From NCBI RefSeq assembly GCF_014192215.1, contig NZ_JACHXP010000005.1, forward strand, positions 62,001 through 126,000: a stretch of DNA of 64,000 nucleotides. The letters run 5' to 3'. This document shows positions 1 to 64,000 of this stretch, piece after piece. Source of the stretch: Halomonas cerina (GTDB taxonomy: Bacteria; Pseudomonadota; Gammaproteobacteria; Pseudomonadales; Halomonadaceae). The translations under genes and the position numbers were made by a program. The notes under the pieces are model-generated. The model worked only from the letters and a program-made list of their open reading frames with translations. It was not told the origin of the DNA and searched no databases. Position 1 is the first letter of the stretch. Each line of letters begins with the position of its first letter.

Positions 1-154
1 CGCCGAACATCGCATCGGCGAGACCATGGATCTGCACGATACCGTCAGACACGCTGACGATGGTGCCCTGGTTGCGGGCTTCGGATGCGACATCCAGCTT
101 CTCGATACGCTGCTTGATGATGTCGCTGATCTCGGAAGGATTCAGTTGCTGCAT
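1..154 (-). CDS. atpA: ATP synthase F1 subunit alpha, N-terminal fragment (cut by window edge)
   Basis: Only the first 51 codons are in the window; the rest lies beyond position 1. They begin [15 protein letters not shown] and continue into the beta-barrel start with a [11 protein letters not shown] stretch, as expected for the non-catalytic nucleotide-binding alpha subunit of F1. The ATG lies 16 bp after the atpH stop, which fits the usual atpH-atpA order. The catalytic core, P-loop and C-terminal domain cannot be judged here. Confidence 0.93.
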
Positions 155-170
155 GCCATGTCCCTCAGGC

Positions 171-710
171 TCAGGCGGAAAGGGCCTCGTGGAGGCGGTT
201 CAGTCGACCACGTACCGAACCGTCGATGACGGTGTCGCCGGCACGCAGGATGACGCCCCCCAGGAGGGTGGAGTCCACCTGAGTGGTAATGGAGATTTCG
301 CGGTTCAGACGCTTGGCCAGTGCCCGCGCGAGCTTGTCCTGCTGCGTGTCGTCCAGCGGAAAGGCGGAGACGATGTCGACGTCCAGGCGCCTCTCCTGCT
401 GGGCCTTGAGCAGCTCGAACTGCTCGGCGATGGCCGGCAGGGCCGTCAGGCGACCCTTCTGGCCGACGAGCCGCAGGAAGTTACCGACATCTTCGCTCAC
501 GGCGTCGCCACAGACATCGACGACCACCTCGGCCTTCTCGATGCTGGACAGGCGCGGGTTGCCCAGCACCCGACGGCGCATGTCGTCGTCTTCGACGACA
601 CGCGCCACAGTCCCCAGCATCACGGACCAGTCATCCAGCGCCTTGTGCTCGACGGCGTACTCGAAGGCCGCCTTGGCATAGGGTCGCGCGACGGTAGACG
701 TTTCCGCCAT
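171..710 (-). CDS. atpH: ATP synthase F1 subunit delta
   Basis: A 179-residue protein, normal length for the delta subunit (OSCP homologue) that joins the F1 head to the peripheral b-stalk. The N-terminal part is the helical domain that contacts alpha. Near the C-terminus (about 144-172) is the conserved stretch [20 protein letters not shown] typical of the family. The ATG is preceded by a near-perfect Shine-Dalgarno AGGAGGTGA. It lies 11 bp after atpF in the atp operon and must be translated with it. Confidence 0.96.
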
Positions 711-721
711 GGGTCACCTCC

Positions 722-1192
722 TCAAAGCTCTTTGGCGAGTTTGTCGACAAGCTTGCCGTGCCGTTTCTCGTCGATGGAGGCTTCCAGGATCCGCTCCGCA
801 CCCACGATGGCGAGTCGCGAAACCTGCGCACGCAGCTCTTCCTTCGCGCGGTTCACTTCCTGCTCAATCTCGGACTTGGCCTGGGTGATCATGCGCTCGC
901 CTTCCTGGCGAGCCTGCTCACGGGCCTCGTCGATCATCTGGTTGGACCGCTTATGGGCCTGCTCCAGGATTTCGGCCGACTGCTCCTTGCTCTCGCGCAG
1001 CATCTCGTTGGCCTGTTCTTCGGCCAGTTCGAGGTCGCGTGCAGCACGGCTGGCCGTGTCCAGGCCATCGGCGATCTTCTTCTGACGTTCCTGCAGGGCC
1101 TGCATGACCGGTGGCCATACAAACCTCATGCAGAACCAGACGAAGAACGCAAAGGCGATAGCCTGGCCGATCAGGGTTAGGTTCAGGTTCAC
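722..1192 (-). CDS. atpF: ATP synthase Fo subunit b
   Basis: A 156-residue protein with one N-terminal membrane helix (about residues 5-25, [17 protein letters not shown]) followed by a long, highly charged helix rich in Glu, Arg, Lys and Ala. This is the dimeric coiled-coil peripheral stalk of the F-type ATP synthase. The length equals that of the E. coli b subunit. The start is GTG at 1192, supported by GAGAGGTG a few bases upstream. It lies between atpE and atpH. Confidence 0.96.
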
Positions 1193-1255
1193 GCCAGCAC
1201 CTCTCGCGTCACAGGTTTGGGGTCAGGGCACGACGGGTCTTGCGACCGTCGCGAA

Positions 1256-1540
<285 letters not shown>

Positions 1541-1572
1541 TTAGTGGATGGGGTCTAGCGGGTTAAGGGTGA

Positions 1573-2950
<1,378 letters not shown>

Positions 2951-3072
2951 CCGAGATGGCCCCCATAAGGCCCGATAACGCCCTAGCCTACGACTAAAAG
3001 TCGAGGACCTCGCCCAGGTCGCTTGAGCGGCGAATGCCGATGACCACGATGGGGATTCCCAGTCGCCCACCA

Positions 3073-3996
3073 TCAGCGGATATGCTCGAGGATGCCATCG
3101 AGCTCGTCGAGGCTGGCATAGCGGATCGTCACGCGACCCTTGCCGCCACGCCCGTGCTGGATCTTGACTGGAGCACCCAGCAGTTCAGCCAGGCGGCTCT
3201 CCAGGCGGGCCACATCGGGGCTGGGACTGGCCTTCTCGGTCTTTTTCGTCTCGCCCTTCGCCAACTGCTTCACCCGCGCCTCGGTGGCCCGCACGGTCAG
3301 GTCCTGGTTGACCACCTCGTGGGCCACCTGACGCTGCTTGGCGGCCGGCAGGGCCAGCAGGGCCCGGGCATGCCCCATGTCCAGGTCGCCTCGCTCGAGC
3401 AGAGTCTGGACCTCGGAGTCCAGGGCCAGCAGGCGCAGCAGGTTGGCTACCTGGGCGCGGGAGCGTCCCACAGCATCCGCGACCTGCTGCTGGGTCAGCG
3501 CAAACTCGTCGAGCAGCCGCTTGAGGGCCATGGCTTCCTCGATCGGGTTGAGATCCTCGCGCTGGATGTTCTCGATCAGGGCGAGCGCCAGCGCCACCTC
3601 GTCGCTGACCTCGCGCACCACGGCGGGAATGGTGTCCAGCTCGGCCAGCTGGGCGGCGCGCCAGCGCCGCTCGCCGGCGATGATTTCATAGCGTGTCTCG
3701 CCGACCGGGCGCACCACGATGGGCTGCATCACCCCTTGGGCGCGGATGGAATCGGCCAACTCCTCCAGGGCCTCGGGCTGGATATCACGACGGGGCTGGA
3801 AGCGGCCGCGGCTGAGCTGTCCCAAAGGCAGGCGTTCGAGACGCTCCACCGGCGTCGGGGGAGCGATGGCCGGGGGAGGCGTATCCGCCTCGCCGAGATC
3901 GGCATCGACCTCGGGCAGGTCCAGGCTTTCGCGACGGCGAGCCCCCGCCCCGATCAGGGCATCCAGGCCGCGTCCCAAGGCGCGTTTACGCGTCAT
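3073..3996 (-). CDS. parB: Chromosome partitioning protein ParB (Spo0J family CTPase)
   Basis: A 307-residue chromosomal ParB. The N-terminal ParB/Srx domain carries the CTP-binding GERRWRA motif (about 108-114). A helix-turn-helix follows (about 164-190, LTQQQVADAVGRSRAQVANLL) that reads parS. The C-terminal part after a charged linker is the dimerisation domain. The start MTRKRALGRG is the usual one for the family. It lies 73 bp downstream of parA. Its probable targets are the five parS sites at 31.4-35.5 kb; none was seen beside parAB itself. Confidence 0.97.
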   Translation of the reverse strand: MTRKRALGRGLDALIGAGARRRESLDLPEVDADLGEADTPPPAIAPPTPVERLERLPLGQLSRGRFQPRRDIQPEALEELADSIRAQGVMQPIVVRPVGETRYEIIAGERRWRAAQLAELDTIPAVVREVSDEVALALALIENIQREDLNPIEEAMALKRLLDEFALTQQQVADAVGRSRAQVANLLRLLALDSEVQTLLERGDLDMGHARALLALPAAKQRQVAHEVVNQDLTVRATEARVKQLAKGETKKTEKASPSPDVARLESRLAELLGAPVKIQHGRGGKGRVTIRYASLDELDGILEHIR

Positions 3997-4069
3997 CGAC
4001 GTTCCCTCATCACTACGAGCCTCATCAATACGGGCCCTCATCACAACGAGCGGGGCCATCGCCTCGGGT

Positions 4070-4849
4070 CTACAGCGACAGCCGCCGGATCAGTTCCTTG
4101 GCCAGTACCCGGTGGGCCTGGCTGCCCCGCGAGAAGCGCGCATACTTGGTCACAGGCAGGCCATGACTCGGTGCTTCGGCGACCCGCACGTTGCGCGGAA
4201 TGGTGGTCTTGAGCAGGGCATCGCCGAAGTAGTCACGCAGCTGCTTGCTGACGTCCCGGGTCAGGCTGTTGCGGGCATCGAACATGGTGCGCAGGATACC
4301 GAACATCTCGAGCTGAGGATTCACGCTATCCTTGATCTGCTCCACGGTGTCGAGCAGCGCCGAGAGCCCCTCCAAGGCGTAGAACTCGCACTGCAGCGGG
4401 ATCAGCACGCCATCCGCGGCGGTCAGGGCGTTGACGGTCAACATGTTCAGCGACGGCGGGCAGTCGATCATCACCACGTCGTACTCGTCGACGATATCGT
4501 CCAGTGCCCGGGCCAGGCTGCGCTCGCGGTCATCGCCTCGATCGAGCAGTTCCACCTCGGCGGCGGTCAGGTCACCATTGCCGGGCAGTAGGGCATAGCC
4601 GGCCGCGGGACAGTCGAGGATCACCGCGGTGGGGGGCTTCTCACCCAGCACCACGTCGAGCACGCTGCCGTCCAGCGCATGCTTGTCGACGCCGCTGCCC
4701 ATGGTGGCATGTCCTTGGGGATCCAGGTCGACCAGCAGCACACGGCGGTCCAGGGCCGCCAGACTGGCGGCCAGATTGACGGCGGTGGTGGTCTTGCCCA
4801 CGCCGCCTTTCTGGTTGGTCAAGGCAATGATCTGGGACACGGACGACAT
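4070..4849 (-). CDS. parA: Chromosome partitioning ATPase ParA (Soj family)
   Basis: A 259-residue ATPase with the deviant Walker A box KGGVGKTT at residues 14-21, including the signature lysine 14, and a Walker A' region VVMIDCPPSLN. This is the short chromosomal type without an N-terminal DNA-binding domain. It binds nucleoid DNA with ATP and is released by ParB, which moves the origin. The start MSSVSQIIALTNQ at 4849 is taken over a 60-residue low-complexity extension. It lies 20 bp downstream of rsmG, as in Pseudomonas. Confidence 0.97.
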   Translation of the reverse strand: MSSVSQIIALTNQKGGVGKTTTAVNLAASLAALDRRVLLVDLDPQGHATMGSGVDKHALDGSVLDVVLGEKPPTAVILDCPAAGYALLPGNGDLTAAEVELLDRGDDRERSLARALDDIVDEYDVVMIDCPPSLNMLTVNALTAADGVLIPLQCEFYALEGLSALLDTVEQIKDSVNPQLEMFGILRTMFDARNSLTRDVSKQLRDYFGDALLKTTIPRNVRVAEAPSHGLPVTKYARFSRGSQAHRVLAKELIRRLSL

Positions 4850-4869
4850 CCTTGCGAGTAGCGGGCGCC

Positions 4870-5535
4870 TCAGGAGCGACCCTGGGTGGATCCGGTGTGC
4901 GCGAGGATCACCAGCTCGCGGTGGCCCGGCTCGAAGGGCACCGCCAGGTGATGACGCTCGACCGGCGTGATCCCCTCGGGCAACCCGACCAGTTCCTCCG
5001 CCACGGCCGGTCCCTTCATGGCCAGCCACTGGCCTCCGGGCGCCACCAGCGCCTCGGTTAGGCTGACGAAATCGCCCAGGCTGGCAAAGGCTCGGGAAAT
5101 GACCTGATCGAACCCGCCCTGGGGCCCGGGAAAGGCCTCTACCCGGGCCTGTACCGGCGTGACGTTGTCGAGCTCGAGTTCCATCACGGCCTGGCGCTGG
5201 AAGCGGACCTTCTTGCCATTGCTGTCGAGCAGGCTCACTCGCAGGGCAGGCGCGAGGATCGCCAGGACCAAGCCGGGCAGGCCGGGGCCGGCCCCCACGT
5301 CCAGCAGCGTCGATCCCTTCACGTAGGGCAGCACCGAGGCGCTGTCGAGCAGGTGGCGGGAGACCATTGCCTCCGGGGCACGCACCGCGGTGAGGTTATA
5401 GGCACGGTTCCACTTGTGCAACAGGCCCACCAAGGCCACCAAACGGTCACGCTGGCGATGATCCACCGTCAGGCCAAGCTCGGCGAGGCCATGATCGAGG
5501 CGTGTGGCGATCGGGTCGAGAGGACTTTCGCTCAT
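4870..5535 (-). CDS. rsmG: 16S rRNA (guanine527-N7)-methyltransferase RsmG
   Basis: A 221-residue class I methyltransferase. The SAM-binding motif [17 protein letters not shown] lies around residues 76-92, and NLTAVR and LLDS upstream are typical of the GidB family. It adds the m7G mark at 16S position 527 in the 530 loop. The ATG overlaps the mnmG stop by 4 bp (ATGA), so the two are translationally coupled. Confidence 0.97.
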
Positions 5536-7427
5536 CCACTGGCCACTTTGCTGTCGTCGAGGAGACGGCGCTTCTTGAGGTGAATTAACAGGATCGACAC
5601 GGCCGCCGGCGTGACGCCAGGAATCCTCGATGCCTGAGCGAGGGTCTCGGGCCGTGCCTCGGTGAGCTTCTGGCGAATCTCGTGGGACAGCCCCTCGACC
5701 CGCGTATAGTCGATCTCTTCGGGCAGCCGGGTGGCCTCGTGGCGCTTGAGCCGATCGATCTCGTCTTGCTGGCGATCGATGTAGCCTTGGTACTTGGCCT
5801 GGATCTGCACCTGCTCGGCCACTGCCGGGTCGCTGACCGGGTCACCGACCAGATCGGCTATGTCGGTATAGCCGAGCTCGGGACGCTTGAGCAGGTCCAT
5901 CAGGCTGTATTCTCGAGCCAGCGGCTTGCCGGTCTTCTCGGCGACGCGTTCGGCGGCGGCACTGTCGGGCTGTACCCAACTCACGGCGAGGCGGGCGCTC
6001 TCGGCTTCGATGGCCTCACGTTTGGCGCTGAATGCCGCCCAGCGGCGGTCGTCGACCAAGCCGAGCTCGCGGCCGGTCTCGGTGAGGCGCAGGTCGGCGT
6101 TGTCCTCGCGCAGCAGCAGGCGATATTCCGCCCGGGAGGTGAACATCCGGTAGGGCTCCCGGGTGCCCAGAGTGATCAAGTCATCGACCAGCACGCCGAG
6201 ATAAGCTTCGTCACGGCGCGGCCACCAGGCCTCCAGGCCGCGGGCCCGTCGCGCGGCATTGAGGCCGGCCAGCAGCCCCTGGGCACCGGCCTCCTCGTAG
6301 CCGGTGGTGCCGTTGATCTGCCCGGCGAAATACAGGTTGTGGATGAATTTCGTCTCCAGCGAGTGCTTGAGGTCGCGCGGATCGAAGAAATCGTACTCGA
6401 TGGCGTAGCCCGGGCGTGTGATATGGGCGTTCTCGAGGCCCTCGATCGAGCGCACCACCTGCAGCTGGACGTCGAAAGGCAGCGAGGTGGAGATGCCGTT
6501 GGGATAGAGCTCGTGGGTGTCCAGGCCTTCGGGCTCGATGAAGATCTGGTGACTCGCTTTATCCGCGAAGCGGTGCACCTTGTCCTCGATGGACGGGCAA
6601 TAGCGCGGTCCCACGCCCTCGATCACCCCGGAGAACATCGGCGAGCGATCCAGGTTGGCGTGGATGATCTCGTGAGTCCGCTCGTTGGTGTGAGCGATGT
6701 GACAACTCACCTGGCGGGGATGCATCTCCCGGTCGCCGAGATAGGACATCACCGGGGTTGGAACATCACCGGGCTGCTCCTCGAGCCTCGCGAAGTCAAT
6801 GTTCTTGGCATCGAGGCGCGGCGGGGTACCAGTCTTCAGGCGATCGACCCGGAACGGCAGGGCCCGCAGGCGTTGGGCCAAGGCGTTGGAGGGTGGATCC
6901 CCGGCACGTCCGCCGTGACTGTTGTCCAGGCCGATGTGGATAACCCCGCCAAGGAAGGTGCCTGTGCACAACACTACCGTCTCGCCGAGGAAGCGCACGC
7001 CGGTCTCGGTGACCACGCCCCGCACGCTATCCCCTTCGACGATCAGGTCGCCGGCGGCCTGTTGGAAGAGCGTCAGGTTGGGCTGGCTCTCTAGCATGCC
7101 GCGGATCGCGGCCTTGTAGCGGACGCGATCGGCCTGGGCCCGAGTCGCTCGGACGGCAGGGCCCTTGCGGGCGTTGAGCACCCGGAACTGGATGCCGCCC
7201 CGGTCGGTGGCCAGGCCCATGGCCCCGCCGAGCGCATCGATTTCTTTGACCAGATGGCTCTTGCCGATCCCGCCGATGGCGGGATTGCACGACATCTGGC
7301 CCAGGGTCTCGATGTTGTGGGTCAGTAGCAGGGTCCGGCAGCCCATGCGGGCCGAGGCCAGGGCGGCTTCGGTGCCGGCATGGCCGCCGCCGATGACGAT
7401 GACGTCAAAGCGGTCGGGATACTCCAA
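5532..7427 (-). CDS. mnmG: tRNA uridine-5-carboxymethylaminomethyl(34) synthesis enzyme MnmG
   Basis: A 631-residue FAD protein, full length for the family. The dinucleotide-binding motif [13 protein letters not shown] is at residues 9-21. With MnmE it modifies U34 in the wobble position of several tRNAs, using FAD and methylenetetrahydrofolate. The start codon is TTG at 7427 with AGGTG upstream. Unlike the ancestral order mnmE-mnmG-rsmG-parA-parB, mnmE is not adjacent but 16 kb away at 23.8-25.2 kb. Confidence 0.97.
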
Positions 7428-7486
7428 GGTTCACCTCGTTCGGCGTCGCCGCGCCGATGTTGCGGTCGGGGATGGAATCGGGCGCC

Positions 7487-7515
7487 AGTATAAACCTCCT
7501 GTGGGTAATCGTCAG
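7487..7515 (-). promoter_or_regulatory. Probable mnmG promoter
   Basis: On the minus strand CTGACG (7515-7510) and TATACT (7492-7487) have a 17-bp spacer and lie about 60 bp before the TTG start of mnmG. A DnaA-box-like TGTGGGTAA (7500-7508) falls inside the spacer, so DnaA could influence this operon. Confidence 0.5.
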
Positions 7516-7900
7516 GGTTTTCCACACCCGATTCCTACCTGCTACGACAGCTTCTTGCTTCGTATAATCAATAATAAAGAATATAAAGAGAAGTTCTGTT
7601 GTGGTTGTAACTACTGGTGTGGACACTTTCTGTGGATAAACATGGCTAATGGCCTGACAGCAGGCAGTTGTATTGTTGATTAGCGTGGGGACAAACAGCG
7701 GATGATCGGCGGACACCGTGTCCATGAGCTGTGGATAGAATGGCACCCTGTCCACAGCCGTCCGAGCTCACCGGTTGTCCACCGCTCAATACCTCACTTG
7801 TTACCGCGGCTGTGAACAACCATCATGATGCATTCTGCGTCCCGCCCTCATGGGCCCTGACGCTGGATCGGTGCGACTCGTCGGACAATCTTGTCCACAA
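7500..7900. other. DnaA-box cluster upstream of mnmG; candidate origin or DnaA-binding locus
   Basis: This 531-bp gene-free gap holds one perfect DnaA box, TGTGGATAA (7631-7639). Four one-mismatch boxes accompany it: TGTGGGTAA (7500-7508), TTTTCCACA (7518-7526), TGTGGATAG (7730-7738) and TTGTCCACA (7891-7899). Several two-mismatch sites lie between them, for example CTGTCCACA (7748-7756). An AT-rich run (7558-7590) could melt. In E. coli the origin lies beside gidA (mnmG). A competing DnaA-box cluster lies before dnaA, and gene orientation favours that one. Confidence 0.5.
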
Positions 7901-7906
7901 GCTAAA

Positions 7907-7938
7907 AAAAAGCCCTGTCGAGATCGACAGGGCTTTTT
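7907..7938 (-). terminator. Bidirectional rho-independent terminator after the amino-acid ABC operon
   Basis: AAAAAGCCCTGTCGA (7907-7921) and TCGACAGGGCTTTTT (7924-7938) form a long stem with a T tract in both directions. It lies about 20 bp after the ATPase stop and separates that operon from the DnaA-box region. Confidence 0.85.
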
Positions 7939-7958
7939 CAAGGGCGCTAAGCGGGGCC

Positions 7959-8732
7959 TCAGTGCTGCAACACCCGGGCCAGGAAGTTTCGGGTGGGGGC
8001 TTCCTTAGGGGAATCGAAGATCGTCTCGGGGGGCCCCTCCTCGGCGATTTCCCCCTTGTGGATATAGATGACCCGATCGGCCACTTCCCGGGCGAAGCCC
8101 ATCTCGTGAGTCACGATCATCATCGTCATGCCTTCCTTCGCGAGTTCCCGCATGGCATCCAAGACTTCACCGATCATCTCCGGGTCCAATGCCGAGGTCG
8201 GCTCGTCGAAGAGCATCAGTCGAGGCTCCATGGCCAGCGCCCGGGCCAGGGCCACCCGTTGCTGCTGGCCGCCGGAGAGTTGGGTCGGGTACTTGGCCGC
8301 TTGATCGCTGATGCCCACGCGCTCGAGCAGCCGCTCGGCGATCTCGGTGGCATCGCTGCGACTCCAACCACGCACCTTCATCGGCGCCAGGGTCACGTTG
8401 TCCAGCACGCTAAGATGGGGGAAGAGGTTGAACTGTTGGAAGACCATGCCCACCTCGGTGCGAATGCGTTGCAGCGCCTTGGTCGCCTTGCCGTAGGGCA
8501 GCAAGGGGCTGCCATCGACCTCGAGATGGCCCTGCTGGAACTCCTCGAGGCCGTTGATGCAACGGATCAGGGTCGACTTGCCCGAGCCACTGGCCCCGAT
8601 GATCACGACCACCTCGCCGGGGGTCACCTCGAGGTCGATGTCCTTCAGGACATGCAGGCTGCCAAAGTGCTTGTTGACCTTCTCCAAGCGCACGATGGGG
8701 TGGGCGCCGGAGGGAGACGTATCTGGGTTCAT
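7959..8732 (-). CDS. Polar amino-acid ABC transporter ATP-binding protein (GlnQ/ArtP type)
   Basis: A 257-residue ABC ATPase with Walker [10 protein letters not shown] (46-54), signature [15 protein letters not shown] and Walker [14 protein letters not shown], and the family's H-loop THEMGFA. It powers uptake of a polar amino acid with the adjacent permease and binding protein. The exact substrate cannot be read from the sequence. Translation starts at ATG 8732, 12 bp after the permease gene. Confidence 0.93.
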
Positions 8733-8744
8733 GTCGCGCTTTCC

Positions 8745-9416
8745 TTATTGTCCGGCCAGGCCCTTGCGTTCGATGATGCGCAGCACCAACGACAGGGAGA
8801 GCGTGATCGCCAGGTAGAGCATAGCGACCATCAGGTAGACCTCCAGGGCGGTGAAGGTGGTGGCGATGTAGACTTGACCCTGACGGACCAGCTCGCCGAC
8901 CCCGATCACCGAGAACAGCGAAGTGTCCTTGATACTGATGATCCCCTGGTTGCCGAGTGGAGGGATCATGCGCCGGAAGGCCTGGGGCCAGATGATGTAG
9001 CGGAAGGTCTGGCGGCGTGATAGCCCCAGCGAGAGACCGGCCTCCTTCTGGCCGCGGTCGATGGACTGGACGCCGCCGCGGACGATCTCGGAAATGTAGG
9101 CGCCCGAGTTGACGGCGATGGCGGCGATGCCGGCGACCAGGGCGTTGATGGGGCCGCCGAGTAGCTGGGGCAGGCCGTAGAAGATGAACAGGACCTGCAC
9201 GAGAACCGGGGTACCGCGGAAGACCTCGATGTAGGCGATCGCGGGGACCCGCAGCCAGGCGATGGGGCTGATGCGCAGCAGGCCGAAGATGATACCGATG
9301 ATGAAACCGATGGCCAGCCCCACGAAGGAGATCAGCAGGGTATAGGGAATCCCCGGCAGCAGGTGAGGAATCGAGGCGAAGGCCGCTTGCCAGTCGAATT
9401 GGAAGGTGACGTCCAC
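8745..9416 (-). CDS. Polar amino-acid ABC transporter permease (HisM/GlnP type)
   Basis: A permease of about 223 residues with several membrane helices and the cytoplasmic EAA-like loop (QKEAGLSLGLSRRQTF) that docks the ATPase. The start taken is GTG at 9416 (VDVTFQFDWQAAF) because GGGAGA precedes it. An ATG frame 20 codons upstream adds only polar residues. Only one permease gene is present, so it probably forms a homodimer. Confidence 0.88.
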   Translation of the reverse strand: MDVTFQFDWQAAFASIPHLLPGIPYTLLISFVGLAIGFIIGIIFGLLRISPIAWLRVPAIAYIEVFRGTPVLVQVLFIFYGLPQLLGGPINALVAGIAAIAVNSGAYISEIVRGGVQSIDRGQKEAGLSLGLSRRQTFRYIIWPQAFRRMIPPLGNQGIISIKDTSLFSVIGVGELVRQGQVYIATTFTALEVYLMVAMLYLAITLSLSLVLRIIERKGLAGQ

Positions 9417-9480
9417 AAGACTTCTCCCGTCAAGCTGCGCCGAGAAACGCAGCGGTGTCGAACACCGGATTCGCAACGCA

Positions 9481-9510
9481 ACGGGGCCGGGCCCGCCGAC
9501 CCGACCCCGT
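9481..9510 (-). terminator. Hairpin between binding-protein and permease genes (possible partial terminator or mRNA stabiliser)
   Basis: ACGGGGCCGGG (9481-9491) pairs with CCCGACCCCGT (9500-9510) apart from one mismatch, 18 bp after the binding-protein stop. There is no clear T run on the minus strand. A second small hairpin (CGGTGT/ACACCG, 9453-9467) follows. Such hairpins often raise binding-protein mRNA above permease mRNA; that role is inferred. Confidence 0.45.
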
Positions 9511-9527
9511 CATCAGGAGGGCGCAGG

Positions 9528-10292
9528 TTACTCGCCGCTGGCGCTACCGAACCACTTGGCGTGGATCTCGTCGTAAGTGCCGTCCTCCTTCATGGCGGCC
9601 AGGGCCTCGTTGACGGGCTCGACCCAGTCGCTGCCCTCGGCGAAGGCGATGCCGTACTGTTGCCCCTCGTAGAGGGGGCCCACGACCTTCACGCGGCCCT
9701 GGCCCTTGGTCTGGGAGAAGTAGCCAACGTTGGGCGCGTCATAGAAGGCGGCATCGACGCTGCCGCCGAGCAGGGCCATGTACATGTCGCTGGTCCCGGG
9801 ATAGGGCGTGATGTCGGCGGACTCCAGGTTCTTCTGGAGGAAGTCATAGCTGGTGGAGCCGATCTTGGTGGCGACCTTCTTGCCTTCCAGATCGTCGAGT
9901 TCCTGGATATCGTCCTCATTGGCAGTGACCAGCAGGCGCAGGCCGCTGTCGTAGTAGGGATCGGAAAAGTCGACGATCTTCTCGCGTTCCTCGGTGATGG
10001 TGATGCCCGCGATGGCGACGTCGACATTGCCGGTCTGCACGGCAGGAATGATGCCGTTGAAATCCATGGTGCGCAGGTTGTACTCGAAGCCGGCGCGCTG
10101 GGCCACCTCCTCGAGGATGTCCATGTCGAACCCGACCATCTCGCCGGTCTCGGTATCCATCATCTCGAAGGGCACGAAGCTCGGGTCGGTGACCACTTCG
10201 AGCACGTGGTTGTCGGCGAGGGCCAAGCCAGCGCCCCCCATGCCGAGGGCGAGGCAAGAGACCAGAGAGGCCTGTTTCAGTTGACGTTTCAT
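9528..10292 (-). CDS. Periplasmic amino-acid-binding protein of the ABC transporter
   Basis: A 254-residue family 3 solute-binding protein. Residues 1-26 form a signal peptide (MKRQLKQ, hydrophobic core, ALA-ADN cleavage region). The mature part shows the family's MVGFDMDILEEVAQR and GNVDVAIAGITITEEREK motifs, with Arg and Asp in ligand-contact positions. It is the first gene of the operon before permease and ATPase. The ATG at 10292 is chosen because the signal peptide starts there; an upstream frame has no such features. Confidence 0.92.
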   Translation of the reverse strand: MKRQLKQASLVSCLALGMGGAGLALADNHVLEVVTDPSFVPFEMMDTETGEMVGFDMDILEEVAQRAGFEYNLRTMDFNGIIPAVQTGNVDVAIAGITITEEREKIVDFSDPYYDSGLRLLVTANEDDIQELDDLEGKKVATKIGSTSYDFLQKNLESADITPYPGTSDMYMALLGGSVDAAFYDAPNVGYFSQTKGQGRVKVVGPLYEGQQYGIAFAEGSDWVEPVNEALAAMKEDGTYDEIHAKWFGSASGE

Positions 10293-10305
10293 AGGATTCC
10301 CCGTG

Positions 10306-10318
10306 CAAGAAGTTCTTG
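10306..10318. promoter_or_regulatory. Palindrome in the leader of the ABC transporter operon
   Basis: CAAGAA-G-TTCTTG is a perfect inverted repeat around one base, 14 bp upstream of the binding-protein ATG. It overlaps where the ribosome or a repressor would bind. No regulator gene is adjacent, so its meaning is open. Confidence 0.3.
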
Positions 10319-10406
10319 TTGCATACGCCATCAACATGGCGAGTCCACGGGGAAGCGTCAAGTGAGGGGAATCACGCCCAGCTTGCGCTGGACCCACGCG
10401 CTGTGC

Positions 10407-10760
10407 TCACACCATGAAGGAGGACCCACAGCCACAGGTGGTGGTGGCATTGGGGTTGTGGACCAGGAAGCGGGCGCCGGCCAGGCCTTCCTCGAAGTCC
10501 ACGGTGGAGCCGACCAGGTACTGGTAGGAGAGTGGATCGACCACCAGCGCCACCTCGCCAAACTCGATCAGGGTATCGTCGTCGGCGACCTCGTCGGCGA
10601 AGTCGAAACCGTACTGGAAGCCCGAGCACCCGCCGCCGGTCACATAGACCCGCAGCATGAGCCCACGGTTGCCCTCCTCCTCGAGCAGCGCTGTCAGGCG
10701 CGCACGGGCGCTGTCGGAGAGCAGCAAGGGGGTGGGGATGAAGGATTCGGCACCACTCAT
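10407..10760 (-). CDS. erpA: Iron-sulfur cluster insertion protein ErpA
   Basis: A 117-residue A-type carrier that hands [Fe-S] clusters to apoproteins such as those of isoprenoid synthesis. The three cluster-ligand cysteines are Cys45 ([12 protein letters not shown]), Cys109 and Cys111 (TTCGCGSSF). The downstream partner on this strand, argC, lies on the other side with a 101-bp gap. ErpA next to argC or hemJ-type genes is also seen in Pseudomonas, from recollection. Confidence 0.95.
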
Positions 10761-10861
10761 GGGTGACCTCCCCTGATTCGGTGAATGTCGAATAGGGGAT
10801 GATTATCCACAATCCCCAGCAAAAGGGTCAACTTTTCCCGGAACTCCTCGTGAGATGGGGG

Positions 10862-11896
10862 CTAGGGCATCAGCGCCGGTGCCTCCAGCCCGGCATTCTC
10901 GTCGAGGCCGAACATCAGGTTGAGGTTGTGGATGGCCTGGCCGGAGGCGCCCTTAACCAGGTTGTCGATGACCGACAGTACCACCACGGTATCGCCGTCG
11001 CCCGGGCGGTGCACCGCCAGTCGGCAGATGTTGGCGCCCTTGACGCTGCGGGTCTCGGGATGGCTGCCGGCGGGCATGACATCGACGAAGGGCTCGTCGC
11101 GGAAACGCTGCTCGAAGCGGGCCTGGAGATCCCCCGGCTCGCCGGTCAGGCGTCCGTAGAGGGTGGCATGGATGCCGCGGATCATCGGCGTGAGGTGAGG
11201 CACGAAGGTCAGGCCCACCGGGCGGCCGGCGGCATCGCCCAGGCCCTGGCGGATCTCCGGCAGGTGGCGGTGACCCGAGGCCCCGTAGGCCTTCATGGAT
11301 TCGCTGGCCTCGGCCAACAGCGACGGTACCTTGGCGCCGCGGCCGGCCCCGGTGACCCCAGACTTGCAGTCGGCGATCACGTGATCGGGGTCGATTAACC
11401 CGGCCTCCAGCAGCGGCAGCAGGCCGAGCTGCACGGCGGTGGGATAGCAGCCGGGTACGGCGATCAGCCGCGCCTCGCGGATACGCGAGCGGTTGACCTC
11501 GGGCAGCCCATAGACGGCCTCCTCGAGGAGCTCCGGGGCGCCATGGGGCTGCCCGTACCAGCTCGCCCACTCCTGTGCATCGCGCAGGCGGAAGTCGGCC
11601 GAGAGATCGATGACCCGGGTGCCGCGACCCAGCAGCTCACCGGCCAGGCCGTGGGCCACTCCATGCGGCGTGGCGAAGAACACGGCATCGCAGGCGGCCA
11701 GGCGTTCAGGGTCGGGGTCGCTGAAGGCCAGGTCGTCATAGTGGCCGCGCAGGTTGGGATAGAGCTCGCTGACGGGCAGGTCGGCCTCGGAGCGCGAGGT
11801 AATCGCCTCGATGCGCACCTCCGGATGCCGCGCCAGCAGTCTGAGCAGTTCGACGCCGGTGTATCCGGTGCCGCCGACGATTCCGACCTTGATCAC
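10862..11896 (-). CDS. argC: N-acetyl-gamma-glutamyl-phosphate reductase
   Basis: A 344-residue NADPH-dependent reductase of arginine synthesis. The N-terminal Rossmann motif is [18 protein letters not shown], and the catalytic cysteine lies in AVPGCYPTA at about Cys150. Length and motifs match the long ArgC type of gammaproteobacteria. Translation probably starts at GTG 11896 (VIKVGIVGG), which has GAGGAGT upstream; the preceding in-frame ATG gives an unlikely 18-residue tail. Confidence 0.95.
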
Positions 11897-12006
11897 GATG
11901 GACTCCTCATGGTGAACGCTGGGACCTCTGATGGGGGATATGATACACAAGAGGAAGGGCTCCCACCCAGGGTCGGGGAGGAGCCGGATCGAACAGGAAG
12001 CTTGCC

Positions 12007-13773
12007 TTGCCGCGTTTCTCGTTGCCCCGTTTCAGCCTCGAGCGTTTTCGCCGCCAGTTGGCCAGCGTGGATGCCCTGCCTCAGCTCTGCGTGCTGGGCC
12101 TGGTATCGGGATTGATCACCGGTGGCCTGATGGTGCTGTTTCGCCTGCTGCTGGCCCTGGGCGCGCTGGCCTTCCTCCCGGAGGGGAACCCCGAGGCCTT
12201 CGAGGGGCTCCCTCCAGCGGCCCGCGCCCTGTTGCCGCTGCTGGCGGTGGCCTTGATCGGTGGCTGGTTGTGGCACTTGCCCCCGGCGGGTCGCCAGATC
12301 GGCGTGGCGCATGTGCTTGAGCGGCTGACCTATCACCAGGGGCGGTTTCCGTTGCGCAACTGGGTGACTCAGTGGTGGGTGGGGCTGATCTCGGTGCTGG
12401 GTGGCCTCTCCGCCGGTCGCGAGGGCCCGGCGATCCACTTGGGCGCGGCGGCCTGCAGTGGCCTCGGCCAGCGCCTGCGTCTCCCCCACAACAGCCTGAG
12501 GGTGCTGGTGGCGTGCGGGACTGCCGCCGGCATCTCGGCCTCCTTCAATACCCCCATCGCCGGAGTGATCTTCGCCATGGAGGTGGTGATGATGGAGTAT
12601 ACCATCACCGGCTTCATGCCGGTGATCCTGGCCTCCACCATGGGGGCGGTGGTGGCCCAGGCGGTGTTTGGCTTCGAGCAGCCCTTCCAGGAAAGCGGCG
12701 TCATGCTGGGCTCGCTGTTCAACTTGCCATGGATCGTAGTCAGTGCCCTGGGGATCGGCCTGCTGGCCGGGGGCTTCGTCAGGGTCGCCCGGGCCGGCGA
12801 TCGCCTCCGTCGCCTGCCCTTCGCGGCCCGCTTCGCGCTGGCCGGCGCCGTGGTGGGCGCCCTGGCCTGGTGGTACCCGCAGATCCAGGGCATGGGTTAC
12901 GATACCTTGGGGTTGACCATCGCCGGTGAGCTGAGCCTGGACGTGCTGCTCGCCGTGGCCCTCGGCAAGCTGCTGGTCACCGCCTTCGCCGTGGCCTGCG
13001 GCATTCCTGTGAGCATCATCGGGCCGGTGCTGGTGGCCGGTGGTGCCGCCGGGGCGTTGTGCGGCCTGCTCGGTGCCCAGCTGATGCCCGAGCTTGCCGC
13101 CGGTCCCGCCGTCTATGCCATGCTGGGCATGGCCGCCATGATGGGGGCAGTCCTCCAAGCTCCGCTGGCGGCCCTGATGGCGTTGCTGGAGCTGACCCAC
13201 AACCCTAATATCTTGCTGCCCGGCATGCTGGCGGTAGTGACCTCCTGCCTGACGGCGCGTCAGGTCTGTCGTTGCGATGGTTTCTTCATCAGCGTCACGC
13301 GCCACGGGCTGCATCCACTCCAGCAGCCACTCATGCAGGCGCTGTCTCGCGTCTCGGTGCCGGCCGTGATGGAGCGAAGCCTGGTGCGGACCTCGCGAAT
13401 GGTGACCCGGGAGCAGGCCAGTGCCCTGCTTGAGGCCAAACCCGTGTGGGTGGTCATCCAGCGCGCCACCGACGATCAGCCGACGCTGGCGCTGAAGGCC
13501 GCCGACCTGGCGCGTTGGATGCTGGAACATGAGGAGGATGACGAAAAGACCGAGCCGTTGGACCTGCTGGAGATTCCCGGGCAGCGCCTGGACATGGCAC
13601 CGATCCACCTGCAGGCCACGCTCTCAGAGGCGTTCGCCCGGCTCAATGACAAGGCCGTGGATGCGCTCTACGTGGAGCATGGCTACCGGCCGAAGCAGAA
13701 GCGGATTTCCGGTATCATCACGCGCGACGCCATCGAGCGGTACTACCGCTATACCGATACCCCTCCGGCTTAG
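12007..13773 (+). CDS. CLC family chloride channel or H+/Cl- exchanger with C-terminal CBS domains
   Basis: A 588-residue membrane protein. The selectivity motif GREGP is at 137-141, with the gating glutamate Glu139. Glu192 in the [11 protein letters not shown] stretch sits where exchangers keep their proton glutamate, so H+/Cl- exchange is likely though not proven. About the last 150 residues are soluble and resemble a CBS pair. Start TTG at 12007 is the best available with AGGAAG upstream. In a halophile it may serve anion balance or acid resistance. hemJ follows after 8 bp. Confidence 0.88.
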
Positions 13774-13781
13774 GAGTCGAC

Positions 13782-14213
13782 ATGTACCTCTGGATCAAGG
13801 CCTTGCATTTGGTGGCCGTGGTGACCTGGTTCGCGGCCCTCTTCTACCTGCCGCGACTCTATGTCTATCACGCCATGGCCCGGGACCGAGGGGAGCAGCA
13901 GGCGATCGACTATTTCACTGTCATGGAACGCAAGCTGTATCGTGGCATCATGACTCCCTCGATGATCGCCGTGCTGCTGCTGGGCGGTGCCCTGCTGGTC
14001 CTCAATCCCGGCTGGCTCACCCAGGGGTGGATCCATGCCAAGCTGCTGCTGGTGCTGCTATTGGTGGGCTACCACCACCTTTGCCTGCGTTACTTGAAGC
14101 AGCTTGCCGCCGGCGGTTGCACGCGTAGCCACCGCTTCTTTCGGGTGTTCAACGAACTGCCGGTGCTTGCGCTGCTGGCGATTGTGCTCCTCGCCACGTT
14201 GAAGCCTTTCTGA
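13782..14213 (+). CDS. hemJ: Protoporphyrinogen IX oxidase HemJ
   Basis: A 143-residue protein with four membrane helices, matching the HemJ (UPF0093) family that oxidises protoporphyrinogen IX in most gammaproteobacteria lacking HemG or HemY. The N-terminal helix has the conserved His9 and the WF..LFYLPRLYVYH stretch, and a second conserved region is AKLLLVLLLVGYHHL. It lies 8 bp after the CLC gene. Its stop overlaps the next ATG (TGATG), so it is co-expressed with the thiD-like gene and close to hemL. Confidence 0.92.
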   Translation: MYLWIKALHLVAVVTWFAALFYLPRLYVYHAMARDRGEQQAIDYFTVMERKLYRGIMTPSMIAVLLLGGALLVLNPGWLTQGWIHAKLLLVLLLVGYHHLCLRYLKQLAAGGCTRSHRFFRVFNELPVLALLAIVLLATLKPF

Positions 14214-15055
14214 TGGGAGAGCGCGTCGAGATGAATCCCCACTTGCCCGTGGTGCTGGTACTGGCCGGCCATGATCCCACCGGCGGTGCCGGCCTGGTGG
14301 CCGATGCCGAGGCGGTGGCCGCCTGTGGCGGCTGGGCACTGACGCTCCCCACGGCGCTGACGGTGCAGGACTGTCGCGATGTGCACGCGGTCCAGCCGGT
14401 GGCGGCCACGATGCTTAGTGACATGGCTGCCGCGCTGGAGACGTTCGAGATCGCCGCCATCAAGGTCGGCCTGATCCCCGATCACGAGGTCCTGGAGGCC
14501 GTGGTGGCTATCATCCGTCGCCGACCCGGGGTGCCGGTGGTGGCCGATCCCGTGCTGCAGGCCGGCGGCGGCACCGAGTTGTCCACCTCGGACCTGGTCA
14601 CGGCGTATCGGGCGCACTTGCTTCCTCTTGTGGATATCCTGACGCCCAACCGCCGCGAGCTGGCCCGCCTCGCCGATGGCCAGCACAGCGATGACACCCA
14701 GCGCGCGGTCAGCCTGATGCGCCTGGGCTGCCAGTCGCTGCTGGTCACCAGTACGGACGACCCCGAGGTGCCGGTGCCCGGCGACACGGTGCGCCATACC
14801 TTGCATGCTCCGCACGGCGATCGGCAATGGTCCTGGCCGCGTCTCGAGGGCCATTACCACGGTTCGGGATGCACCCTGGCCGCGGCGCTAGCCGCCCGGC
14901 TGGCGCGTGGCGAGTCGCTGGTAAGCGCCTGCCAGCAGGCCCAGGCCTTCACCTGGCAGGCCCTGGCCCATGGCTGGCAGCCCGGTCATGATCAGTGTCT
15001 GCCGCGCCGACTCTGGCAGTTGCCCACCCTTCCCCCGGGTGAGGGAGAAGACTGA
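14213..15055 (+). CDS. thiD: Hydroxymethylpyrimidine/phosphomethylpyrimidine kinase (ThiD-like)
   Basis: A 280-residue ribokinase-fold protein. The substrate motif [14 protein letters not shown] occupies about residues 18-31, and the ATP/anion-hole motif [17 protein letters not shown] comes near the end, as in ThiD. It phosphorylates HMP to HMP-P and HMP-PP for thiamine synthesis. The normal partner thiE is not found downstream, where hemL begins after 242 bp. The start is either ATG 14213 (overlapping hemJ) or ATG 14231; neither has a strong ribosome site. A relative with another pyridine-type substrate is not excluded. Confidence 0.82.
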
Positions 15056-15176
15056 TTCGTTGGTGCGACGGCTGGTCAACCCGGCCGCCAGGACCGAGAA
15101 TAGGATCAGGACGGCTGGCCGGTTCCTGGCGGGAGGAACGGCGGAGATCACCGCAACATCACCGCTCATGCCAAGG

Positions 15177-15197
15177 TTATCCAGAGAACTATCCACA
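15177..15197. other. Two DnaA-box-like sites in the thiD-hemL gap
   Basis: TTATCCAGA (15177-15185) and CTATCCACA (15189-15197) each differ from TTATCCACA by one base and lie side by side about 100 bp before hemL. The rest of the 242-bp gap holds no gene. They may be chance or a DnaA-titrating or regulatory site. Confidence 0.3.
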
Positions 15198-15297
15198 GGT
15201 CGAGCGGCGTGGGCCGACACTTCCAGCCGCAGTACGCTGTTTTTGCCCACAGGACACTTTTTTCGGGACTATTTTGTACACAGGACAAGAGGTGGAC

Positions 15298-16587
15298 ATG
15301 ACCACATCCGCACAGCTCTTCGAACGGGCCTGCCGCCATATCCCTGGTGGAGTCAATTCCCCGGTACGTGCCTTCAAGGGCATGGACCGTCCCCCCGTGT
15401 TCATGGAGCGTGCCCAGGGTGCCTATCTGTATGACGTGGAAGGCAAGCGCTATGTGGATTACGTGGGATCCTGGGGCCCCATGATCACCGGTCATGCCGA
15501 TCCCGAGGTGCTGGAGGCGGTGCGCGAACGTCTGGATAACGGCCTGTCCTTCGGGACCCCCACGGCCATCGAGACCACCATGGCCGATCTGATCTGCGAG
15601 ATGATTCCCAGCATTGAACTGGTGCGGATGGTCAATTCGGGCACCGAGGCGACCATGTCGGCGATTCGCCTGGCACGTGGCTTTACGGGACGCGACAAGA
15701 TCGTCAAGTTCGAGGGCAACTATCACGGCCACTCCGACTCCCTGCTGGTCAAGGCGGGCTCCGGGGCGCTGACCCACGGCGAACCCAGCTCGCCGGGTGT
15801 GCCGGCATCGCTCGCCGAACATACCGTGACCCTCTCCTACAATGATTCCGAGGCGGTCGAGCAGTGCTTCGAGGAGATCGGCAGCGAGGTGGCCGGCATC
15901 ATCGTCGAGCCGGTGGCTGGCAACATGAACTGCATTCCGCCGCAGCCCGGCTTCCTAGAGACCTTGCGCCGGGTCTGCGATCAGCATGGCAGCGTGCTGA
16001 TCTTCGACGAGGTGATGACCGGCTTCCGGGTCGCCTTGGGGGGCGCCCAGGCCCATTACGGTGTCACGCCCGACCTGACCTGCCTGGGCAAGATCGTCGG
16101 GGGCGGCATGCCGGTGGGGGCCTTCGGCGGCCGCCGGGAGATCATGCAAGTGATCTCACCGCTGGGGCCGGTCTATCAGGCGGGTACCCTGTCGGGCAAT
16201 CCGTTGGCCATGGCGGCGGGGGTCGCCCTGCTCGAGAAGCTGCGTGAGCCGGGGTTCCACGATGCCCTGACCCAGCGCGTCGAGACCCTGTGCCATGGGC
16301 TACAGTCGCGTGCCGATGCCGCCGGCATCGACCTGATCACTCAGCAGGCCGGCGGCATGTTCGGTCTCTTTTTCACCGGCCAGAGCCGGGTGGACAACTT
16401 CGCTCAGGCCACCGCCTGCGATGCCGATGCCTTCCGGCGCTTCTTTGCGCTGATGCTCGATCATGGGGTCTACCTGGCCCCCTCCGCCTACGAGGCGGGG
16501 TTCATGTCCAGCGCTCACGCGCCCGAGGATATCCAGCTGACCCTCGATGCCGCCGAGGCGGCCTTTGCATCGATGGGCGCGGCCTGA
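15298..16587 (+). CDS. hemL: Glutamate-1-semialdehyde 2,1-aminomutase
   Basis: A 429-residue PLP enzyme making 5-aminolevulinate in the C5 route to heme. The Schiff-base lysine is Lys265 in [15 protein letters not shown], the same number as in E. coli. FDEVMTGFR and the [15 protein letters not shown] phosphate-cup motif are present. The start [11 protein letters not shown] at 15298 has AGAGGTGG upstream. Together with hemJ and hemW it makes three heme-related genes in this block. Confidence 0.97.
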
Positions 16588-16611
16588 CCACGGCCGATGA
16601 GGAGACCGGCG

Positions 16612-17862
16612 ATGACCCAGCGAGACACTGCCCAGCCCCCCCACGACATCGAGTCCTTCCACCTGGAGACCTTGATAGAGAAGCTGGTGGCCTACCATCG
16701 GATGGAGAAGACTGAGCGAGAGGGGGAGGCCTCGGCCGAGGCGCCGCTGCGTCGGCGCATCACGGCCGAGCTCGAGGCTCTGGATGAGCTGACGGCGGGT
16801 GACGAGGATCGTGAGCGACTGGTCGCGCTCGGCGGGTGGCTGGAAGAGACCCTCCAGCGCCTGGCGCCGGTCCTGGCAGAACGGGGCAGCGCTCTGCTGA
16901 CGCGCAGCTGGGCACTGGATCATCCTTACAGTCGCCTCTGCGATGACGGGCGCGTGGTGATCGTCAACGCAATCGACCGCGATCTCCAGGGGCCCGGAGC
17001 CGAGCTTCCTCTCGATCCGGGGGCTGATCTCGCCTCGCTGCTGGTGGGGCTCGAGGTCCGTGACGAGACACCTCTGGCGCGTCAGGCACTGGACCGTTAC
17101 CTGCGTCTGTCCGGCGACTACGAGATGGCTCGTCTTCTAGCGATGTTTCGCGTGATCGAGGCCCTGGCCGGTGCCCGCCGGGCCCTTCAGCGTCGCGCCG
17201 CGGTCGATGAGGGCGATGCCGAGCAGCCGGCACTGCTGGCCGAGACCATGGCTGCCTGCCGCCGTTACCTGACACTTGCCGAGGCCCATGCCGAGTTCCG
17301 TTTTCCTCCGCTGGTAATCGGGGTCGGCGTGGCGGGCAGCGGCAAGAGCCGTTTCACTCGCACCCTGGTGGGGCGACTCGGTGCCGTGCGGCTTTGTTCC
17401 GGCGTGGAACGCCGGCGCCTGCATGGCCGCGATCCACAGGCGGTGGCGTCCTTGTCGGCTGTGGATATCTTTGCGTCCGAGGCCACGGAGCGAACCTACC
17501 AGCATCTCGCCCGCTGTACCGGCCTGCTACTGGAGGCCGGTCTGCCGGTCTGCGTGGACGGCACCTTCCTCAGGCGGGAGCAGCGTGACCTGCTGCGCCA
17601 CCAGGCCGAGGCCAGGGGCCTGCCCGTGCTGCTGGTCAGCTTCGAAGCGGACGAGGACACCCTGCACCGGCGTATCGTCAAGCGTGCCGGCCGGCAGGGC
17701 GTGGCGGTCGAAGACAGCCTGGCGGTGCTGGCACATCAGCAGGCGGCCCTGGAACCCTTCGGGGACGAGGAGCGCCTCCATCTGCTTCATCTGGATACCA
17801 CTGCCGAGAATGCCGCCGAGATGCTGGCGGGATTGATCCAGGAGCATGTCCGGTTGACCTAG
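16612..17862 (+). CDS. P-loop kinase (zeta-toxin-like/AAA) with a degenerate aminoglycoside-phosphotransferase-like N-terminal half
   Basis: A 416-residue protein. The C-terminal half has a P-loop GVAGSGKS at 239-246, followed by VDGTFLRREQRDLLR and a basic cluster, like COG0645-type kinases. The region 100-190 resembles the end of the COG2187 aminoglycoside-phosphotransferase-like domain (LSGDYEMARLLAMFRVIEAL). Where relatives carry the catalytic HGDLH-type motif, this protein reads LDHPYSR, so that half is probably a pseudokinase. The protein is shorter than the family's usual 500 or so residues. The start ATG at 16612 has GAGGAG upstream. Substrate unknown. Confidence 0.75.
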   Translation: MTQRDTAQPPHDIESFHLETLIEKLVAYHRMEKTEREGEASAEAPLRRRITAELEALDELTAGDEDRERLVALGGWLEETLQRLAPVLAERGSALLTRSWALDHPYSRLCDDGRVVIVNAIDRDLQGPGAELPLDPGADLASLLVGLEVRDETPLARQALDRYLRLSGDYEMARLLAMFRVIEALAGARRALQRRAAVDEGDAEQPALLAETMAACRRYLTLAEAHAEFRFPPLVIGVGVAGSGKSRFTRTLVGRLGAVRLCSGVERRRLHGRDPQAVASLSAVDIFASEATERTYQHLARCTGLLLEAGLPVCVDGTFLRREQRDLLRHQAEARGLPVLLVSFEADEDTLHRRIVKRAGRQGVAVEDSLAVLAHQQAALEPFGDEERLHLLHLDTTAENAAEMLAGLIQEHVRLT

Positions 17863-17891
17863 GGAGAACCGGATGGCGGGTCGCAGGCAGG

Positions 17892-17913
17892 CCTCCCGGG
17901 CGGCATCGGGAGG
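17892..17913. terminator. Hairpin between convergent genes
   Basis: CCTCCCG (17892-17898) and CGGGAGG (17907-17913) form a 7-bp stem between the ends of the kinase gene (plus) and the first CsgD-like gene (minus). There is no T tract, so intrinsic termination is only a possibility. Confidence 0.35.
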
Positions 17914-17939
17914 TGGCCCTCGCGCTGATGGTTACGGGA

Positions 17940-18656
17940 TCACCTGCTCTTACGAACCGGCTGTGTCGTCCGGCTGCTCTTCAGAGGATAGAGGGGCGGT
18001 GGCGCGCCCAGATTTTCGCGGGCCCAGTTGGACGCCTGCAGCCTGTTGTGCACGTTGATCTTCTTGAAGATGTTATAGATATGCGACTTCACGGTATGTT
18101 CGCTGACGAACAGTCGATCGGCGATCTCCAGGTTGGAGGCGCCGGAGCCGAGTAGCCCCATGATCTCGAGCTCGCGCTGTGTCAGGCCACAGGCAGGCCG
18201 ATAGGTGTTGGCCTGCTGACGACGGAAGAACTCGATCAGGCGCTTCATCAGAGTGCGGGACATCCACATGTCGCCCTCGAAGAGCCGATTGATTCCCTTG
18301 CAGATCATCGCCAAGGAGTCCTGCCGATAGAAGACCCCCCTGAGATGCATGAAGGTCAGCAGTTCCGCCGCATGTTCTTCATTGCGAAGGTTAAAGGCCG
18401 TTAGGTGGACATCATGATGCTGCACGGTCTGCCCCTGCCAGTGCTGCATGGCGCTCTCGTCAGCATGGTCTGTGTCCATCAGGATGATGACCGTGCCATC
18501 CCCTTCCTTGCGGTGGCGCTCCTCCAACTGGTACTCGTCATCGGGTGCGGCGGTGAATACGGGGCAGTCGAATTGCTCCCTGAGATGGTCGGTAAAGAGT
18601 TGTGACTGAGGATTTTGCTCAGTCACAAGGATGATGGCTCCCTTTCCCTGGTACAT
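17940..18656 (-). CDS. CsgD-like LuxR-family transcriptional regulator, copy 1
   Basis: A 238-residue protein. The N-terminal 130 residues look like a degenerate receiver domain (ILVTEQNPQSQLFTDHL; an acidic Asp61 in IILMDTDH). A LuxR/FixJ helix-turn-helix follows (about 157-212, LTQRELEIMGLLGSGASNLE, then VSEHTVKSHIYNIFKKI). Phrases such as GVFY, GASNLEIADRLF and VNNRLQA-like VHNRLQASNWA parallel E. coli CsgD, the biofilm/curli master regulator. No curli or cellulose genes are in the window. GGAGGAG precedes the ATG. A perfect hairpin lies within codons 10-20. Confidence 0.85.
   Translation of the reverse strand: MYQGKGAIILVTEQNPQSQLFTDHLREQFDCPVFTAAPDDEYQLEERHRKEGDGTVIILMDTDHADESAMQHWQGQTVQHHDVHLTAFNLRNEEHAAELLTFMHLRGVFYRQDSLAMICKGINRLFEGDMWMSRTLMKRLIEFFRRQQANTYRPACGLTQRELEIMGLLGSGASNLEIADRLFVSEHTVKSHIYNIFKKINVHNRLQASNWARENLGAPPPLYPLKSSRTTQPVRKSR
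18600..18628 (-). promoter_or_regulatory. Perfect 11-bp hairpin inside the start of CsgD-like copy 1
   Basis: TTGTGACTGAG (18600-18610) and CTCAGTCACAA (18618-18628) are exact reverse complements around a 7-nt loop, within codons 10-20 of the mRNA. The paralogue at 19.3-20.0 kb encodes almost the same residues without this symmetry, so the pairing is not forced by the protein. Confidence 0.45.
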
Positions 18657-19271
18657 AGTGTTCTCCTCCTCCTGTCGTCGGCACGGCAGTCATGTCCCCG
18701 ATGCGTTCAAGCTACGAACCCAGAATCAGCCTTGACCACTTTGAGCTAATTGTAAAGAACTGTTACCTATTGAGTTTCCCCTATAGCTAGAACTAATTTT
18801 CTAGTACTTTATCTTTATGCATAAAAATCATTCAGTTGCTATAACATACGCCATGCTTGGCGAAGCGTATTCAGCTTCATGATTTATAGAAAATATAAAT
18901 AAATATACGATTCTTATCAATTTTCCATGAAAATGCCAGGCTGTATCGATGTCAACAGTTTGCTTCGCGTCGAGCAGAGGATGAGAGGCCAAGCCACCCT
19001 CTCGGGTCGGATCCATGCCGGCCTCAGGCCCAGCAGGAGTATTTCTGGTAGAACTTATTTTATTAGCTTAAACGGATTTAGTGGCTTGTGCCGGTAGCGG
19101 GCCTTCGTGAGGGCGCTGTGGCCGCGTTCTTGGGCCTACCTTCGCCTTCCGTGGCGTATGACCCTCACGATGGCCCTTCTCCGCGGCGCCCATTGCGCGG
19201 GGGAACAGAGCTCTTCGATGCCGGAAGGGGCACTTGGGGAGTTTCGGCCTGGCCGGGGAGCGACGAGGACC
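18657..19271. other. AT-rich gap between the two CsgD-like genes
   Basis: A 615-bp stretch with no convincing gene. The half near copy 1 (about 18740-18960) is strikingly AT-rich for this chromosome, with TATAAATAAATATACG-like runs and small dyads such as GAAGC/GCTTC (18862-18878). The half near copy 2 is GC-rich and holds the structured repeat at 19100-19175. Long regulator-dense leaders are typical of csgD-type genes, so it may carry binding sites for H-NS-like or other regulators. Confidence 0.6.
19100..19175. repeat. Structured interspersed repeat, copy A
   Basis: The arms GGCCTTCGTGAGGG (19100-19113) and CCCTCACGATGGCC (19162-19175) pair with one mismatch. Inside is a small stem (CGCC/GGCG). 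A second copy with about 70 percent similarity by eye lies at 38729-38805. Its arms differ in sequence but still largely pair, which suggests that structure is what is kept. Confidence 0.65.
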
Positions 19272-19961
19272 TTACTGCTCCTTGTTGATATCCTGATCGG
19301 CAGTCGAGCCCGCCAAGGGAGGGGGAGGCACAAGGTTCTGTCGTGCCCAGTTGACGGCCTGCAGACGGTTGTGGACCTTGATCTTGCGGAAGATGTTGTA
19401 TAGGTGAGACTTGACCGTATGTTCGCTGACGGACAGACGAGCGGCAATCTCGCTGTTGGATATGCCGGTGCTGAGCATGGCAATGATCTCCATCTCACGG
19501 GGAGTGAGACCGCAGATCGGACGGTAGGAGTGCAGCTGTTGACGGCGAAACAGCCGGAGCATCCTTGCCATCAGGGGACGTGACATCCAGAGCTGTCCCT
19601 GCATCAGGGTTTTCAATCCCTTGCACAACAGCTCCAGTGACTCACTGCGATAGAAGATGCCTTGGATATTCATGGCGGCCAGTATCTCGACGGCGCGATC
19701 CTCGTCGGCTAGGTTGAACACCGCAATACAGGTGTTCTCATCGTCATGGCCATGCTCCTGCCAGGCTTGCAGGGTGCTGTCATCGAGATGGTCGGCATCC
19801 AGGAGGATCACCACGGGCGACTCGTTCGCGCCTGTCCACTCGCCTTCTGGGGCTATGCTCTGCACGCTGCAACCCAACTTTTGACGCAGATAGTCGGCGA
19901 AGAGCTGCGACTGGGCGTTGAGCTCGGTGACCAACAGAATCAGCCCTTGCGGATGCTTCAT
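19272..19961 (-). CDS. CsgD-like LuxR-family transcriptional regulator, copy 2
   Basis: A 229-residue paralogue of the gene at 17940-18656, with the same plan: degenerate receiver (LILLVTELNAQSQLFADYL, VVILLDADHLDD with Asp55) and C-terminal LuxR helix-turn-helix (LTPREMEIIAMLSTGISNSE, VSEHTVKSHLYNIFRKI). Both copies begin with a near-identical ILLVTE.N.QSQLF segment, so they arose by tandem duplication. The ends differ (PPPPLAGSTADQDINKEQ here). A GGGAGA ribosome site precedes the ATG. Target genes are unknown. Confidence 0.85.
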   Translation of the reverse strand: MKHPQGLILLVTELNAQSQLFADYLRQKLGCSVQSIAPEGEWTGANESPVVILLDADHLDDSTLQAWQEHGHDDENTCIAVFNLADEDRAVEILAAMNIQGIFYRSESLELLCKGLKTLMQGQLWMSRPLMARMLRLFRRQQLHSYRPICGLTPREMEIIAMLSTGISNSEIAARLSVSEHTVKSHLYNIFRKIKVHNRLQAVNWARQNLVPPPPLAGSTADQDINKEQ

Positions 19962-20364
19962 TCTCCCGCCTCCATGGTCTCGGCATGAGGTCTTTTTCCC
20001 CGCACTCTCTGGCGAGGATCAAAATTGTCTCTCATGGTAGTTGGACGATGGTGTAAGTTCACGTAACAAAAGTTTTCATCCAATATTCTATGTATTTTAT
20101 GGGGTAAGTGATGGATTTTAGTGTGTGATTTAAATCAAAAAAATCAATAGCTTGTATTTTTTTGCTTTGCGAAGTGTTTCTTTTCTGCTTTTGAAGCCTT
20201 ACTTAAAATCAGGGAGAGGGCGTATTAGCTGCTACCGTGTTAAAGGGCCTTACCTGATGACCTTTTTGACCTCTTTTGTATGTTTTATTTCCTGAAAAAT
20301 ATTTCCTTGCTCTCCGCCTCGACCGTAGAATGTCGTAAGGTCCATCTAGCAACAGGCAGGCAAC
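19962..20364. other. AT-rich divergent gap between CsgD-like copy 2 and rdgB
   Basis: A 403-bp stretch without a gene. Bases 20040-20340 are AT-rich with T and A runs, unlike flanking genes. Promoters for both divergent neighbours must lie here, but I could not pick a confident -35/-10 pair. Confidence 0.55.
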
Positions 20365-20979
20365 ATGAAGAACCCGACCGGTTTGGTCCTCGCTAGCGGT
20401 AACCTCGGTAAGCTGCGTGAGTTCCATCAACTACTGGGACCTCTGGGCATCGAGGTGAGTCCCCAGGATGCGTTTGGCGTGGGTGATGTGGCAGAGACCG
20501 GCCTGACCTTCGTCGAGAATGCGCTGCTCAAGGCGCGAGCGGCGAGCCTCGCCAGTGGGCTGCCGGCGCTGGCCGATGATTCCGGCCTCGAAGTGGATGC
20601 CCTCGACGGGTGTCCCGGCATCCATTCTGCCCGCTTTGCCGGTGAACCGAAGAGTGATGCTCGCAACAATGCCAAGCTGCTGGAGGCGCTGTCGTCAGTC
20701 CCGCCGGGACGACGCGCCGCCCGCTACTGGTGTGTGCTGGTCCTCCTCCGCCATGCTCGGGATCCCGTGCCCTGGATCGTGCAGGCCAGCTGGGAGGGGG
20801 AAATCCTCACCGCCCCTAGAGGCGATGGGGGGTTCGGCTATGATCCGCTGTTCTGGATACCGGAGCGGAACCTGAGTGCCGCGGAGCTGTCTGCGGACGA
20901 CAAGAACCGGTTGAGCCATCGTGGCCGCGCCCTTCGCGCACTGGTCGATGCCATGCGTCAATCCACCGAGTACGGATGA
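20365..20979 (+). CDS. rdgB: XTP/dITP diphosphatase (non-canonical purine NTP pyrophosphatase)
   Basis: A 204-residue HAM1/RdgB family enzyme that removes XTP, dITP and dXTP from the nucleotide pool. Signature segments are LASGNLGKLREF (9-20), ADDSGLEVDALDG and GIHSARFAG, and GGFGYDPLFW with SHRGRAL near the end. Length is standard. It overlaps hemW by 4 bp (ATGA), the order found in many gammaproteobacteria. Confidence 0.96.
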   Translation: MKNPTGLVLASGNLGKLREFHQLLGPLGIEVSPQDAFGVGDVAETGLTFVENALLKARAASLASGLPALADDSGLEVDALDGCPGIHSARFAGEPKSDARNNAKLLEALSSVPPGRRAARYWCVLVLLRHARDPVPWIVQASWEGEILTAPRGDGGFGYDPLFWIPERNLSAAELSADDKNRLSHRGRALRALVDAMRQSTEYG

Positions 20980-22187
20980 TCCCCTCTCCCATGTCTCAGG
21001 CTATTGCGCCTCACTCGCCTCCTCTGTCGCTCTATGTGCATGTGCCATGGTGTGTCCGCAAGTGTCCCTACTGTGACTTCAACTCGCACGGGGTCGGGCG
21101 CGGCGCCGAACTGCCCGAGGACGCCTACCTGGCGGCGCTGGTCGCTGACCTGGAGCAGGACCTGACGCTGGCCGACGGGCGTGAGCTGGTCAGCATCTTC
21201 GTGGGCGGTGGCACCCCGAGCCTGATGTCGCCTCGCTTCTACGAGCACCTGCTGGATGTCGTAACCCGGCGTCTGCCCCTGGCCCGGGAGGTCGAGATCA
21301 CCCTCGAGGCCAATCCGGGGACCCTGGAGCGAGGCCGCTTCGCAGGCTATCGGGCGGTCGGCATCAACCGTCTCTCCCTCGGTGTGCAGAGCTTCCACGA
21401 GGACCAGCTCCGGGCCCTGGGCCGCATTCACACCGGCGAGGATGCCAGAATCGCGGTCGAGGAGGCGCGACGCGCGGGGTTCGACAACCTTAATCTCGAC
21501 CTGATGCATGGCCTGCCCGGCCAGTCGCCAGCACTCGCCCTGGACGACCTGGACCAGGCCCTGTCGCTGGCCCCGGAGCACCTCTCCTGGTATCAGTTGA
21601 CGCTCGAACCCAATACCGAGTTCCATGCCTTCCCGCCCTCCCTGCCGGAGGAAGATGCCCTCTGGGATATCCAGGACCTGGGGCATGAGCGCCTGGAGCG
21701 TGCAGGATGGTCACGCTACGAGATCTCCGCCTATGCCAGACCGGGGCAACAGTCGCGTCACAACCTGAACTACTGGCGCTTCGGCGACTACCTGGGCATC
21801 GGGGCTGGAGCTCACGGCAAGGTGAGTGCCCCGGGCCAGGACGGAATGCGGATCGAGCGGCGCTGGAAATCTCGTCAGCCGGATGCCTACCTGCGGCGTG
21901 CCCGGGATCCGCGGGGCTTCGTCTCGGGACGGCTCGAGATCGAGGACGCGGAGCTGCCGCTGGAGTTCGCCATGAATGCCCTGCGCCTGGTCGAGGGAGT
22001 CGATCTGGCGACCTGGATGGCGCATACGGGGCGCCCGCCGGGCGCCCTGCTGTCCCGGTTGGCGTCGGCCCGGAAAAAAGGCCTCCTGGTGGACGATGTC
22101 GCCAGGGTTCAGGCATCGCCACAAGGACTACTATTCTTGAATGAATTGCTGGCCCTGGTTGATGATGACCAGGCAAGCAAGGACTGA
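20976..22187 (+). CDS. hemW: Radical SAM heme chaperone HemW
   Basis: A 403-residue member of the coproporphyrinogen-oxidase-like family. The [4Fe-4S]-SAM cysteines are Cys26, Cys30 and Cys33 in WCVRKCPYCDF. The cysteine pattern after them (CDF rather than the fourth CxC of HemN) marks HemW, a heme-binding chaperone, not an oxygen-independent HemN. GVGRGAELP and QSFHEDQLRALGR match the family. It is coupled to rdgB by a 4-bp overlap; an alternative ATG lies at 20991. Confidence 0.92.
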   Translation: MIPSPMSQAIAPHSPPLSLYVHVPWCVRKCPYCDFNSHGVGRGAELPEDAYLAALVADLEQDLTLADGRELVSIFVGGGTPSLMSPRFYEHLLDVVTRRLPLAREVEITLEANPGTLERGRFAGYRAVGINRLSLGVQSFHEDQLRALGRIHTGEDARIAVEEARRAGFDNLNLDLMHGLPGQSPALALDDLDQALSLAPEHLSWYQLTLEPNTEFHAFPPSLPEEDALWDIQDLGHERLERAGWSRYEISAYARPGQQSRHNLNYWRFGDYLGIGAGAHGKVSAPGQDGMRIERRWKSRQPDAYLRRARDPRGFVSGRLEIEDAELPLEFAMNALRLVEGVDLATWMAHTGRPPGALLSRLASARKKGLLVDDVARVQASPQGLLFLNELLALVDDDQASKD

Positions 22188-22217
22188 TACCCGTCAACCC
22201 CAGGAAGTGAAGACACC

Positions 22218-22898
22218 ATGAGTAGACCATATCGCCTGATCGCCCCGCTGGCCGCCGCCGTCCTGCTGGTCGGCTGCACGACCACCGATCCCTATACCGG
22301 GCAGACACAGCGCAGCCAGACCGGTACCGGAGCGGCGATCGGCGCCGCCGTGGGGGCCGCCGCCGGTGCGCTCAGTGGGGATGGCAGTACTAGCCGTCGT
22401 GACCGTGCCCTGATCGGTGCTGCCGTGGGCGCCGCCGCCGGGGGCGGCATCGGCGCCTACATGGACCGGCAGGAAGAGCAGCTGCGCCAGAGTACTCAGG
22501 GCACCGGCATCGGAGTCGATCGTCGCGGCGACGACATCGTCCTCAACATGCCAAGCGAGGTGACCTTCGGTTTCGACTCCAGTGAGCTGACGACGAGTGC
22601 GCGCAGCGCCCTCAACGACGTGTCCGCGGTGCTCCAGCAGTATCCCGATACCCGGGTCAATATCGCCGGCCATACCGACAGCACCGGCGACGCCGCCTAC
22701 AACCAGCGGCTGTCCGAGCAACGTGCTCAGTCGGTCGGCAACTACCTTGCCCAGTCCGGCGTGTCAGGTGGCCGTCTCAACATGACCGGCTACGGCGAGA
22801 ACCAGCCGGTGGCCAGCAACGCCACCGAGCAGGGCCGTGCGCAGAACCGTCGAGTGGAGGTCACCCTCACCCCCATCGAGTCGCGTTTCCAGCAGTAG
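22218..22898 (+). CDS. OmpA-family lipoprotein with glycine zipper (YiaD-like)
   Basis: A 226-residue outer-membrane lipoprotein. The lipobox LLVGC places the lipidated cysteine at Cys20. Residues 37-82 are two glycine-zipper segments (AAIGAAVGAAAGAL). The last 115 residues form the OmpA-like peptidoglycan-binding domain, with HTDSTGDAAYN and LSEQRAQSV motifs and a RRVEVTL end. It resembles E. coli YiaD. It probably ties the outer membrane to the cell wall. A strong terminator follows at 22922. Confidence 0.9.
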   Translation: MSRPYRLIAPLAAAVLLVGCTTTDPYTGQTQRSQTGTGAAIGAAVGAAAGALSGDGSTSRRDRALIGAAVGAAAGGGIGAYMDRQEEQLRQSTQGTGIGVDRRGDDIVLNMPSEVTFGFDSSELTTSARSALNDVSAVLQQYPDTRVNIAGHTDSTGDAAYNQRLSEQRAQSVGNYLAQSGVSGGRLNMTGYGENQPVASNATEQGRAQNRRVEVTLTPIESRFQQ

Positions 22899-22921
22899 TA
22901 AGACGGCTTCCGCGCCGTTAA

Positions 22922-22961
22922 CCTGGGCCCGCCACTTCCCGTGGCGGGCCCAGGCCCTTTT
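22922..22961 (+). terminator. Rho-independent terminator after the OmpA-like lipoprotein
   Basis: CCTGGGCCCGCCAC (22922-22935) and GTGGCGGGCCCAGG (22941-22954) pair over 14 bp with a 5-nt loop, followed by CCCTTTTCTT. It is close to the stop at 22898 and just before rlmJ. Confidence 0.9.
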
Positions 22962-22986
22962 CTTGCCGATCCGCAGAACCTCTTCC

Positions 22987-23829
22987 ATGCTTTCCTATCA
23001 GCACGCCTACCATGCCGGCAATTTCGCCGACGTTCACAAGCATCTGACACTCTTTGCCGTCATCGATTACTTGTTACGTAAAGATTCACCTATTACGTAC
23101 ATGGATACCCATGCCGGCAGGGGGCTCTATCCACTGGCGGCCGTGGAGACCGCAAGACTTGGGGAATACCGTGAGGGCATTGCCCGGCTATGGCAGGTGA
23201 GGGCACGTCTGCGTGACGATCCACTGCTCGGCGACTGGCTCGCCGCCGTCGGACGGGTCCAAGCTCGAGACGGCAGGCTCGACCATTACCCGGGCTCGCC
23301 GTGGTGGCTTTCGCAGCGGCTGCGGACGCAGGACCGAGTGATGCTCTTCGAGCTGCATCCCGGCGAGCACAGCCACCTGGCCGAGCAGGCACTGCCGGGA
23401 CGGGTCGAGCGGGTGCATGGCGATGGCCTGACGGGCCTGGTCAAGCGACTGCCGGTGCCCACGCCGCGCCTCTGCGTGCTGCTTGACCCCAGCTACGAGC
23501 GCAAGGCCGAGTACGGCGAGGTGGTCGAGACGCTGCTGGCGGCCATGCACAAGGCGCGACACGCGGTGATGCTGGTGTGGTACCCGCTGCTGCCTGCCGG
23601 GCATCACCGGACGCTGCTGGAGGGCCTGCGAGACGGTGGCTTGCGCAAGATCTGGCGCAGCGAGCTGACCCGCCATGCGCCAGGCACGCGCGGCATGCAC
23701 GGCAGCGGTATGCTGGTGGTCAATCCCCCCTGGGGGCTCGACGCGCGGCTGGCCACGGCCATGGCGCGTCTTACGCCACTGCTCGGTGACGCCTGCCGCT
23801 ATCACAGTGACTGGTGGGTGGGAGAATAA
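22987..23829 (+). CDS. rlmJ: 23S rRNA (adenine2030-N6)-methyltransferase RlmJ
   Basis: A 280-residue protein beginning MLSYQHAYHAGNFADVHKH, the family hallmark, then MDTHAGRG (SAM binding). The catalytic motif reads DPSYE, where E. coli has DPPYE; the Ser is a mild variation. It methylates A2030 of 23S rRNA. The start at 22987 is fixed by the conserved N-terminus; upstream in-frame codons overlap the lipoprotein gene. It converges with mnmE. Confidence 0.93.
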   Translation: MLSYQHAYHAGNFADVHKHLTLFAVIDYLLRKDSPITYMDTHAGRGLYPLAAVETARLGEYREGIARLWQVRARLRDDPLLGDWLAAVGRVQARDGRLDHYPGSPWWLSQRLRTQDRVMLFELHPGEHSHLAEQALPGRVERVHGDGLTGLVKRLPVPTPRLCVLLDPSYERKAEYGEVVETLLAAMHKARHAVMLVWYPLLPAGHHRTLLEGLRDGGLRKIWRSELTRHAPGTRGMHGSGMLVVNPPWGLDARLATAMARLTPLLGDACRYHSDWWVGE

Positions 23830-23833
23830 GAGC

Positions 23834-25204
23834 TTATTTCCCGATACAGAAGCTGCCGAAGATCTCCCCCAGCAGGTCATCGGCACTGAACTCGCCGGTG
23901 ATCTCGCCGAGCGCCTGCTGGGCATCGCGCAGATCCTCGGCAAGCAACTCCCCTGCCCCGAAGCCCGCCAGTTGTGCCTCGCCGTTATCGAGAGCCCGCT
24001 TGGCACGGTCCAGGGCGTCCAGGTGACGCCGCCGGGCCGAGAAGCGCCCCTCGGTGGTGGTAGCGAAGCCCATCACCGACTTGAGGTGCTCCTTCAGATT
24101 ATCCACACCCTCTCCGGTCTTTGCCGAGAGGCGCAGGATCGGCGTGGCTGTGGATAACTCGATCCCGGGGGGCTCGTGGCTGGTGTCGACCTTGTTGCGC
24201 ACCAGCGTCAGTCGGGACGGATCCGGCAGGCGGGCCACGAATTCGGGCCAGATGGCCATGGAGTCGGTGGCCCCGGTGGTTGTGGCATCCACCATCAGCA
24301 GCACCCGGTCGGCCGTCTCGATCTCCGCCCAGGCCCGGGCCACCCCGATCTTCTCCACCGCATCCGGTGTATCGCGCAGGCCAGCCGTGTCGATGACGTG
24401 CAGCGGCATGCCGTCGAGATGAATATGTTCGCGCAGCACATCCCGGGTGGTGCCCTCGATGTCGGTGACGATGGCGGTTTCCTGCTCGGTCAGGGCATTA
24501 AGCAGGCTCGACTTGCCGGCGTTGGGGCGCCCGGCGATGACCACGTTCATGCCCTCGCGCATCAGGGCCCCCTGGCCCGCAGCGGCTCGTACCTCGGCGA
24601 GTTCCGACTGGACCACCGCGAGCCTGCTGGCGACATGCCCGTCGGCGAGGAAGTCGATCTCCTCCTCGGGAAAGTCGATGGCCGCCTCGACGTACATGCG
24701 CAGCTCGATCAGGCGCTGCACCAGGGCCTCGACGCGCCGTGAGAACTCGCCCTGCAGGGAACGCAGGGCGTTCTCCGCCGCCCCCCGGGAGCTCGCCTCG
24801 ATCAGGTCGGCGATCGCCTCGGCCTGGGCCAAGTCAAGCTTGTCGTTGAGGAAGGCCCGCTCGGAGAACTCACCGGGACGGGCCAGCCGGGCCCCCAACT
24901 GCACACAGCGCTCCAGCAGCAGGTCCATGATCACCGGACCGCCGTGACCCTGCAGTTCCAGGACATCCTCGCCGGTGAAGGAGTGGGGGCCGGCGAAGAA
25001 CAGCGCGATCCCCTCGTCGATCACCGCCCGTTCGCCCCGGAAGGGGCCGTAGAGCGCCTGGCGGGGCGCGGGACAGTGGTCGAGCATCGCGCCCGCGATG
25101 TCACGGCAGGCCGGCCCGGAGACACGGATGATGCCCACCCCCCCCTGCCCCGGTGGGGTGGCCAGGGCGGCGATGGTGTCCTGGGGATAGAGGCTCTCGG
25201 CCAT
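23834..25204 (-). CDS. mnmE: tRNA modification GTPase MnmE
   Basis: A 456-residue protein: a folate-binding N-terminal domain, then a helical domain interrupted by the G domain, with G1 [15 protein letters not shown]3 DTAGLRDT and G4 NKVD. The C-terminus is the obligatory CIGK, whose cysteine is needed for modification. It works with MnmG on U34. Start [10 protein letters not shown]; the 31 upstream in-frame residues are proline- and glycine-rich and span the terminator after yidC. MnmG is 16 kb away. Confidence 0.97.
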
Positions 25205-25257
25205 CTGGGGCTCCTCGATTGACAGGGGAATATTGTCCGGGGCCGGGACCCTAAACG

Positions 25258-25285
25258 CCAGACCCCCGCCGGGGCGGGGGTCTGG
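25258..25285 (-). terminator. Hairpin terminator after yidC
   Basis: CCAGACCCCCGCC (25258-25270) and GGCGGGGGTCTGG (25273-25285) form a very GC-rich stem. On the minus strand it is followed by CGTTTAGGG, so the T tract is short. It lies 20 bp after the yidC stop and before mnmE. Confidence 0.6.
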
Positions 25286-25304
25286 GCCGGGCATCATGAC
25301 CGAC

Positions 25305-26993
25305 TTACTTGGTCTTCATGCCCTTGCCGACGCTGGGGTCGGCCTCGATCTTGCGGGTGATCATGTACTGCTGGGCGATGGAGGTGATGTTGTTCACCAC
25401 CCAGTAGATCACCAGGCCGGCCGGGAACCACAGGAAGAAGAAGGTGAAGACGATGGGCAGCATCTTCATGATCTTCGCCTGGGTGGGGTCCGGGGGGGTC
25501 GGGTTGAGCAATTGCTGCACGAACATCGAGGCGCCCATCAGGATCGGCAGGATGAAGTAGGGGTCCTTCACCGACAGGTCCTGGATCCAGAATATGAAGG
25601 GGGCATGGCGCAGTTCGACGGATTCCAGCAGCATCCAGTACAAGGCGATGAACACCGGCATCTGCACCAGGATCGGCAGGCAGCCGCCCAGGGGATTGAT
25701 CTTCTCCTTCTGGTAGAACTTCATCATCTCCTGGGACATCTTCTGGCGGTCGTCGCCGTACTGTTCCTTGAGCCGCTGCATCTCCGGACCCAGCTTGCGC
25801 ATGCGGGCCATGGACTTGTAGGCCTTGGCGGAGAGCGGCCACAGGGCGGCCTTGACCAGCAGCGTCAACAGGACGATGGACCAGCCCCAGTTGCCGATCA
25901 GGTCGTGGATATGATCCAGCAGCCAGAACAGGGGGTTGGCAATGAACCACAGCCAGCCGAAGTCGACGGTCAACTCTAGATGAGGAGCGATCGCTTCCAG
26001 CCGATCCTGCACCTTCGGGCCCATGTAGAGCGTCGCTCCGAGGATCAAATCCTCACCGGGCGAGAGCGTGTGGGTCGGGCCGGCGAAGGCGGCCACGTTG
26101 CGCCCCTGGGTGTCGGTGGTGGCGTAGTAAAGGTTCTGCTGGTTCTGGGGCGGCGCCCAGGCCGAGGTGAAGTAGTGCTGGATGATGGCGACCCAGCCGC
26201 CTTCGACATCGCGGTTTTCGAAATTCCCTTCCTGGATGTCCTCGAAGTCGATCTTCAGGTAGCGATCCTCCGGCGTGGAGTAGGCGGCGCCGAGGTAGGA
26301 GCGCATGCCCAGGGCCGGCCCGCTGGAGGGGTCCGGGCTATCGTCGCGCGCCAACTGGCCGATGAAGCGGGCGGTGACCGGTTCCTCGGCATCACTGGCA
26401 AGGAAGTACTCGACCGCGACCGCATAGCTGTCGCGCTCGAAAGTGAAGCGCTTGACGATATCGACCCCGTTCACCGTGGCGGAGAGATCGACCTGCAGAC
26501 GCGCGTCACCTTCGGCGAGCCGATACTGGGTCTTCTCGGGCTGGAAGGTGATGCGCCCCTGGGCGCCCTCCAGTTGGAGCCCGGAACGGGCCACATAGCT
26601 GCGGGCCGGGTTGTTGGAGAGCAGCACGTAGGGGCGATCGGAGTCCAGGGTCAGCTTGTGCTGCGGCAGGGCGGCATAGACAACGTCGCCGCCCTGCGGA
26701 TCGATGCGCACGTCCAGGACATCGGTGATCACGGCCACCAAGTCGCGACTGGCCGCGGTCGGTGCCGTCTCGCCCGGCATGCCGCTGGCCATGTCCTCCG
26801 CGGCGCTCGGGGCCGCCGGTACCGTCAAGTCGTTGTCGCCGGGTGCCGCTGCATCGTCCCGAGCGGCATCACCGGTGATGCCGGGGGCCTGCGGTGCCGT
26901 GGTCACCTGACCGTAGTCCTGATTCCACTGCACCACGATCAAGTAGGCGAGAATCGCCAGGGGAATCAGAAGGATGAGTCGTTTTACGTCCAT
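25305..26993 (-). CDS. yidC: Membrane protein insertase YidC
   Basis: A 562-residue inner-membrane insertase of the gram-negative type: an N-terminal signal-anchor helix ([18 protein letters not shown]), a large periplasmic domain to about residue 330, then five conserved helices with [14 protein letters not shown] near the end. It inserts proteins such as Fo subunit c, alone or with SecYEG. The ATG at 26993 is chosen because the anchor starts there. The usual yidD gene is missing from the 210-bp gap before rnpA. Confidence 0.97.
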
Positions 26994-27069
26994 GAAGGGT
27001 CTGCCCGATGGGTGGTGAACATTCCGATGGCACAGGCGGGATAAGAAGCGCGGGTCCGACATACACGAA

Positions 27070-27088
27070 AGCCTGCCGGCGGCAGGCT
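27070..27088. promoter_or_regulatory. Hairpin in the yidC-rnpA gap
   Basis: AGCCTGCC and GGCAGGCT flank a 3-nt loop (8-bp stem). On the minus strand it is followed by TTTCGTG, so it could be a weak attenuator between rnpA and yidC. The gap otherwise shows no gene. Confidence 0.35.
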
Positions 27089-27203
27089 AAATGGCGTCGT
27101 TGGCGTAACGGCGTTCGGCATGACAGCATCCAGGGAGCTAGTAGCGAATGTCGTGATCATGCCCTTCCGGTCTCCGCTATCCGCCGACAGTCGGGAATGC
27201 CGA

Positions 27204-27623
27204 TCATCGCTGTCCCGATGAGGCTTGCGCCGGAGGATCGACCACGTCGGATCGACCGGCCGGCTGCCTGTGTGCTTCGCGATCCAGGCGGCGCCACATG
27301 CCATGCAACTGGCGATGCACGGCCTCGTTGTCCAGTTCATGAAGGCCACGTCTGGCCAGCACCACGATGTCCACGGATGGGAGCCGATGCTGCTGCAGCC
27401 GTACCGATTCACGCACGAGGCGCTTGAGACGATTGCGGTCGACCGCCCGGCGAACGTTCTTCTTGCTGAAGATCAGGCCAAGGCGGGGGTGTCCCAGTGA
27501 ATTGGGGGTGGCCAGGGCCATCAGCCGCTTGCCATGCACCTTGTAGACCGCCGTATCGAAGACGTGCCGATAGTCCCCGGCCGTCAGCAGTCGCAGAGAC
27601 CGGGGGTAGCCGTGACTGGACAC
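27204..27623 (-). CDS. rnpA: Ribonuclease P protein component
   Basis: A 139-residue basic protein that assists the RNase P RNA in cutting tRNA 5' leaders. The RNR signature is RNRLKRLVRESVR, with FSKKNVRRAVDRNR just before it. The start is GTG at 27623. The C-terminus is extended by about 20 polar residues relative to E. coli. It lies 13 bp after rpmH. Confidence 0.95.
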   Translation of the reverse strand: MSSHGYPRSLRLLTAGDYRHVFDTAVYKVHGKRLMALATPNSLGHPRLGLIFSKKNVRRAVDRNRLKRLVRESVRLQQHRLPSVDIVVLARRGLHELDNEAVHRQLHGMWRRLDREAHRQPAGRSDVVDPPAQASSGQR

Positions 27624-27636
27624 GCGCGGAACGCGC

Positions 27637-27771
27637 TCAAGCGCTCAGGCGCTTGCGGCCCTTGGCACGACGGCGTGCCAGCACGGCACGACCGTTCTTG
27701 GTGGCCATGCGGGCGCGAAAGCCGTGGACACGCTTGCGTTTCAGAACGCTAGGTTGAAATGTACGCTTCAT
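27637..27771 (-). CDS. rpmH: 50S ribosomal protein L34
   Basis: A 44-residue, very basic protein that begins [20 protein letters not shown] and ends KGRKRLSA; it is the classic L34 sequence. It heads the rpmH-rnpA-yidC operon and is divergent from dnaA, as in most bacteria. The reading frame is short enough to be missed by length filters. Confidence 0.98.
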
Positions 27772-27869
27772 AACTCGTTATTCCCACGTGGTTTTTGGAA
27801 CAGTTGGATAATCTCAGAGGCGCCCTGGCCGCGACAGGAGGCCAGGCTGGAGTCGGCTCAAGACCCGAA

Positions 27870-27898
27870 ATTGTAGTGATTTCGGGGCCTCGGCGCAA
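27870..27898 (-). promoter_or_regulatory. rpmH promoter with a dyad over the -10
   Basis: On the minus strand TTGCGC (27898-27893), 17-bp spacer, TACAAT (27875-27870), about 100 bp before rpmH. The -10 box lies inside a perfect dyad, CCCGAAAT (27864-27871)/ATTTCGGG (27879-27886), that could bind a regulator or shape the start of the mRNA. Confidence 0.65.
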
Positions 27899-27994
27899 TT
27901 TTTCTTGTGCATCGTCCGTTGCGCCGGGCAGCCATCGTGTTTCCCGGGACGCTGTCTTCATCATAACCAACGGTTTTTCTGTGACAGGGTGTTA

Positions 27995-28220
27995 TTAATC
28001 ATGGGGATAATGGCTGTTGATAAGTGAGCTATCTTCTTTTTCTCCAATGAGTTGTCTTCGCGAAAAGGTTGTGCATAAACAGGGGGCCCCGACCGGCTTC
28101 CTGTCAGTGATCGGTGAATAGCGGGCCTTTTTATCCGGTTCTTCCCGATTATCCCCAAGTTTCCGTACGGGTTTGTCAGGTTGTCCACAGAAAGCCAGCC
28201 ATCATGCCAGGTGTGGATAA
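27995..28220. other. DnaA-box cluster between rpmH and dnaA; candidate oriC
   Basis: The 505-bp rpmH-dnaA gap holds TGGGGATAA (28002-28010), TGTGCATAA (28070-28078), TTATCCCCA (28149-28157), TTGTCCACA (28181-28189) and a perfect TGTGGATAA (28212-28220). An AT-rich run lies at about 27990-28050. Pseudomonas has its origin in this interval. Neighbouring highly expressed genes point away on both sides, which supports this position over the mnmG-side cluster. Confidence 0.6.
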
Positions 28221-28242
28221 CCTGCTGGTGGGGCGATACAAT
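28214..28242 (+). promoter_or_regulatory. dnaA promoter overlapped by a DnaA box
   Basis: TGGATA (28214-28219), 17-bp spacer, TACAAT (28237-28242), 35 bp before the GTG start. The -35 falls within the perfect DnaA box TGTGGATAA (28212-28220), which would let DnaA repress its own gene. Confidence 0.6.
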
Positions 28243-28276
28243 GCTCGGCCGTTCTTCAGCCGATTGGTGAGGTCGC

Positions 28277-29743
28277 GTGTCGCTTGCTCTCTGGCAACAG
28301 TGTCTGGATACCCTGCAGGATGAACTGAGCTCTCAGCAGTTCAATACCTGGATCCGCCCCTTGCAGGCGGAGGAAGGGGAGTCCAACCAGCTGCGCCTGC
28401 TGGCGCCCAACCGGTTCGTGAGAGACTGGGTCAGCGACAAGTACGCCAAGCGCATCGGTGAGCTGCTGCGCGAACTGGCGCCGGCAAAGCCGCCCAAGGT
28501 CGTGCTGACGGTGGGAAGCCGCCGGGCAGCGCCCAACCCCCAGCCGCGTGAGCTCGGTCATCCGGTATCAGCCACTCCGCGCCGGCCGGTCACACCCGCC
28601 GTCCAGACGCCGCCGCGTGGTGACCTGGCCGACGAGCGGGAGGTCGACCGCCTCCGTGAGGAGGGCACGACGAGTGCCCGTAGCGGCGAGCGACAGGTCC
28701 AGGTGGAAGGCAGCCTTAAGCACAGCAGCGGGCTCAACCCCAACTTCACCTTCGAAACCTTCGTCGAAGGCAAGTCAAACCAGCTGGCCCGTGCCGCTTC
28801 CCGCCAGGTCTCCGAGAACCCTGGTGGCGCCTACAATCCCCTATTCCTGTATGGCGGGGTCGGTTTGGGCAAGACCCACCTGATGCATGCCGTCGGCAAT
28901 GCGCTGGCGACCCGTCGCGAAAATGCTCGGGTGGTCTACCTGCACTCCGAACGCTTCGTGGCCGACATGGTCAAGGCGCTGCAGCTCAACGCCATCAATG
29001 ACTTCAAGCGCTTCTATCGCAGCGTCGATGCCCTGCTGATCGACGACATTCAGTTCTTCGCGGGCAAGGAGCGCTCCCAGGAAGAGTTTTTCCATACCTT
29101 CAATGCCCTGCTCGAGGGCGGCCAGCAGATGATCCTGACCTCGGACCGCTATCCCAAGGAGATCAGCGGCGTGGAGGAGCGCCTGAAGTCGCGCTTCGGC
29201 TGGGGGCTTACCGTGGCGATCGAGCCACCCGAGCTCGAGACCCGGGTGGCGATCCTGATGAAGAAGGCCGACCAGGCCAAGGTGGACCTGCCGCATGATG
29301 CCGCCTTCTTCATTGCCCAGAAGATCCGCTCCAACGTGCGTGAGCTGGAGGGCGCCCTGAAGAAGGTGATCGCCGACTCTCATTTCATGGGCAAGCCGAT
29401 CACCCAGGATTTCATCCGCGAGTCCCTCAAGGATCTGCTAGCGCTGCAGGACAAGCAGGTGGGGATCGATAACATCCAGCGCACTGTTGCCGAATATTAC
29501 AAGATCAAGCTCGCGGACCTGCTGTCCAAGCGGCGTTCCCGCTCCGTAGCGCGGCCTCGCCAGGTGGCCATGGCGCTGGCCAAGGAGCTTACCAACCACA
29601 GCCTGCCGGAGATCGGCGATGCCTTCGGGGGCCGCGATCACACCACGGTCCTGCATGCCTGTCGCAAGGTGAAGGCCCTTCAGGAGGAGAATGCCGATAT
29701 CCGTGAGGACTACAAAAACCTGCTGCGGCTGCTGACTAGTTGA
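28277..29743 (+). CDS. dnaA: Chromosomal replication initiator DnaA
   Basis: A 488-residue AAA+ initiator. Domain I (1-80) begins [20 protein letters not shown]; a variable linker (85-150) follows; the ATPase has Walker A GGVGLGKT at 193-200 and sensor and DDIQFF motifs. The C-terminal DNA-binding domain ends with the signature [15 protein letters not shown]. The start codon is GTG. It leads dnaA-dnaN-recF-gyrB; dnaN follows after 72 bp. Confidence 0.98.
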
Positions 29744-29815
29744 AGGGCCCGCACCCCGTGATCGACCGGTCGGGTCACCGGCCTCAATCTCTCCAGGACA
29801 CGAAGTGGAGCCGAC

Positions 29816-30919
29816 ATGAAATTTTCCATCTCCCGAGAAGCGCTGCTGCGCCCGCTGACGCTGGTCGCCGGTGTCGTGGAGCGTCGCCAGACCCTGCCGG
29901 TGCTGTCCAATGTGCTGATCCAGGTCGAGCAGGACCAGGTCGCGCTGACCGGTACCGACCTCGAGGTCGAGCTGATCGGGCGGACCGTGGCCAGTCAGGT
30001 GGCTGAACCGGGGGCGGCCACGGTGCCGGCCCGCAAACTGATGGACATCTGCAAGTCCCTGCCCGATCAGGCCGAGATCAACCTCTCGCTGGAGGAGGGG
30101 CGAGCCGTGCTGCGTAGCGGGCGTTCCCGCTTCACGCTCTCCACGCTGCCGGTGGCCGAGTTTCCGAATATCGAGGACAGTCAGGGTAGCACCGAACTGA
30201 GCCTGCCGCGCGGCACCCTCAAGCACCTGATCGAGGCGACCTCCTTCGCCATGGCCCAGCAGGATGTCCGCTACTATCTCAACGGCATGCTACTGGAGTT
30301 CACCACCAACCTAGTGAGGGCCGTGGCCACCGACGGCCACCGGTTGGCGGTCTGCGCGCGTCCCGTGGGCATCCACCTCGACGGCTCCCAGAAGCTGATC
30401 GTGCCACGTAAGGGTGTGCTCGAACTGGTGAGGCTGCTGGACGACGGTGAGGAGCCCGTTAGCCTGACCCTCGGTGCGACCCACCTGCGTGCGCATACCG
30501 GAGACTTTACCTTCACCTCCAAGTTGGTGGACGGCAAGTTTCCGGACTATGAGCGCGTGGTGCCGCGGGGCGGTGACAAGGTATTCATCGCCGAGCGCGC
30601 CGAACTGCGTCAGGTGCTGTCGCGCACGGCGATCCTCTCCAACGAGAAGTACCGGGGGGTGCGTCTGAATCTCGAGGAAGGCAACTTGCGGGTCATGGCC
30701 AACAACCCCGAGCAGGAGGAGGCCGAGGAGAACGTGGCCATCGAGTACAGCGGTCCGGCGATGGAGATCGGCTTCAATGTCGGCTACCTGGTCGATGTGC
30801 TGAGCGTGCTCGACGAGGATCGCGTGCAGATGACGCTGGCCGACCCCAACAGCAGTGCACTGATGGAAGAACCCGGCGGAGGCGATGCGCTCTACGTCGT
30901 CATGCCGATGCGCCTGTAG
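29816..30919 (+). CDS. dnaN: DNA polymerase III beta sliding clamp
   Basis: A 367-residue clamp (three repeats of the clamp fold, dimer ring). It begins MKFSISREALLRPL and ends with the conserved YVVMPMRL. It tethers DNA polymerase to the template and activates DnaA-ATP hydrolysis with Hda. The GTGGAG ribosome site lies 5-10 bp before the ATG. The 60-bp gap to recF holds no feature. Confidence 0.98.
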   Translation: MKFSISREALLRPLTLVAGVVERRQTLPVLSNVLIQVEQDQVALTGTDLEVELIGRTVASQVAEPGAATVPARKLMDICKSLPDQAEINLSLEEGRAVLRSGRSRFTLSTLPVAEFPNIEDSQGSTELSLPRGTLKHLIEATSFAMAQQDVRYYLNGMLLEFTTNLVRAVATDGHRLAVCARPVGIHLDGSQKLIVPRKGVLELVRLLDDGEEPVSLTLGATHLRAHTGDFTFTSKLVDGKFPDYERVVPRGGDKVFIAERAELRQVLSRTAILSNEKYRGVRLNLEEGNLRVMANNPEQEEAEENVAIEYSGPAMEIGFNVGYLVDVLSVLDEDRVQMTLADPNSSALMEEPGGGDALYVVMPMRL

Positions 30920-30979
30920 TCGGCTTTCTGGCGGCACCGGCATGCCGGTGCCGCTGTCTCCCGCCTCACGACTCCCCTC

Positions 30980-32086
30980 ATGCCACTCGATCGTCTCGCC
31001 TTTCAGGGGTTGCGCAACCTGCAGCCCATCGATTTCACTCCTGCCGCCAGGATCAACCTGCTGGTGGGCGCCAACGGCAGCGGCAAGACCAGTCTTCTCG
31101 AGGGCATCCATGTGCTCGGCATGGGACGCTCCTTTCGCACCCGACAGCTCCATCACGCCATCGCCCATGATGACGACACCTTGACCCTGCATGGTCGCCT
31201 GGCCGGCGACCCACCGATTCCCATCGGGGTCCGGCGCCGCCGGGCATCGGCGGAGCCGGAACTGAAGGTCGCGGGGGAACGGCTCGAGCGGCTCTCTCGC
31301 CTGGTGAGTATCTTGCCGCTTCAGCTGATCAACCCGGATGCCTTCCGGTTGCTGGAGGGGCCGCCGGCAGGGCGACGCGAGTTCATGGACTGGGGAGTGT
31401 TTCACGTGAAACACGCGTTTTTGGATGCCTGGCGACGCTTCCGACGCGCGTTGAAACATCGGAATGCCCTGATCAGGCATGGTAGAATGAATGATGCGAC
31501 CTTGGGCGCCTGGGAGCATGAGCTGGTGCACTGGGGAGAGCAGCTGGACGGTTTGCGCCGGGCCTGGCTCGAGGCCTTCTTGCCGCTCTTCGAGGAGACA
31601 CTGACGGGACTGATTACGCTGCCGGAACTGCGGCTGCGCTATTCCCGCGGCTGGGATAGAAAACGCGCCCTGGCGGAGGTCCTGCACCAAGGGCGGGTGA
31701 CGGACCGGCAGATGGGCTTTACCCAGCAGGGCCCTCAGCGCGCCGAGCTGGGGATTCGCCTGGGCAAACGGCCGGCGGTGGAAGTGCTGTCGCGTGGCCA
31801 GCAGAAGCTGGTCGTGAGTGCGCTGAAGCTCGCTCAGGGCCGCCTGCTCGAGCAGGCGACGGGCCGCGCCTGCATCTACCTGATCGATGACCTTCCTGCA
31901 GAACTCGATCGCGACCATCGCCGCGTCTTCTGCGAGTGGCTCGAGCGAATGGCATGTCAGGTCTTCATCACCAGCGTCGACCACGAGGCCCTGGCTGGCC
32001 TCTGGCAATCCCACACGCCTGTGGCGATGTTCCACGTGAAACAATCGGCATCGGGACACGGACAGTTGCTGCCACTGGACAGATAG
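30980..32086 (+). CDS. recF: DNA replication/repair protein RecF
   Basis: A 368-residue SMC-like ATPase acting with RecO and RecR at gaps. Walker A GANGSGKT is at 30-37, and the ABC-like signature VLSRGQQKLVVSALKLAQGR and Walker B CIYLIDDLPAELD come near the end. Two complete parS sites lie inside the gene, at codons about 140-145 and 350-355, and give the peptides FHVKH and FHVKQ. No clear ribosome site precedes the ATG, suggesting translation coupled to dnaN. Confidence 0.97.
   Translation: MPLDRLAFQGLRNLQPIDFTPAARINLLVGANGSGKTSLLEGIHVLGMGRSFRTRQLHHAIAHDDDTLTLHGRLAGDPPIPIGVRRRRASAEPELKVAGERLERLSRLVSILPLQLINPDAFRLLEGPPAGRREFMDWGVFHVKHAFLDAWRRFRRALKHRNALIRHGRMNDATLGAWEHELVHWGEQLDGLRRAWLEAFLPLFEETLTGLITLPELRLRYSRGWDRKRALAEVLHQGRVTDRQMGFTQQGPQRAELGIRLGKRPAVEVLSRGQQKLVVSALKLAQGRLLEQATGRACIYLIDDLPAELDRDHRRVFCEWLERMACQVFITSVDHEALAGLWQSHTPVAMFHVKQSASGHGQLLPLDR
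31398..31413. promoter_or_regulatory. parS site 1 (inside recF)
   Basis: TGTTTCACGTGAAACA, a perfect 16-bp palindrome and the classic chromosomal ParB-binding sequence. It is kept within codons for VFHVKH of RecF. Confidence 0.92.
32028..32043. promoter_or_regulatory. parS site 2 (inside recF)
   Basis: TGTTCCACGTGAAACA, matching the parS consensus of B. subtilis and Pseudomonas. It lies near the 3' end of recF. Confidence 0.92.
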
Positions 32087-32103
32087 ACTTCATGACGGAG
32101 TAG

Positions 32104-34527
<2,424 letters not shown>

Positions 34528-34541
34528 TGCCTTTCCCGGGG

Positions 34542-34557
34542 AGTTTCACGTGAAACA
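34542..34557. promoter_or_regulatory. parS site 3 (just after gyrB)
   Basis: AGTTTCACGTGAAACA: 15 of 16 bases of the palindrome (first base A not T), 14 bp after the gyrB stop and directly before the heptamer arrays. Confidence 0.88.
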
Positions 34558-34566
34558 CTGTTGAAA

Positions 34567-34601
34567 GCGCCCAGCGCCCAGCGCCCAGCGCCCAGCGCCA
34601 A
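34567..34601. repeat. Heptamer tandem array, unit GCGCCCA
   Basis: Four exact copies of GCGCCCA (34567-34594), then one changed copy GCGCCAA (34595-34601) that grades into the next array. Non-coding. Confidence 0.95.
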
Positions 34602-34602
34602 G

Positions 34603-34658
34603 GGCCAAAGGCCAAAGGCCAAAGGCCAAAGGCCAAAGGCCAAAGGCCAAAGGCCAAA
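34603..34658. repeat. Heptamer tandem array, unit GGCCAAA
   Basis: Eight exact copies of GGCCAAA in a row, ending at the terminator stem. The unit differs from the array just before it, but the period of 7 is the same. Confidence 0.96.
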
Positions 34659-34659
34659 G

Positions 34660-34693
34660 AAAAGCCCCACCATCGAGAGATGGTGGGGCTTTT
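34660..34693. terminator. Bidirectional terminator between gyrB and gmhB
   Basis: AAAAGCCCCACCATC (34660-34674), GAGA loop, GATGGTGGGGCTTTT (34679-34693): a 15-bp stem with T runs in both directions. It serves convergent gyrB and gmhB and sits between two heptamer arrays. Confidence 0.92.
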
Positions 34694-34718
34694 CTATTAT
34701 GCTGCAGGCTAGCCTTCC

Positions 34719-34788
34719 TTGCACCTTGCACCTTGCACCTTGCACCTTGCACCTTGCACCTTGCACCTTGCACCTTGCACCTTGCACC
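34719..34788. repeat. Heptamer tandem array, unit TTGCACC
   Basis: Ten exact copies of TTGCACC without an interruption, ending 6 bp before the stop codon of gmhB. Perfect identity over 70 bp implies recent expansion. Confidence 0.97.
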
Positions 34789-34794
34789 TTGTGG

Positions 34795-35358
34795 CTATGG
34801 CCTCAATAGCCAGTCGACGAAGGCCACCAGGTCGTCGAAGATGTACGTGGCGGACGCATCGGCGGCCAACTCTGGATGCTTCGTCAGGGTGCGCGTGCCC
34901 TTGCCGGTGCGGACCAGCACGTTGTGGCAGCCCATGGCCGCGCCGGCCTCGAGGTCGCGCAGGCTGTCGCCGACCATCCAGCTTCCCGCCAGCTCCTCCA
35001 GGCCGAGTGCGTCGCGAATCTCCTCCAGAAGGCCGGGAAGCGGTTTCCGGCAAGCACACCGATCGTCAGGCCCATGGGGACAGACGGCGATATGAGCGAT
35101 CTCGCCGCCAGCGTTGCGCACGAGGCGCGCCAGCTCGTCATGCATCTCGGCCAGGGTGGCCTTGTCATAGTAGTCGCGGGCGATACCCGACTGATTGGTG
35201 GCGATGGTTACCGTCCAGCCGGCTTTCGTCAGGCGGACTATGGCGTCGATGGCCTGAGGATAGGGCAGAAATTCGTCGAGGGACTTTACGTAGCTGTCGG
35301 AGTCCTGATTGATCACCCCGTCACGGTCAAGGATCACGAGCCTGTCAGCGGATGGCAT
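34795..35358 (-). CDS. gmhB: D-glycero-beta-D-manno-heptose 1,7-bisphosphate 7-phosphatase
   Basis: A 187-residue HAD phosphatase. The nucleophile motif is VILDRDGVIN (Asp nucleophile and acid), with the family zinc-binding loop CPHGPDDRCACRKP. It makes heptose 1-phosphate for ADP-heptose synthesis, acting after HldE's kinase. The start is MPSADRLVILDRDG at 35358; an extension of 24 residues upstream would run through parS site 4. It is 3.5 kb from the LPS cluster that uses its product. Confidence 0.93.
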   Translation of the reverse strand: MPSADRLVILDRDGVINQDSDSYVKSLDEFLPYPQAIDAIVRLTKAGWTVTIATNQSGIARDYYDKATLAEMHDELARLVRNAGGEIAHIAVCPHGPDDRCACRKPLPGLLEEIRDALGLEELAGSWMVGDSLRDLEAGAAMGCHNVLVRTGKGTRTLTKHPELAADASATYIFDDLVAFVDWLLRP

Positions 35359-35388
35359 GATGGTGTTCTCCGGATAGCAGTGGCCGAG

Positions 35389-35404
35389 TGTTTCACGTGG
35401 AACA
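35389..35404. promoter_or_regulatory. parS site 4 (upstream of gmhB)
   Basis: TGTTTCACGTGGAACA, a consensus parS with one half of each common type, 30 bp upstream of the gmhB ATG. Confidence 0.92.
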
Positions 35405-35410
35405 TCGGCT

Positions 35411-35431
35411 GCCAAGGGCCAAGCAGCCAAG
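35411..35431. repeat. Degenerate heptamers (GCCAAGN-like)
   Basis: GCCAAGG, GCCAAGC and AGCCAAG follow one another. They are imperfect but keep the period of 7 and resemble the GGCCAAA unit at 34603-34658. Confidence 0.5.
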
Positions 35432-35468
35432 AAAAGCGTGGAAAAGAATCATTTTTCGCCATCATCCC

Positions 35469-35501
35469 GCTAGGCGCTAGGCGCTAGGCGCTAGGCGCTA
35501 G
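35469..35501. repeat. Heptamer tandem array, unit GCTAGGC
   Basis: Four exact copies of GCTAGGC (35469-35496) plus a partial fifth, ending 5 bp before parS site 5. CTAG is otherwise rare in GC-rich gammaproteobacteria, so four in a row stand out. Confidence 0.93.
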
Positions 35502-35505
35502 AGGG

Positions 35506-35521
35506 TGTTTCACGTGAAACA
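35506..35521. promoter_or_regulatory. parS site 5
   Basis: TGTTTCACGTGAAACA, a perfect palindrome identical to site 1, between the GCTAGGC array and the glyS terminator. Confidence 0.93.
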
Positions 35522-35531
35522 ACATGACATG

Positions 35532-35558
35532 AAAAAGGCCGGCGATGGCTCGCCGGCC
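35532..35558 (-). terminator. Rho-independent terminator of glyQS
   Basis: On the minus strand GGCCGGCGA, GCCA loop, TCGCCGGCC, then TTTTTC. It lies 27 bp after the glyS stop and is a strong intrinsic terminator. Confidence 0.92.
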
Positions 35559-35584
35559 TCGATCACTTGTGGATGCGGTGCTTG

Positions 35585-37650
35585 CTACTGCTGGAGCAGT
35601 GCGATGTCGGCCACTTCGAGGAACAGCGCCTGGAGGCTGGCCAATAGCGCCAGACGATTGCGACGCACCGCCGGGTCGTCGGCCATGACCATGACATCAT
35701 CGAAGAAGGTGTCGACCGGCTGGCGCAGGTGGGCCAGCACGTCGAGGGCCGGGCTGTAGCGAGCCGCCGCGAACAGCGGTGCCACTTCCTGGCGACACCG
35801 CTCGAGGGCGTCGAACAGGGCCTTCTCCGCATCGGCCTGGAAGAGGGCGGGCGTCACGGCGGTGGCACCGTCATGCGCCTGCTTGGCCAGGATGTTCGAG
35901 ACCCGCTTGTTGGCGGCGGCCAATGCCGCGGCTTCCTCGTGACGGGCGAAGCCCTGCACGGCCCGCATCCGGCGGGCAAAGTCCAGCGGCTCGGTGACGG
36001 GGCGGGCGCGCACGGCCAGGTAAACTTCGGTATCGATGCCCTCGTCGCGTGCCCAGGCGCGGAAGCGGTCGAGCATGTAGGTGAGCACCTCGTCGACCAG
36101 GCCCTCGGCATAGGGCAGCTCCTGATGCTGGGCGGTGGCCAACTCGAGCAGCTCGCGCAGGTCGAGGGATAGCTCGCCCTTGACCAGGATGTTGAGCACC
36201 CCGATGGCGGCACGACGCAGGGCGAAGGGGTCCTTGGTGCCGCTGGGACGCTGGCCGATGCCGAAGATGCCGGTCAGGGTGTCGAGCCGGTCGGCCAGGG
36301 CCACGGCCAGGCCGGTGCGGCTTTGGGGGATGGCGTCGGTGGCGAAGCGCGGCAGGTACTGCTCCTCGAGGGCCGTGGCCACCTCCGCTGGCTCGCCGTC
36401 GTGGGCGGCATAGTAGCGGCCCATGATGCCCTGGAGCTCGGGAAACTCCAGCACCATCTCGGTGACCAGGTCGCACTTGGCCAGTTCCGCGGCACGGCGG
36501 GCGTGGGCCACGTTGCCGTCGATACGGCCGGCGATAAAGGCCGCCACGGCCGCACTGCGATGCGCCTTGTCGGCCAGGGTGCCGAGGGTCTTCTGGAAGA
36601 CCACGCTGGCCAGTGCCGGGGCCCGGTCGGCCAGGGGGCGCTTGCGGTCGGTGTCGTAGAAGAAGGCGGCATCGGCCAGGCGTGGGCGGATGACTTTCTC
36701 GTTGCCGCGGATCACCTGCTCCGGTTCCTGGCTGTCGATGTTCGCGACGGTGATGAACAGTGGCTTAAGGCGCCCCTGCGCATCGAGCAGGTGGAAGTAT
36801 TTCTGGTTGGCCTTCATCGAGGAGATCAAACACTCCGCCGGGACTTCCAGGAAGCGTTCGTCGAAGCTGCCGGTCAGGGCCACCGGCCACTCCACCAGGC
36901 CGCTGACCTCGACGAGCAGCGTCTCGTCGATCACTGCGGTGGCCTCCTGAACCTCTGCCTCGGCCAGCACCTGCTCGCGGATCCGCTCACGGCGCTGGTC
37001 GCGGTCGGCCAGCACCCAGGCGCCCTCCAGGGCCACCAGGTAGTCGTCGGCGTGGGCCAGCTCGATGGGCTCGGGGGCATGGAAGCGATGGCCGCGGGTG
37101 GTGCGCCCGGCCGTCAGCCCCAGGGCCGAGGCCGGGACGACCTCGTGGCCGTAGAGCATGACCAGCCAGTGGGCGGGACGCGAGAACTCGATCCGCGAAG
37201 CGCCCCAACGCATGTTCTTGGGCACCGGCAGGGTGCCGATCGCCGCCTCGACGATGGCCGGTAGCCGGGCGCTGGTGGCCTCACCTGGCTGCTGTTCGCG
37301 GTAGCCCAGCCAGGTGCCCTTGTCGGTTTCCAGGTGGATCAGCTCCTCGACCGCGACCCCGCAGGAGCGGGCGAAGCCCTCGGCGGCCTTGGTCGGCTGC
37401 CCCTCCTTGAAGGCCGCCGCCAGGGCCGGGCCACGCCGTTCCACCTCACGGTCGGGCTGCTTGTCGGCCAGTTCGAGGACCTGGACCGCCAGGCGCCGCG
37501 GCGTGGCATAGGCGACGACCTCGCCACAGTCGATATCGGCCTCGGCAAGGCCCCGGCGGATGCCCTCGGCGAAGGCGTCGGAGAGGTCGTCGATGGCGCC
37601 TGGTGGCAGCTCCTCGACACCGAGTTCGACCAGAAGGGTGTTAGCAGCCA

Positions 37651-37651
<1 letters not shown>
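35585..37651 (-). CDS. glyS: Glycine-tRNA ligase beta subunit
   Basis: A 688-residue beta subunit of the alpha2beta2 bacterial glycyl-tRNA synthetase; it binds tRNA-Gly. It starts MAANTLLVELGVEELPPG, the family hallmark, and ends with the anticodon-binding helical domain. The ATG at 37651 overlaps the glyQ TGA (TGATG), so translation is coupled. Confidence 0.97.
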
Positions 37652-38598
<947 letters not shown>

Positions 38599-38663
38599 TG
38601 GAAGCACCGTTGGCCATGAATTTACGAGCCGTCAAGTATACAATCAGGGGCAGATCGGTTATA

Positions 38664-38695
38664 GGCGCAGGCCCTGAATACATAGGGCCTGCGCC
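38664..38695. promoter_or_regulatory. Strong inverted repeat between glyQ and hldD
   Basis: GGCGCAGGCCCT (38664-38675) and AGGGCCTGCGCC (38684-38695) pair over 12 bp with an 8-nt loop. No T tract follows either way and the flanking genes diverge, so it is not a normal terminator. Leader structure or protein-binding site are alternatives. Confidence 0.55.
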
Positions 38696-38728
38696 GTTGA
38701 GTGGATGCTCGGGGCTGATCCGTCGACA

Positions 38729-38805
38729 GGTCTTCGAGGGGGCGCTGCGAACCCTTCCCTGGGCGCTACCGACGCCATCCATGGCGTAGGACCCCCTCTT
38801 CGACC
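38729..38805. repeat. Structured interspersed repeat, copy B
   Basis: Similar to the element at 19100-19175. The arms GAGGGGG (38736-38742) and CCCCCTC (38792-38798), extended by GGTC/GACC across an internal loop, enclose ACGCCAT/ATGGCGT, a perfect inner stem. Located in the gap upstream of hldD. Confidence 0.65.
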
Positions 38806-38869
38806 CGTCCCCGACGCCCCTCGCCATGCTCAATCGCGATGACCCTGCTCGGCATATAGAGGAATCTCC

Positions 38870-39826
38870 ATGATCGTAGTGACAGGCGGGGCCGGCTTCA
38901 TCGGCTCGAATCTGGTCAAGGCACTCAATGCCCGCGGCCACGACGACGTGCTGGTGGTCGACGACCTCAGCGACGGCACCAAGTTCGTCAACCTCGCCGA
39001 CTGTACCCTCGGTGACTACCTGGACAAGGATGACTTCCTGGCCCGGGTCAAGGCGGCCTTGAACGGGGAGCCGTCCCACCTGCCGCCCATCGAGGCGATC
39101 TTCCACGAGGGGGCCTGCTCGGACACCACCGAGTGGGACGGTCGCTTCATGCTCGACAACAACTTCGAGTACTCGAAGGTGCTGCTGCACTTCTGCCAGC
39201 GTGAGCGGATCCCCTTCCTCTATGCCTCCTCGGCGGCCACCTATGGCGGCAGCGAGGTGTTCGTCGAGGCGCCGGAGCACGAGAAGCCGCTCAACGTCTA
39301 CGGCTACTCCAAGCTGCTCTTCGACCAGTATGTACGGGCCCGTCATGACACCTTCGGCAGCCAGGTGGTGGGCTTTCGTTACTTCAATGTCTATGGGCCC
39401 CGCGAGCAGCACAAGGGCAAGATGGCCAGCGTGGCCTACCACCACCACACTCAGGTCCGTGACGGCGGCAATCTGCGGCTGTTCGGCGCCTGGGATGGTT
39501 ATGACGCCGGCATGCAGAGCCGCGACTTCATCTACGTGGGCGACGTGGTGGACGTCAACCTGTGGTTCCTCGACCATCCCGAGGCCTCAGGGATCTTCAA
39601 CTTGGGCACCGGGCGGGCCGAGCCCTTCAAGGCCATCGGCGAGGCGGTGATCGATTATTACGGGCGTGGCGAGATCGAGTACATCGAGTTCCCCGAGGAG
39701 CTCAAGGGGCGTTACCAGAGCTATACCCGCGCCGACATCACCCGACTGCGTGAGGCGGGCTATGATCGCGCGTTTCGCACCGTGGCTCAGGGAGTGCGCG
39801 CCTATCTGGAGTGGCTGAATGGCTGA
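38870..39826 (+). CDS. hldD: ADP-L-glycero-D-manno-heptose 6-epimerase
   Basis: A 318-residue short-chain dehydrogenase/epimerase with NADP-binding [11 protein letters not shown] at the N-terminus and catalytic [12 protein letters not shown] (Tyr and Lys). It inverts carbon 6 of ADP-heptose, the last step before transfer to LPS. AGAGGAA precedes the ATG. It overlaps waaF by 8 bp and starts the LPS cluster. Confidence 0.96.
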
Positions 39827-40850
39827 GGCACCACAGCGGCGGGAGGAGGGAGGCGAGCGTATCCTGGTCGTCGGGCCTTCCTGGGTGGGCGACATGGTCA
39901 TGGCCCAGAGCCTGTTCAAGACCCTCAAGGCCCGCCACCCGCGCGGCCGGATCGGCGTGGTGGCGCCCGGCTGGTCGCGTCCCATCCTCGAGCGCATGGC
40001 CGAGGTCGACGAGGTAGCCGAACTGGCAGTGGGCCACGGTGAGTTCGGTTGGTCGGCACGGCGTCGCCTGGCCGCCTCGCTCAGGGGGCGGTTCGACCGG
40101 GCCATCGTGTTGCCGCGTTCCTGGAAGTCGGCGCTGGTGCCCTTCCTGGCGCGCATTCCCCGGCGCAGCGGCTTCACCGGGGAACAGCGCTATGGGCTGC
40201 TCAACGACCGCCGCCGCCTCGACAAGGCGGTGCTGGACCAGACCGTGAAGCGCTTCGTGGCTCTGGGGCTGTCGGCCGAGGAGGCCGCGCGGGGGGATTT
40301 CGCCATTCCTCGACCCGCCCTGCGGATCGACCCGAAGAACCTGGCCGCCCTGCAGCAGCGCCATGGACTGGCGGCCCGGCCAGCCATCGGCATGATGCCG
40401 GGGGCCGAGTACGGGCCCGCCAAGCAGTGGCCGCTGGCCTATTTTCACAAGCTGGCCGCACGGCTGATCGAGCAGGGCTTCGAGATCCGCGTGCTGGGCG
40501 GGCCCAAGGACCATGCCGCGGGCGAGGCGATCGTGAGCGGACTGACACACGCCCACAACCTGTGTGGCGAGACGCGCCTGGAAGACGCCGTGGACCTGCT
40601 CGGGGACTGTGAGCAGGTGGTGACCAACGACTCGGGACTGATGCATGTGGCGGCGGCGGTGGGCTCCCGCGTGCAGGCCCTCTACGGCTCCTCCTCACCG
40701 GCCTATACGCCGCCGCTGACCGACAATGCCGAGATTCACTACCTGGCGCTGTCGTGCTCGCCCTGCTTCCAGCGCACCTGCCCGCTGGGTCACCACAATT
40801 GCCTGAACCATCTGTTGCCCGCACGGGTGCTGGCGGCGATGGATGGTTAG
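39819..40850 (+). CDS. waaF: LPS heptosyltransferase II
   Basis: A 343-residue family 9 glycosyltransferase that adds the second heptose of the inner core. It has the WaaF opening [19 protein letters not shown] and the acceptor/donor motifs [15 protein letters not shown] and [15 protein letters not shown]. The first 13 residues are a short polar tail. Its TAG stop overlaps the stop of the convergent OpgB-like gene. Confidence 0.95.
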
Positions 40851-42490
40851 GGAATCGGCGGTGACTCGCCCCCCTTGGCCGACGCCTCGCCGGGGGAGGC
40901 CGATGAGGGCGCCTGAGGGGCCAGTCCCTCCCAGAGACGTTGCTGCAGGGCGGTTTCCTCCTTCAACCGGGCATTGAGCGTCTCGAGGCCATACTCCTCG
41001 GCAAGCGTCGGCTCTTCCGAGAGCAGCGAGACGCCGAGCCCCGCGCGGTGCCAGTCGATGGTGAAGCCCATGGCCTCGAGCACCGTGGGCAGAATATCCA
41101 TGGTCGTGGCTTGCACCCGGGTCCGCCGGGGCGCCAGGTCCTCGCCGATCAGCATGAAGGTGTTGTCCCGCTGGCCTGCCGTCAGCTGCTCCCAGGCCGA
41201 GACTCGCATGGTCAGGTGGTCGCTGGCGATCACCACCAGGGTGTTCTCCAAAAGCCCCTTGGCCTCGAGCCGCTCGACCAGGCGGCGAGTCAGCCATGCC
41301 GAGCACTCCACCGCGTAGAGGATGTCGACACCGTCGTACTCGCCCTGCCGCTCCCGGCAGGCGCGAGCCGGGTAGCCGTTGGGTGCATGGCCGGAGATGC
41401 TGAGGTTGACCAGCCCCCAGGGGCGTCCCTGGGCCTCCAGGCGACGGATTTCCGCGACGGTCAGGTCATAGAGGCTGTCGTCGTAGAGCCCCCAGCTGTT
41501 GAGGTAATCCGGGTCCTCGAGACGCGGCGAGAGCTCCTCGCGACCCAATACTCGGGAGAAGCCGTGATCGCGATAGAAGTCGCCCTTGCCGGCGAAGCGG
41601 GTGCTGGCGCCGCCCATGTAGGTCAACGCGTAGCCGTGCCCTGCCAGCAGGTCGCCCAGGCAGTCCACCCCCGGCACGACCTGGCCCAACGGCTCGAACT
41701 GGGTATCGTGGAGCAGGCCGGCGGGCATCAGCGGCGTGCCGCACTGGCTGGCGATCATGCCGGCCATGGTCCAGCCGGTGTTGTCCATCTGGCGCACCCC
41801 CTCGAAGACCACGGCACGCTCCCCCAGGGTCGTCAGGGGCGCGTAGGCGTCGCCAAAGCGATCACGGTCGGCATAGGTCCGCTCGAGGCTTTCCAGATAG
41901 AGCAGCAGCAGGTTGGGGGGAGACGACGGCGCTTCGAGCAGCACCGGCGGCACGTACTGGCGATCGAGCCAGGCACCTTCCTCGATGATGATGGCTGCCC
42001 CCCGCTGGCCGATGCCGTAGAGCATGGGATTGCTCGCCAGTAGCACCAGGGCCGCGATCCGCTCCCCCCGGCGCCAGCGGTGATCGACCCGGACCAGCCA
42101 GGTGACGGCGGCCAGCAGCAACAGCATGCCCAGGGTGTAGAGCACGGCGGCCACGATGCGCCCGCCGCCGCCGTGTCCGCTCATGCCGGCCTGGAGATGG
42201 AAGAAGACCGCTCCGAGGTCGACCTCGCCGAAGCTGTCGGCCAGATAGACATAGACGCCCCACAGGGCGATGGGCAGCAGCGACCAGGGCCAGACGCGTA
42301 CCGGCTCGCTGGCCGCCAAGGGAGCGCCCCAGCGAAGCCGATACGCCAGCAGCAGCCAGGCGCCGGCCACCGGCACCAGACTCCAGGTCGGCAGCCGGGT
42401 CAGGGTGGTCAGCCCGAACCCTAGGCACAGGCCGATCATCAGCAGGGCCCACCAGCGGGGAGGGAGGAGAGGCGTAGCGGTTCTAGCCAT
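40847..42490 (-). CDS. Phosphoglycerol transferase of the OpgB/LTA-synthase (sulfatase) family
   Basis: A protein of about 547 residues: several membrane helices in the first 190, then a periplasmic alkaline-phosphatase/sulfatase domain. NTGWTMAGMIASQCGTPL, CLGDLLAGHGYALTYMGGAS and RFAGKGDFYRDHGFSRVLG closely parallel E. coli OpgB, which adds phosphoglycerol to periplasmic glucans; SDHLTM is the metal motif. It is about 200 residues shorter at the C-terminus than OpgB. The ATG overlaps the stop of the upstream glycosyltransferase. Modification of the LPS core instead of glucans is possible. Confidence 0.85.
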   Translation of the reverse strand: MARTATPLLPPRWWALLMIGLCLGFGLTTLTRLPTWSLVPVAGAWLLLAYRLRWGAPLAASEPVRVWPWSLLPIALWGVYVYLADSFGEVDLGAVFFHLQAGMSGHGGGGRIVAAVLYTLGMLLLLAAVTWLVRVDHRWRRGERIAALVLLASNPMLYGIGQRGAAIIIEEGAWLDRQYVPPVLLEAPSSPPNLLLLYLESLERTYADRDRFGDAYAPLTTLGERAVVFEGVRQMDNTGWTMAGMIASQCGTPLMPAGLLHDTQFEPLGQVVPGVDCLGDLLAGHGYALTYMGGASTRFAGKGDFYRDHGFSRVLGREELSPRLEDPDYLNSWGLYDDSLYDLTVAEIRRLEAQGRPWGLVNLSISGHAPNGYPARACRERQGEYDGVDILYAVECSAWLTRRLVERLEAKGLLENTLVVIASDHLTMRVSAWEQLTAGQRDNTFMLIGEDLAPRRTRVQATTMDILPTVLEAMGFTIDWHRAGLGVSLLSEEPTLAEEYGLETLNARLKEETALQQRLWEGLAPQAPSSASPGEASAKGGESPPIP

Positions 42491-43256
42491 GGTCGGAGGC
42501 ATCGCGAGCCCGCTCGTTCTCGTGCAACTCGTTGAGCTTGGCATACTTCATGTAGGCATGAAACGCCGTGGTCATGGCCACGGTCATGCCATCCTGCCCC
42601 TGAAGCAGGCCCCCCTTGAAGACCAGCTTGCGGAGCATGGCGCTGGCGGCGTGCAGGGTCGGTCGCCAGGCCGAAGGACCCTTGCCACCCTCCTTCATGG
42701 CCCAGGCATCGCGGCTCGAGAGCGCATCGATGCGCTGGATCCAGTGGGACAGGTCGCGATAGGTGAAGTGGCGAATATGCGCACCGGTATCGACCACCGC
42801 GGGGGCGGCGACCGAGGAGTGCGCCTTCTTCGGCAGGTAGCCCGAGGTGGTGCGGTTGTAGAGCCGGGTGACCGGATCCGGGTAGAAGCCGGCGGCCTTG
42901 ATCCAATGGTGGCCGGCGAAGTTGCGGCGGTTGAAGCGATAGGCCTGGCGCGCATCGTCGAGGGCCAGGCCGCGGATGGCCGCGACGGCATCATCCTCGA
43001 GGCGCTCGTCGGCGTCCAGTGCCAGGATCCAGTCATGTTTGGCCTGAGGGACGGCGAAGGCCTTCTGCGGTCCGTCGCCGAGATAGGGCTGATGGAGGAC
43101 GCTGGCGCCTTCACGCTGGGCGATCGCCACGGTGTCGTCCTGGCTGCCGGAGTCCACGACCAGGATCTCGTCACAGACCGACTGCAGCGAGGCGATGCAG
43201 GCGGCGATGTTGTCCGCCTCGTTGAGCGTGATGATGATTCCGGTGATCGGCGTCAT
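42483..43256 (-). CDS. Family 2 glycosyltransferase, WaaE/KdtX-like
   Basis: A 257-residue GT-A enzyme: GIIITLNEADNIAACI at the N-terminus, the DxD-type motif LALDADERLEDD, and the WaaE-like segment GHHWIKAAGFYPDPVTRLY. In Klebsiella and Serratia WaaE adds a beta-1,4-glucose to heptose I of the core; that reaction is inferred. It overlaps the upstream GT9 gene by 4 bp and the OpgB-like gene by 8 bp, so all three form one operon. Confidence 0.86.
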   Translation of the reverse strand: MTPITGIIITLNEADNIAACIASLQSVCDEILVVDSGSQDDTVAIAQREGASVLHQPYLGDGPQKAFAVPQAKHDWILALDADERLEDDAVAAIRGLALDDARQAYRFNRRNFAGHHWIKAAGFYPDPVTRLYNRTTSGYLPKKAHSSVAAPAVVDTGAHIRHFTYRDLSHWIQRIDALSSRDAWAMKEGGKGPSAWRPTLHAASAMLRKLVFKGGLLQGQDGMTVAMTTAFHAYMKYAKLNELHENERARDASDHG

Positions 43257-44350
43257 GGGGTCGTCTCGCGGGTCGTGAGGGGCGTCAGGCGTGCGGCGAT
43301 CTGGCCGGCCGCGGCCTCGAGGTCGATGCTCGTCATGTCCCGCTCGCCGGCGCCGGCCGGCGGGCAGAAGGCTAGGCGGCGTTCCTCAGCATTGCAGGTC
43401 TGCCAGCGTAGCGGGGTCGCCGAGCGTCGAGCCGGGTAGAAGCCGGCGGTGACCACGTTCAGGCAGCCGGCGATATGCAGCGGGCCGGTGGAGCCGGCGA
43501 TAAACAGATCCGCCGCCGAAAGGCTCATGGCGAAGGCATCGAGCCCCGGGCTGGGGGGCGGGCGATGGGCCTCCAGGCCGGCCTCGACGAGGCGGGCGTG
43601 CAGGGCATCGGCGGCGCTCTCCTCGCCGGGGCCGGCGGTGAGCAGCCAGGCCGGGCGTGCCTTGCCCGCCCCTCCCAGTCGCGCGTCGATACGACGCGCC
43701 AGAGTAGCATACTGGTCGGTCGAGAGATTGACCGCCGAGCCGCCGCTGCCGGCATGCAGAAAGACCCAGGGGCAAGCGCCCTCCAGTGCCAGCGCTTCGC
43801 CGAGTCGCTGGCGCTCTCTCTCGCGCGTAACCGCCGGCAGCGGCCAGTAGGGGGGCACCGGGCGTGGCGGCAGGGTGATGTCCAGCGCGTTCAGCAGGGC
43901 CTCGGCCAGCTCGAGGTTGTAGCGGTACTCGGGCTTCTCGGATCGGGACCGGCGCTGGGTGACGCGACGGTTATAGAATACCTGCGCCCACTTGGTGGCC
44001 GGGGCCAGGCGCAGGGGGATCCCGGCGCGCCAGCAAAGCCAGCCGATGCGGGGTGTGGAGAACAGGGTCAGCAGGGCATCGAAGCGACCCACCTTTAAGC
44101 GAGCCAGCAGGTCGCGCTGGGCGTCGCGTCCGGCGCCGTCGCCCGGGTCGAGGACGACCTCGTCGATCCAGGGGCAAAGGCGTGCCATGGGCGCCGTGTA
44201 GGCGGGCACCAGCACGCTGACGTGGGGGGCAGGGCGGGCTGCCTTGAGGCATGCCAGCGCCGGCCAGGCCAGCATGAAATCGCCGAGCTTGTCGTTGCGT
44301 ACCACCAGGATCCTGGGGGCTGACGATGGGGCGGCGGAGGTTAACGTCAT
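43253..44350 (-). CDS. Family 9 glycosyltransferase (heptosyltransferase-like)
   Basis: A 365-residue protein with ILVVRNDKLGDFMLAWPAL at the N-terminus and the nucleotide-sugar pocket FIAGSTGPLHIAGCLNV at the C-terminus, both typical of ADP-heptose LPS transferases. It is neither WaaC nor WaaF, which are both present, so it may be a third heptosyltransferase (WaaQ-like) acting on the core. The ATG at 44350 is chosen for the conserved opening. First gene of the minus-strand trio; divergent from the GT4 gene. Confidence 0.82.
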   Translation of the reverse strand: MTLTSAAPSSAPRILVVRNDKLGDFMLAWPALACLKAARPAPHVSVLVPAYTAPMARLCPWIDEVVLDPGDGAGRDAQRDLLARLKVGRFDALLTLFSTPRIGWLCWRAGIPLRLAPATKWAQVFYNRRVTQRRSRSEKPEYRYNLELAEALLNALDITLPPRPVPPYWPLPAVTRERERQRLGEALALEGACPWVFLHAGSGGSAVNLSTDQYATLARRIDARLGGAGKARPAWLLTAGPGEESAADALHARLVEAGLEAHRPPPSPGLDAFAMSLSAADLFIAGSTGPLHIAGCLNVVTAGFYPARRSATPLRWQTCNAEERRLAFCPPAGAGERDMTSIDLEAAAGQIAARLTPLTTRETTP

Positions 44351-44389
44351 CTGGGCTCCAAAGCCCCGATACCGCAATGGAGAGACCCC

Positions 44390-45538
44390 GTGTCGCACGC
44401 ATGCAGGTCGCACAGGGTGATGCATCTCTGCCTCTCAGACGGCTGGGGCGGACTGGAAATGTATCCTGCCCGGATTATACCCGAGCTGGCCCGTCAGGGG
44501 TGGCAGGCCCATGGCCTGGCGTTGGAGGGCTCTTGGGTGGCCGAGAGCTTCGTCGAGGCGGGCATCACCCCCTTGACCGTGCCCTCCCGGGGCAGGGCGC
44601 TATGGCGGGTCGGACGGATCCTCGCCTACCTGAAGGTCCACGAGATTCGGGTGCTGCACTGCCACAAGTCCAGCGACTTGCGCCTGGGCGCGCTGCTGGC
44701 GACGCTCCGGCCCGAACTCAGGCTGTTCTTCACCGACCACATGGGCGTGACCCGGCCCAAAAAGGATCCCTACCACCGCTGGGCCTATGGACGGCTGACC
44801 CGGCTGTTCTCGATCAGCGAGACCACGCGGGCCCGCAACCTGCGGGCCTTCCCGCTCCGCCCCGAGCGCATCCGCCGGCTCTATCTCGGTATCGACCCCT
44901 CGCCCTATGTCGCCGGCCTTGCCGCGGATGAGCGTCGGGCGCTGCGCGCCGAGCTGGGCGTGCCGGAGGGCGCGGTCGCCATCGGCCTGCCGGGGCGGAT
45001 CACCCCGGGCAAGGGTCAGGCGGTCTGGGTCGAGGCGCTGGCCCGGCTGGTCGAGGCGCGGCCCACGCTGGCCTGGCACGGCGTGCTGATCGGCGGGCTC
45101 GGCGCCGGCGAGGGCAGTAACGAGGTCTTCGTCGCGAAGCTGCGTGAGCGGGTGGCGGCCCTGGGGCTCACCGAGCGGGTCAGCTTCGCCGGTTTTCGAG
45201 GCGACCTGCCGCGCTGCCTCGCGGCCCTGGATATCGTCTGCGTGCCGTCGCGCAACGAGGCCTTCGGCCTCACCGTGATCGAGGCCATGGCCGCCGCCAG
45301 GCCGGTGGTGGGGGCCGACAGCGGGGCGATTCCCGAACTGCTCGACGCCACGGCCGGACGCCTGGTCGCCCCCGAGGATCCCGAGGCCTGGGCCGAGGCC
45401 CTGGGCGAGCTTGCCGCCGATACTGCAATGCAGCATCGGCTGGGCCAGGCCGGCCGGGCGAGGGTGCTCGCGGCCTTCACCCTCGAGACCCATATCCGTG
45501 CGCTGGTGGGGGAATACGCCGGCGAGCCTGCCGCCTAG
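44390..45538 (+). CDS. Family 4 glycosyltransferase
   Basis: A 382-residue GT-B enzyme. The donor-site motif is PSRNEAFGLTVIEAMAAARP (EX7E), with IGLPGRITPGKGQAVWVEAL between the domains. It is likely an LPS-core or capsule glycosyltransferase by context; the sugar is unknown. The start is GTG 44390, with GGAGAG spaced 6 bp; ATG 44420 (MHLCLSDGWGG) is an alternative. It is alone on the plus strand between two minus-strand genes. Confidence 0.82.
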   Translation: MSHACRSHRVMHLCLSDGWGGLEMYPARIIPELARQGWQAHGLALEGSWVAESFVEAGITPLTVPSRGRALWRVGRILAYLKVHEIRVLHCHKSSDLRLGALLATLRPELRLFFTDHMGVTRPKKDPYHRWAYGRLTRLFSISETTRARNLRAFPLRPERIRRLYLGIDPSPYVAGLAADERRALRAELGVPEGAVAIGLPGRITPGKGQAVWVEALARLVEARPTLAWHGVLIGGLGAGEGSNEVFVAKLRERVAALGLTERVSFAGFRGDLPRCLAALDIVCVPSRNEAFGLTVIEAMAAARPVVGADSGAIPELLDATAGRLVAPEDPEAWAEALGELAADTAMQHRLGQAGRARVLAAFTLETHIRALVGEYAGEPAA

Positions 45539-45554
45539 CCTCCCCCGTGGCGGC

Positions 45555-46277
45555 TCAGGCGGGCGCCGTGTAGCCCTGGCGAATGTCGGCCATGGCCGGT
45601 TCGGCCTCGAACTTGGCCAGCGAACGGGCCAGCCGGTCGAGGTTGGCCTGTCGCCAGGGGCCGGGGCGACGCCGCCGGCAGCGGTCCAGGTCAATCAGCC
45701 AGACTCGGTCCTCGTGGTCGATGAGCAGGTTGCGGGCGTTGAGGTCCACATGGTCGAGGCCGGCATCGTGGAACCGGCGCACCGTGCGGCCCACCTCTCG
45801 CAGCAGGCCCGCATCGGCCTCGCCGCTCGCCAGCCGCTCGGCCAGGGCCCGGGCGCCGAGGATGCGCGCGGTGATCAGCGCAGCCTGATAGGTGAGGCCA
45901 TGGCGGGTCACGCCGGCGGCCACCGGCCGGGGCACGGGCAGGTCGAGGGTGAAGAGCTCGGCGGTCAGGCGAAGTTCACGAAAGGCCCGTGTGCGCTCGA
46001 CCCCTGTCCACAGGTAACGGGACTCGCTGAGGCGGGCGACAAGGCCGCCACGCCGGTAGGGGCGCAACACCCACTCGGTATTCGCTACGGGCGGGCCGGG
46101 AGCGAGGAACAGGCTGGCCCCGCGACCCGGGGCCTCGCCGATGACCCGCCCTGCCCGACGCCAGTGGTCGGGGTCGAAGGTCGACGGGCCGATTTGTGGC
46201 GCCCCGCTGGCGTCACATAAACTGTCCGCATCATATAGAATGAAAACCTTTCCCGTTCGATACGTTGCCAACCGCAT
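45555..46277 (-). CDS. kdkA: 3-deoxy-D-manno-octulosonic acid kinase
   Basis: A 240-residue protein-kinase-like fold matching KdkA of Haemophilus: KGRG-like APGRGASLF, LRPYRRGGLVARLSESRYL, LPVPRPVAAGV, catalytic HVDLNARNLLI and IDLDRC. It phosphorylates Kdo on the inner core, which implies a core with one phosphorylated Kdo. The ATG at 46277 overlaps the waaC ATG on the other strand; a later start cannot be excluded. Confidence 0.9.
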   Translation of the reverse strand: MRLATYRTGKVFILYDADSLCDASGAPQIGPSTFDPDHWRRAGRVIGEAPGRGASLFLAPGPPVANTEWVLRPYRRGGLVARLSESRYLWTGVERTRAFRELRLTAELFTLDLPVPRPVAAGVTRHGLTYQAALITARILGARALAERLASGEADAGLLREVGRTVRRFHDAGLDHVDLNARNLLIDHEDRVWLIDLDRCRRRRPGPWRQANLDRLARSLAKFEAEPAMADIRQGYTAPA

Positions 46278-47373
46278 GAAGCATCCTCTGCCCGCCCGAC
46301 CAGTGCATATCGGCGTGCTGCGACTCTCCGCCCTGGGCGATGTCTGCAACCTGGTACCGACGGTGCGTGCCCTGCAGCGCCAGTGGCCCGAGGCACGGAT
46401 CACCTGGATCATCGGCAAGGGCGAGCACAGTCTACTGGCCGGCCTTTCCGGGGTCGAGTTCGTGGTCTACGACAAGACCACCGGGCTTGCCGGCATGCGC
46501 GCGCTGTGGCGGCGTCTCGCGGATACCCGCTTCGATGTGCTGCTGCACATGCAGCAGGCGCTGCGGGCCAGCGTGCTCTCGCTGGGGCTCAAGGCGGACG
46601 TGCGGGTCGGCTACGACAAGGCTCGGGCCAAGGACGCCCAGCACTGGTTCACCCATCGCCAGCTCGCGCCGCATCCCCGGGCCCATGTCCTGGAGTCCTT
46701 TCTCGACTTCGCCCGGCTGCTGGGCGTCGAGGATCTCTCCCTGGCCTGGGACCTGCCGATCCCCGACGCCGCCCGTGAGGAGGCCGCGGCGCTGACCGGC
46801 GAGGCGCCCTACCTGCTGATGAGCCCCTGCGCCAATCCCCGGCTGCGCAACTATCGCAACTGGTCCGCCGAGGGCTATGCGGCGGTGATCGAGCATGCCT
46901 GGGTGCAGCACGGCCTGACGACGGTGCTCACCGGCGGCGGCAGCACCCAGGAGCGCGAGATGGGAAGCCGCATCCAGGCGCTTGGTCAGCCCGGTGCGGT
47001 GATCGACGCCATCGGCAACACCTCACTGAAGGGTCTGCTGGCGCTGATTGCCCGGGCCCGGGCCGTGGTCGCCCCGGATTCGGGGCCGGTGCATATGGCC
47101 AATGCGCTGGCCACGCCGGTGGTCGGCCTCTACGCCACGACCAACCTGGACCGGGCCGGCCCCTACTGCTGGCGAGACTACGTGGTGAATCGCTATCCCG
47201 ACGCGGTGCGCGAGTTCCTCCACGAGGATCCGGCGACCATCGCCTGGGGGCAGCGGGTACGCCATCCCGATGCCATGTCGCTGATTCGCGCCGATGATGT
47301 GATCGCATGCCTCGAGGCGGTGCTCGCCGCCTCCCCGACCCGCAAGGAAACGGAGTCTCCCGATGAAGCTTGA
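46276..47373 (+). CDS. waaC: LPS heptosyltransferase I or related family 9 transferase
   Basis: A 365-residue family 9 glycosyltransferase, [20 protein letters not shown] at the N-terminus and [22 protein letters not shown] at the C-terminus. It is the most WaaC-like of the family 9 proteins here and precedes hldE and waaA, so heptosyltransferase I is the best guess. An ATG at 46240 (MKTFPVRYVAN) would extend it by 12 residues into kdkA. It overlaps hldE by 11 bp. Confidence 0.8.
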
Positions 47374-48793
47374 TCTGACCGCGCTCGAACGCTCCCGCGT
47401 GCTGGTGGTGGGCGACGTCATGCTCGATCGCTATTGGCATGGCGGCACCTTCCGGATCTCGCCCGAGGCACCGGTGCCGGTAGTGCGGGTCGAAGAGGCC
47501 GAGGACCGCCCCGGCGGGGCAGCCAACGTGGCGCTCAACATCGCCTCGCTGGGGGGGCACGCGGCGCTGGCCGGTCTGGTCGGCGACGATGACAACGCCG
47601 ATCGCCTCACGGCGCGCCTGGAAGAGGTGGGCGTGAGCACGCACTTCCACCGCACGCCCGGCATGCCGACCATCACCAAGCTCAGGGTGATGAGCCGCAA
47701 CCAGCAGCTGATTCGCCTCGACTTCGAAGAAGGGCTGGACCGGATCGACACCAGCGCGCTGGCGCCGCGGCTGATCGAGGCCACCGACAACTTCGATCTG
47801 ATCATTCTCTCGGACTACGGCAAGGGGACCCTGACCAACGTCGAGACGGTGATTCCGGAGATGCGCCGTACCGGCAAGCGCGTGCTGGTGGATCCCAAGG
47901 GCAGTGACTTCCGCCGCTACCGGGGGGCCAGCGTGATCACCCCCAACCTGGCCGAGCTCGAGGCGGTCGTGGGCCCCTGCCCGAACGACGAGATCCTCGC
48001 CGCCAAGGGCGAGGCGCTGCGCGCCGAGCTGGAGCTCGAGGCGCTGCTGATCACCCGCAGCGAGAAGGGCATGACCCTGATCCGCGAGGGCCACGAACCG
48101 CTGCACCTGCCGACTCGGGCCCGAGAGGTGTATGACGTCACCGGCGCCGGCGACACCGTGATCGGCGTGCTGGGCTTGGCGCTCGCCGCCGGCCACGGCT
48201 TCCCCGAGGCGATGACCCTCGCCAACCTGGCCGCCGGCCTGGTGGTGGCGAAGCCGGGCACCGCGACCCTGTCCATCGCCGAGCTCTATACCGCCCTGCA
48301 CGGCGACAAACTGGCCGAGTTCGGCGTCATCGAGGCGGCGCCGCTGGTGCAGGCGGTACGCGCCGCCCAGGCCCGCGGTGAACGGGTGGTGATGACCAAC
48401 GGCTGCTTCGACATCCTGCATGCCGGCCACGTGGCCTACCTGGAGCATGCCCGCCAACTCGGCGATCGCCTCATCGTGGCGGTCAACGACGATGCCTCCA
48501 TCGCCCGGCTCAAGGGGCCCAAGCGGCCCATCAACCCGCTGCACCGGCGCATGCAGGTGCTGGCCGGTCTCGGGGCCGTGGACTGGGTGGTGGCCTTCGC
48601 CGAGGACACACCCCAGCGGCTGATCGAGGCGGTGCTGCCCGACGTGCTGGTCAAGGGGGGTGACTACCGGCCCGAGCAGATCGCCGGTGGTGAGGCCGTG
48701 CGCGCCGCCGGCGGCGAGGTGAAGGTGCTCGGCTTCGAGGACGGGGTCTCCACCACGGCGATGATCGCCACCATCCTCGATCGCGAGACGTGA
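47363..48793 (+). CDS. hldE: Bifunctional heptose-7-phosphate kinase / heptose-1-phosphate adenylyltransferase
   Basis: A 476-residue fusion. Residues 1-320 are a ribokinase-type kinase ([36 protein letters not shown]). Residues 345-476 are a cytidylyltransferase-like domain with the nucleotide-binding [15 protein letters not shown]. With GmhB between its two steps it makes ADP-D-beta-D-heptose. GGAG precedes the ATG. It overlaps waaA in a TGATG. Confidence 0.97.
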
Positions 48794-50094
48794 TGACCCC
48801 TGCTCGCCCCTGGGCCCGCTGGCTTTACTCATCCGTGCTCTGGCTGCTCTCGCCGCTGATCTGGCGCCGGGTCTGGCGGGAGCAGCGGCCCGGCTGCTCA
48901 CGGCGGGAGCGCCTGGGCTTGATCCCCGCCTCCCCCGATGGCGAGCGCGTGATCTGGCTGCACTGCGCCTCGGTGGGCGAGGTCCAGGCCGCCCGCCCGC
49001 TGATCCGCGCCCTGCGGGAACGCCATCCCGACCACCGTCTGGTGATCACCACCATGACCGCCACCGGGGCCGAGCGGGTACTGGCACTGGCTGAAAACGC
49101 CCGGGTATCGGGCGCTGAATGCGCGGTGCGTCATCACTTCGTGCCGCTGGACTTGTCCGGCGCCGCCCGCCGTTTCGTCACCCGTCTGCGGCCCGCCCTG
49201 GCGATCTTCTTCGAGACCGAGCTGTGGCCCAATCTACTGGCGGCCTGTGAGCGTGCCGGTGTGCCGGTGGCGGTGGTCAATGGCCGCCTCTCACCCCGCG
49301 CCTACCGGGGCTATCGCCGCCTGCGGCCACTAATGGCCGAGGCGCTCGGCCATGTCGACTGGCTGGCCGCCAAGTCGGTGGCCGACGCCGAGCGCTTCCA
49401 GGCGCTGGGTATGCAAGCATCGCGCAGCGAGGTGGTGGGATCGCTGAAGTTCGATATCGCCGAGGATGAGGAGGCCCGCACGGTGAGTGAGCGCTTGCGT
49501 CGGGTGCTCGGCGACCGGGCCATCTGGGTGGCCGGCTCGACCCATCCCGGCGAGGACGAGGCGGTACTGGCGGCCCAGGCGCGACTCCGCGAGACGCTGC
49601 CCGAGGTCCTGCTGATCCTGGTACCGCGTCACCCCCAGCGCTTCGAGGCCGTGGCGGGGTTGTGCCAGGCAGCGGGACTCGCGGTGGTGCGTCGTTCCCG
49701 GGGAGAACGGCCGGATGCAGACACGGCCGTCTATCTGGGCGATACCATGGGTGAGCTGCCCGTGCTCTACGGGGCGGCGGACCTGGCCTTTGTCGGCGGC
49801 AGCCTGGTGCCGATTGGCGGCCACAACCTGCTCGAGCCCGCGGCCCTGGGGGTGCCGGTGCTCACCGGACCCGAACTCGCCAACTTTATCGATGTCGCCG
49901 AGGTCCTGCGCGAGGCCGAGGCCCTGGTGGAGGTGGCCGATGCTCAGGCCCTGGCCGCCGAACTGGGCCGGCTGTTCGGCGATGCGGGGGAGCGCCACCG
50001 CCTGGCCGAGGCCGGACGCCGGGTGGTGGCCGCCAATCGAGGGGCGCTGGCCCGAACTCTGGAAGGCCTGGAGCGCCTTCTACCGGCGAAGTAA
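48793..50094 (+). CDS. waaA: 3-deoxy-D-manno-octulosonic acid transferase
   Basis: A 433-residue inner-membrane-attached GT-B enzyme: an N-terminal anchor (WLYSSVLWLLSPLIW), IWLHCASVGEVQAARPLI with the catalytic Glu region, and FVGGSLVPIGGHNLLEPAALG for CMP-Kdo. It adds Kdo to lipid IVA. With kdkA present, it is probably the monofunctional type; this needs testing. Start ATG 48793 overlaps hldE's TGA. It converges with rpiA, with 4 bp between the stops. Confidence 0.96.
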   Translation: MTPARPWARWLYSSVLWLLSPLIWRRVWREQRPGCSRRERLGLIPASPDGERVIWLHCASVGEVQAARPLIRALRERHPDHRLVITTMTATGAERVLALAENARVSGAECAVRHHFVPLDLSGAARRFVTRLRPALAIFFETELWPNLLAACERAGVPVAVVNGRLSPRAYRGYRRLRPLMAEALGHVDWLAAKSVADAERFQALGMQASRSEVVGSLKFDIAEDEEARTVSERLRRVLGDRAIWVAGSTHPGEDEAVLAAQARLRETLPEVLLILVPRHPQRFEAVAGLCQAAGLAVVRRSRGERPDADTAVYLGDTMGELPVLYGAADLAFVGGSLVPIGGHNLLEPAALGVPVLTGPELANFIDVAEVLREAEALVEVADAQALAAELGRLFGDAGERHRLAEAGRRVVAANRGALARTLEGLERLLPAK

Positions 50095-50098
50095 GCGC

Positions 50099-50773
50099 TT
50101 ACTGCGGCGTCAGGCGCTGTACGCCCTGGTCGGTACCCAGCAGCAGCACGTCGGCGCCGCGGGCGGCGAACAGGCCGTTGGTCACCACCCCGACGATGGC
50201 ATTGATACTGGCCTCCATGGCCACCGGGTCGTCGATCATGAACTCGTAGCAGTCGAGTATCGGGTTGCCGTTGTCGGTGACCACGCCCTGGCGGTAGACC
50301 GGGTCGGCACCCAGCTTGACCAGCTCCCGGGCGACGTAGGAGCGCGCCATGGGGATCACCTCCACCGGCAGCGGGAAATCGCCCAGCCGCTCGACGAACT
50401 TGGAGGCATCGGCGATGCACACGAAGCGCTCGGCGCAGGCGGCGACGATCTTCTCTCGGGTGAGGGCCGCGCCGCCGCCCTTGATCATCTGCAGGTGAGC
50501 GTTCACTTCGTCGGCGCCGTCGACATAGACGGGGAGGGTGCCGGTTTCGTTGAGCTCGAAGACGTCGATGCCATGGTCACGCAGGCGCTTGGCGCTGGCC
50601 TCGGAGCTGGCCACGGCGCCGCGGAAGTCGCCGCGCAGGGCGGCTAGCCGGTCGATGAAGCGGTTGGCGGTGGAGCCGGTGCCGACGCCGATGACGATGT
50701 CGCGCCCGAGGAGGGGGCGGATCTCGTCGATGGCGGCGGCCGCCACGGCATCCTTGAGTTCGTCCTGGGTCAT
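50099..50773 (-). CDS. rpiA: Ribose-5-phosphate isomerase A
   Basis: A 224-residue RpiA of the pentose phosphate pathway with [43 protein letters not shown] and the catalytic Asp, Glu and Lys in those stretches. Length is typical. It is divergent from ilvA with a 144-bp gap that shows no further gene. Confidence 0.97.
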
Positions 50774-50917
50774 GTCCTGCTCGCTTGGTGGAGGATGGCG
50801 AATGCCGCGCCATTATAGGCCATGGCAGGGGCTCGTGCTGGACGCCGTGGCGCGGGGGATGCTACCAATAGGGGTTCCCCGCGTCGCCGATCGTGGCGAC
50901 TCTCGCCGTGTTACCCC

Positions 50918-52444
50918 ATGGAAAACAGGATGCTAGAAGCCACCGTCAAGAAGATTCTCCAGGCCCGGGTCTACGAGGCCGCCCGGGAAACGCCGATCTC
51001 CTCGGCCCCCTTCCTTTCCCGTCGCTTCAATAACCAGATCCTGATCAAGCGCGAAGACCTGCAGCCGGTTTTCTCCTTCAAGATCCGCGGGGCCTACAAC
51101 AAGATGGCCCAGCTCAGCGACGAGCAGAAGGCCAAGGGCGTGATCGCCGCCTCGGCCGGCAACCATGCGCAGGGGCTGGCCATGGCAGCCAGGCTGATGG
51201 GGGTCAAGGCGGTGATCGTGATGCCGCGCATCACCCCGGAGATCAAGGTGGCCGCGGTGCGGGCACGGGGCGCGAAGGTGGTGCTCAAGGGGGATGCCTT
51301 CGCCGAGGCCGCCGCCCACGCCCAGGAACTGATCAAAGAGCACGGCTACACCTATATCCCGCCGTTCGATGACATCGACGTCATCGCGGGGCAAGGCACC
51401 ATCGCCGTGGAGATCCTGCGCCAGCATGCCGGCCCCATCGACGCCATCTTCGTGCCGGTGGGCGGCGGGGGCCTGATCGCCGGCATGGCGGCCTACGTCA
51501 AGTACCTGCGTCCGGAGATCAAGGTGATCGGCGTGGAATCGGAAGACAGCGCCTGCCTCAAGGCGGCGCTGGACGCCGGTGAGCGGGTGGTGCTCGACCA
51601 GGTCGGGGTCTTCGCCGAGGGGGTGGCCGTAGCCCAGATCGGCGACATGCCCTTCTCGATCCTGCGCGGCCTGGTCGACGACGTCATCACCGTGACCACC
51701 GACGAGATGTGTGCCGCGGTCAAGGACATCTTCGAGGACACCCGGGCGGTTTCCGAGACCTCCGGGGCCCTGTCGCTCGCCGGCCTCAAGAAGTACATCC
51801 AGCAGACGGGCGTCCGGGGCGAGACCCTGGTGTGCATCAACTCCGGGGCCAACACCAACTTCGACCGCCTGCAGCACATCGCCGAGCGCACGGAACTCGG
51901 TGAGCAGCGCGAGGCCATCCTGGCGGTGACCATCCCCGAGAAGCCGGGCAGCTTCAAGAAGTTCTGCCGGACCATCGGCAAGCGCATGGTCACCGAGTTC
52001 AACTACCGCTATGCGGATCCCGACCATGCCCATATCTTCGTCGGCGTGCAGGTCAAGCCCGGTGGCGATGACCGCCAGGCGGTCATCGACAAGCTGCGCG
52101 GTGCCGGCTATCCGGTGGAAGACCTGACCGACAACGAGTTGGCCAAGCTGCATATCCGCCACCTCGGCGGCGGCCGGCCCAAGGAACACTTCGACGAAGA
52201 GGTCTATCGCTTCGAGTTCCCCGAGCGCCCCGGGGCGCTGATGAACTTCCTCACCCACCTGCCTCATGACTGGAACATCTCGCTGTTCCACTACCGCAAC
52301 CATGGGGCCGCCTATGGCCGGGTGCTGGTCGGGATGCAGGTCCCCAACGGCGACCGGACCCATGTCGAGGAATACTTCGATGCCATCGGTTATCGCTACT
52401 GGAAGGAGTCCGATAACCCGGCCTATCGCCTGTTCATGGCGTGA
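50918..52444 (+). CDS. ilvA: Threonine ammonia-lyase, biosynthetic
   Basis: A 508-residue PLP enzyme that turns threonine into 2-oxobutanoate, the first step of isoleucine synthesis. The PLP lysine lies in FSFKIRGAYNKMA, and GGGGLIAGMAAYVK is the phosphate-binding loop. Two C-terminal ACT-like regulatory regions (LAVTIPEKPGSFKKF and YRFEFPERPGALMNF) mark the isoleucine-inhibited biosynthetic form. Start ATG at 50918 or 50930; the second has GGAAAA upstream. Confidence 0.95.
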   Translation: MENRMLEATVKKILQARVYEAARETPISSAPFLSRRFNNQILIKREDLQPVFSFKIRGAYNKMAQLSDEQKAKGVIAASAGNHAQGLAMAARLMGVKAVIVMPRITPEIKVAAVRARGAKVVLKGDAFAEAAAHAQELIKEHGYTYIPPFDDIDVIAGQGTIAVEILRQHAGPIDAIFVPVGGGGLIAGMAAYVKYLRPEIKVIGVESEDSACLKAALDAGERVVLDQVGVFAEGVAVAQIGDMPFSILRGLVDDVITVTTDEMCAAVKDIFEDTRAVSETSGALSLAGLKKYIQQTGVRGETLVCINSGANTNFDRLQHIAERTELGEQREAILAVTIPEKPGSFKKFCRTIGKRMVTEFNYRYADPDHAHIFVGVQVKPGGDDRQAVIDKLRGAGYPVEDLTDNELAKLHIRHLGGGRPKEHFDEEVYRFEFPERPGALMNFLTHLPHDWNISLFHYRNHGAAYGRVLVGMQVPNGDRTHVEEYFDAIGYRYWKESDNPAYRLFMA

Positions 52445-52628
52445 CCCTGGCAATAGCCTGATCCGTGCCCGAGGCCTGACTAGTCTAGTGCTCGATCTTG
52501 CCGGTTTCAGGTCGAGGACATGACGGTTGTCATACCCCGGGTCATCCGCTAGTCTCATGTCGTCGAGCGCCGACAGGGGAGTCGCGGCCCGACGACATCA
52601 ACCCGGTGATGACCGAAGGAAGCACGAG

Positions 52629-52724
52629 ATGAAACGCAAGCCCGATCTGGTCCTGGTCCTGGTCCTGCTGTTCGCTATCGGGGTCGTGGCGACCGGCTAT
52701 GCCCAGGCGCTGTCGGGCAGCTAA
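52629..52724 (+). CDS. Small single-pass membrane protein of unknown function
   Basis: A 31-residue frame with MKRKPD, then a hydrophobic segment LVLVLVLLFAIGVVATGYA and a short QALSGS tail. AAGGAAG lies about 6 bp before the ATG, a good ribosome site. It is not part of ilvA (185 bp away) and a hairpin follows at 52758. I do not recognise a family. It could be a small stress or membrane peptide. Confidence 0.6.
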   Translation: MKRKPDLVLVLVLLFAIGVVATGYAQALSGS

Positions 52725-52757
52725 GCTTTCGCCGAGCCCCCGGCTCCGGGATGACAA

Positions 52758-52788
52758 GAGGCGGCCGATGCCACGCATCGGCCGCCTC
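52758..52788. terminator. Hairpin between the small peptide gene and fau
   Basis: GAGGCGGCCGATG (52758-52770), CCACG loop, CATCGGCCGCCTC (52776-52788): 13-bp stem between two convergent genes. No strong T tract, so termination is likely but not certain. Confidence 0.6.
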
Positions 52789-52815
52789 GTGCGTGTTGGC
52801 AACGCGTCATGGGGA

Positions 52816-53451
52816 TCAGGGTCGGACCACCCGAATGTCGCTGACGATGGCATCCAGCGGCACGTCCCAGGGCGCGGCAGGCAGGCGTTCGACACGCTGG
52901 CAGTCATGGGCCAGGCCGATCAGCCGGGGACGCGGGCCACCTTCCCGGGTGAAGGCCAGGGTCCGGTCGTAGAAGCCTCCGCCCATGCCCATGCGCTGAC
53001 CCGTCTCGTCGAAGCCCACCAGCGGCAGCAGGATCACGTCCAGTGCCCAGGCCGGCAAGCGGCGGGCACGATGGGCGCCATGCTGGGTGCAGGGCTCGGG
53101 GATGCCGAAGCGGTTGCTCACCATGGGGGTGCCGGCATGGTAATGGACGAACCACAAGGCGTTATGGGTGAGCGGCTTGAGGACCGGCAGGTAGACCTTG
53201 GTACGGCGGCGCGTCAACAGCCAGGGGATCAACGGCCTGGGATCGATCTCGCTGTCGTTGGGCAGGTAGAGGGCGACCCGGTGTGCCCGACGAACCTCGG
53301 GAAGCTGGCGCAGGCGATGGCAGAGCCGCATGGCGGCATCGCGCTGCTGCCGGCGAGTCAGGTGTTGGCGGCGGCGCCGCAGCTCTCGCCGCAAGGCGCG
53401 TCGGGCGGCGTCACGGGAGGCGTGGGCGGCGGTATCCTGCATGTGGGTCAT
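52816..53451 (-). CDS. fau: 5-formyltetrahydrofolate cyclo-ligase
   Basis: A 211-residue protein (YgfA family) that returns 5-formyl-THF to the folate pool using ATP. The C-terminal GQRMGMGGGFYDRTL is the hallmark, with LPLVGFDETG before it. The N-terminus is Arg-rich (ALRRELRRRRQHL). Start MTHMQDTAAH (53451) or MQDTAAH (53442). It lies just after the 6S RNA, as in E. coli. Confidence 0.93.
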   Translation of the reverse strand: MTHMQDTAAHASRDAARRALRRELRRRRQHLTRRQQRDAAMRLCHRLRQLPEVRRAHRVALYLPNDSEIDPRPLIPWLLTRRRTKVYLPVLKPLTHNALWFVHYHAGTPMVSNRFGIPEPCTQHGAHRARRLPAWALDVILLPLVGFDETGQRMGMGGGFYDRTLAFTREGGPRPRLIGLAHDCQRVERLPAAPWDVPLDAIVSDIRVVRP

Positions 53452-53460
53452 GTCGGATGA

Positions 53461-53643
53461 GGTTCCCCAGAGTGCCGCTGTCGTTCTGGCCCTTGAACCC
53501 ATTGGTTCAAGGTGGGTGGCCGCAGCCGAACCGTCAGGCTTTCCGTCGCACGGACATGCACACGGGTCCGGCTAGCATGTGGCCCCCTGGGTATTGCGCA
53601 TAGGCTCGAGGGACGATAACGACTGGCAAACACCCCAGGGAAC
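53461..53643 (-). ncRNA. ssrS: 6S RNA
   Basis: On the minus strand between zapA and fau, the conserved genomic place of 6S RNA. The segment CTTGAACCAATGGGTTCAAG (53510-53491 region) matches the hairpin of E. coli 6S RNA. The ends GTTCCCTGGGG and CTCTGGGGAACC can close the long stem. Length is about 183 nt (E. coli 184). It mimics an open promoter and binds sigma-70 RNA polymerase. Ends are approximate, within about 5 nt. Confidence 0.88.
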
Positions 53644-53649
53644 TTCTTC

Positions 53650-53678
53650 ATCCTACCAGAGGCAGCGGGACAGGCCAA
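53650..53678 (-). promoter_or_regulatory. 6S RNA promoter
   Basis: TTGGCC (53678-53673), 17-bp spacer, TAGGAT (53655-53650), 6 nt before the inferred 5' end of 6S RNA. Confidence 0.7.
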
Positions 53679-53699
53679 AGGGCTGATCAGTTTGCGCAT

Positions 53700-53999
53700 C
53701 TAGCGCTTCGGCTCATCGGCTAGAACCTGGTCGAGGCGCTCGCTGAGCACACTCAGGCTGCGCTCCCCGTCGCGCTGCGTGTCGAGGGTCTCGAGCAACT
53801 CGTGGGTGATGTTCAAGGCGGCCATGATCGCGATCTTCTCCCGGTCGATCACCTTGCCCTGGGCATGAATGCCCGCCATGGCCCGGTCCAGATAGCGGGC
53901 GGCCCGCTCGAGCTTGTCCTGCTGGTCGGGCGGACAGGCGATCGTGTAGTGGCGCTCGAGCAGGGTGATCTCGGTGGTCGGCCGCGTGGGCTCGGTCAT
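53700..53999 (-). CDS. zapA: Cell division protein ZapA
   Basis: A 99-residue protein with an N-terminal beta domain (ITLLERHYTIACPPDQQDKL) and a C-terminal coiled coil (KIAIMAALNITHELLETL). It bundles FtsZ filaments at the division ring. The order ygfB-zapA-6S-fau matches E. coli. The start MTEPTRPTTE at 53999 is taken; upstream codons overlap the promoter region shared with ygfB. Confidence 0.93.
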   Translation of the reverse strand: MTEPTRPTTEITLLERHYTIACPPDQQDKLERAARYLDRAMAGIHAQGKVIDREKIAIMAALNITHELLETLDTQRDGERSLSVLSERLDQVLADEPKR

Positions 54000-54165
54000 G
54001 GCAGGCTCCGGCGAGAACCAGTGGAGGCAGGCACCGAGGTGCGCGCCGAGGGGGCGCGATGCGGTACCATCGGCCCGGTGAATGCCAGCCACTATAAGAG
54101 AGCCGTTTGCGGACGGTCAACGCGCGAGACGCGCACCTTCCCGGCGGCCCATCACGGATATCTCC

Positions 54166-54747
54166 ATGTCACTGATCAACGAACGCCAGGACTTCGCCAC
54201 CATCGCCGACACCTTTCTGCTGCATGGCAGCATGCAGTCACCGGCCTTCCTCGACGGTCGCCTGTGTGCCGCCCTCGCCCTGCACGACCTCTCCGCCGAG
54301 GCCTGGCTCGAGGAGGTCTGCCTGAGCCTCGGGGTCGAGCAGCCCCGTGATGCACTCAGTGCCGAGCGCCTGCTGGGTTGGCGCCGCCAGACCCTGGAGG
54401 CGCTCTCCGGCAGCGAGCTCAACTTCGAGCCGCTGCTGCCCGATGAGCTCTTCTCGCTGGCTGAGCGAGCCCAGGGACTCAAGGAGTGGACCCTGGGCTT
54501 TCTCGAGGTGGTGCAGGATGCCGGTGATGCACCTCGGCGTGACTGGTCGGCCGCGCTGCGCGAGGCCCTCGAGGATCTCGAGGGCCTCGCCGTCATCGAC
54601 ACCGATATCGACGACAGCGCCGAGAACGAGAATGATCTCTTCGCCCTGACCGAGCACGCGCGGATGGCGGCCATGCTGCTCTACACCGAGCAGCATCCCG
54701 GCCAGCCCCAGGTGGAGCAGGTCGATACGCCGCCGACGCACCACTGA
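54166..54747 (+). CDS. ygfB: UPF0149 family protein YgfB
   Basis: A 193-residue helical, acidic protein beginning MSLINERQDFATIAD. It is the YgfB/UPF0149 family, which lies divergent from zapA and upstream of pepP in many gammaproteobacteria. DDSAENENDLFALTEHARMA is a typical segment. In Pseudomonas YgfB modulates ampDh3 expression; function here is unknown. Confidence 0.9.
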   Translation: MSLINERQDFATIADTFLLHGSMQSPAFLDGRLCAALALHDLSAEAWLEEVCLSLGVEQPRDALSAERLLGWRRQTLEALSGSELNFEPLLPDELFSLAERAQGLKEWTLGFLEVVQDAGDAPRRDWSAALREALEDLEGLAVIDTDIDDSAENENDLFALTEHARMAAMLLYTEQHPGQPQVEQVDTPPTHH

Positions 54748-54790
54748 GCCGAGCCGTTCTCGCCTCACCCCCTGCCGACAAGGAGCCCCG

Positions 54791-56128
54791 ATGCTGCCTG
54801 ACACTCTCCCCCGTCCTGCCCCGATCACCAACGACGAGTACCATGCCCGTCGCCAGGCGCTGATGTCGCGGCTACCCGCCGACAGCGCGGTGCTGCTGCC
54901 CGGCGCGTCTCTGGTCACCCGTTCCCGGGACAGCGAGTATCCCTTCCGCCAGAACAGTGACTTCCACTACCTGACCGGCTTCCCCGAGCCCGAGGCCCTG
55001 CTGGTGCTGCTGCCCGGCCGCGAGGCCGGCGAGTGCGTGCTGTTCTGCCTGGATCGCGATCCGGCCTTAGAGGCCTGGACCGGTATCCGCCAGGGTGCCG
55101 AGGGCGCCGTACGCGAGCATGGCGTCGACCAGGCGTACGAGAATGCCGAGCGCGACGAGCGCCTCGTCGCGCTGCTCGATGGCCGCCATACCCTCTACCT
55201 GCCGCTGGACGATGGCGAGGCCCTGGCCCTGGCCGAGTCGCTGCGCGGCGAGCTGGCCCGGCGGGCACGTCGCGGCGCCGTGGCCCCCTCGGCCCTGGCC
55301 GACGTGAGCGCTCACCTCCATGAGCAGCGTCTGGTCAAGAGTGCGGCGGAGCTGGCGCTGCTGCGCCACGCCGGTGAGATCTCCGCCCGGGCCCACCGGC
55401 GGGCCATGCGCACGGCGCGCCCCGGGCTCACCGAGTATCAGTTGCAGGCGGAACTCGAGCACGAGTTCCACTGGCAGGGCAGCAGTGCCCCGGCCTACGC
55501 CAGCATCGTCGGTGGCGGCGCCAATGCCTGTGTGCTGCACTATGTTGAGAACCGCGCCCCGCTGCGCGAGGGGGAGCTGGTGCTGATCGACGCCGGGGCC
55601 GAGTTCGACCTCTATGCCGGCGACATCACGCGGACCTTCCCGGTCGATGGGCGCTTCGATGAGGCCCAGCGCGCGCTCTACGAGGTGGTGCTGGCGGCGC
55701 AGGAGCGAGCCATCGAGGCCGTCCGTCCCGGCGCGACCCTGGCCGAGGTGCATGACGGCGTGGTGCATGACCTGACGGCCGGGCTGATCCGCCTGGGCCT
55801 GCTCGAGGGGGAAGTCCAGGCCCGCATCGATGACGGCAGCTACAAGCGCTTCTACCTGCACTCTACCTCTCACTGGCTGGGCCTCGACGTCCATGACGTC
55901 GGCGGCTACCGCCGCCAGGGCGAGCCGCGCTCCCTCGTCCCGGGCATGGTGCTCACCGTGGAGCCGGGCCTCTACCTGCCGGATGACCCTGACATTCCCG
56001 AGGCCTTCCGGGGCATCGGCATCCGCATCGAGGACGATGTGGCGGTGACCGCCGAGGGGCATGAGGTGTTTACCGCCACGGTGCCCAAACGAGTGGCCGA
56101 TATCGAGGCCCTGATGATCAAGAAATGA
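54791..56128 (+). CDS. pepP: Xaa-Pro aminopeptidase
   Basis: A 445-residue metallopeptidase (M24B). It has an N-terminal creatinase-like domain and a C-terminal pita-bread domain. The metal-ligand Asp, Asp, His, Glu and Glu occur in LIDAGAEFDLYAGDITRTFP, HWLGLDVHDVG, TVEPGLY and RIEDDV. It removes an N-terminal residue followed by proline. AAGGAG lies before the ATG. The order ygfB-pepP-ubiH-ubiI is conserved. Confidence 0.95.
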   Translation: MLPDTLPRPAPITNDEYHARRQALMSRLPADSAVLLPGASLVTRSRDSEYPFRQNSDFHYLTGFPEPEALLVLLPGREAGECVLFCLDRDPALEAWTGIRQGAEGAVREHGVDQAYENAERDERLVALLDGRHTLYLPLDDGEALALAESLRGELARRARRGAVAPSALADVSAHLHEQRLVKSAAELALLRHAGEISARAHRRAMRTARPGLTEYQLQAELEHEFHWQGSSAPAYASIVGGGANACVLHYVENRAPLREGELVLIDAGAEFDLYAGDITRTFPVDGRFDEAQRALYEVVLAAQERAIEAVRPGATLAEVHDGVVHDLTAGLIRLGLLEGEVQARIDDGSYKRFYLHSTSHWLGLDVHDVGGYRRQGEPRSLVPGMVLTVEPGLYLPDDPDIPEAFRGIGIRIEDDVAVTAEGHEVFTATVPKRVADIEALMIKK

Positions 56129-56162
56129 GCGATCCGAAATCCATGCGACAGGTCATTATGTA

Positions 56163-57404
56163 ATGTACGTTACGAATGAAATGGAGCCCGAGTGTGGCGA
56201 CGCGGCGGTCCGGCGGGTGGATATCGCGATCATCGGTGGCGGCCTGGTCGGGGCCAGCCTGGGTTGTGCCCTGGCCCCCCTGATCCGCCGCTCGGGGCTC
56301 TCGGTGGCGGTGATCGAGGCCGCCCCGCTGCGTGAGCGACTCGAGGTCCCCTGGCAGCCCAGCTTCGATGTCCGGGCCAGCGCCATCGCCGAAGGCTCCG
56401 CACGGCACTTCGCCGAGATGGGGGTGTGGCCGGCCCTGCGCGAGCAGGCCGGGACGATCCGCTGCATCCACGTCAGCGAGCAGCGTCGCCTGGGCGTGAC
56501 GCGGTTGCGGGCCGAGGAACTGGGCGTGGACGCCCTGGGGCACGTGATCCCCAATGCCTGGATGGGGCGCGTGCTGCATCGCCGCCTGGCCGAACTGCCC
56601 CTCGCCTGGCACTGCCCGGCCCGGGTCGAGGCGATCCTGCCGCAGGCGGACGGCCACCGCCTGGCGCTCTCGGATGACAGCTTGCTCGAGGCCGGGTTGA
56701 CGGTGCTCGCCGACGGCGGACGCTCGGGGCTCAAGGAGCGACTGGGCATCGAAAGCCACGAGCGGCCCTATGCACAGATGGCGCTGGTCGCCACGCTGGC
56801 ACTCGGCCGCCCCCACAACGGGGTCGCCTACGAGCGGTTTACCACGGCGGGCCCCATCGCCCTGCTGCCCCTGAAAGGGCAGGCCATGGAGCTGGTCTGG
56901 ACTCACCAGGCCGGCGAGGAGCGCCGCCGCCTGGCCCTGAGTGACGGCGCCTTCCTCGCCGAACTGCAGGCGGCCTTCGGTGATCGGGCCGGTCACTTCC
57001 GGCGGGTCGGGACGCGGCATGCCTACCCGCTGTCACTGGTCACGGCCCGGGAGCGGGTGCGCCCGGGCCTGGCGGTGCTGGGCAATGCGGCCCATTCACT
57101 GCACCCGGTCGCCGGCCAGGGGTTCAACCTGGCGCTGCGCGGGGTGATGGATCTGGTGGCCGCCATCGAGGCGGGCAGCGATCGGCGAGACGCGCCGGGC
57201 AGCACGGCGACGCTGCATGACTTCGAGCGACGTCGTGAGGCGGATCGGCACAATGTCACCCGCTTCAGCGACGGCCTGGTGCGCCTGTTCGGCATCGACC
57301 ATCCGCTGCTCTCCCATGCCCGGGCCGCGGGGCTGGTCGGCCTCAACCTGGTCGGGCCGCTGCGACGCAGCCTGGCGAGACGGGCCATGGGACTGGAGCG
57401 ATAA
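56163..57404 (+). CDS. ubiH: 2-octaprenyl-6-methoxyphenol hydroxylase
   Basis: A 413-residue flavin monooxygenase of ubiquinone synthesis: FAD motif VDIAIIGGGLVGASLGCAL near residue 20 and the GNAAHSLHPVAGQGFNLALRG ribose-binding motif. Substrate specificity rests on the position before ubiI, as in E. coli. The start at 56163 lacks a ribosome site; ATG 56181 is possible. Confidence 0.9.
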   Translation: MYVTNEMEPECGDAAVRRVDIAIIGGGLVGASLGCALAPLIRRSGLSVAVIEAAPLRERLEVPWQPSFDVRASAIAEGSARHFAEMGVWPALREQAGTIRCIHVSEQRRLGVTRLRAEELGVDALGHVIPNAWMGRVLHRRLAELPLAWHCPARVEAILPQADGHRLALSDDSLLEAGLTVLADGGRSGLKERLGIESHERPYAQMALVATLALGRPHNGVAYERFTTAGPIALLPLKGQAMELVWTHQAGEERRRLALSDGAFLAELQAAFGDRAGHFRRVGTRHAYPLSLVTARERVRPGLAVLGNAAHSLHPVAGQGFNLALRGVMDLVAAIEAGSDRRDAPGSTATLHDFERRREADRHNVTRFSDGLVRLFGIDHPLLSHARAAGLVGLNLVGPLRRSLARRAMGLER

Positions 57405-57465
57405 GTGCTGAAGCGCCGCGAGACGAGAACAGGGACGACTGGGAAACTGAAGAGGCGAGAGCGAC

Positions 57466-58713
57466 ATGGCAGCAGGGCAGGAGCGGCCGGCGAGCCGCTA
57501 TGAGGTGATTATCGTGGGGGGCGGCATGGTGGGTGCTGTGCTGGCCTGCCTGCTGGGCCGGGAAGGGCTGGAGGTGGCCCTGGTGGATGCCCGCGAGACG
57601 CCGCTTTCGGCCGACGCCGTGGGGCGGGGCCGACCCGCGAGGCGGGTCAGTGCCCTGACGCCGGTCTCGCAGCGGCTGCTCGAGGGGCTCGGTGCCTGGG
57701 AGTGGATGCAGGCTCGCCGGGTCACCCCCTACCGCTTCATGCGGGTCTGGGATGGCGAGGGCACCGGCGAGGTGGGCTTCTCCGCCGACCAGGCCGGGCT
57801 GCCGGTGCTGGGCCATATCGTCGAGAACGACGTCGTCCTGGCGGCCCTCGAAAGGCGGCTGGCCGGGCTGCCGGCCGTGACGCCGTGGCTCGGTGCGCGC
57901 GTCGAGGGTCTCGAGACGCTAGCCGGGGGGCATGAGGTGGCGCTGGCCGATGGCCGCCGCTTGGTTGCGCCGCTGGTGGTGGCCGCGGACGGGGCCCGCT
58001 CGGCCCTGCGGCAGCTGGCCGGCATCGAGGTCGCCGCCCGGGATACCGGCCAGGTGGCCGTGGTCACCACGGTGCGCACGGAGCATCGCCACGGCGGCGT
58101 GGCGCGTCAGGTCTTCCTGCCCACCGGGCCCCTGGCCTTCCTGCCGCTGACCGTGGACGGCGAGGACCGCTACTGCTCCATCGTCTGGTCCACCTCGCCC
58201 GAGGAGGCCGAGCGGCTGACGGCCGCGAGTGCCGAGGCGCTGGGGGAGGCGCTGGCGACGGCCGTCGGGCAGCGGCTCGGCGAGGTCGAGGTGATCGACA
58301 CGGCCCTGGCCGTGCCGCTTGTCCAGCGCCATGCCCGCCACTATGTGCAGTCCGGCCTGGCCCTGGTGGGGGACGCCGCCCACAGCATCCACCCGCTGGC
58401 GGGACAGGGCGTCAACCTGGGGCTGATGGACGCGGCCGTGCTGGCCGAGGAGCTGGTTGCGGCCCGGCGGCGCGGGGTGCCGCTGGGGGAGCTGCGGCTG
58501 CTGTCGCGCTACGCACGCCGGCGGCGCGGCGACAACGCCGCCATGCTGGCGCTGATGGACGCCTTCCGGCTGCTGTTCGGCGCCTCGCACCCCGCCCTGA
58601 CCCTGGCCCGCAACCTGGGGCTCTCTGGGGTCGACCGGTTGACACCGCTCAAGCGACTGCTGATGCAGCAGGCGACCGGCCACCGCGGTACGCTGCCGAT
58701 GGCCTGTCGTTGA
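57466..58713 (+). CDS. ubiI: 2-octaprenylphenol hydroxylase
   Basis: A 415-residue flavin monooxygenase paralogous to the preceding ubiH: YEVIIVGGGMVGAVLACLL and GDAAHSIHPLAGQGVNLGLMD. By position (second of the pair) it is UbiI (VisC), which hydroxylates the ring at C5. GAGGCGAGAG precedes the ATG. Which step each of the two catalyses cannot be read from sequence alone. Confidence 0.88.
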   Translation: MAAGQERPASRYEVIIVGGGMVGAVLACLLGREGLEVALVDARETPLSADAVGRGRPARRVSALTPVSQRLLEGLGAWEWMQARRVTPYRFMRVWDGEGTGEVGFSADQAGLPVLGHIVENDVVLAALERRLAGLPAVTPWLGARVEGLETLAGGHEVALADGRRLVAPLVVAADGARSALRQLAGIEVAARDTGQVAVVTTVRTEHRHGGVARQVFLPTGPLAFLPLTVDGEDRYCSIVWSTSPEEAERLTAASAEALGEALATAVGQRLGEVEVIDTALAVPLVQRHARHYVQSGLALVGDAAHSIHPLAGQGVNLGLMDAAVLAEELVAARRRGVPLGELRLLSRYARRRRGDNAAMLALMDAFRLLFGASHPALTLARNLGLSGVDRLTPLKRLLMQQATGHRGTLPMACR

Positions 58714-58732
58714 GACAGGCCGCCGCGACGGC

Positions 58733-60031
58733 TCAGCCGTCGCGGCGGGCCTCGAGCACGTTCAGTGCCTTGAGCAGATTGAGCGCTTCGCCGAGCTGAT
58801 AGTCCTCCCGTAGTCGCTCGCTCATCTCGCCGCGCCGGCGGCGATCTTCTCCGGCATCCAGGTGGCCTTCCAGATCGGCCTCCCGGACCTGCAGGCCATT
58901 GCCCTCGGCTACCTCCAGCCGCCCCCGGACCACCTCCACGTCGGGGGCGATGCCTTGGGCCTGGATCGAGCGGCCGCCGGGCGTGAAGTAGAGCGCGGTG
59001 GTCAGCTTGAGGCCCTCGTCGTTGCCTAGCGGCATGATCTGCTGTACCGACCCCTTGCCGAAGCTCTCGGTGCCCATCACCACGCCGCGGCGCTGATCCT
59101 GCAGGGCGCCGGCGACGATCTCGGCGGCCGAGGCGCTGCCGCCATTGATCAGCACCACCAGGGGCACGTCCGGGGCGGTGGTCTCTGAACTGGCCGAGAA
59201 GCTCATCTGCGTGTCCGGGAGCCGACCTTCGGTGTACACGATCAGGCCGCTGTCGAGGAAGGCATCGGCGACGTCGACCGCGGCCTGCAGCACGCCGCCG
59301 GGGTTGTTGCGCAGGTCCAGCACCAGCCCCTCGAGGGGGCCGTCCCGGGTCAGGGCCGCGAGGGCATCGACCACCTGCTCGCCGGTGCGGGCCTGGAACT
59401 GGCTGATGCGCAGGTAGCCATAGCCGGGCTCGAGCAGTTCCTGCTTCACGCTCTCGGTGCGGATGATCTTGCGGGTCAGCTCGAGGGTGCGCGGGGCCTC
59501 CTCGCCCTGACGCAGGATGGTCAGGCGGATCGCCGTGCCGGGCGCGCCACGCATCAGGTCCACGGCCTCCTGCAGCGAGAGGCCCTCGGTCGGGGTATCG
59601 TCGATGCGCAGGATCACGTCCTGGGCCTGCAGGCCGGCCCGCGAGGCAGGGGTATCGTCGATGGGGGTGATCACGGTGAGCTGGCCGTCGCGCTTGCCCA
59701 CCTCGATGCCCACGCCGCCGAACTCGCCCTGGGTGGATTCCTGCAGGCTCTGGTAGGCCGCCTGGTCCAGGTAGGTGGAGTGCGGGTCCAGCTCGCTGAG
59801 CATGCCGCGCATGGCATTACGCAGCAGGGTGGCGTCGTCGATCTCCTCCACATAGGCCCGCTTGATACGCTCGAACACCTCGGCGAAGGCCTGGATCTCG
59901 GCCACCGGCAGTGGCTCGTCACCCGGGGGGGCGGCGAGGGCCGGCAGGGGCAGCGTCAACAGGGTAGCGGGCAACAGCACCGACAGCAGATGGCGCAACG
60001 CGCGGGGATGACCGGCGGGGCGTAAGGGCAT
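58733..60031 (-). CDS. ctpA: S41 family C-terminal processing protease
   Basis: A 432-residue periplasmic serine protease. A signal peptide (about 1-33, ending ALAAPPG) leads into a PDZ domain (GVGIEVGKRDGQLTV) and the S41 core. The catalytic Ser is in INGGSASAAEIV, and the Lys in FGKGSVQ. It belongs to the CtpA group that cuts murein hydrolases, and lies next to envC, a murein hydrolase activator, as in Pseudomonas. Confidence 0.93.
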   Translation of the reverse strand: MPLRPAGHPRALRHLLSVLLPATLLTLPLPALAAPPGDEPLPVAEIQAFAEVFERIKRAYVEEIDDATLLRNAMRGMLSELDPHSTYLDQAAYQSLQESTQGEFGGVGIEVGKRDGQLTVITPIDDTPASRAGLQAQDVILRIDDTPTEGLSLQEAVDLMRGAPGTAIRLTILRQGEEAPRTLELTRKIIRTESVKQELLEPGYGYLRISQFQARTGEQVVDALAALTRDGPLEGLVLDLRNNPGGVLQAAVDVADAFLDSGLIVYTEGRLPDTQMSFSASSETTAPDVPLVVLINGGSASAAEIVAGALQDQRRGVVMGTESFGKGSVQQIMPLGNDEGLKLTTALYFTPGGRSIQAQGIAPDVEVVRGRLEVAEGNGLQVREADLEGHLDAGEDRRRRGEMSERLREDYQLGEALNLLKALNVLEARRDG

Positions 60032-60105
60032 GCAGACTCTCGCAATTCCGGTGATGACGGCCCAGCATAGCCCGGTCCCGGCCGGTGAGGGAATAGCGGG
60101 GACGG

Positions 60106-61251
60106 CTAGCGGCGGGCGATCCAGCCGCCGGGGTCGATGGGTTCGCCATCCCGGCGCACTTCGAAGTAGAGTCCCGGCGAGGCCTGACCGCCGGTGGTGC
60201 CGACCGCGCCCAGCACCTCGCCCCGGGAGACGGCCTGGCCCAGCGTGGCGGTGAAGTGCTGCAGGTGGGCGTGCAGGGTCATCACCCGGTCGCCATGGTC
60301 GATGATCAGCAGGTTGCCGAAACCACGCATCCAGTCGGCGAAGACCACCCGGCCGGCATGCACGGCCTTGACCGGGGTGCCCTCGTGGGCGCGGATCAGC
60401 AGGCCGTTGAGGTGCACGCCCGCGCCCTGCCCGAAGCGTGACGTCACCGACCCCTGCACCGGCCAGGGCAGATCGCCCCGCGTGCCGGCGATCGCCGTCG
60501 AGGGCGGGGGACGCTGCAGGCGAGCCAGGCGCTCCTGGACCTGACGCAGCACCCGCTCGGCGTGGGCCCGGTCCTGGGCCAGCGCCGTCAGGCGGGACTG
60601 TTCGCTGACAAAGCGCTCATCGAGCCTGGCGAGCAGGGCCTCGCGCGCGTCCTGCTGGGCCGCCAGCTCGCCGCTACGCCGCTCGAGCTCCACCGCCAGC
60701 GCCGTCAGGCGGTCGCGGCGGGTGCTCAGGGTACGGCGGTTGTCGGCCAGGGCCGCCTCGAGTCGGGCGAGGTCATCGAGTCGGGCATGGCGTGCCCGGG
60801 CCAGGCGATTGAGATAGGTCTGCAGGCGGTCCAGGCGGGCCGGGTCATCCTGGTTGAGCAGCAGCTTGAGCTGAGGGGTGAGGCCGAGGCGGTAGAGGGC
60901 GTCGAGCTGACGACCCAGGGCGTCGCGCTGCTCGGCGCGCTCGGCCTCCAGGGTGTCGCGCTGCGTCTCGAGCCGGGCGACCTCCGTGTCCAGGGTGCGG
61001 CGTTCGGCCTGCAGGGCATCCAGGCGCCGGTGGGTTTCGGCCAGGGCCGTCTCGATCTTGCGCAGGGCCTCGCCGGCCTCATCGCGGGCATCGCGGGTAG
61101 CAGAGAGCTCCCGCGTGGCGGCCTGGATCTGTTCGCCGATCGCGTCGAGCCGCGCCCGGGCGGCTTGCTCGTCGGGCTGGGCGGCGAGCGGCGACGCCAG
61201 GCACAGCGCCATCAGCAGCACGCTAAGCCTCGCGATACCTTGTGCTGCCAT
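60106..61251 (-). CDS. envC: Murein hydrolase activator EnvC
   Basis: A 381-residue periplasmic protein: signal peptide (to about residue 24, AQP), long coiled coil rich in Arg, Glu and Leu (25-245), then an M23/LytM domain. The first zinc motif has lost its Asp (GVHLNGLLI in place of HxxxD), so, like E. coli EnvC, it probably does not cut murein but activates amidases AmiA and AmiB. It is 25 bp downstream of gpmI and upstream of ctpA. Confidence 0.92.
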   Translation of the reverse strand: MAAQGIARLSVLLMALCLASPLAAQPDEQAARARLDAIGEQIQAATRELSATRDARDEAGEALRKIETALAETHRRLDALQAERRTLDTEVARLETQRDTLEAERAEQRDALGRQLDALYRLGLTPQLKLLLNQDDPARLDRLQTYLNRLARARHARLDDLARLEAALADNRRTLSTRRDRLTALAVELERRSGELAAQQDAREALLARLDERFVSEQSRLTALAQDRAHAERVLRQVQERLARLQRPPPSTAIAGTRGDLPWPVQGSVTSRFGQGAGVHLNGLLIRAHEGTPVKAVHAGRVVFADWMRGFGNLLIIDHGDRVMTLHAHLQHFTATLGQAVSRGEVLGAVGTTGGQASPGLYFEVRRDGEPIDPGGWIARR

Positions 61252-61276
61252 GCCCTGGCCTCCTTGCCGCTCGGCG

Positions 61277-62851
61277 TCAGTCGAAGTCGATCAGCACCTT
61301 GCCGGTCATCTCTCCGGGAATCTCCTGGCCCATCAGCGTCAGCAGGGTCGGGGCGATGTCGCACAGGCTGCCATCATCGACCAGCCGCGCCGGGGGCTGC
61401 CCCACATAGATCAGCGGCACCTCGAAGGTGGTGTGGGCGGTCTGGGGGTTGCCGGTCTCGGGGTGCACCATCTGCTCGGCGTTGCCGTGGTCGGCGGTGA
61501 CCAGGCAGGCGCCCCCAGCCCGCTCGATGGCCTCCACCACGCGGCCCACGCAGGTATCCACCGCCTCGATGGCCTTGACAGCGGCAGCGAAGTCGCCGGT
61601 GTGGCCCACCATGTCGCCGTTGGCGTAGTTGCAGACGATCAGGTCGAAGCTGCCGCCGTCGATCGCCTCCACCAGGCGGTCGGTGACCTCGACGGCACTC
61701 ATCTCGGGCTTCTCGTCGTAGGTCCTGACGTCCTGGGGGGAGGGCACCAGCACGCGGGTCTCGCCCCGGTACTCGGTCTCGCGGCCGCCGGAGAAGAAGA
61801 AGGTGACGTGGGCGTACTTCTCGGTCTCGGCGATGCGCAGCTGGGTCAGGCCACGCTTCTCCATCACCTCGCCGAGGGTATTGGTGAGCGTCGCCGGCGG
61901 GAAGGCCGCCGGGGCGGGAATGTCGGCGGCGTACTGGGTCAGGGTCACCAGGCTTCCCCCCGCCAACCGGGGACGAGCCCGGCGCTCGAAGCCGGCGAAG
62001 TCATCCTCGACGAAGGCGCGGGTCAGCTCCCGGGCGCGGTCGGCGCGGAAGTTCATGAAGATCGCCGCGTCGCCGTCCTCGAGGGCGACCGGGGCCTGGC
62101 CGATCTGGATGGCCGTGGCGGCGACGAACTCGTCGGTTTCGCCCCGGTCATAGGCCGCCTCCAGGCCCGCCTCGGCGCTCTGGGCGCTGTGCTCGGCTGC
62201 TCCCTCGGTAATCAGCCGGTAGGCCTGCTCGACGCGTTCCCAGCGGTTGTCTCGGTCCATGGCATAGTAACGGCCGATGAGCGAAGCCACGTAGCCGTTC
62301 TCGGCGCCCACCAGATCGGCCAGGCGGGCGTTGGTGCGCTCGATGGAGGCCATGGCGCTCTTGGGCGCGGTGTCGCGGCCGTCGAGGAAGGCGTGGACGT
62401 AGAGGCGCTTGGCGCCGCGGCGGGCGGCCAGCTCGGCCATGGCGAGGAGGTGATCCTCGTGGCTGTGCACGCCACCCGGGGACAGCAGACCCAGCAGGTG
62501 CACCGCCTTCCCGTCGGCAACGGCCGCGTCGATGGGGTCGGTGAGCACCGCATTGGTATCCAGGTCGCCGTCGTTGACCGCCTTGGTGATGCGGGTGAAG
62601 TCCTGGTAGACGATGCGTCCGGCGCCGAGGTTCATGTGACCGACCTCGGAGTTCCCCATCTGGCCGTCCGGCAGGCCCACGTAGCGGCCGTCGGTGTGGA
62701 TCAGGGTATGCGGCCGTTCCTGCCAGAGCCGATCCATCACCGGGGTGCGGGCGGCGAGCACGGCATTGTCGGCGGTATCGGGATTATGGCCGTAGCCGTC
62801 GAGAATGATCAGGGCCACCGGACGAGGAACAGGGGACGGGGTGTCGGTCAT
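61277..62851 (-). CDS. gpmI: 2,3-bisphosphoglycerate-independent phosphoglycerate mutase
   Basis: A 524-residue metalloenzyme of glycolysis. The phosphate-carrying serine is Ser68 in [14 protein letters not shown], and the binding residues [13 protein letters not shown] and [10 protein letters not shown] are present. It interconverts 3- and 2-phosphoglycerate with Mn. The gpmI-envC-ctpA order is common in gammaproteobacteria. Confidence 0.97.
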
Positions 62852-63063
62852 GGAGAAGCCTCTTGTGGGGTGTCGTTACAGGGGGGCGCCCCTGGGGTCG
62901 CGACTTGTCTCTGCTTGCGGCATCATATCGCACGGTGGCGCCGAACGTCATTTGGCCGGCCCGGCGCGGCGAGGCTTCATGTATACTGGGCGCCGTCTCG
63001 ATAGCCGGCCCGTTCACCGCGCTTAGCCACCCGTGCATCCGAAAAAAAGAGTTATCCGACCCC

Positions 63064-63486
63064 ATGATCGATCAGCTGTTCGAATTCGTTCAGAATCACC
63101 CGCTGCTGGTGGCGGCCTTCCTGCTGGTACTGGCCGCCTGGATCGCCTACGAGGTACGGGCCAGCAGCGCCAGCGGCGTGAGCCCCAGCGAGGCTACCCG
63201 ACTGATCAATCGCGAGGATGCCGTGGTGGTCGACCTCCGCGAGGCGGGTGACTTTAAGGCGGGGCATATCGCCGGCGCGCGCAACCTTCCCCAGAGTCGC
63301 CTCGACGAGCGCCTGACGGAGCTCAACAAGTTCAAGGACAAGCCGGTGATCGTGGTCTGCAAGCACGGTCAAAGCTCCGGGGCGGCCCAGGCAAAGCTGA
63401 CCAAGGCCGGCTTCGAGCGGGCCCTCAAGCTCAAGGGCGGCATGACCCAGTGGCAGGCCGACGGACTGCCGGTGGTCAGGAAGTGA
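63064..63486 (+). CDS. Membrane-anchored rhodanese-like protein (YibN type)
   Basis: A 140-residue protein with one N-terminal membrane helix (about 13-30, PLLVAAFLLVLAAWIAYEV) and a rhodanese domain. The catalytic cysteine is Cys99 in VVCKHGQSSG. YibN of E. coli has the same plan and position upstream of secB. The grxC gene that often lies between is absent. It may trade sulfur or affect protein export. Confidence 0.9.
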   Translation: MIDQLFEFVQNHPLLVAAFLLVLAAWIAYEVRASSASGVSPSEATRLINREDAVVVDLREAGDFKAGHIAGARNLPQSRLDERLTELNKFKDKPVIVVCKHGQSSGAAQAKLTKAGFERALKLKGGMTQWQADGLPVVRK

Positions 63487-63531
63487 TCTGTCGTCGCCTT
63501 CACGCACCCATTGATTGAAAGGACCTTTCCC

Positions 63532-64000
63532 ATGGCGGAAGACAACACCCCGAGCGCCGGCACCAACGGTCAGGCGGCCGGTCAGCAGGACAAGCCGCAG
63601 GTGCAGTTCGCGCTGCAACGGATCTATGTCAAGGATATCTCCTTCGAGGCGCCGAACTCGCCCACGGTGTTCCAGCAGCCGTTCAAGCCCAAGGTCGGCC
63701 TGGACCTCAACACCACCCATCGGAAGGTCGATGACGGCCTCTTCGAGGTGGTGGTCAAGGTGACGGCCCAGGTGACCCACAGCGAGGAAGGCACCACCTC
63801 CTTCCTGGCCGAGGTCGAGCAAGCCGGCCTGTTTCGCATCGGCGGCATCGAAGGGGCACAACTCGACCACACCCTGGGTGCCTTCTGCCCCAACGTGCTG
63901 TTCCCTTATGCCCGCGAGTGCATCGACAACCTGGTCAACCGGGGCGGCTTCCCGCCATTGATGCTGGCGCCGGTGAACTTCGAGGCGATCTACGCCCAGA
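63532..64000 (+). CDS. secB: Protein-export chaperone SecB (3' end outside window)
   Basis: The first 156 codons of a protein whose family is about 155-170 residues, so nearly complete. It has QFALQRIYVKDISFEAPNSP and LFPYARECIDNLVNRGGFPPL, the SecB hallmarks. It holds preproteins unfolded and passes them to SecA. The AAGGA ribosome site precedes ATG 63532. The N-terminal tail is unusually long and polar (AEDNTPSAGTNGQAAGQQDK). Confidence 0.96.
   Translation, partial: MAEDNTPSAGTNGQAAGQQDKPQVQFALQRIYVKDISFEAPNSPTVFQQPFKPKVGLDLNTTHRKVDDGLFEVVVKVTAQVTHSEEGTTSFLAEVEQAGLFRIGGIEGAQLDHTLGAFCPNVLFPYARECIDNLVNRGGFPPLMLAPVNFEAIYAQ

Follow-up and report, generated by a model that had tools for sequence, protein, structure and literature searches.

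The heptamer arrays crowded around gmhB in Halomonas cerina are best read as lineage-specific expansions of single units within short, older, and imperfect heptad tracts at gene ends, a reading to which we assign a probability of roughly 0.75. Three observations carry it: arrays are anchored at stop codons, orthologous sites occur in unexpanded or differently expanded states, and a dispersed repeat is framed by heptads. Throughout, an array is an exact run of at least three copies, genes are those called by a simple script based on codon usage, and the window is the whole 64-kb stretch of DNA analysed.

An exact-run scan of the window (periods 1–24) found four period-7 arrays, all within 936 bp, and TRF recovered the same four; the sole further exact array is CTGGTC ×3.5 at 52647, with a period of 6. 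The neighbouring genes, named from their proteins, are presumably gyrB (+), gmhB (−), and glyS (−), and all four arrays lie outside called genes. Array 1 (AGCGCCC ×4.9, 34566..34599, + strand, that of gyrB) lies downstream of gyrB and parS and passes into array 2 (GGCCAAA ×8.1, equivalent to AAGGCCA, 34603..34659, +) through a graded junction at 34594..34610 (+), where AGCGCCC, AGCGCCA, AGGGCCA, and AAGGCCA follow one another with one substitution per successive unit. Array 2 reaches a terminator-like stem recognised by eye (34660..34693, 15 bp with a GAGA loop), across which arrays 1 and 2 face array 3 (AAGGTGC ×10.7, 34717..34791, − strand, that of gmhB; TTGCACC or CCTTGCA on +) as inverted arms. 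Array 3 starts 3 nt past the stop codon of gmhB (34795..35361, −, counted from the first ATG-like start; stop TAG at 34795–34797) and is the only one to adjoin a stop codon, arrays 1, 2, and 4 adjoining parS, one another, or a terminator. Array 4 (AGCGCCT ×4.9, followed by AGCGGGATGATGGCG; 35468..35501, − strand, that of glyS and gmhB; CGCTAGG on +) is the fourth, and a second terminator-like stem, seen by eye, lies downstream of glyS (35537..35558). As for features of phase variation, the four arrays are non-coding and array 4 lies upstream of the gmhB promoter, the position of which is a guess.

The initial annotation had described four exact, non-coding heptamer arrays within about 1 kb, one grading into the next, and all of this was borne out. 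Its description of the units as unlike one another is too strong, most of them being variants of each other: read on the sense strand, the units are AGCGCCC, AGCGCCA, AGGGCCA, and AAGGCCA on the gyrB side, AAGGTGC on the gmhB side, and AGCGCCT on the glyS side, and single-base steps connect all of them except AAGGTGC. The degenerate GCCAAGN set that it listed is present as three copies of GCCAAG (35411..35431, +; copies at 35411, 35418, and 35426), spaced by 7 and by 8 bases.

Orthologous sites in relatives exhibit the states between seed and array. In the gyrB–gmhB interval of one relative (L055 of G015), the terminator stem and distal flank (TATGCTGCAGGC.AGCCTTCCTTGC) are nearly identical to those of the window and the parS side is similar; it has two copies of GCGCCCA where the window has AGCGCCC ×4.9, one CACCAAAG where the window has GGCCAAA ×8.1, and both AAGGAGC and AAGAAGC, mixed, in place of the window's pure AAGGTGC ×10.7. 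AGCGCC lies within 25 nt after a parS half site in 15 of 52 gyrB–gmhB intervals, our own included, and was not found there in the other 37; by eye, the intervals other than our own hold one or two copies, and in one of the 15 (L142) the motif is inside the terminator stem. In the gmhB–glyS interval of three relatives from one other genus, flanked by parS in each, AGAGGGA is expanded in L133, AGCTACG in L137, and both in L136. At L048, AAGGAGC ×7.3 grades into AGGGAGC ×11.3 by one substitution. Such seed, mixed, and differently expanded states are expected if an old mix of heptads re-expanded locally. The longest array seen is a 719-bp exact run of GGCTACG ×102.7 in a gyrB–gmhB interval (L148 686–1404, relative G065).

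Local expansion of pre-existing heptads can therefore explain how several different heptamers come to lie in one place. It had been argued that local slippage could not do so, and that expansion of ancestral units in relatives would speak against that view; relatives indeed show short or mixed heptads with different units of one mix expanded, which is largely what was named as contrary evidence.

The gyrB–glyS interval was compared across relatives, as had been proposed, and proved array-prone in the genus: a period-7 array was found at 10 of 29 same-genus gmhB loci (the best 29 of 57 genomes with a match) vs. 0 of 58 at two control loci (the best 29 relatives each; Fisher 5e-6). A non-coding array of any period from 5 to 21 occurs at 12 of these best 29 loci and at none of the remaining 17, and a family set added 6 of 27 further gmhB loci with a period-7 array. 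Two other loci, A and B, carried an array in 5 and 7 of their best 29 relatives, not significantly different from gmhB (p = 0.20) and, combined, in excess of the controls (p = 2.6e-4). The controls were window loci without an array in our genome, and loci A and B were chosen because they have one; genomes with a match, our own included, numbered 57 for gmhB, 58 for control 1, 61 for control 2 or locus A, and 60 for locus B, so these comparisons join best-29 sets that differ in genomes between loci and count related species as independent. Period-8 arrays were also seen among the best 29 relatives of each locus (two at gmhB, four at locus B, and one at locus A), and periods 11 and 14 occur once each at gmhB loci. 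Array-prone loci are thus common to the genus, with or without parS, since loci A and B resemble gmhB and exceed the controls.

Period-7 arrays are also spread across the H. cerina genome (4,168,933 bases in 53 contigs), and the impression that they are peculiar to the window kilobase did not hold. Forty stretches of 20 kb outside the window (800 kb) contain 37 exact arrays of periods 1–30, 30 of which have period 7, or one per 27 kb; the others have periods 6 (three), 3 (two), 8 (one), and 9 (one). Twenty of the 40 stretches begin at contig ends, where three arrays lie in the first 150 bases; without these three, period 7 accounts for 27 of 34. Another set of stretches was partly picked around known arrays. 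A genome-wide search for 7-bp arrays of any sequence had been suggested earlier; in the 800 kb sampled, period 7 predominates, and periods 6, 8, and 9 are not equally common, though periods 8, 11, and 14 occur in relatives. Within the genus, one array was found in 240 kb of G004, two in 240 kb of G007, and none in 320 kb of nine further genomes together. Two contigs of our genome start inside heptamer arrays of exactly 95 bp (L070 1–95 and L074 1–95, contigs C4 and C8), arrays that are probably longer in reality and interrupt the assembly. A period-9 array, TCGCCGGTT ×9.6, was also noticed at L082 17789–17874, within about 2.9 kb lacking called genes.

With the window included, the 34 period-7 arrays of our genome carry 16 distinct units, and a single array is inside a called gene; being tandem, exact, and mainly intergenic 7-bp units, they are heptameric simple sequence repeats. 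AGC or GCT occurs in 10 of the 16 units (shuffled mean 4.4; 10 reached in 4 of 2000 shuffles), an enrichment that is suggestive only. The pattern AGCNNCR ×3 plus AGC matches in 27 of 194 genomes of the order and its reversed form in nine, with 22 of the 27 having no reversed match; units ending in G match this control by construction. A fixed framework RGCNNCR for all arrays was rejected, as it does not accommodate the relatives' units GGGCGAG, AGAGGGA, and GCCAGTA. Permutation testing of frameworks against the arrays did not discriminate, many frameworks being matched by any one exact array, and a genome-specific unit common to loci was dropped as seemingly inconsistent by eye.

Gene ends are where these arrays sit. 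Thirty of the 34 lie between two called genes, three at contig starts, and one in a called gene, and a gene 3′ end borders the gap for 27 of the 30 intergenic ones. Fourteen of these 27 are within 4 nt of the stop codon, compared with 1.9 for random placement in the same gap, a count reached in 0 of 2000 shuffles; eight arrays share one or two bases with the stop codon. Of the 30 arrays, 14 lie in convergent gaps, which make up 14,321 of 113,119 gap bases, and three in divergent gaps, which make up 28,391, arrays within one gap being counted singly. In five other Pseudomonadales genomes, a stop lies no more than 12 nt from nine of 17 arrays (3.2 for random placement; reached in 1 of 2000) and no more than 4 nt from four (1.5 for random placement; reached in 65 of 2000). 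Imperfect tracts follow the same pattern: among 354 3′ ends without an exact array, 13 show a lag-7 identity of at least 0.5, vs. 0–4 for other lags from 4 to 13 and nine for lag 14. Intergenic DNA outside exact arrays has no general lag-7 excess (0.270, with lags 6 and 8 at 0.274 and 0.264), and heptad seeds are therefore confined to some 3′ ends.

In mechanistic terms, seed tracts would occupy a stretch where change is tolerated, bounded on one side by a terminator and on the other by something fixed, either a stop codon or parS together with the likely promoter of gmhB. Whole units would be gained or lost there through replication slippage or unequal recombination, a step that we infer because the evidence consists of between-species states with one genome per species. 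Mismatch repair is described, in the part of the source available, as handling loops of 1–3 bases well and longer ones poorly (PMC4060949); loops of 7 nt would escape it, and gene ends would tolerate the resulting change in copy number. If one unit acquired a point mutation and was then expanded in its turn, a second array would arise beside the first, with the grade observed between arrays 1 and 2, and several variant heptads in the starting tract would lead to different units being expanded in different species with one period. The same expansion would act at gene 3′ ends across the genome, where some of the tracts are inverted arms belonging to a repeat found at dispersed sites. A period of 7 does not follow from slippage alone. 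The imperfect heptads at 3′ ends favour a seven-base step inherited from heptad-framed seeds in this genome, because lag-7 tracts are present there and yet general intergenic DNA has no lag-7 excess.

Several arrays of our genome form the arms of a dispersed repeat with a terminator between them. The layout of the repeat runs from heptads through conserved sequence around GTGACGGGCGGCAGGTATCGAGG, a stem resembling a terminator, and further conserved sequence around CATCATCCTG to heptads on the opposite strand, and its ends often abut stop codons. The repeat pattern matches 21 places in the assembly at up to three mismatches (reversed control, one), three of which (L208, L210, and L212) resembled chance matches, with the rest of the repeat absent; these three were left out of the alignment, as was L202, which is a true further copy lying 1.1 kb away from the one at L201 but had been read at the position of L201. 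An HMM built from 11 copies outside the samples gave 16 matches in the 864 kb searched, seven strong (76–128 bits) and nine weaker (16–36 bits), the weaker ones for the most part marking these repeats again on the opposite strand; reversed DNA gave 0 matches, and 800 kb of relatives gave one weak match. Three copies lack the stem (L194, L206, and L209). Flanking genes differ among our copies, except at the overlapping loci L201 and L202. In the genus, the pattern was found in 30 of 90 genomes at up to two mismatches, with the reversed control in four of 90. At the orthologous copies L203, L218, and L231, the core is kept while L203 has CGGCGCT ×8 and the other two a few mixed heptads; at L199, L220, and L225, our own L199 has period 7, L225 period 8, and L220 no array. 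At L205, the core contains GACGGGC in almost four copies, again with a 7-bp step.

The core-bearing repeat has homologous copies at unrelated sites, as a MITE-like element would, and the window is not such a case. It has arm-like heptads and no repeat core, and is not filed as a copy because the core is absent; its arrays score 17.2 bits (array 4, weak, E 0.002) and 15.9 bits against the repeat HMM. Array 4 has the run AGCGGGATGATG in common with one other array region of our genome, which is at most a hint. No plasmid copies of the repeat core were found at E 1e-3. REP/BIME-like repeats are likewise dispersed and non-coding, located at gene ends, with inverted arms. In the Halomonas repeat, unlike these, the arms are tandem heptads in variable number, and the sole PF01797 (Y1_Tnp) match in the assembly sits in a 3,366-bp locus that contains no heptad run and no core; a link to a RAYT transposase thus found no support. 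This locus (L377, at about 104385 of contig C7) looks IS200/IS605-like, with a TnpB-like ORF, recognised by eye, beside the Y1-transposase match.

A wider reading, which we hold tentatively and consider possible rather than probable, takes these structures as Pseudomonadales 3′-end cassettes: inverted arms with a seven-base grammar, a stop-fixed end that sometimes overlaps the A or AG of the stop codon, and an exchangeable terminator, which would spread between gene ends and serve as a nursery of period-7 arrays. Two large intergenic elements in G160 (L177 and L180) have inverted AGTTNAA heptamer arms beside AGCNNCA-type arms.

The heptad arms might instead be functional and selected, binding a protein, protecting the 3′ end, or aiding termination, with the arrays as an amplified signal, which seems unlikely but deserves weight. 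The anchoring at stops, the inverted arms around terminators, and the core kept at orthologous sites across species are consistent with such a role. In a set of 62 arrays with a bordering 3′ end (our samples, the window, and the relatives' loci), 37 have a purine-rich sense strand (p = 0.16); the proportion is 26 of 30 among arrays no more than 20 nt from a stop vs. 11 of 32 among those farther away (Fisher 3e-5, with the 20-nt cut picked after seeing the data), a near/far split that fits two inverted arms. Stop-codon usage points the same way, heptad-bearing 3′ ends using TAA or TAG in 22 of 29 cases vs. 127 of 343 others and TGA in seven of 29 vs. 216 of 343 (p = 9e-5). A selected signal is, however, hard to square with unit sequences that vary between species at one site and with the 17 of 29 best relatives' gmhB loci that lack any non-coding array of period 5–21; the absence of an Rfam match over six loci says little.

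The expansion reading also accounts for the arrays better than does their most conspicuous neighbour, parS. A pattern search found five parS sites, at 31398, 32028, 34542 (one mismatch), 35389, and 35506, vs. 0.02 expected on average in shuffled sequence, and these five, all inside the window, are the only ones in the assembly. Three share the kilobase of the arrays (34542..34557, 35389..35404, and 35506..35521) and two are further upstream, at 31398 and 32028, within a recF-like ORF (30980–32086). Beside parS, CTTGGCAG (35409..35416, −) is a possible −35 box of gmhB and a possible array seed in relatives; GCCAAG lies within 9 nt of a parS half site in 30 of 53 intervals, our own included, and together with that half site might make up a promoter of gmhB that ParB would overlap, as judged from the sequence. 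The initial annotation had considered that selection for ParB–parS spacing made or keeps the window arrays, in line with the position of arrays between or beside parS in many relatives (by eye) and with the array-rich gmhB locus (10/29 best relatives vs. 0/58 controls). The 30 period-7 arrays sampled in 800 kb elsewhere in H. cerina have no parS nearby, because all five sites are in the window; loci A and B in relatives are about as array-prone (5/29 and 7/29), and the length of the gyrB–gmhB interval varies over 53–267 bp in 52 genomes, leaving aside four longer ones (713–827 bp), in three of which the gyrB end is possibly misplaced. Arrays are thus not restricted to the neighbourhood of parS, either in those 800 kb or at the two other array loci in relatives. 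A dependence of the window arrays on the adjacent parS sites is not supported, and spacing selection appears very improbable.

Active writing of 7-bp units, by templated or reverse-transcribed addition, had also been suggested; it would suit the dominance of period 7 over many units and the similar heptads at unlinked places and in other families, but the units of a given site pass into one another by single substitutions and agree with the local seeds, which a fixed template would not produce, and the 16 distinct units in 34 arrays and the periods 8 and 11 in relatives make it more improbable still. Equally slight is the chance that a looped-out unit forms a mini-hairpin and so sets a 7-nt step. 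Each window unit has a 4-bp palindrome by eye (GCGC, GGCC, TGCA, or CTAG), which would allow a 4-bp stem with a 3-nt loop; over 39 distinct units folded as six-copy strands, however, folding energy was not below that of permuted units (mean z −0.18, s.e. 0.14) and 14 units vs. 13.05 expected have such palindromes, in a set that is not unbiased, some units having come from a pattern search. A hairpin-driven step was rejected on this lack of a folding effect. An assembly artefact is the least credible explanation, for although two of 20 contigs of our genome examined begin inside 95-bp arrays, arrays also lie inside its long contigs and, in relatives whose assemblies consist of about two contigs, inside the main one (L038 of G007 and L048 of G004), and arrays at contig ends suggest truncation, not invention.

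Heptamer repeats are known from other bacteria. In the accessible portion of one report, the Xanthomonas GGGAATC heptamers have the loose framework GGGANTN, are intergenic, have a mean distance of 28 nt to the ORF on their 5′ side vs. 160 nt to the downstream ORF, occur as convergent inverted pairs (70 in one genome and 75 in another), and differ in length between species (PMC4692102). Insofar as that text describes them, the Halomonas arrays resemble them in being intergenic, near the upstream gene end, and in convergent inverted pairs, and differ in that the units are mostly not of the G-quadruplex type, distance is measured to the stop codon itself, the arms partly enclose a terminator and a dispersed core, and orthologous seeds are seen. 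A G-tract of at least three per unit on one strand was found for one of the four window units, AGCGCCC, with GGG on the other strand. Geobacter metallireducens is reported, in the section available, to have 49 dispersed elements of four tandem heptamers, both intergenic and intragenic and predicted to be regulatory (PMC2700814); these have another sequence and, by that account, also lie inside genes, and Halomonas adds stop-codon anchoring and expansion. The TAACTGA repeats of marine Beggiatoaceae are, in the excerpt consulted, one fixed unit mostly upstream of start codons, unlike the many units at gene ends here; the same excerpt mentions cyanobacterial (Nostoc) heptamers and a proposed explanation of seven by polymerase contact (PMC4679880). 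A 2007 survey, cited via PMC4692102, reported that heptamers are in excess in bacterial genomes, and the available parts of PMC4692102 and PMC4679880 give no settled cause for this. No paper on these Halomonas or Pseudomonadales units turned up in searches of the open-licence literature, which included exact unit strings. The heptamer excess is thus already known, and what is added here is stop-codon anchoring, inverted arms, and a multi-species series.

Striking neighbours such as parS may accordingly be incidental to where heptamer arrays arise. Should the cassette reading be true, the seven-base step would be inherited from the arms and not chosen by the slippage machinery. One orthologous site shows the seed, the mix, and different expanded units across species, and array loci are common to the genus; with this series of states, the question of why the period is seven can be put as an experiment.
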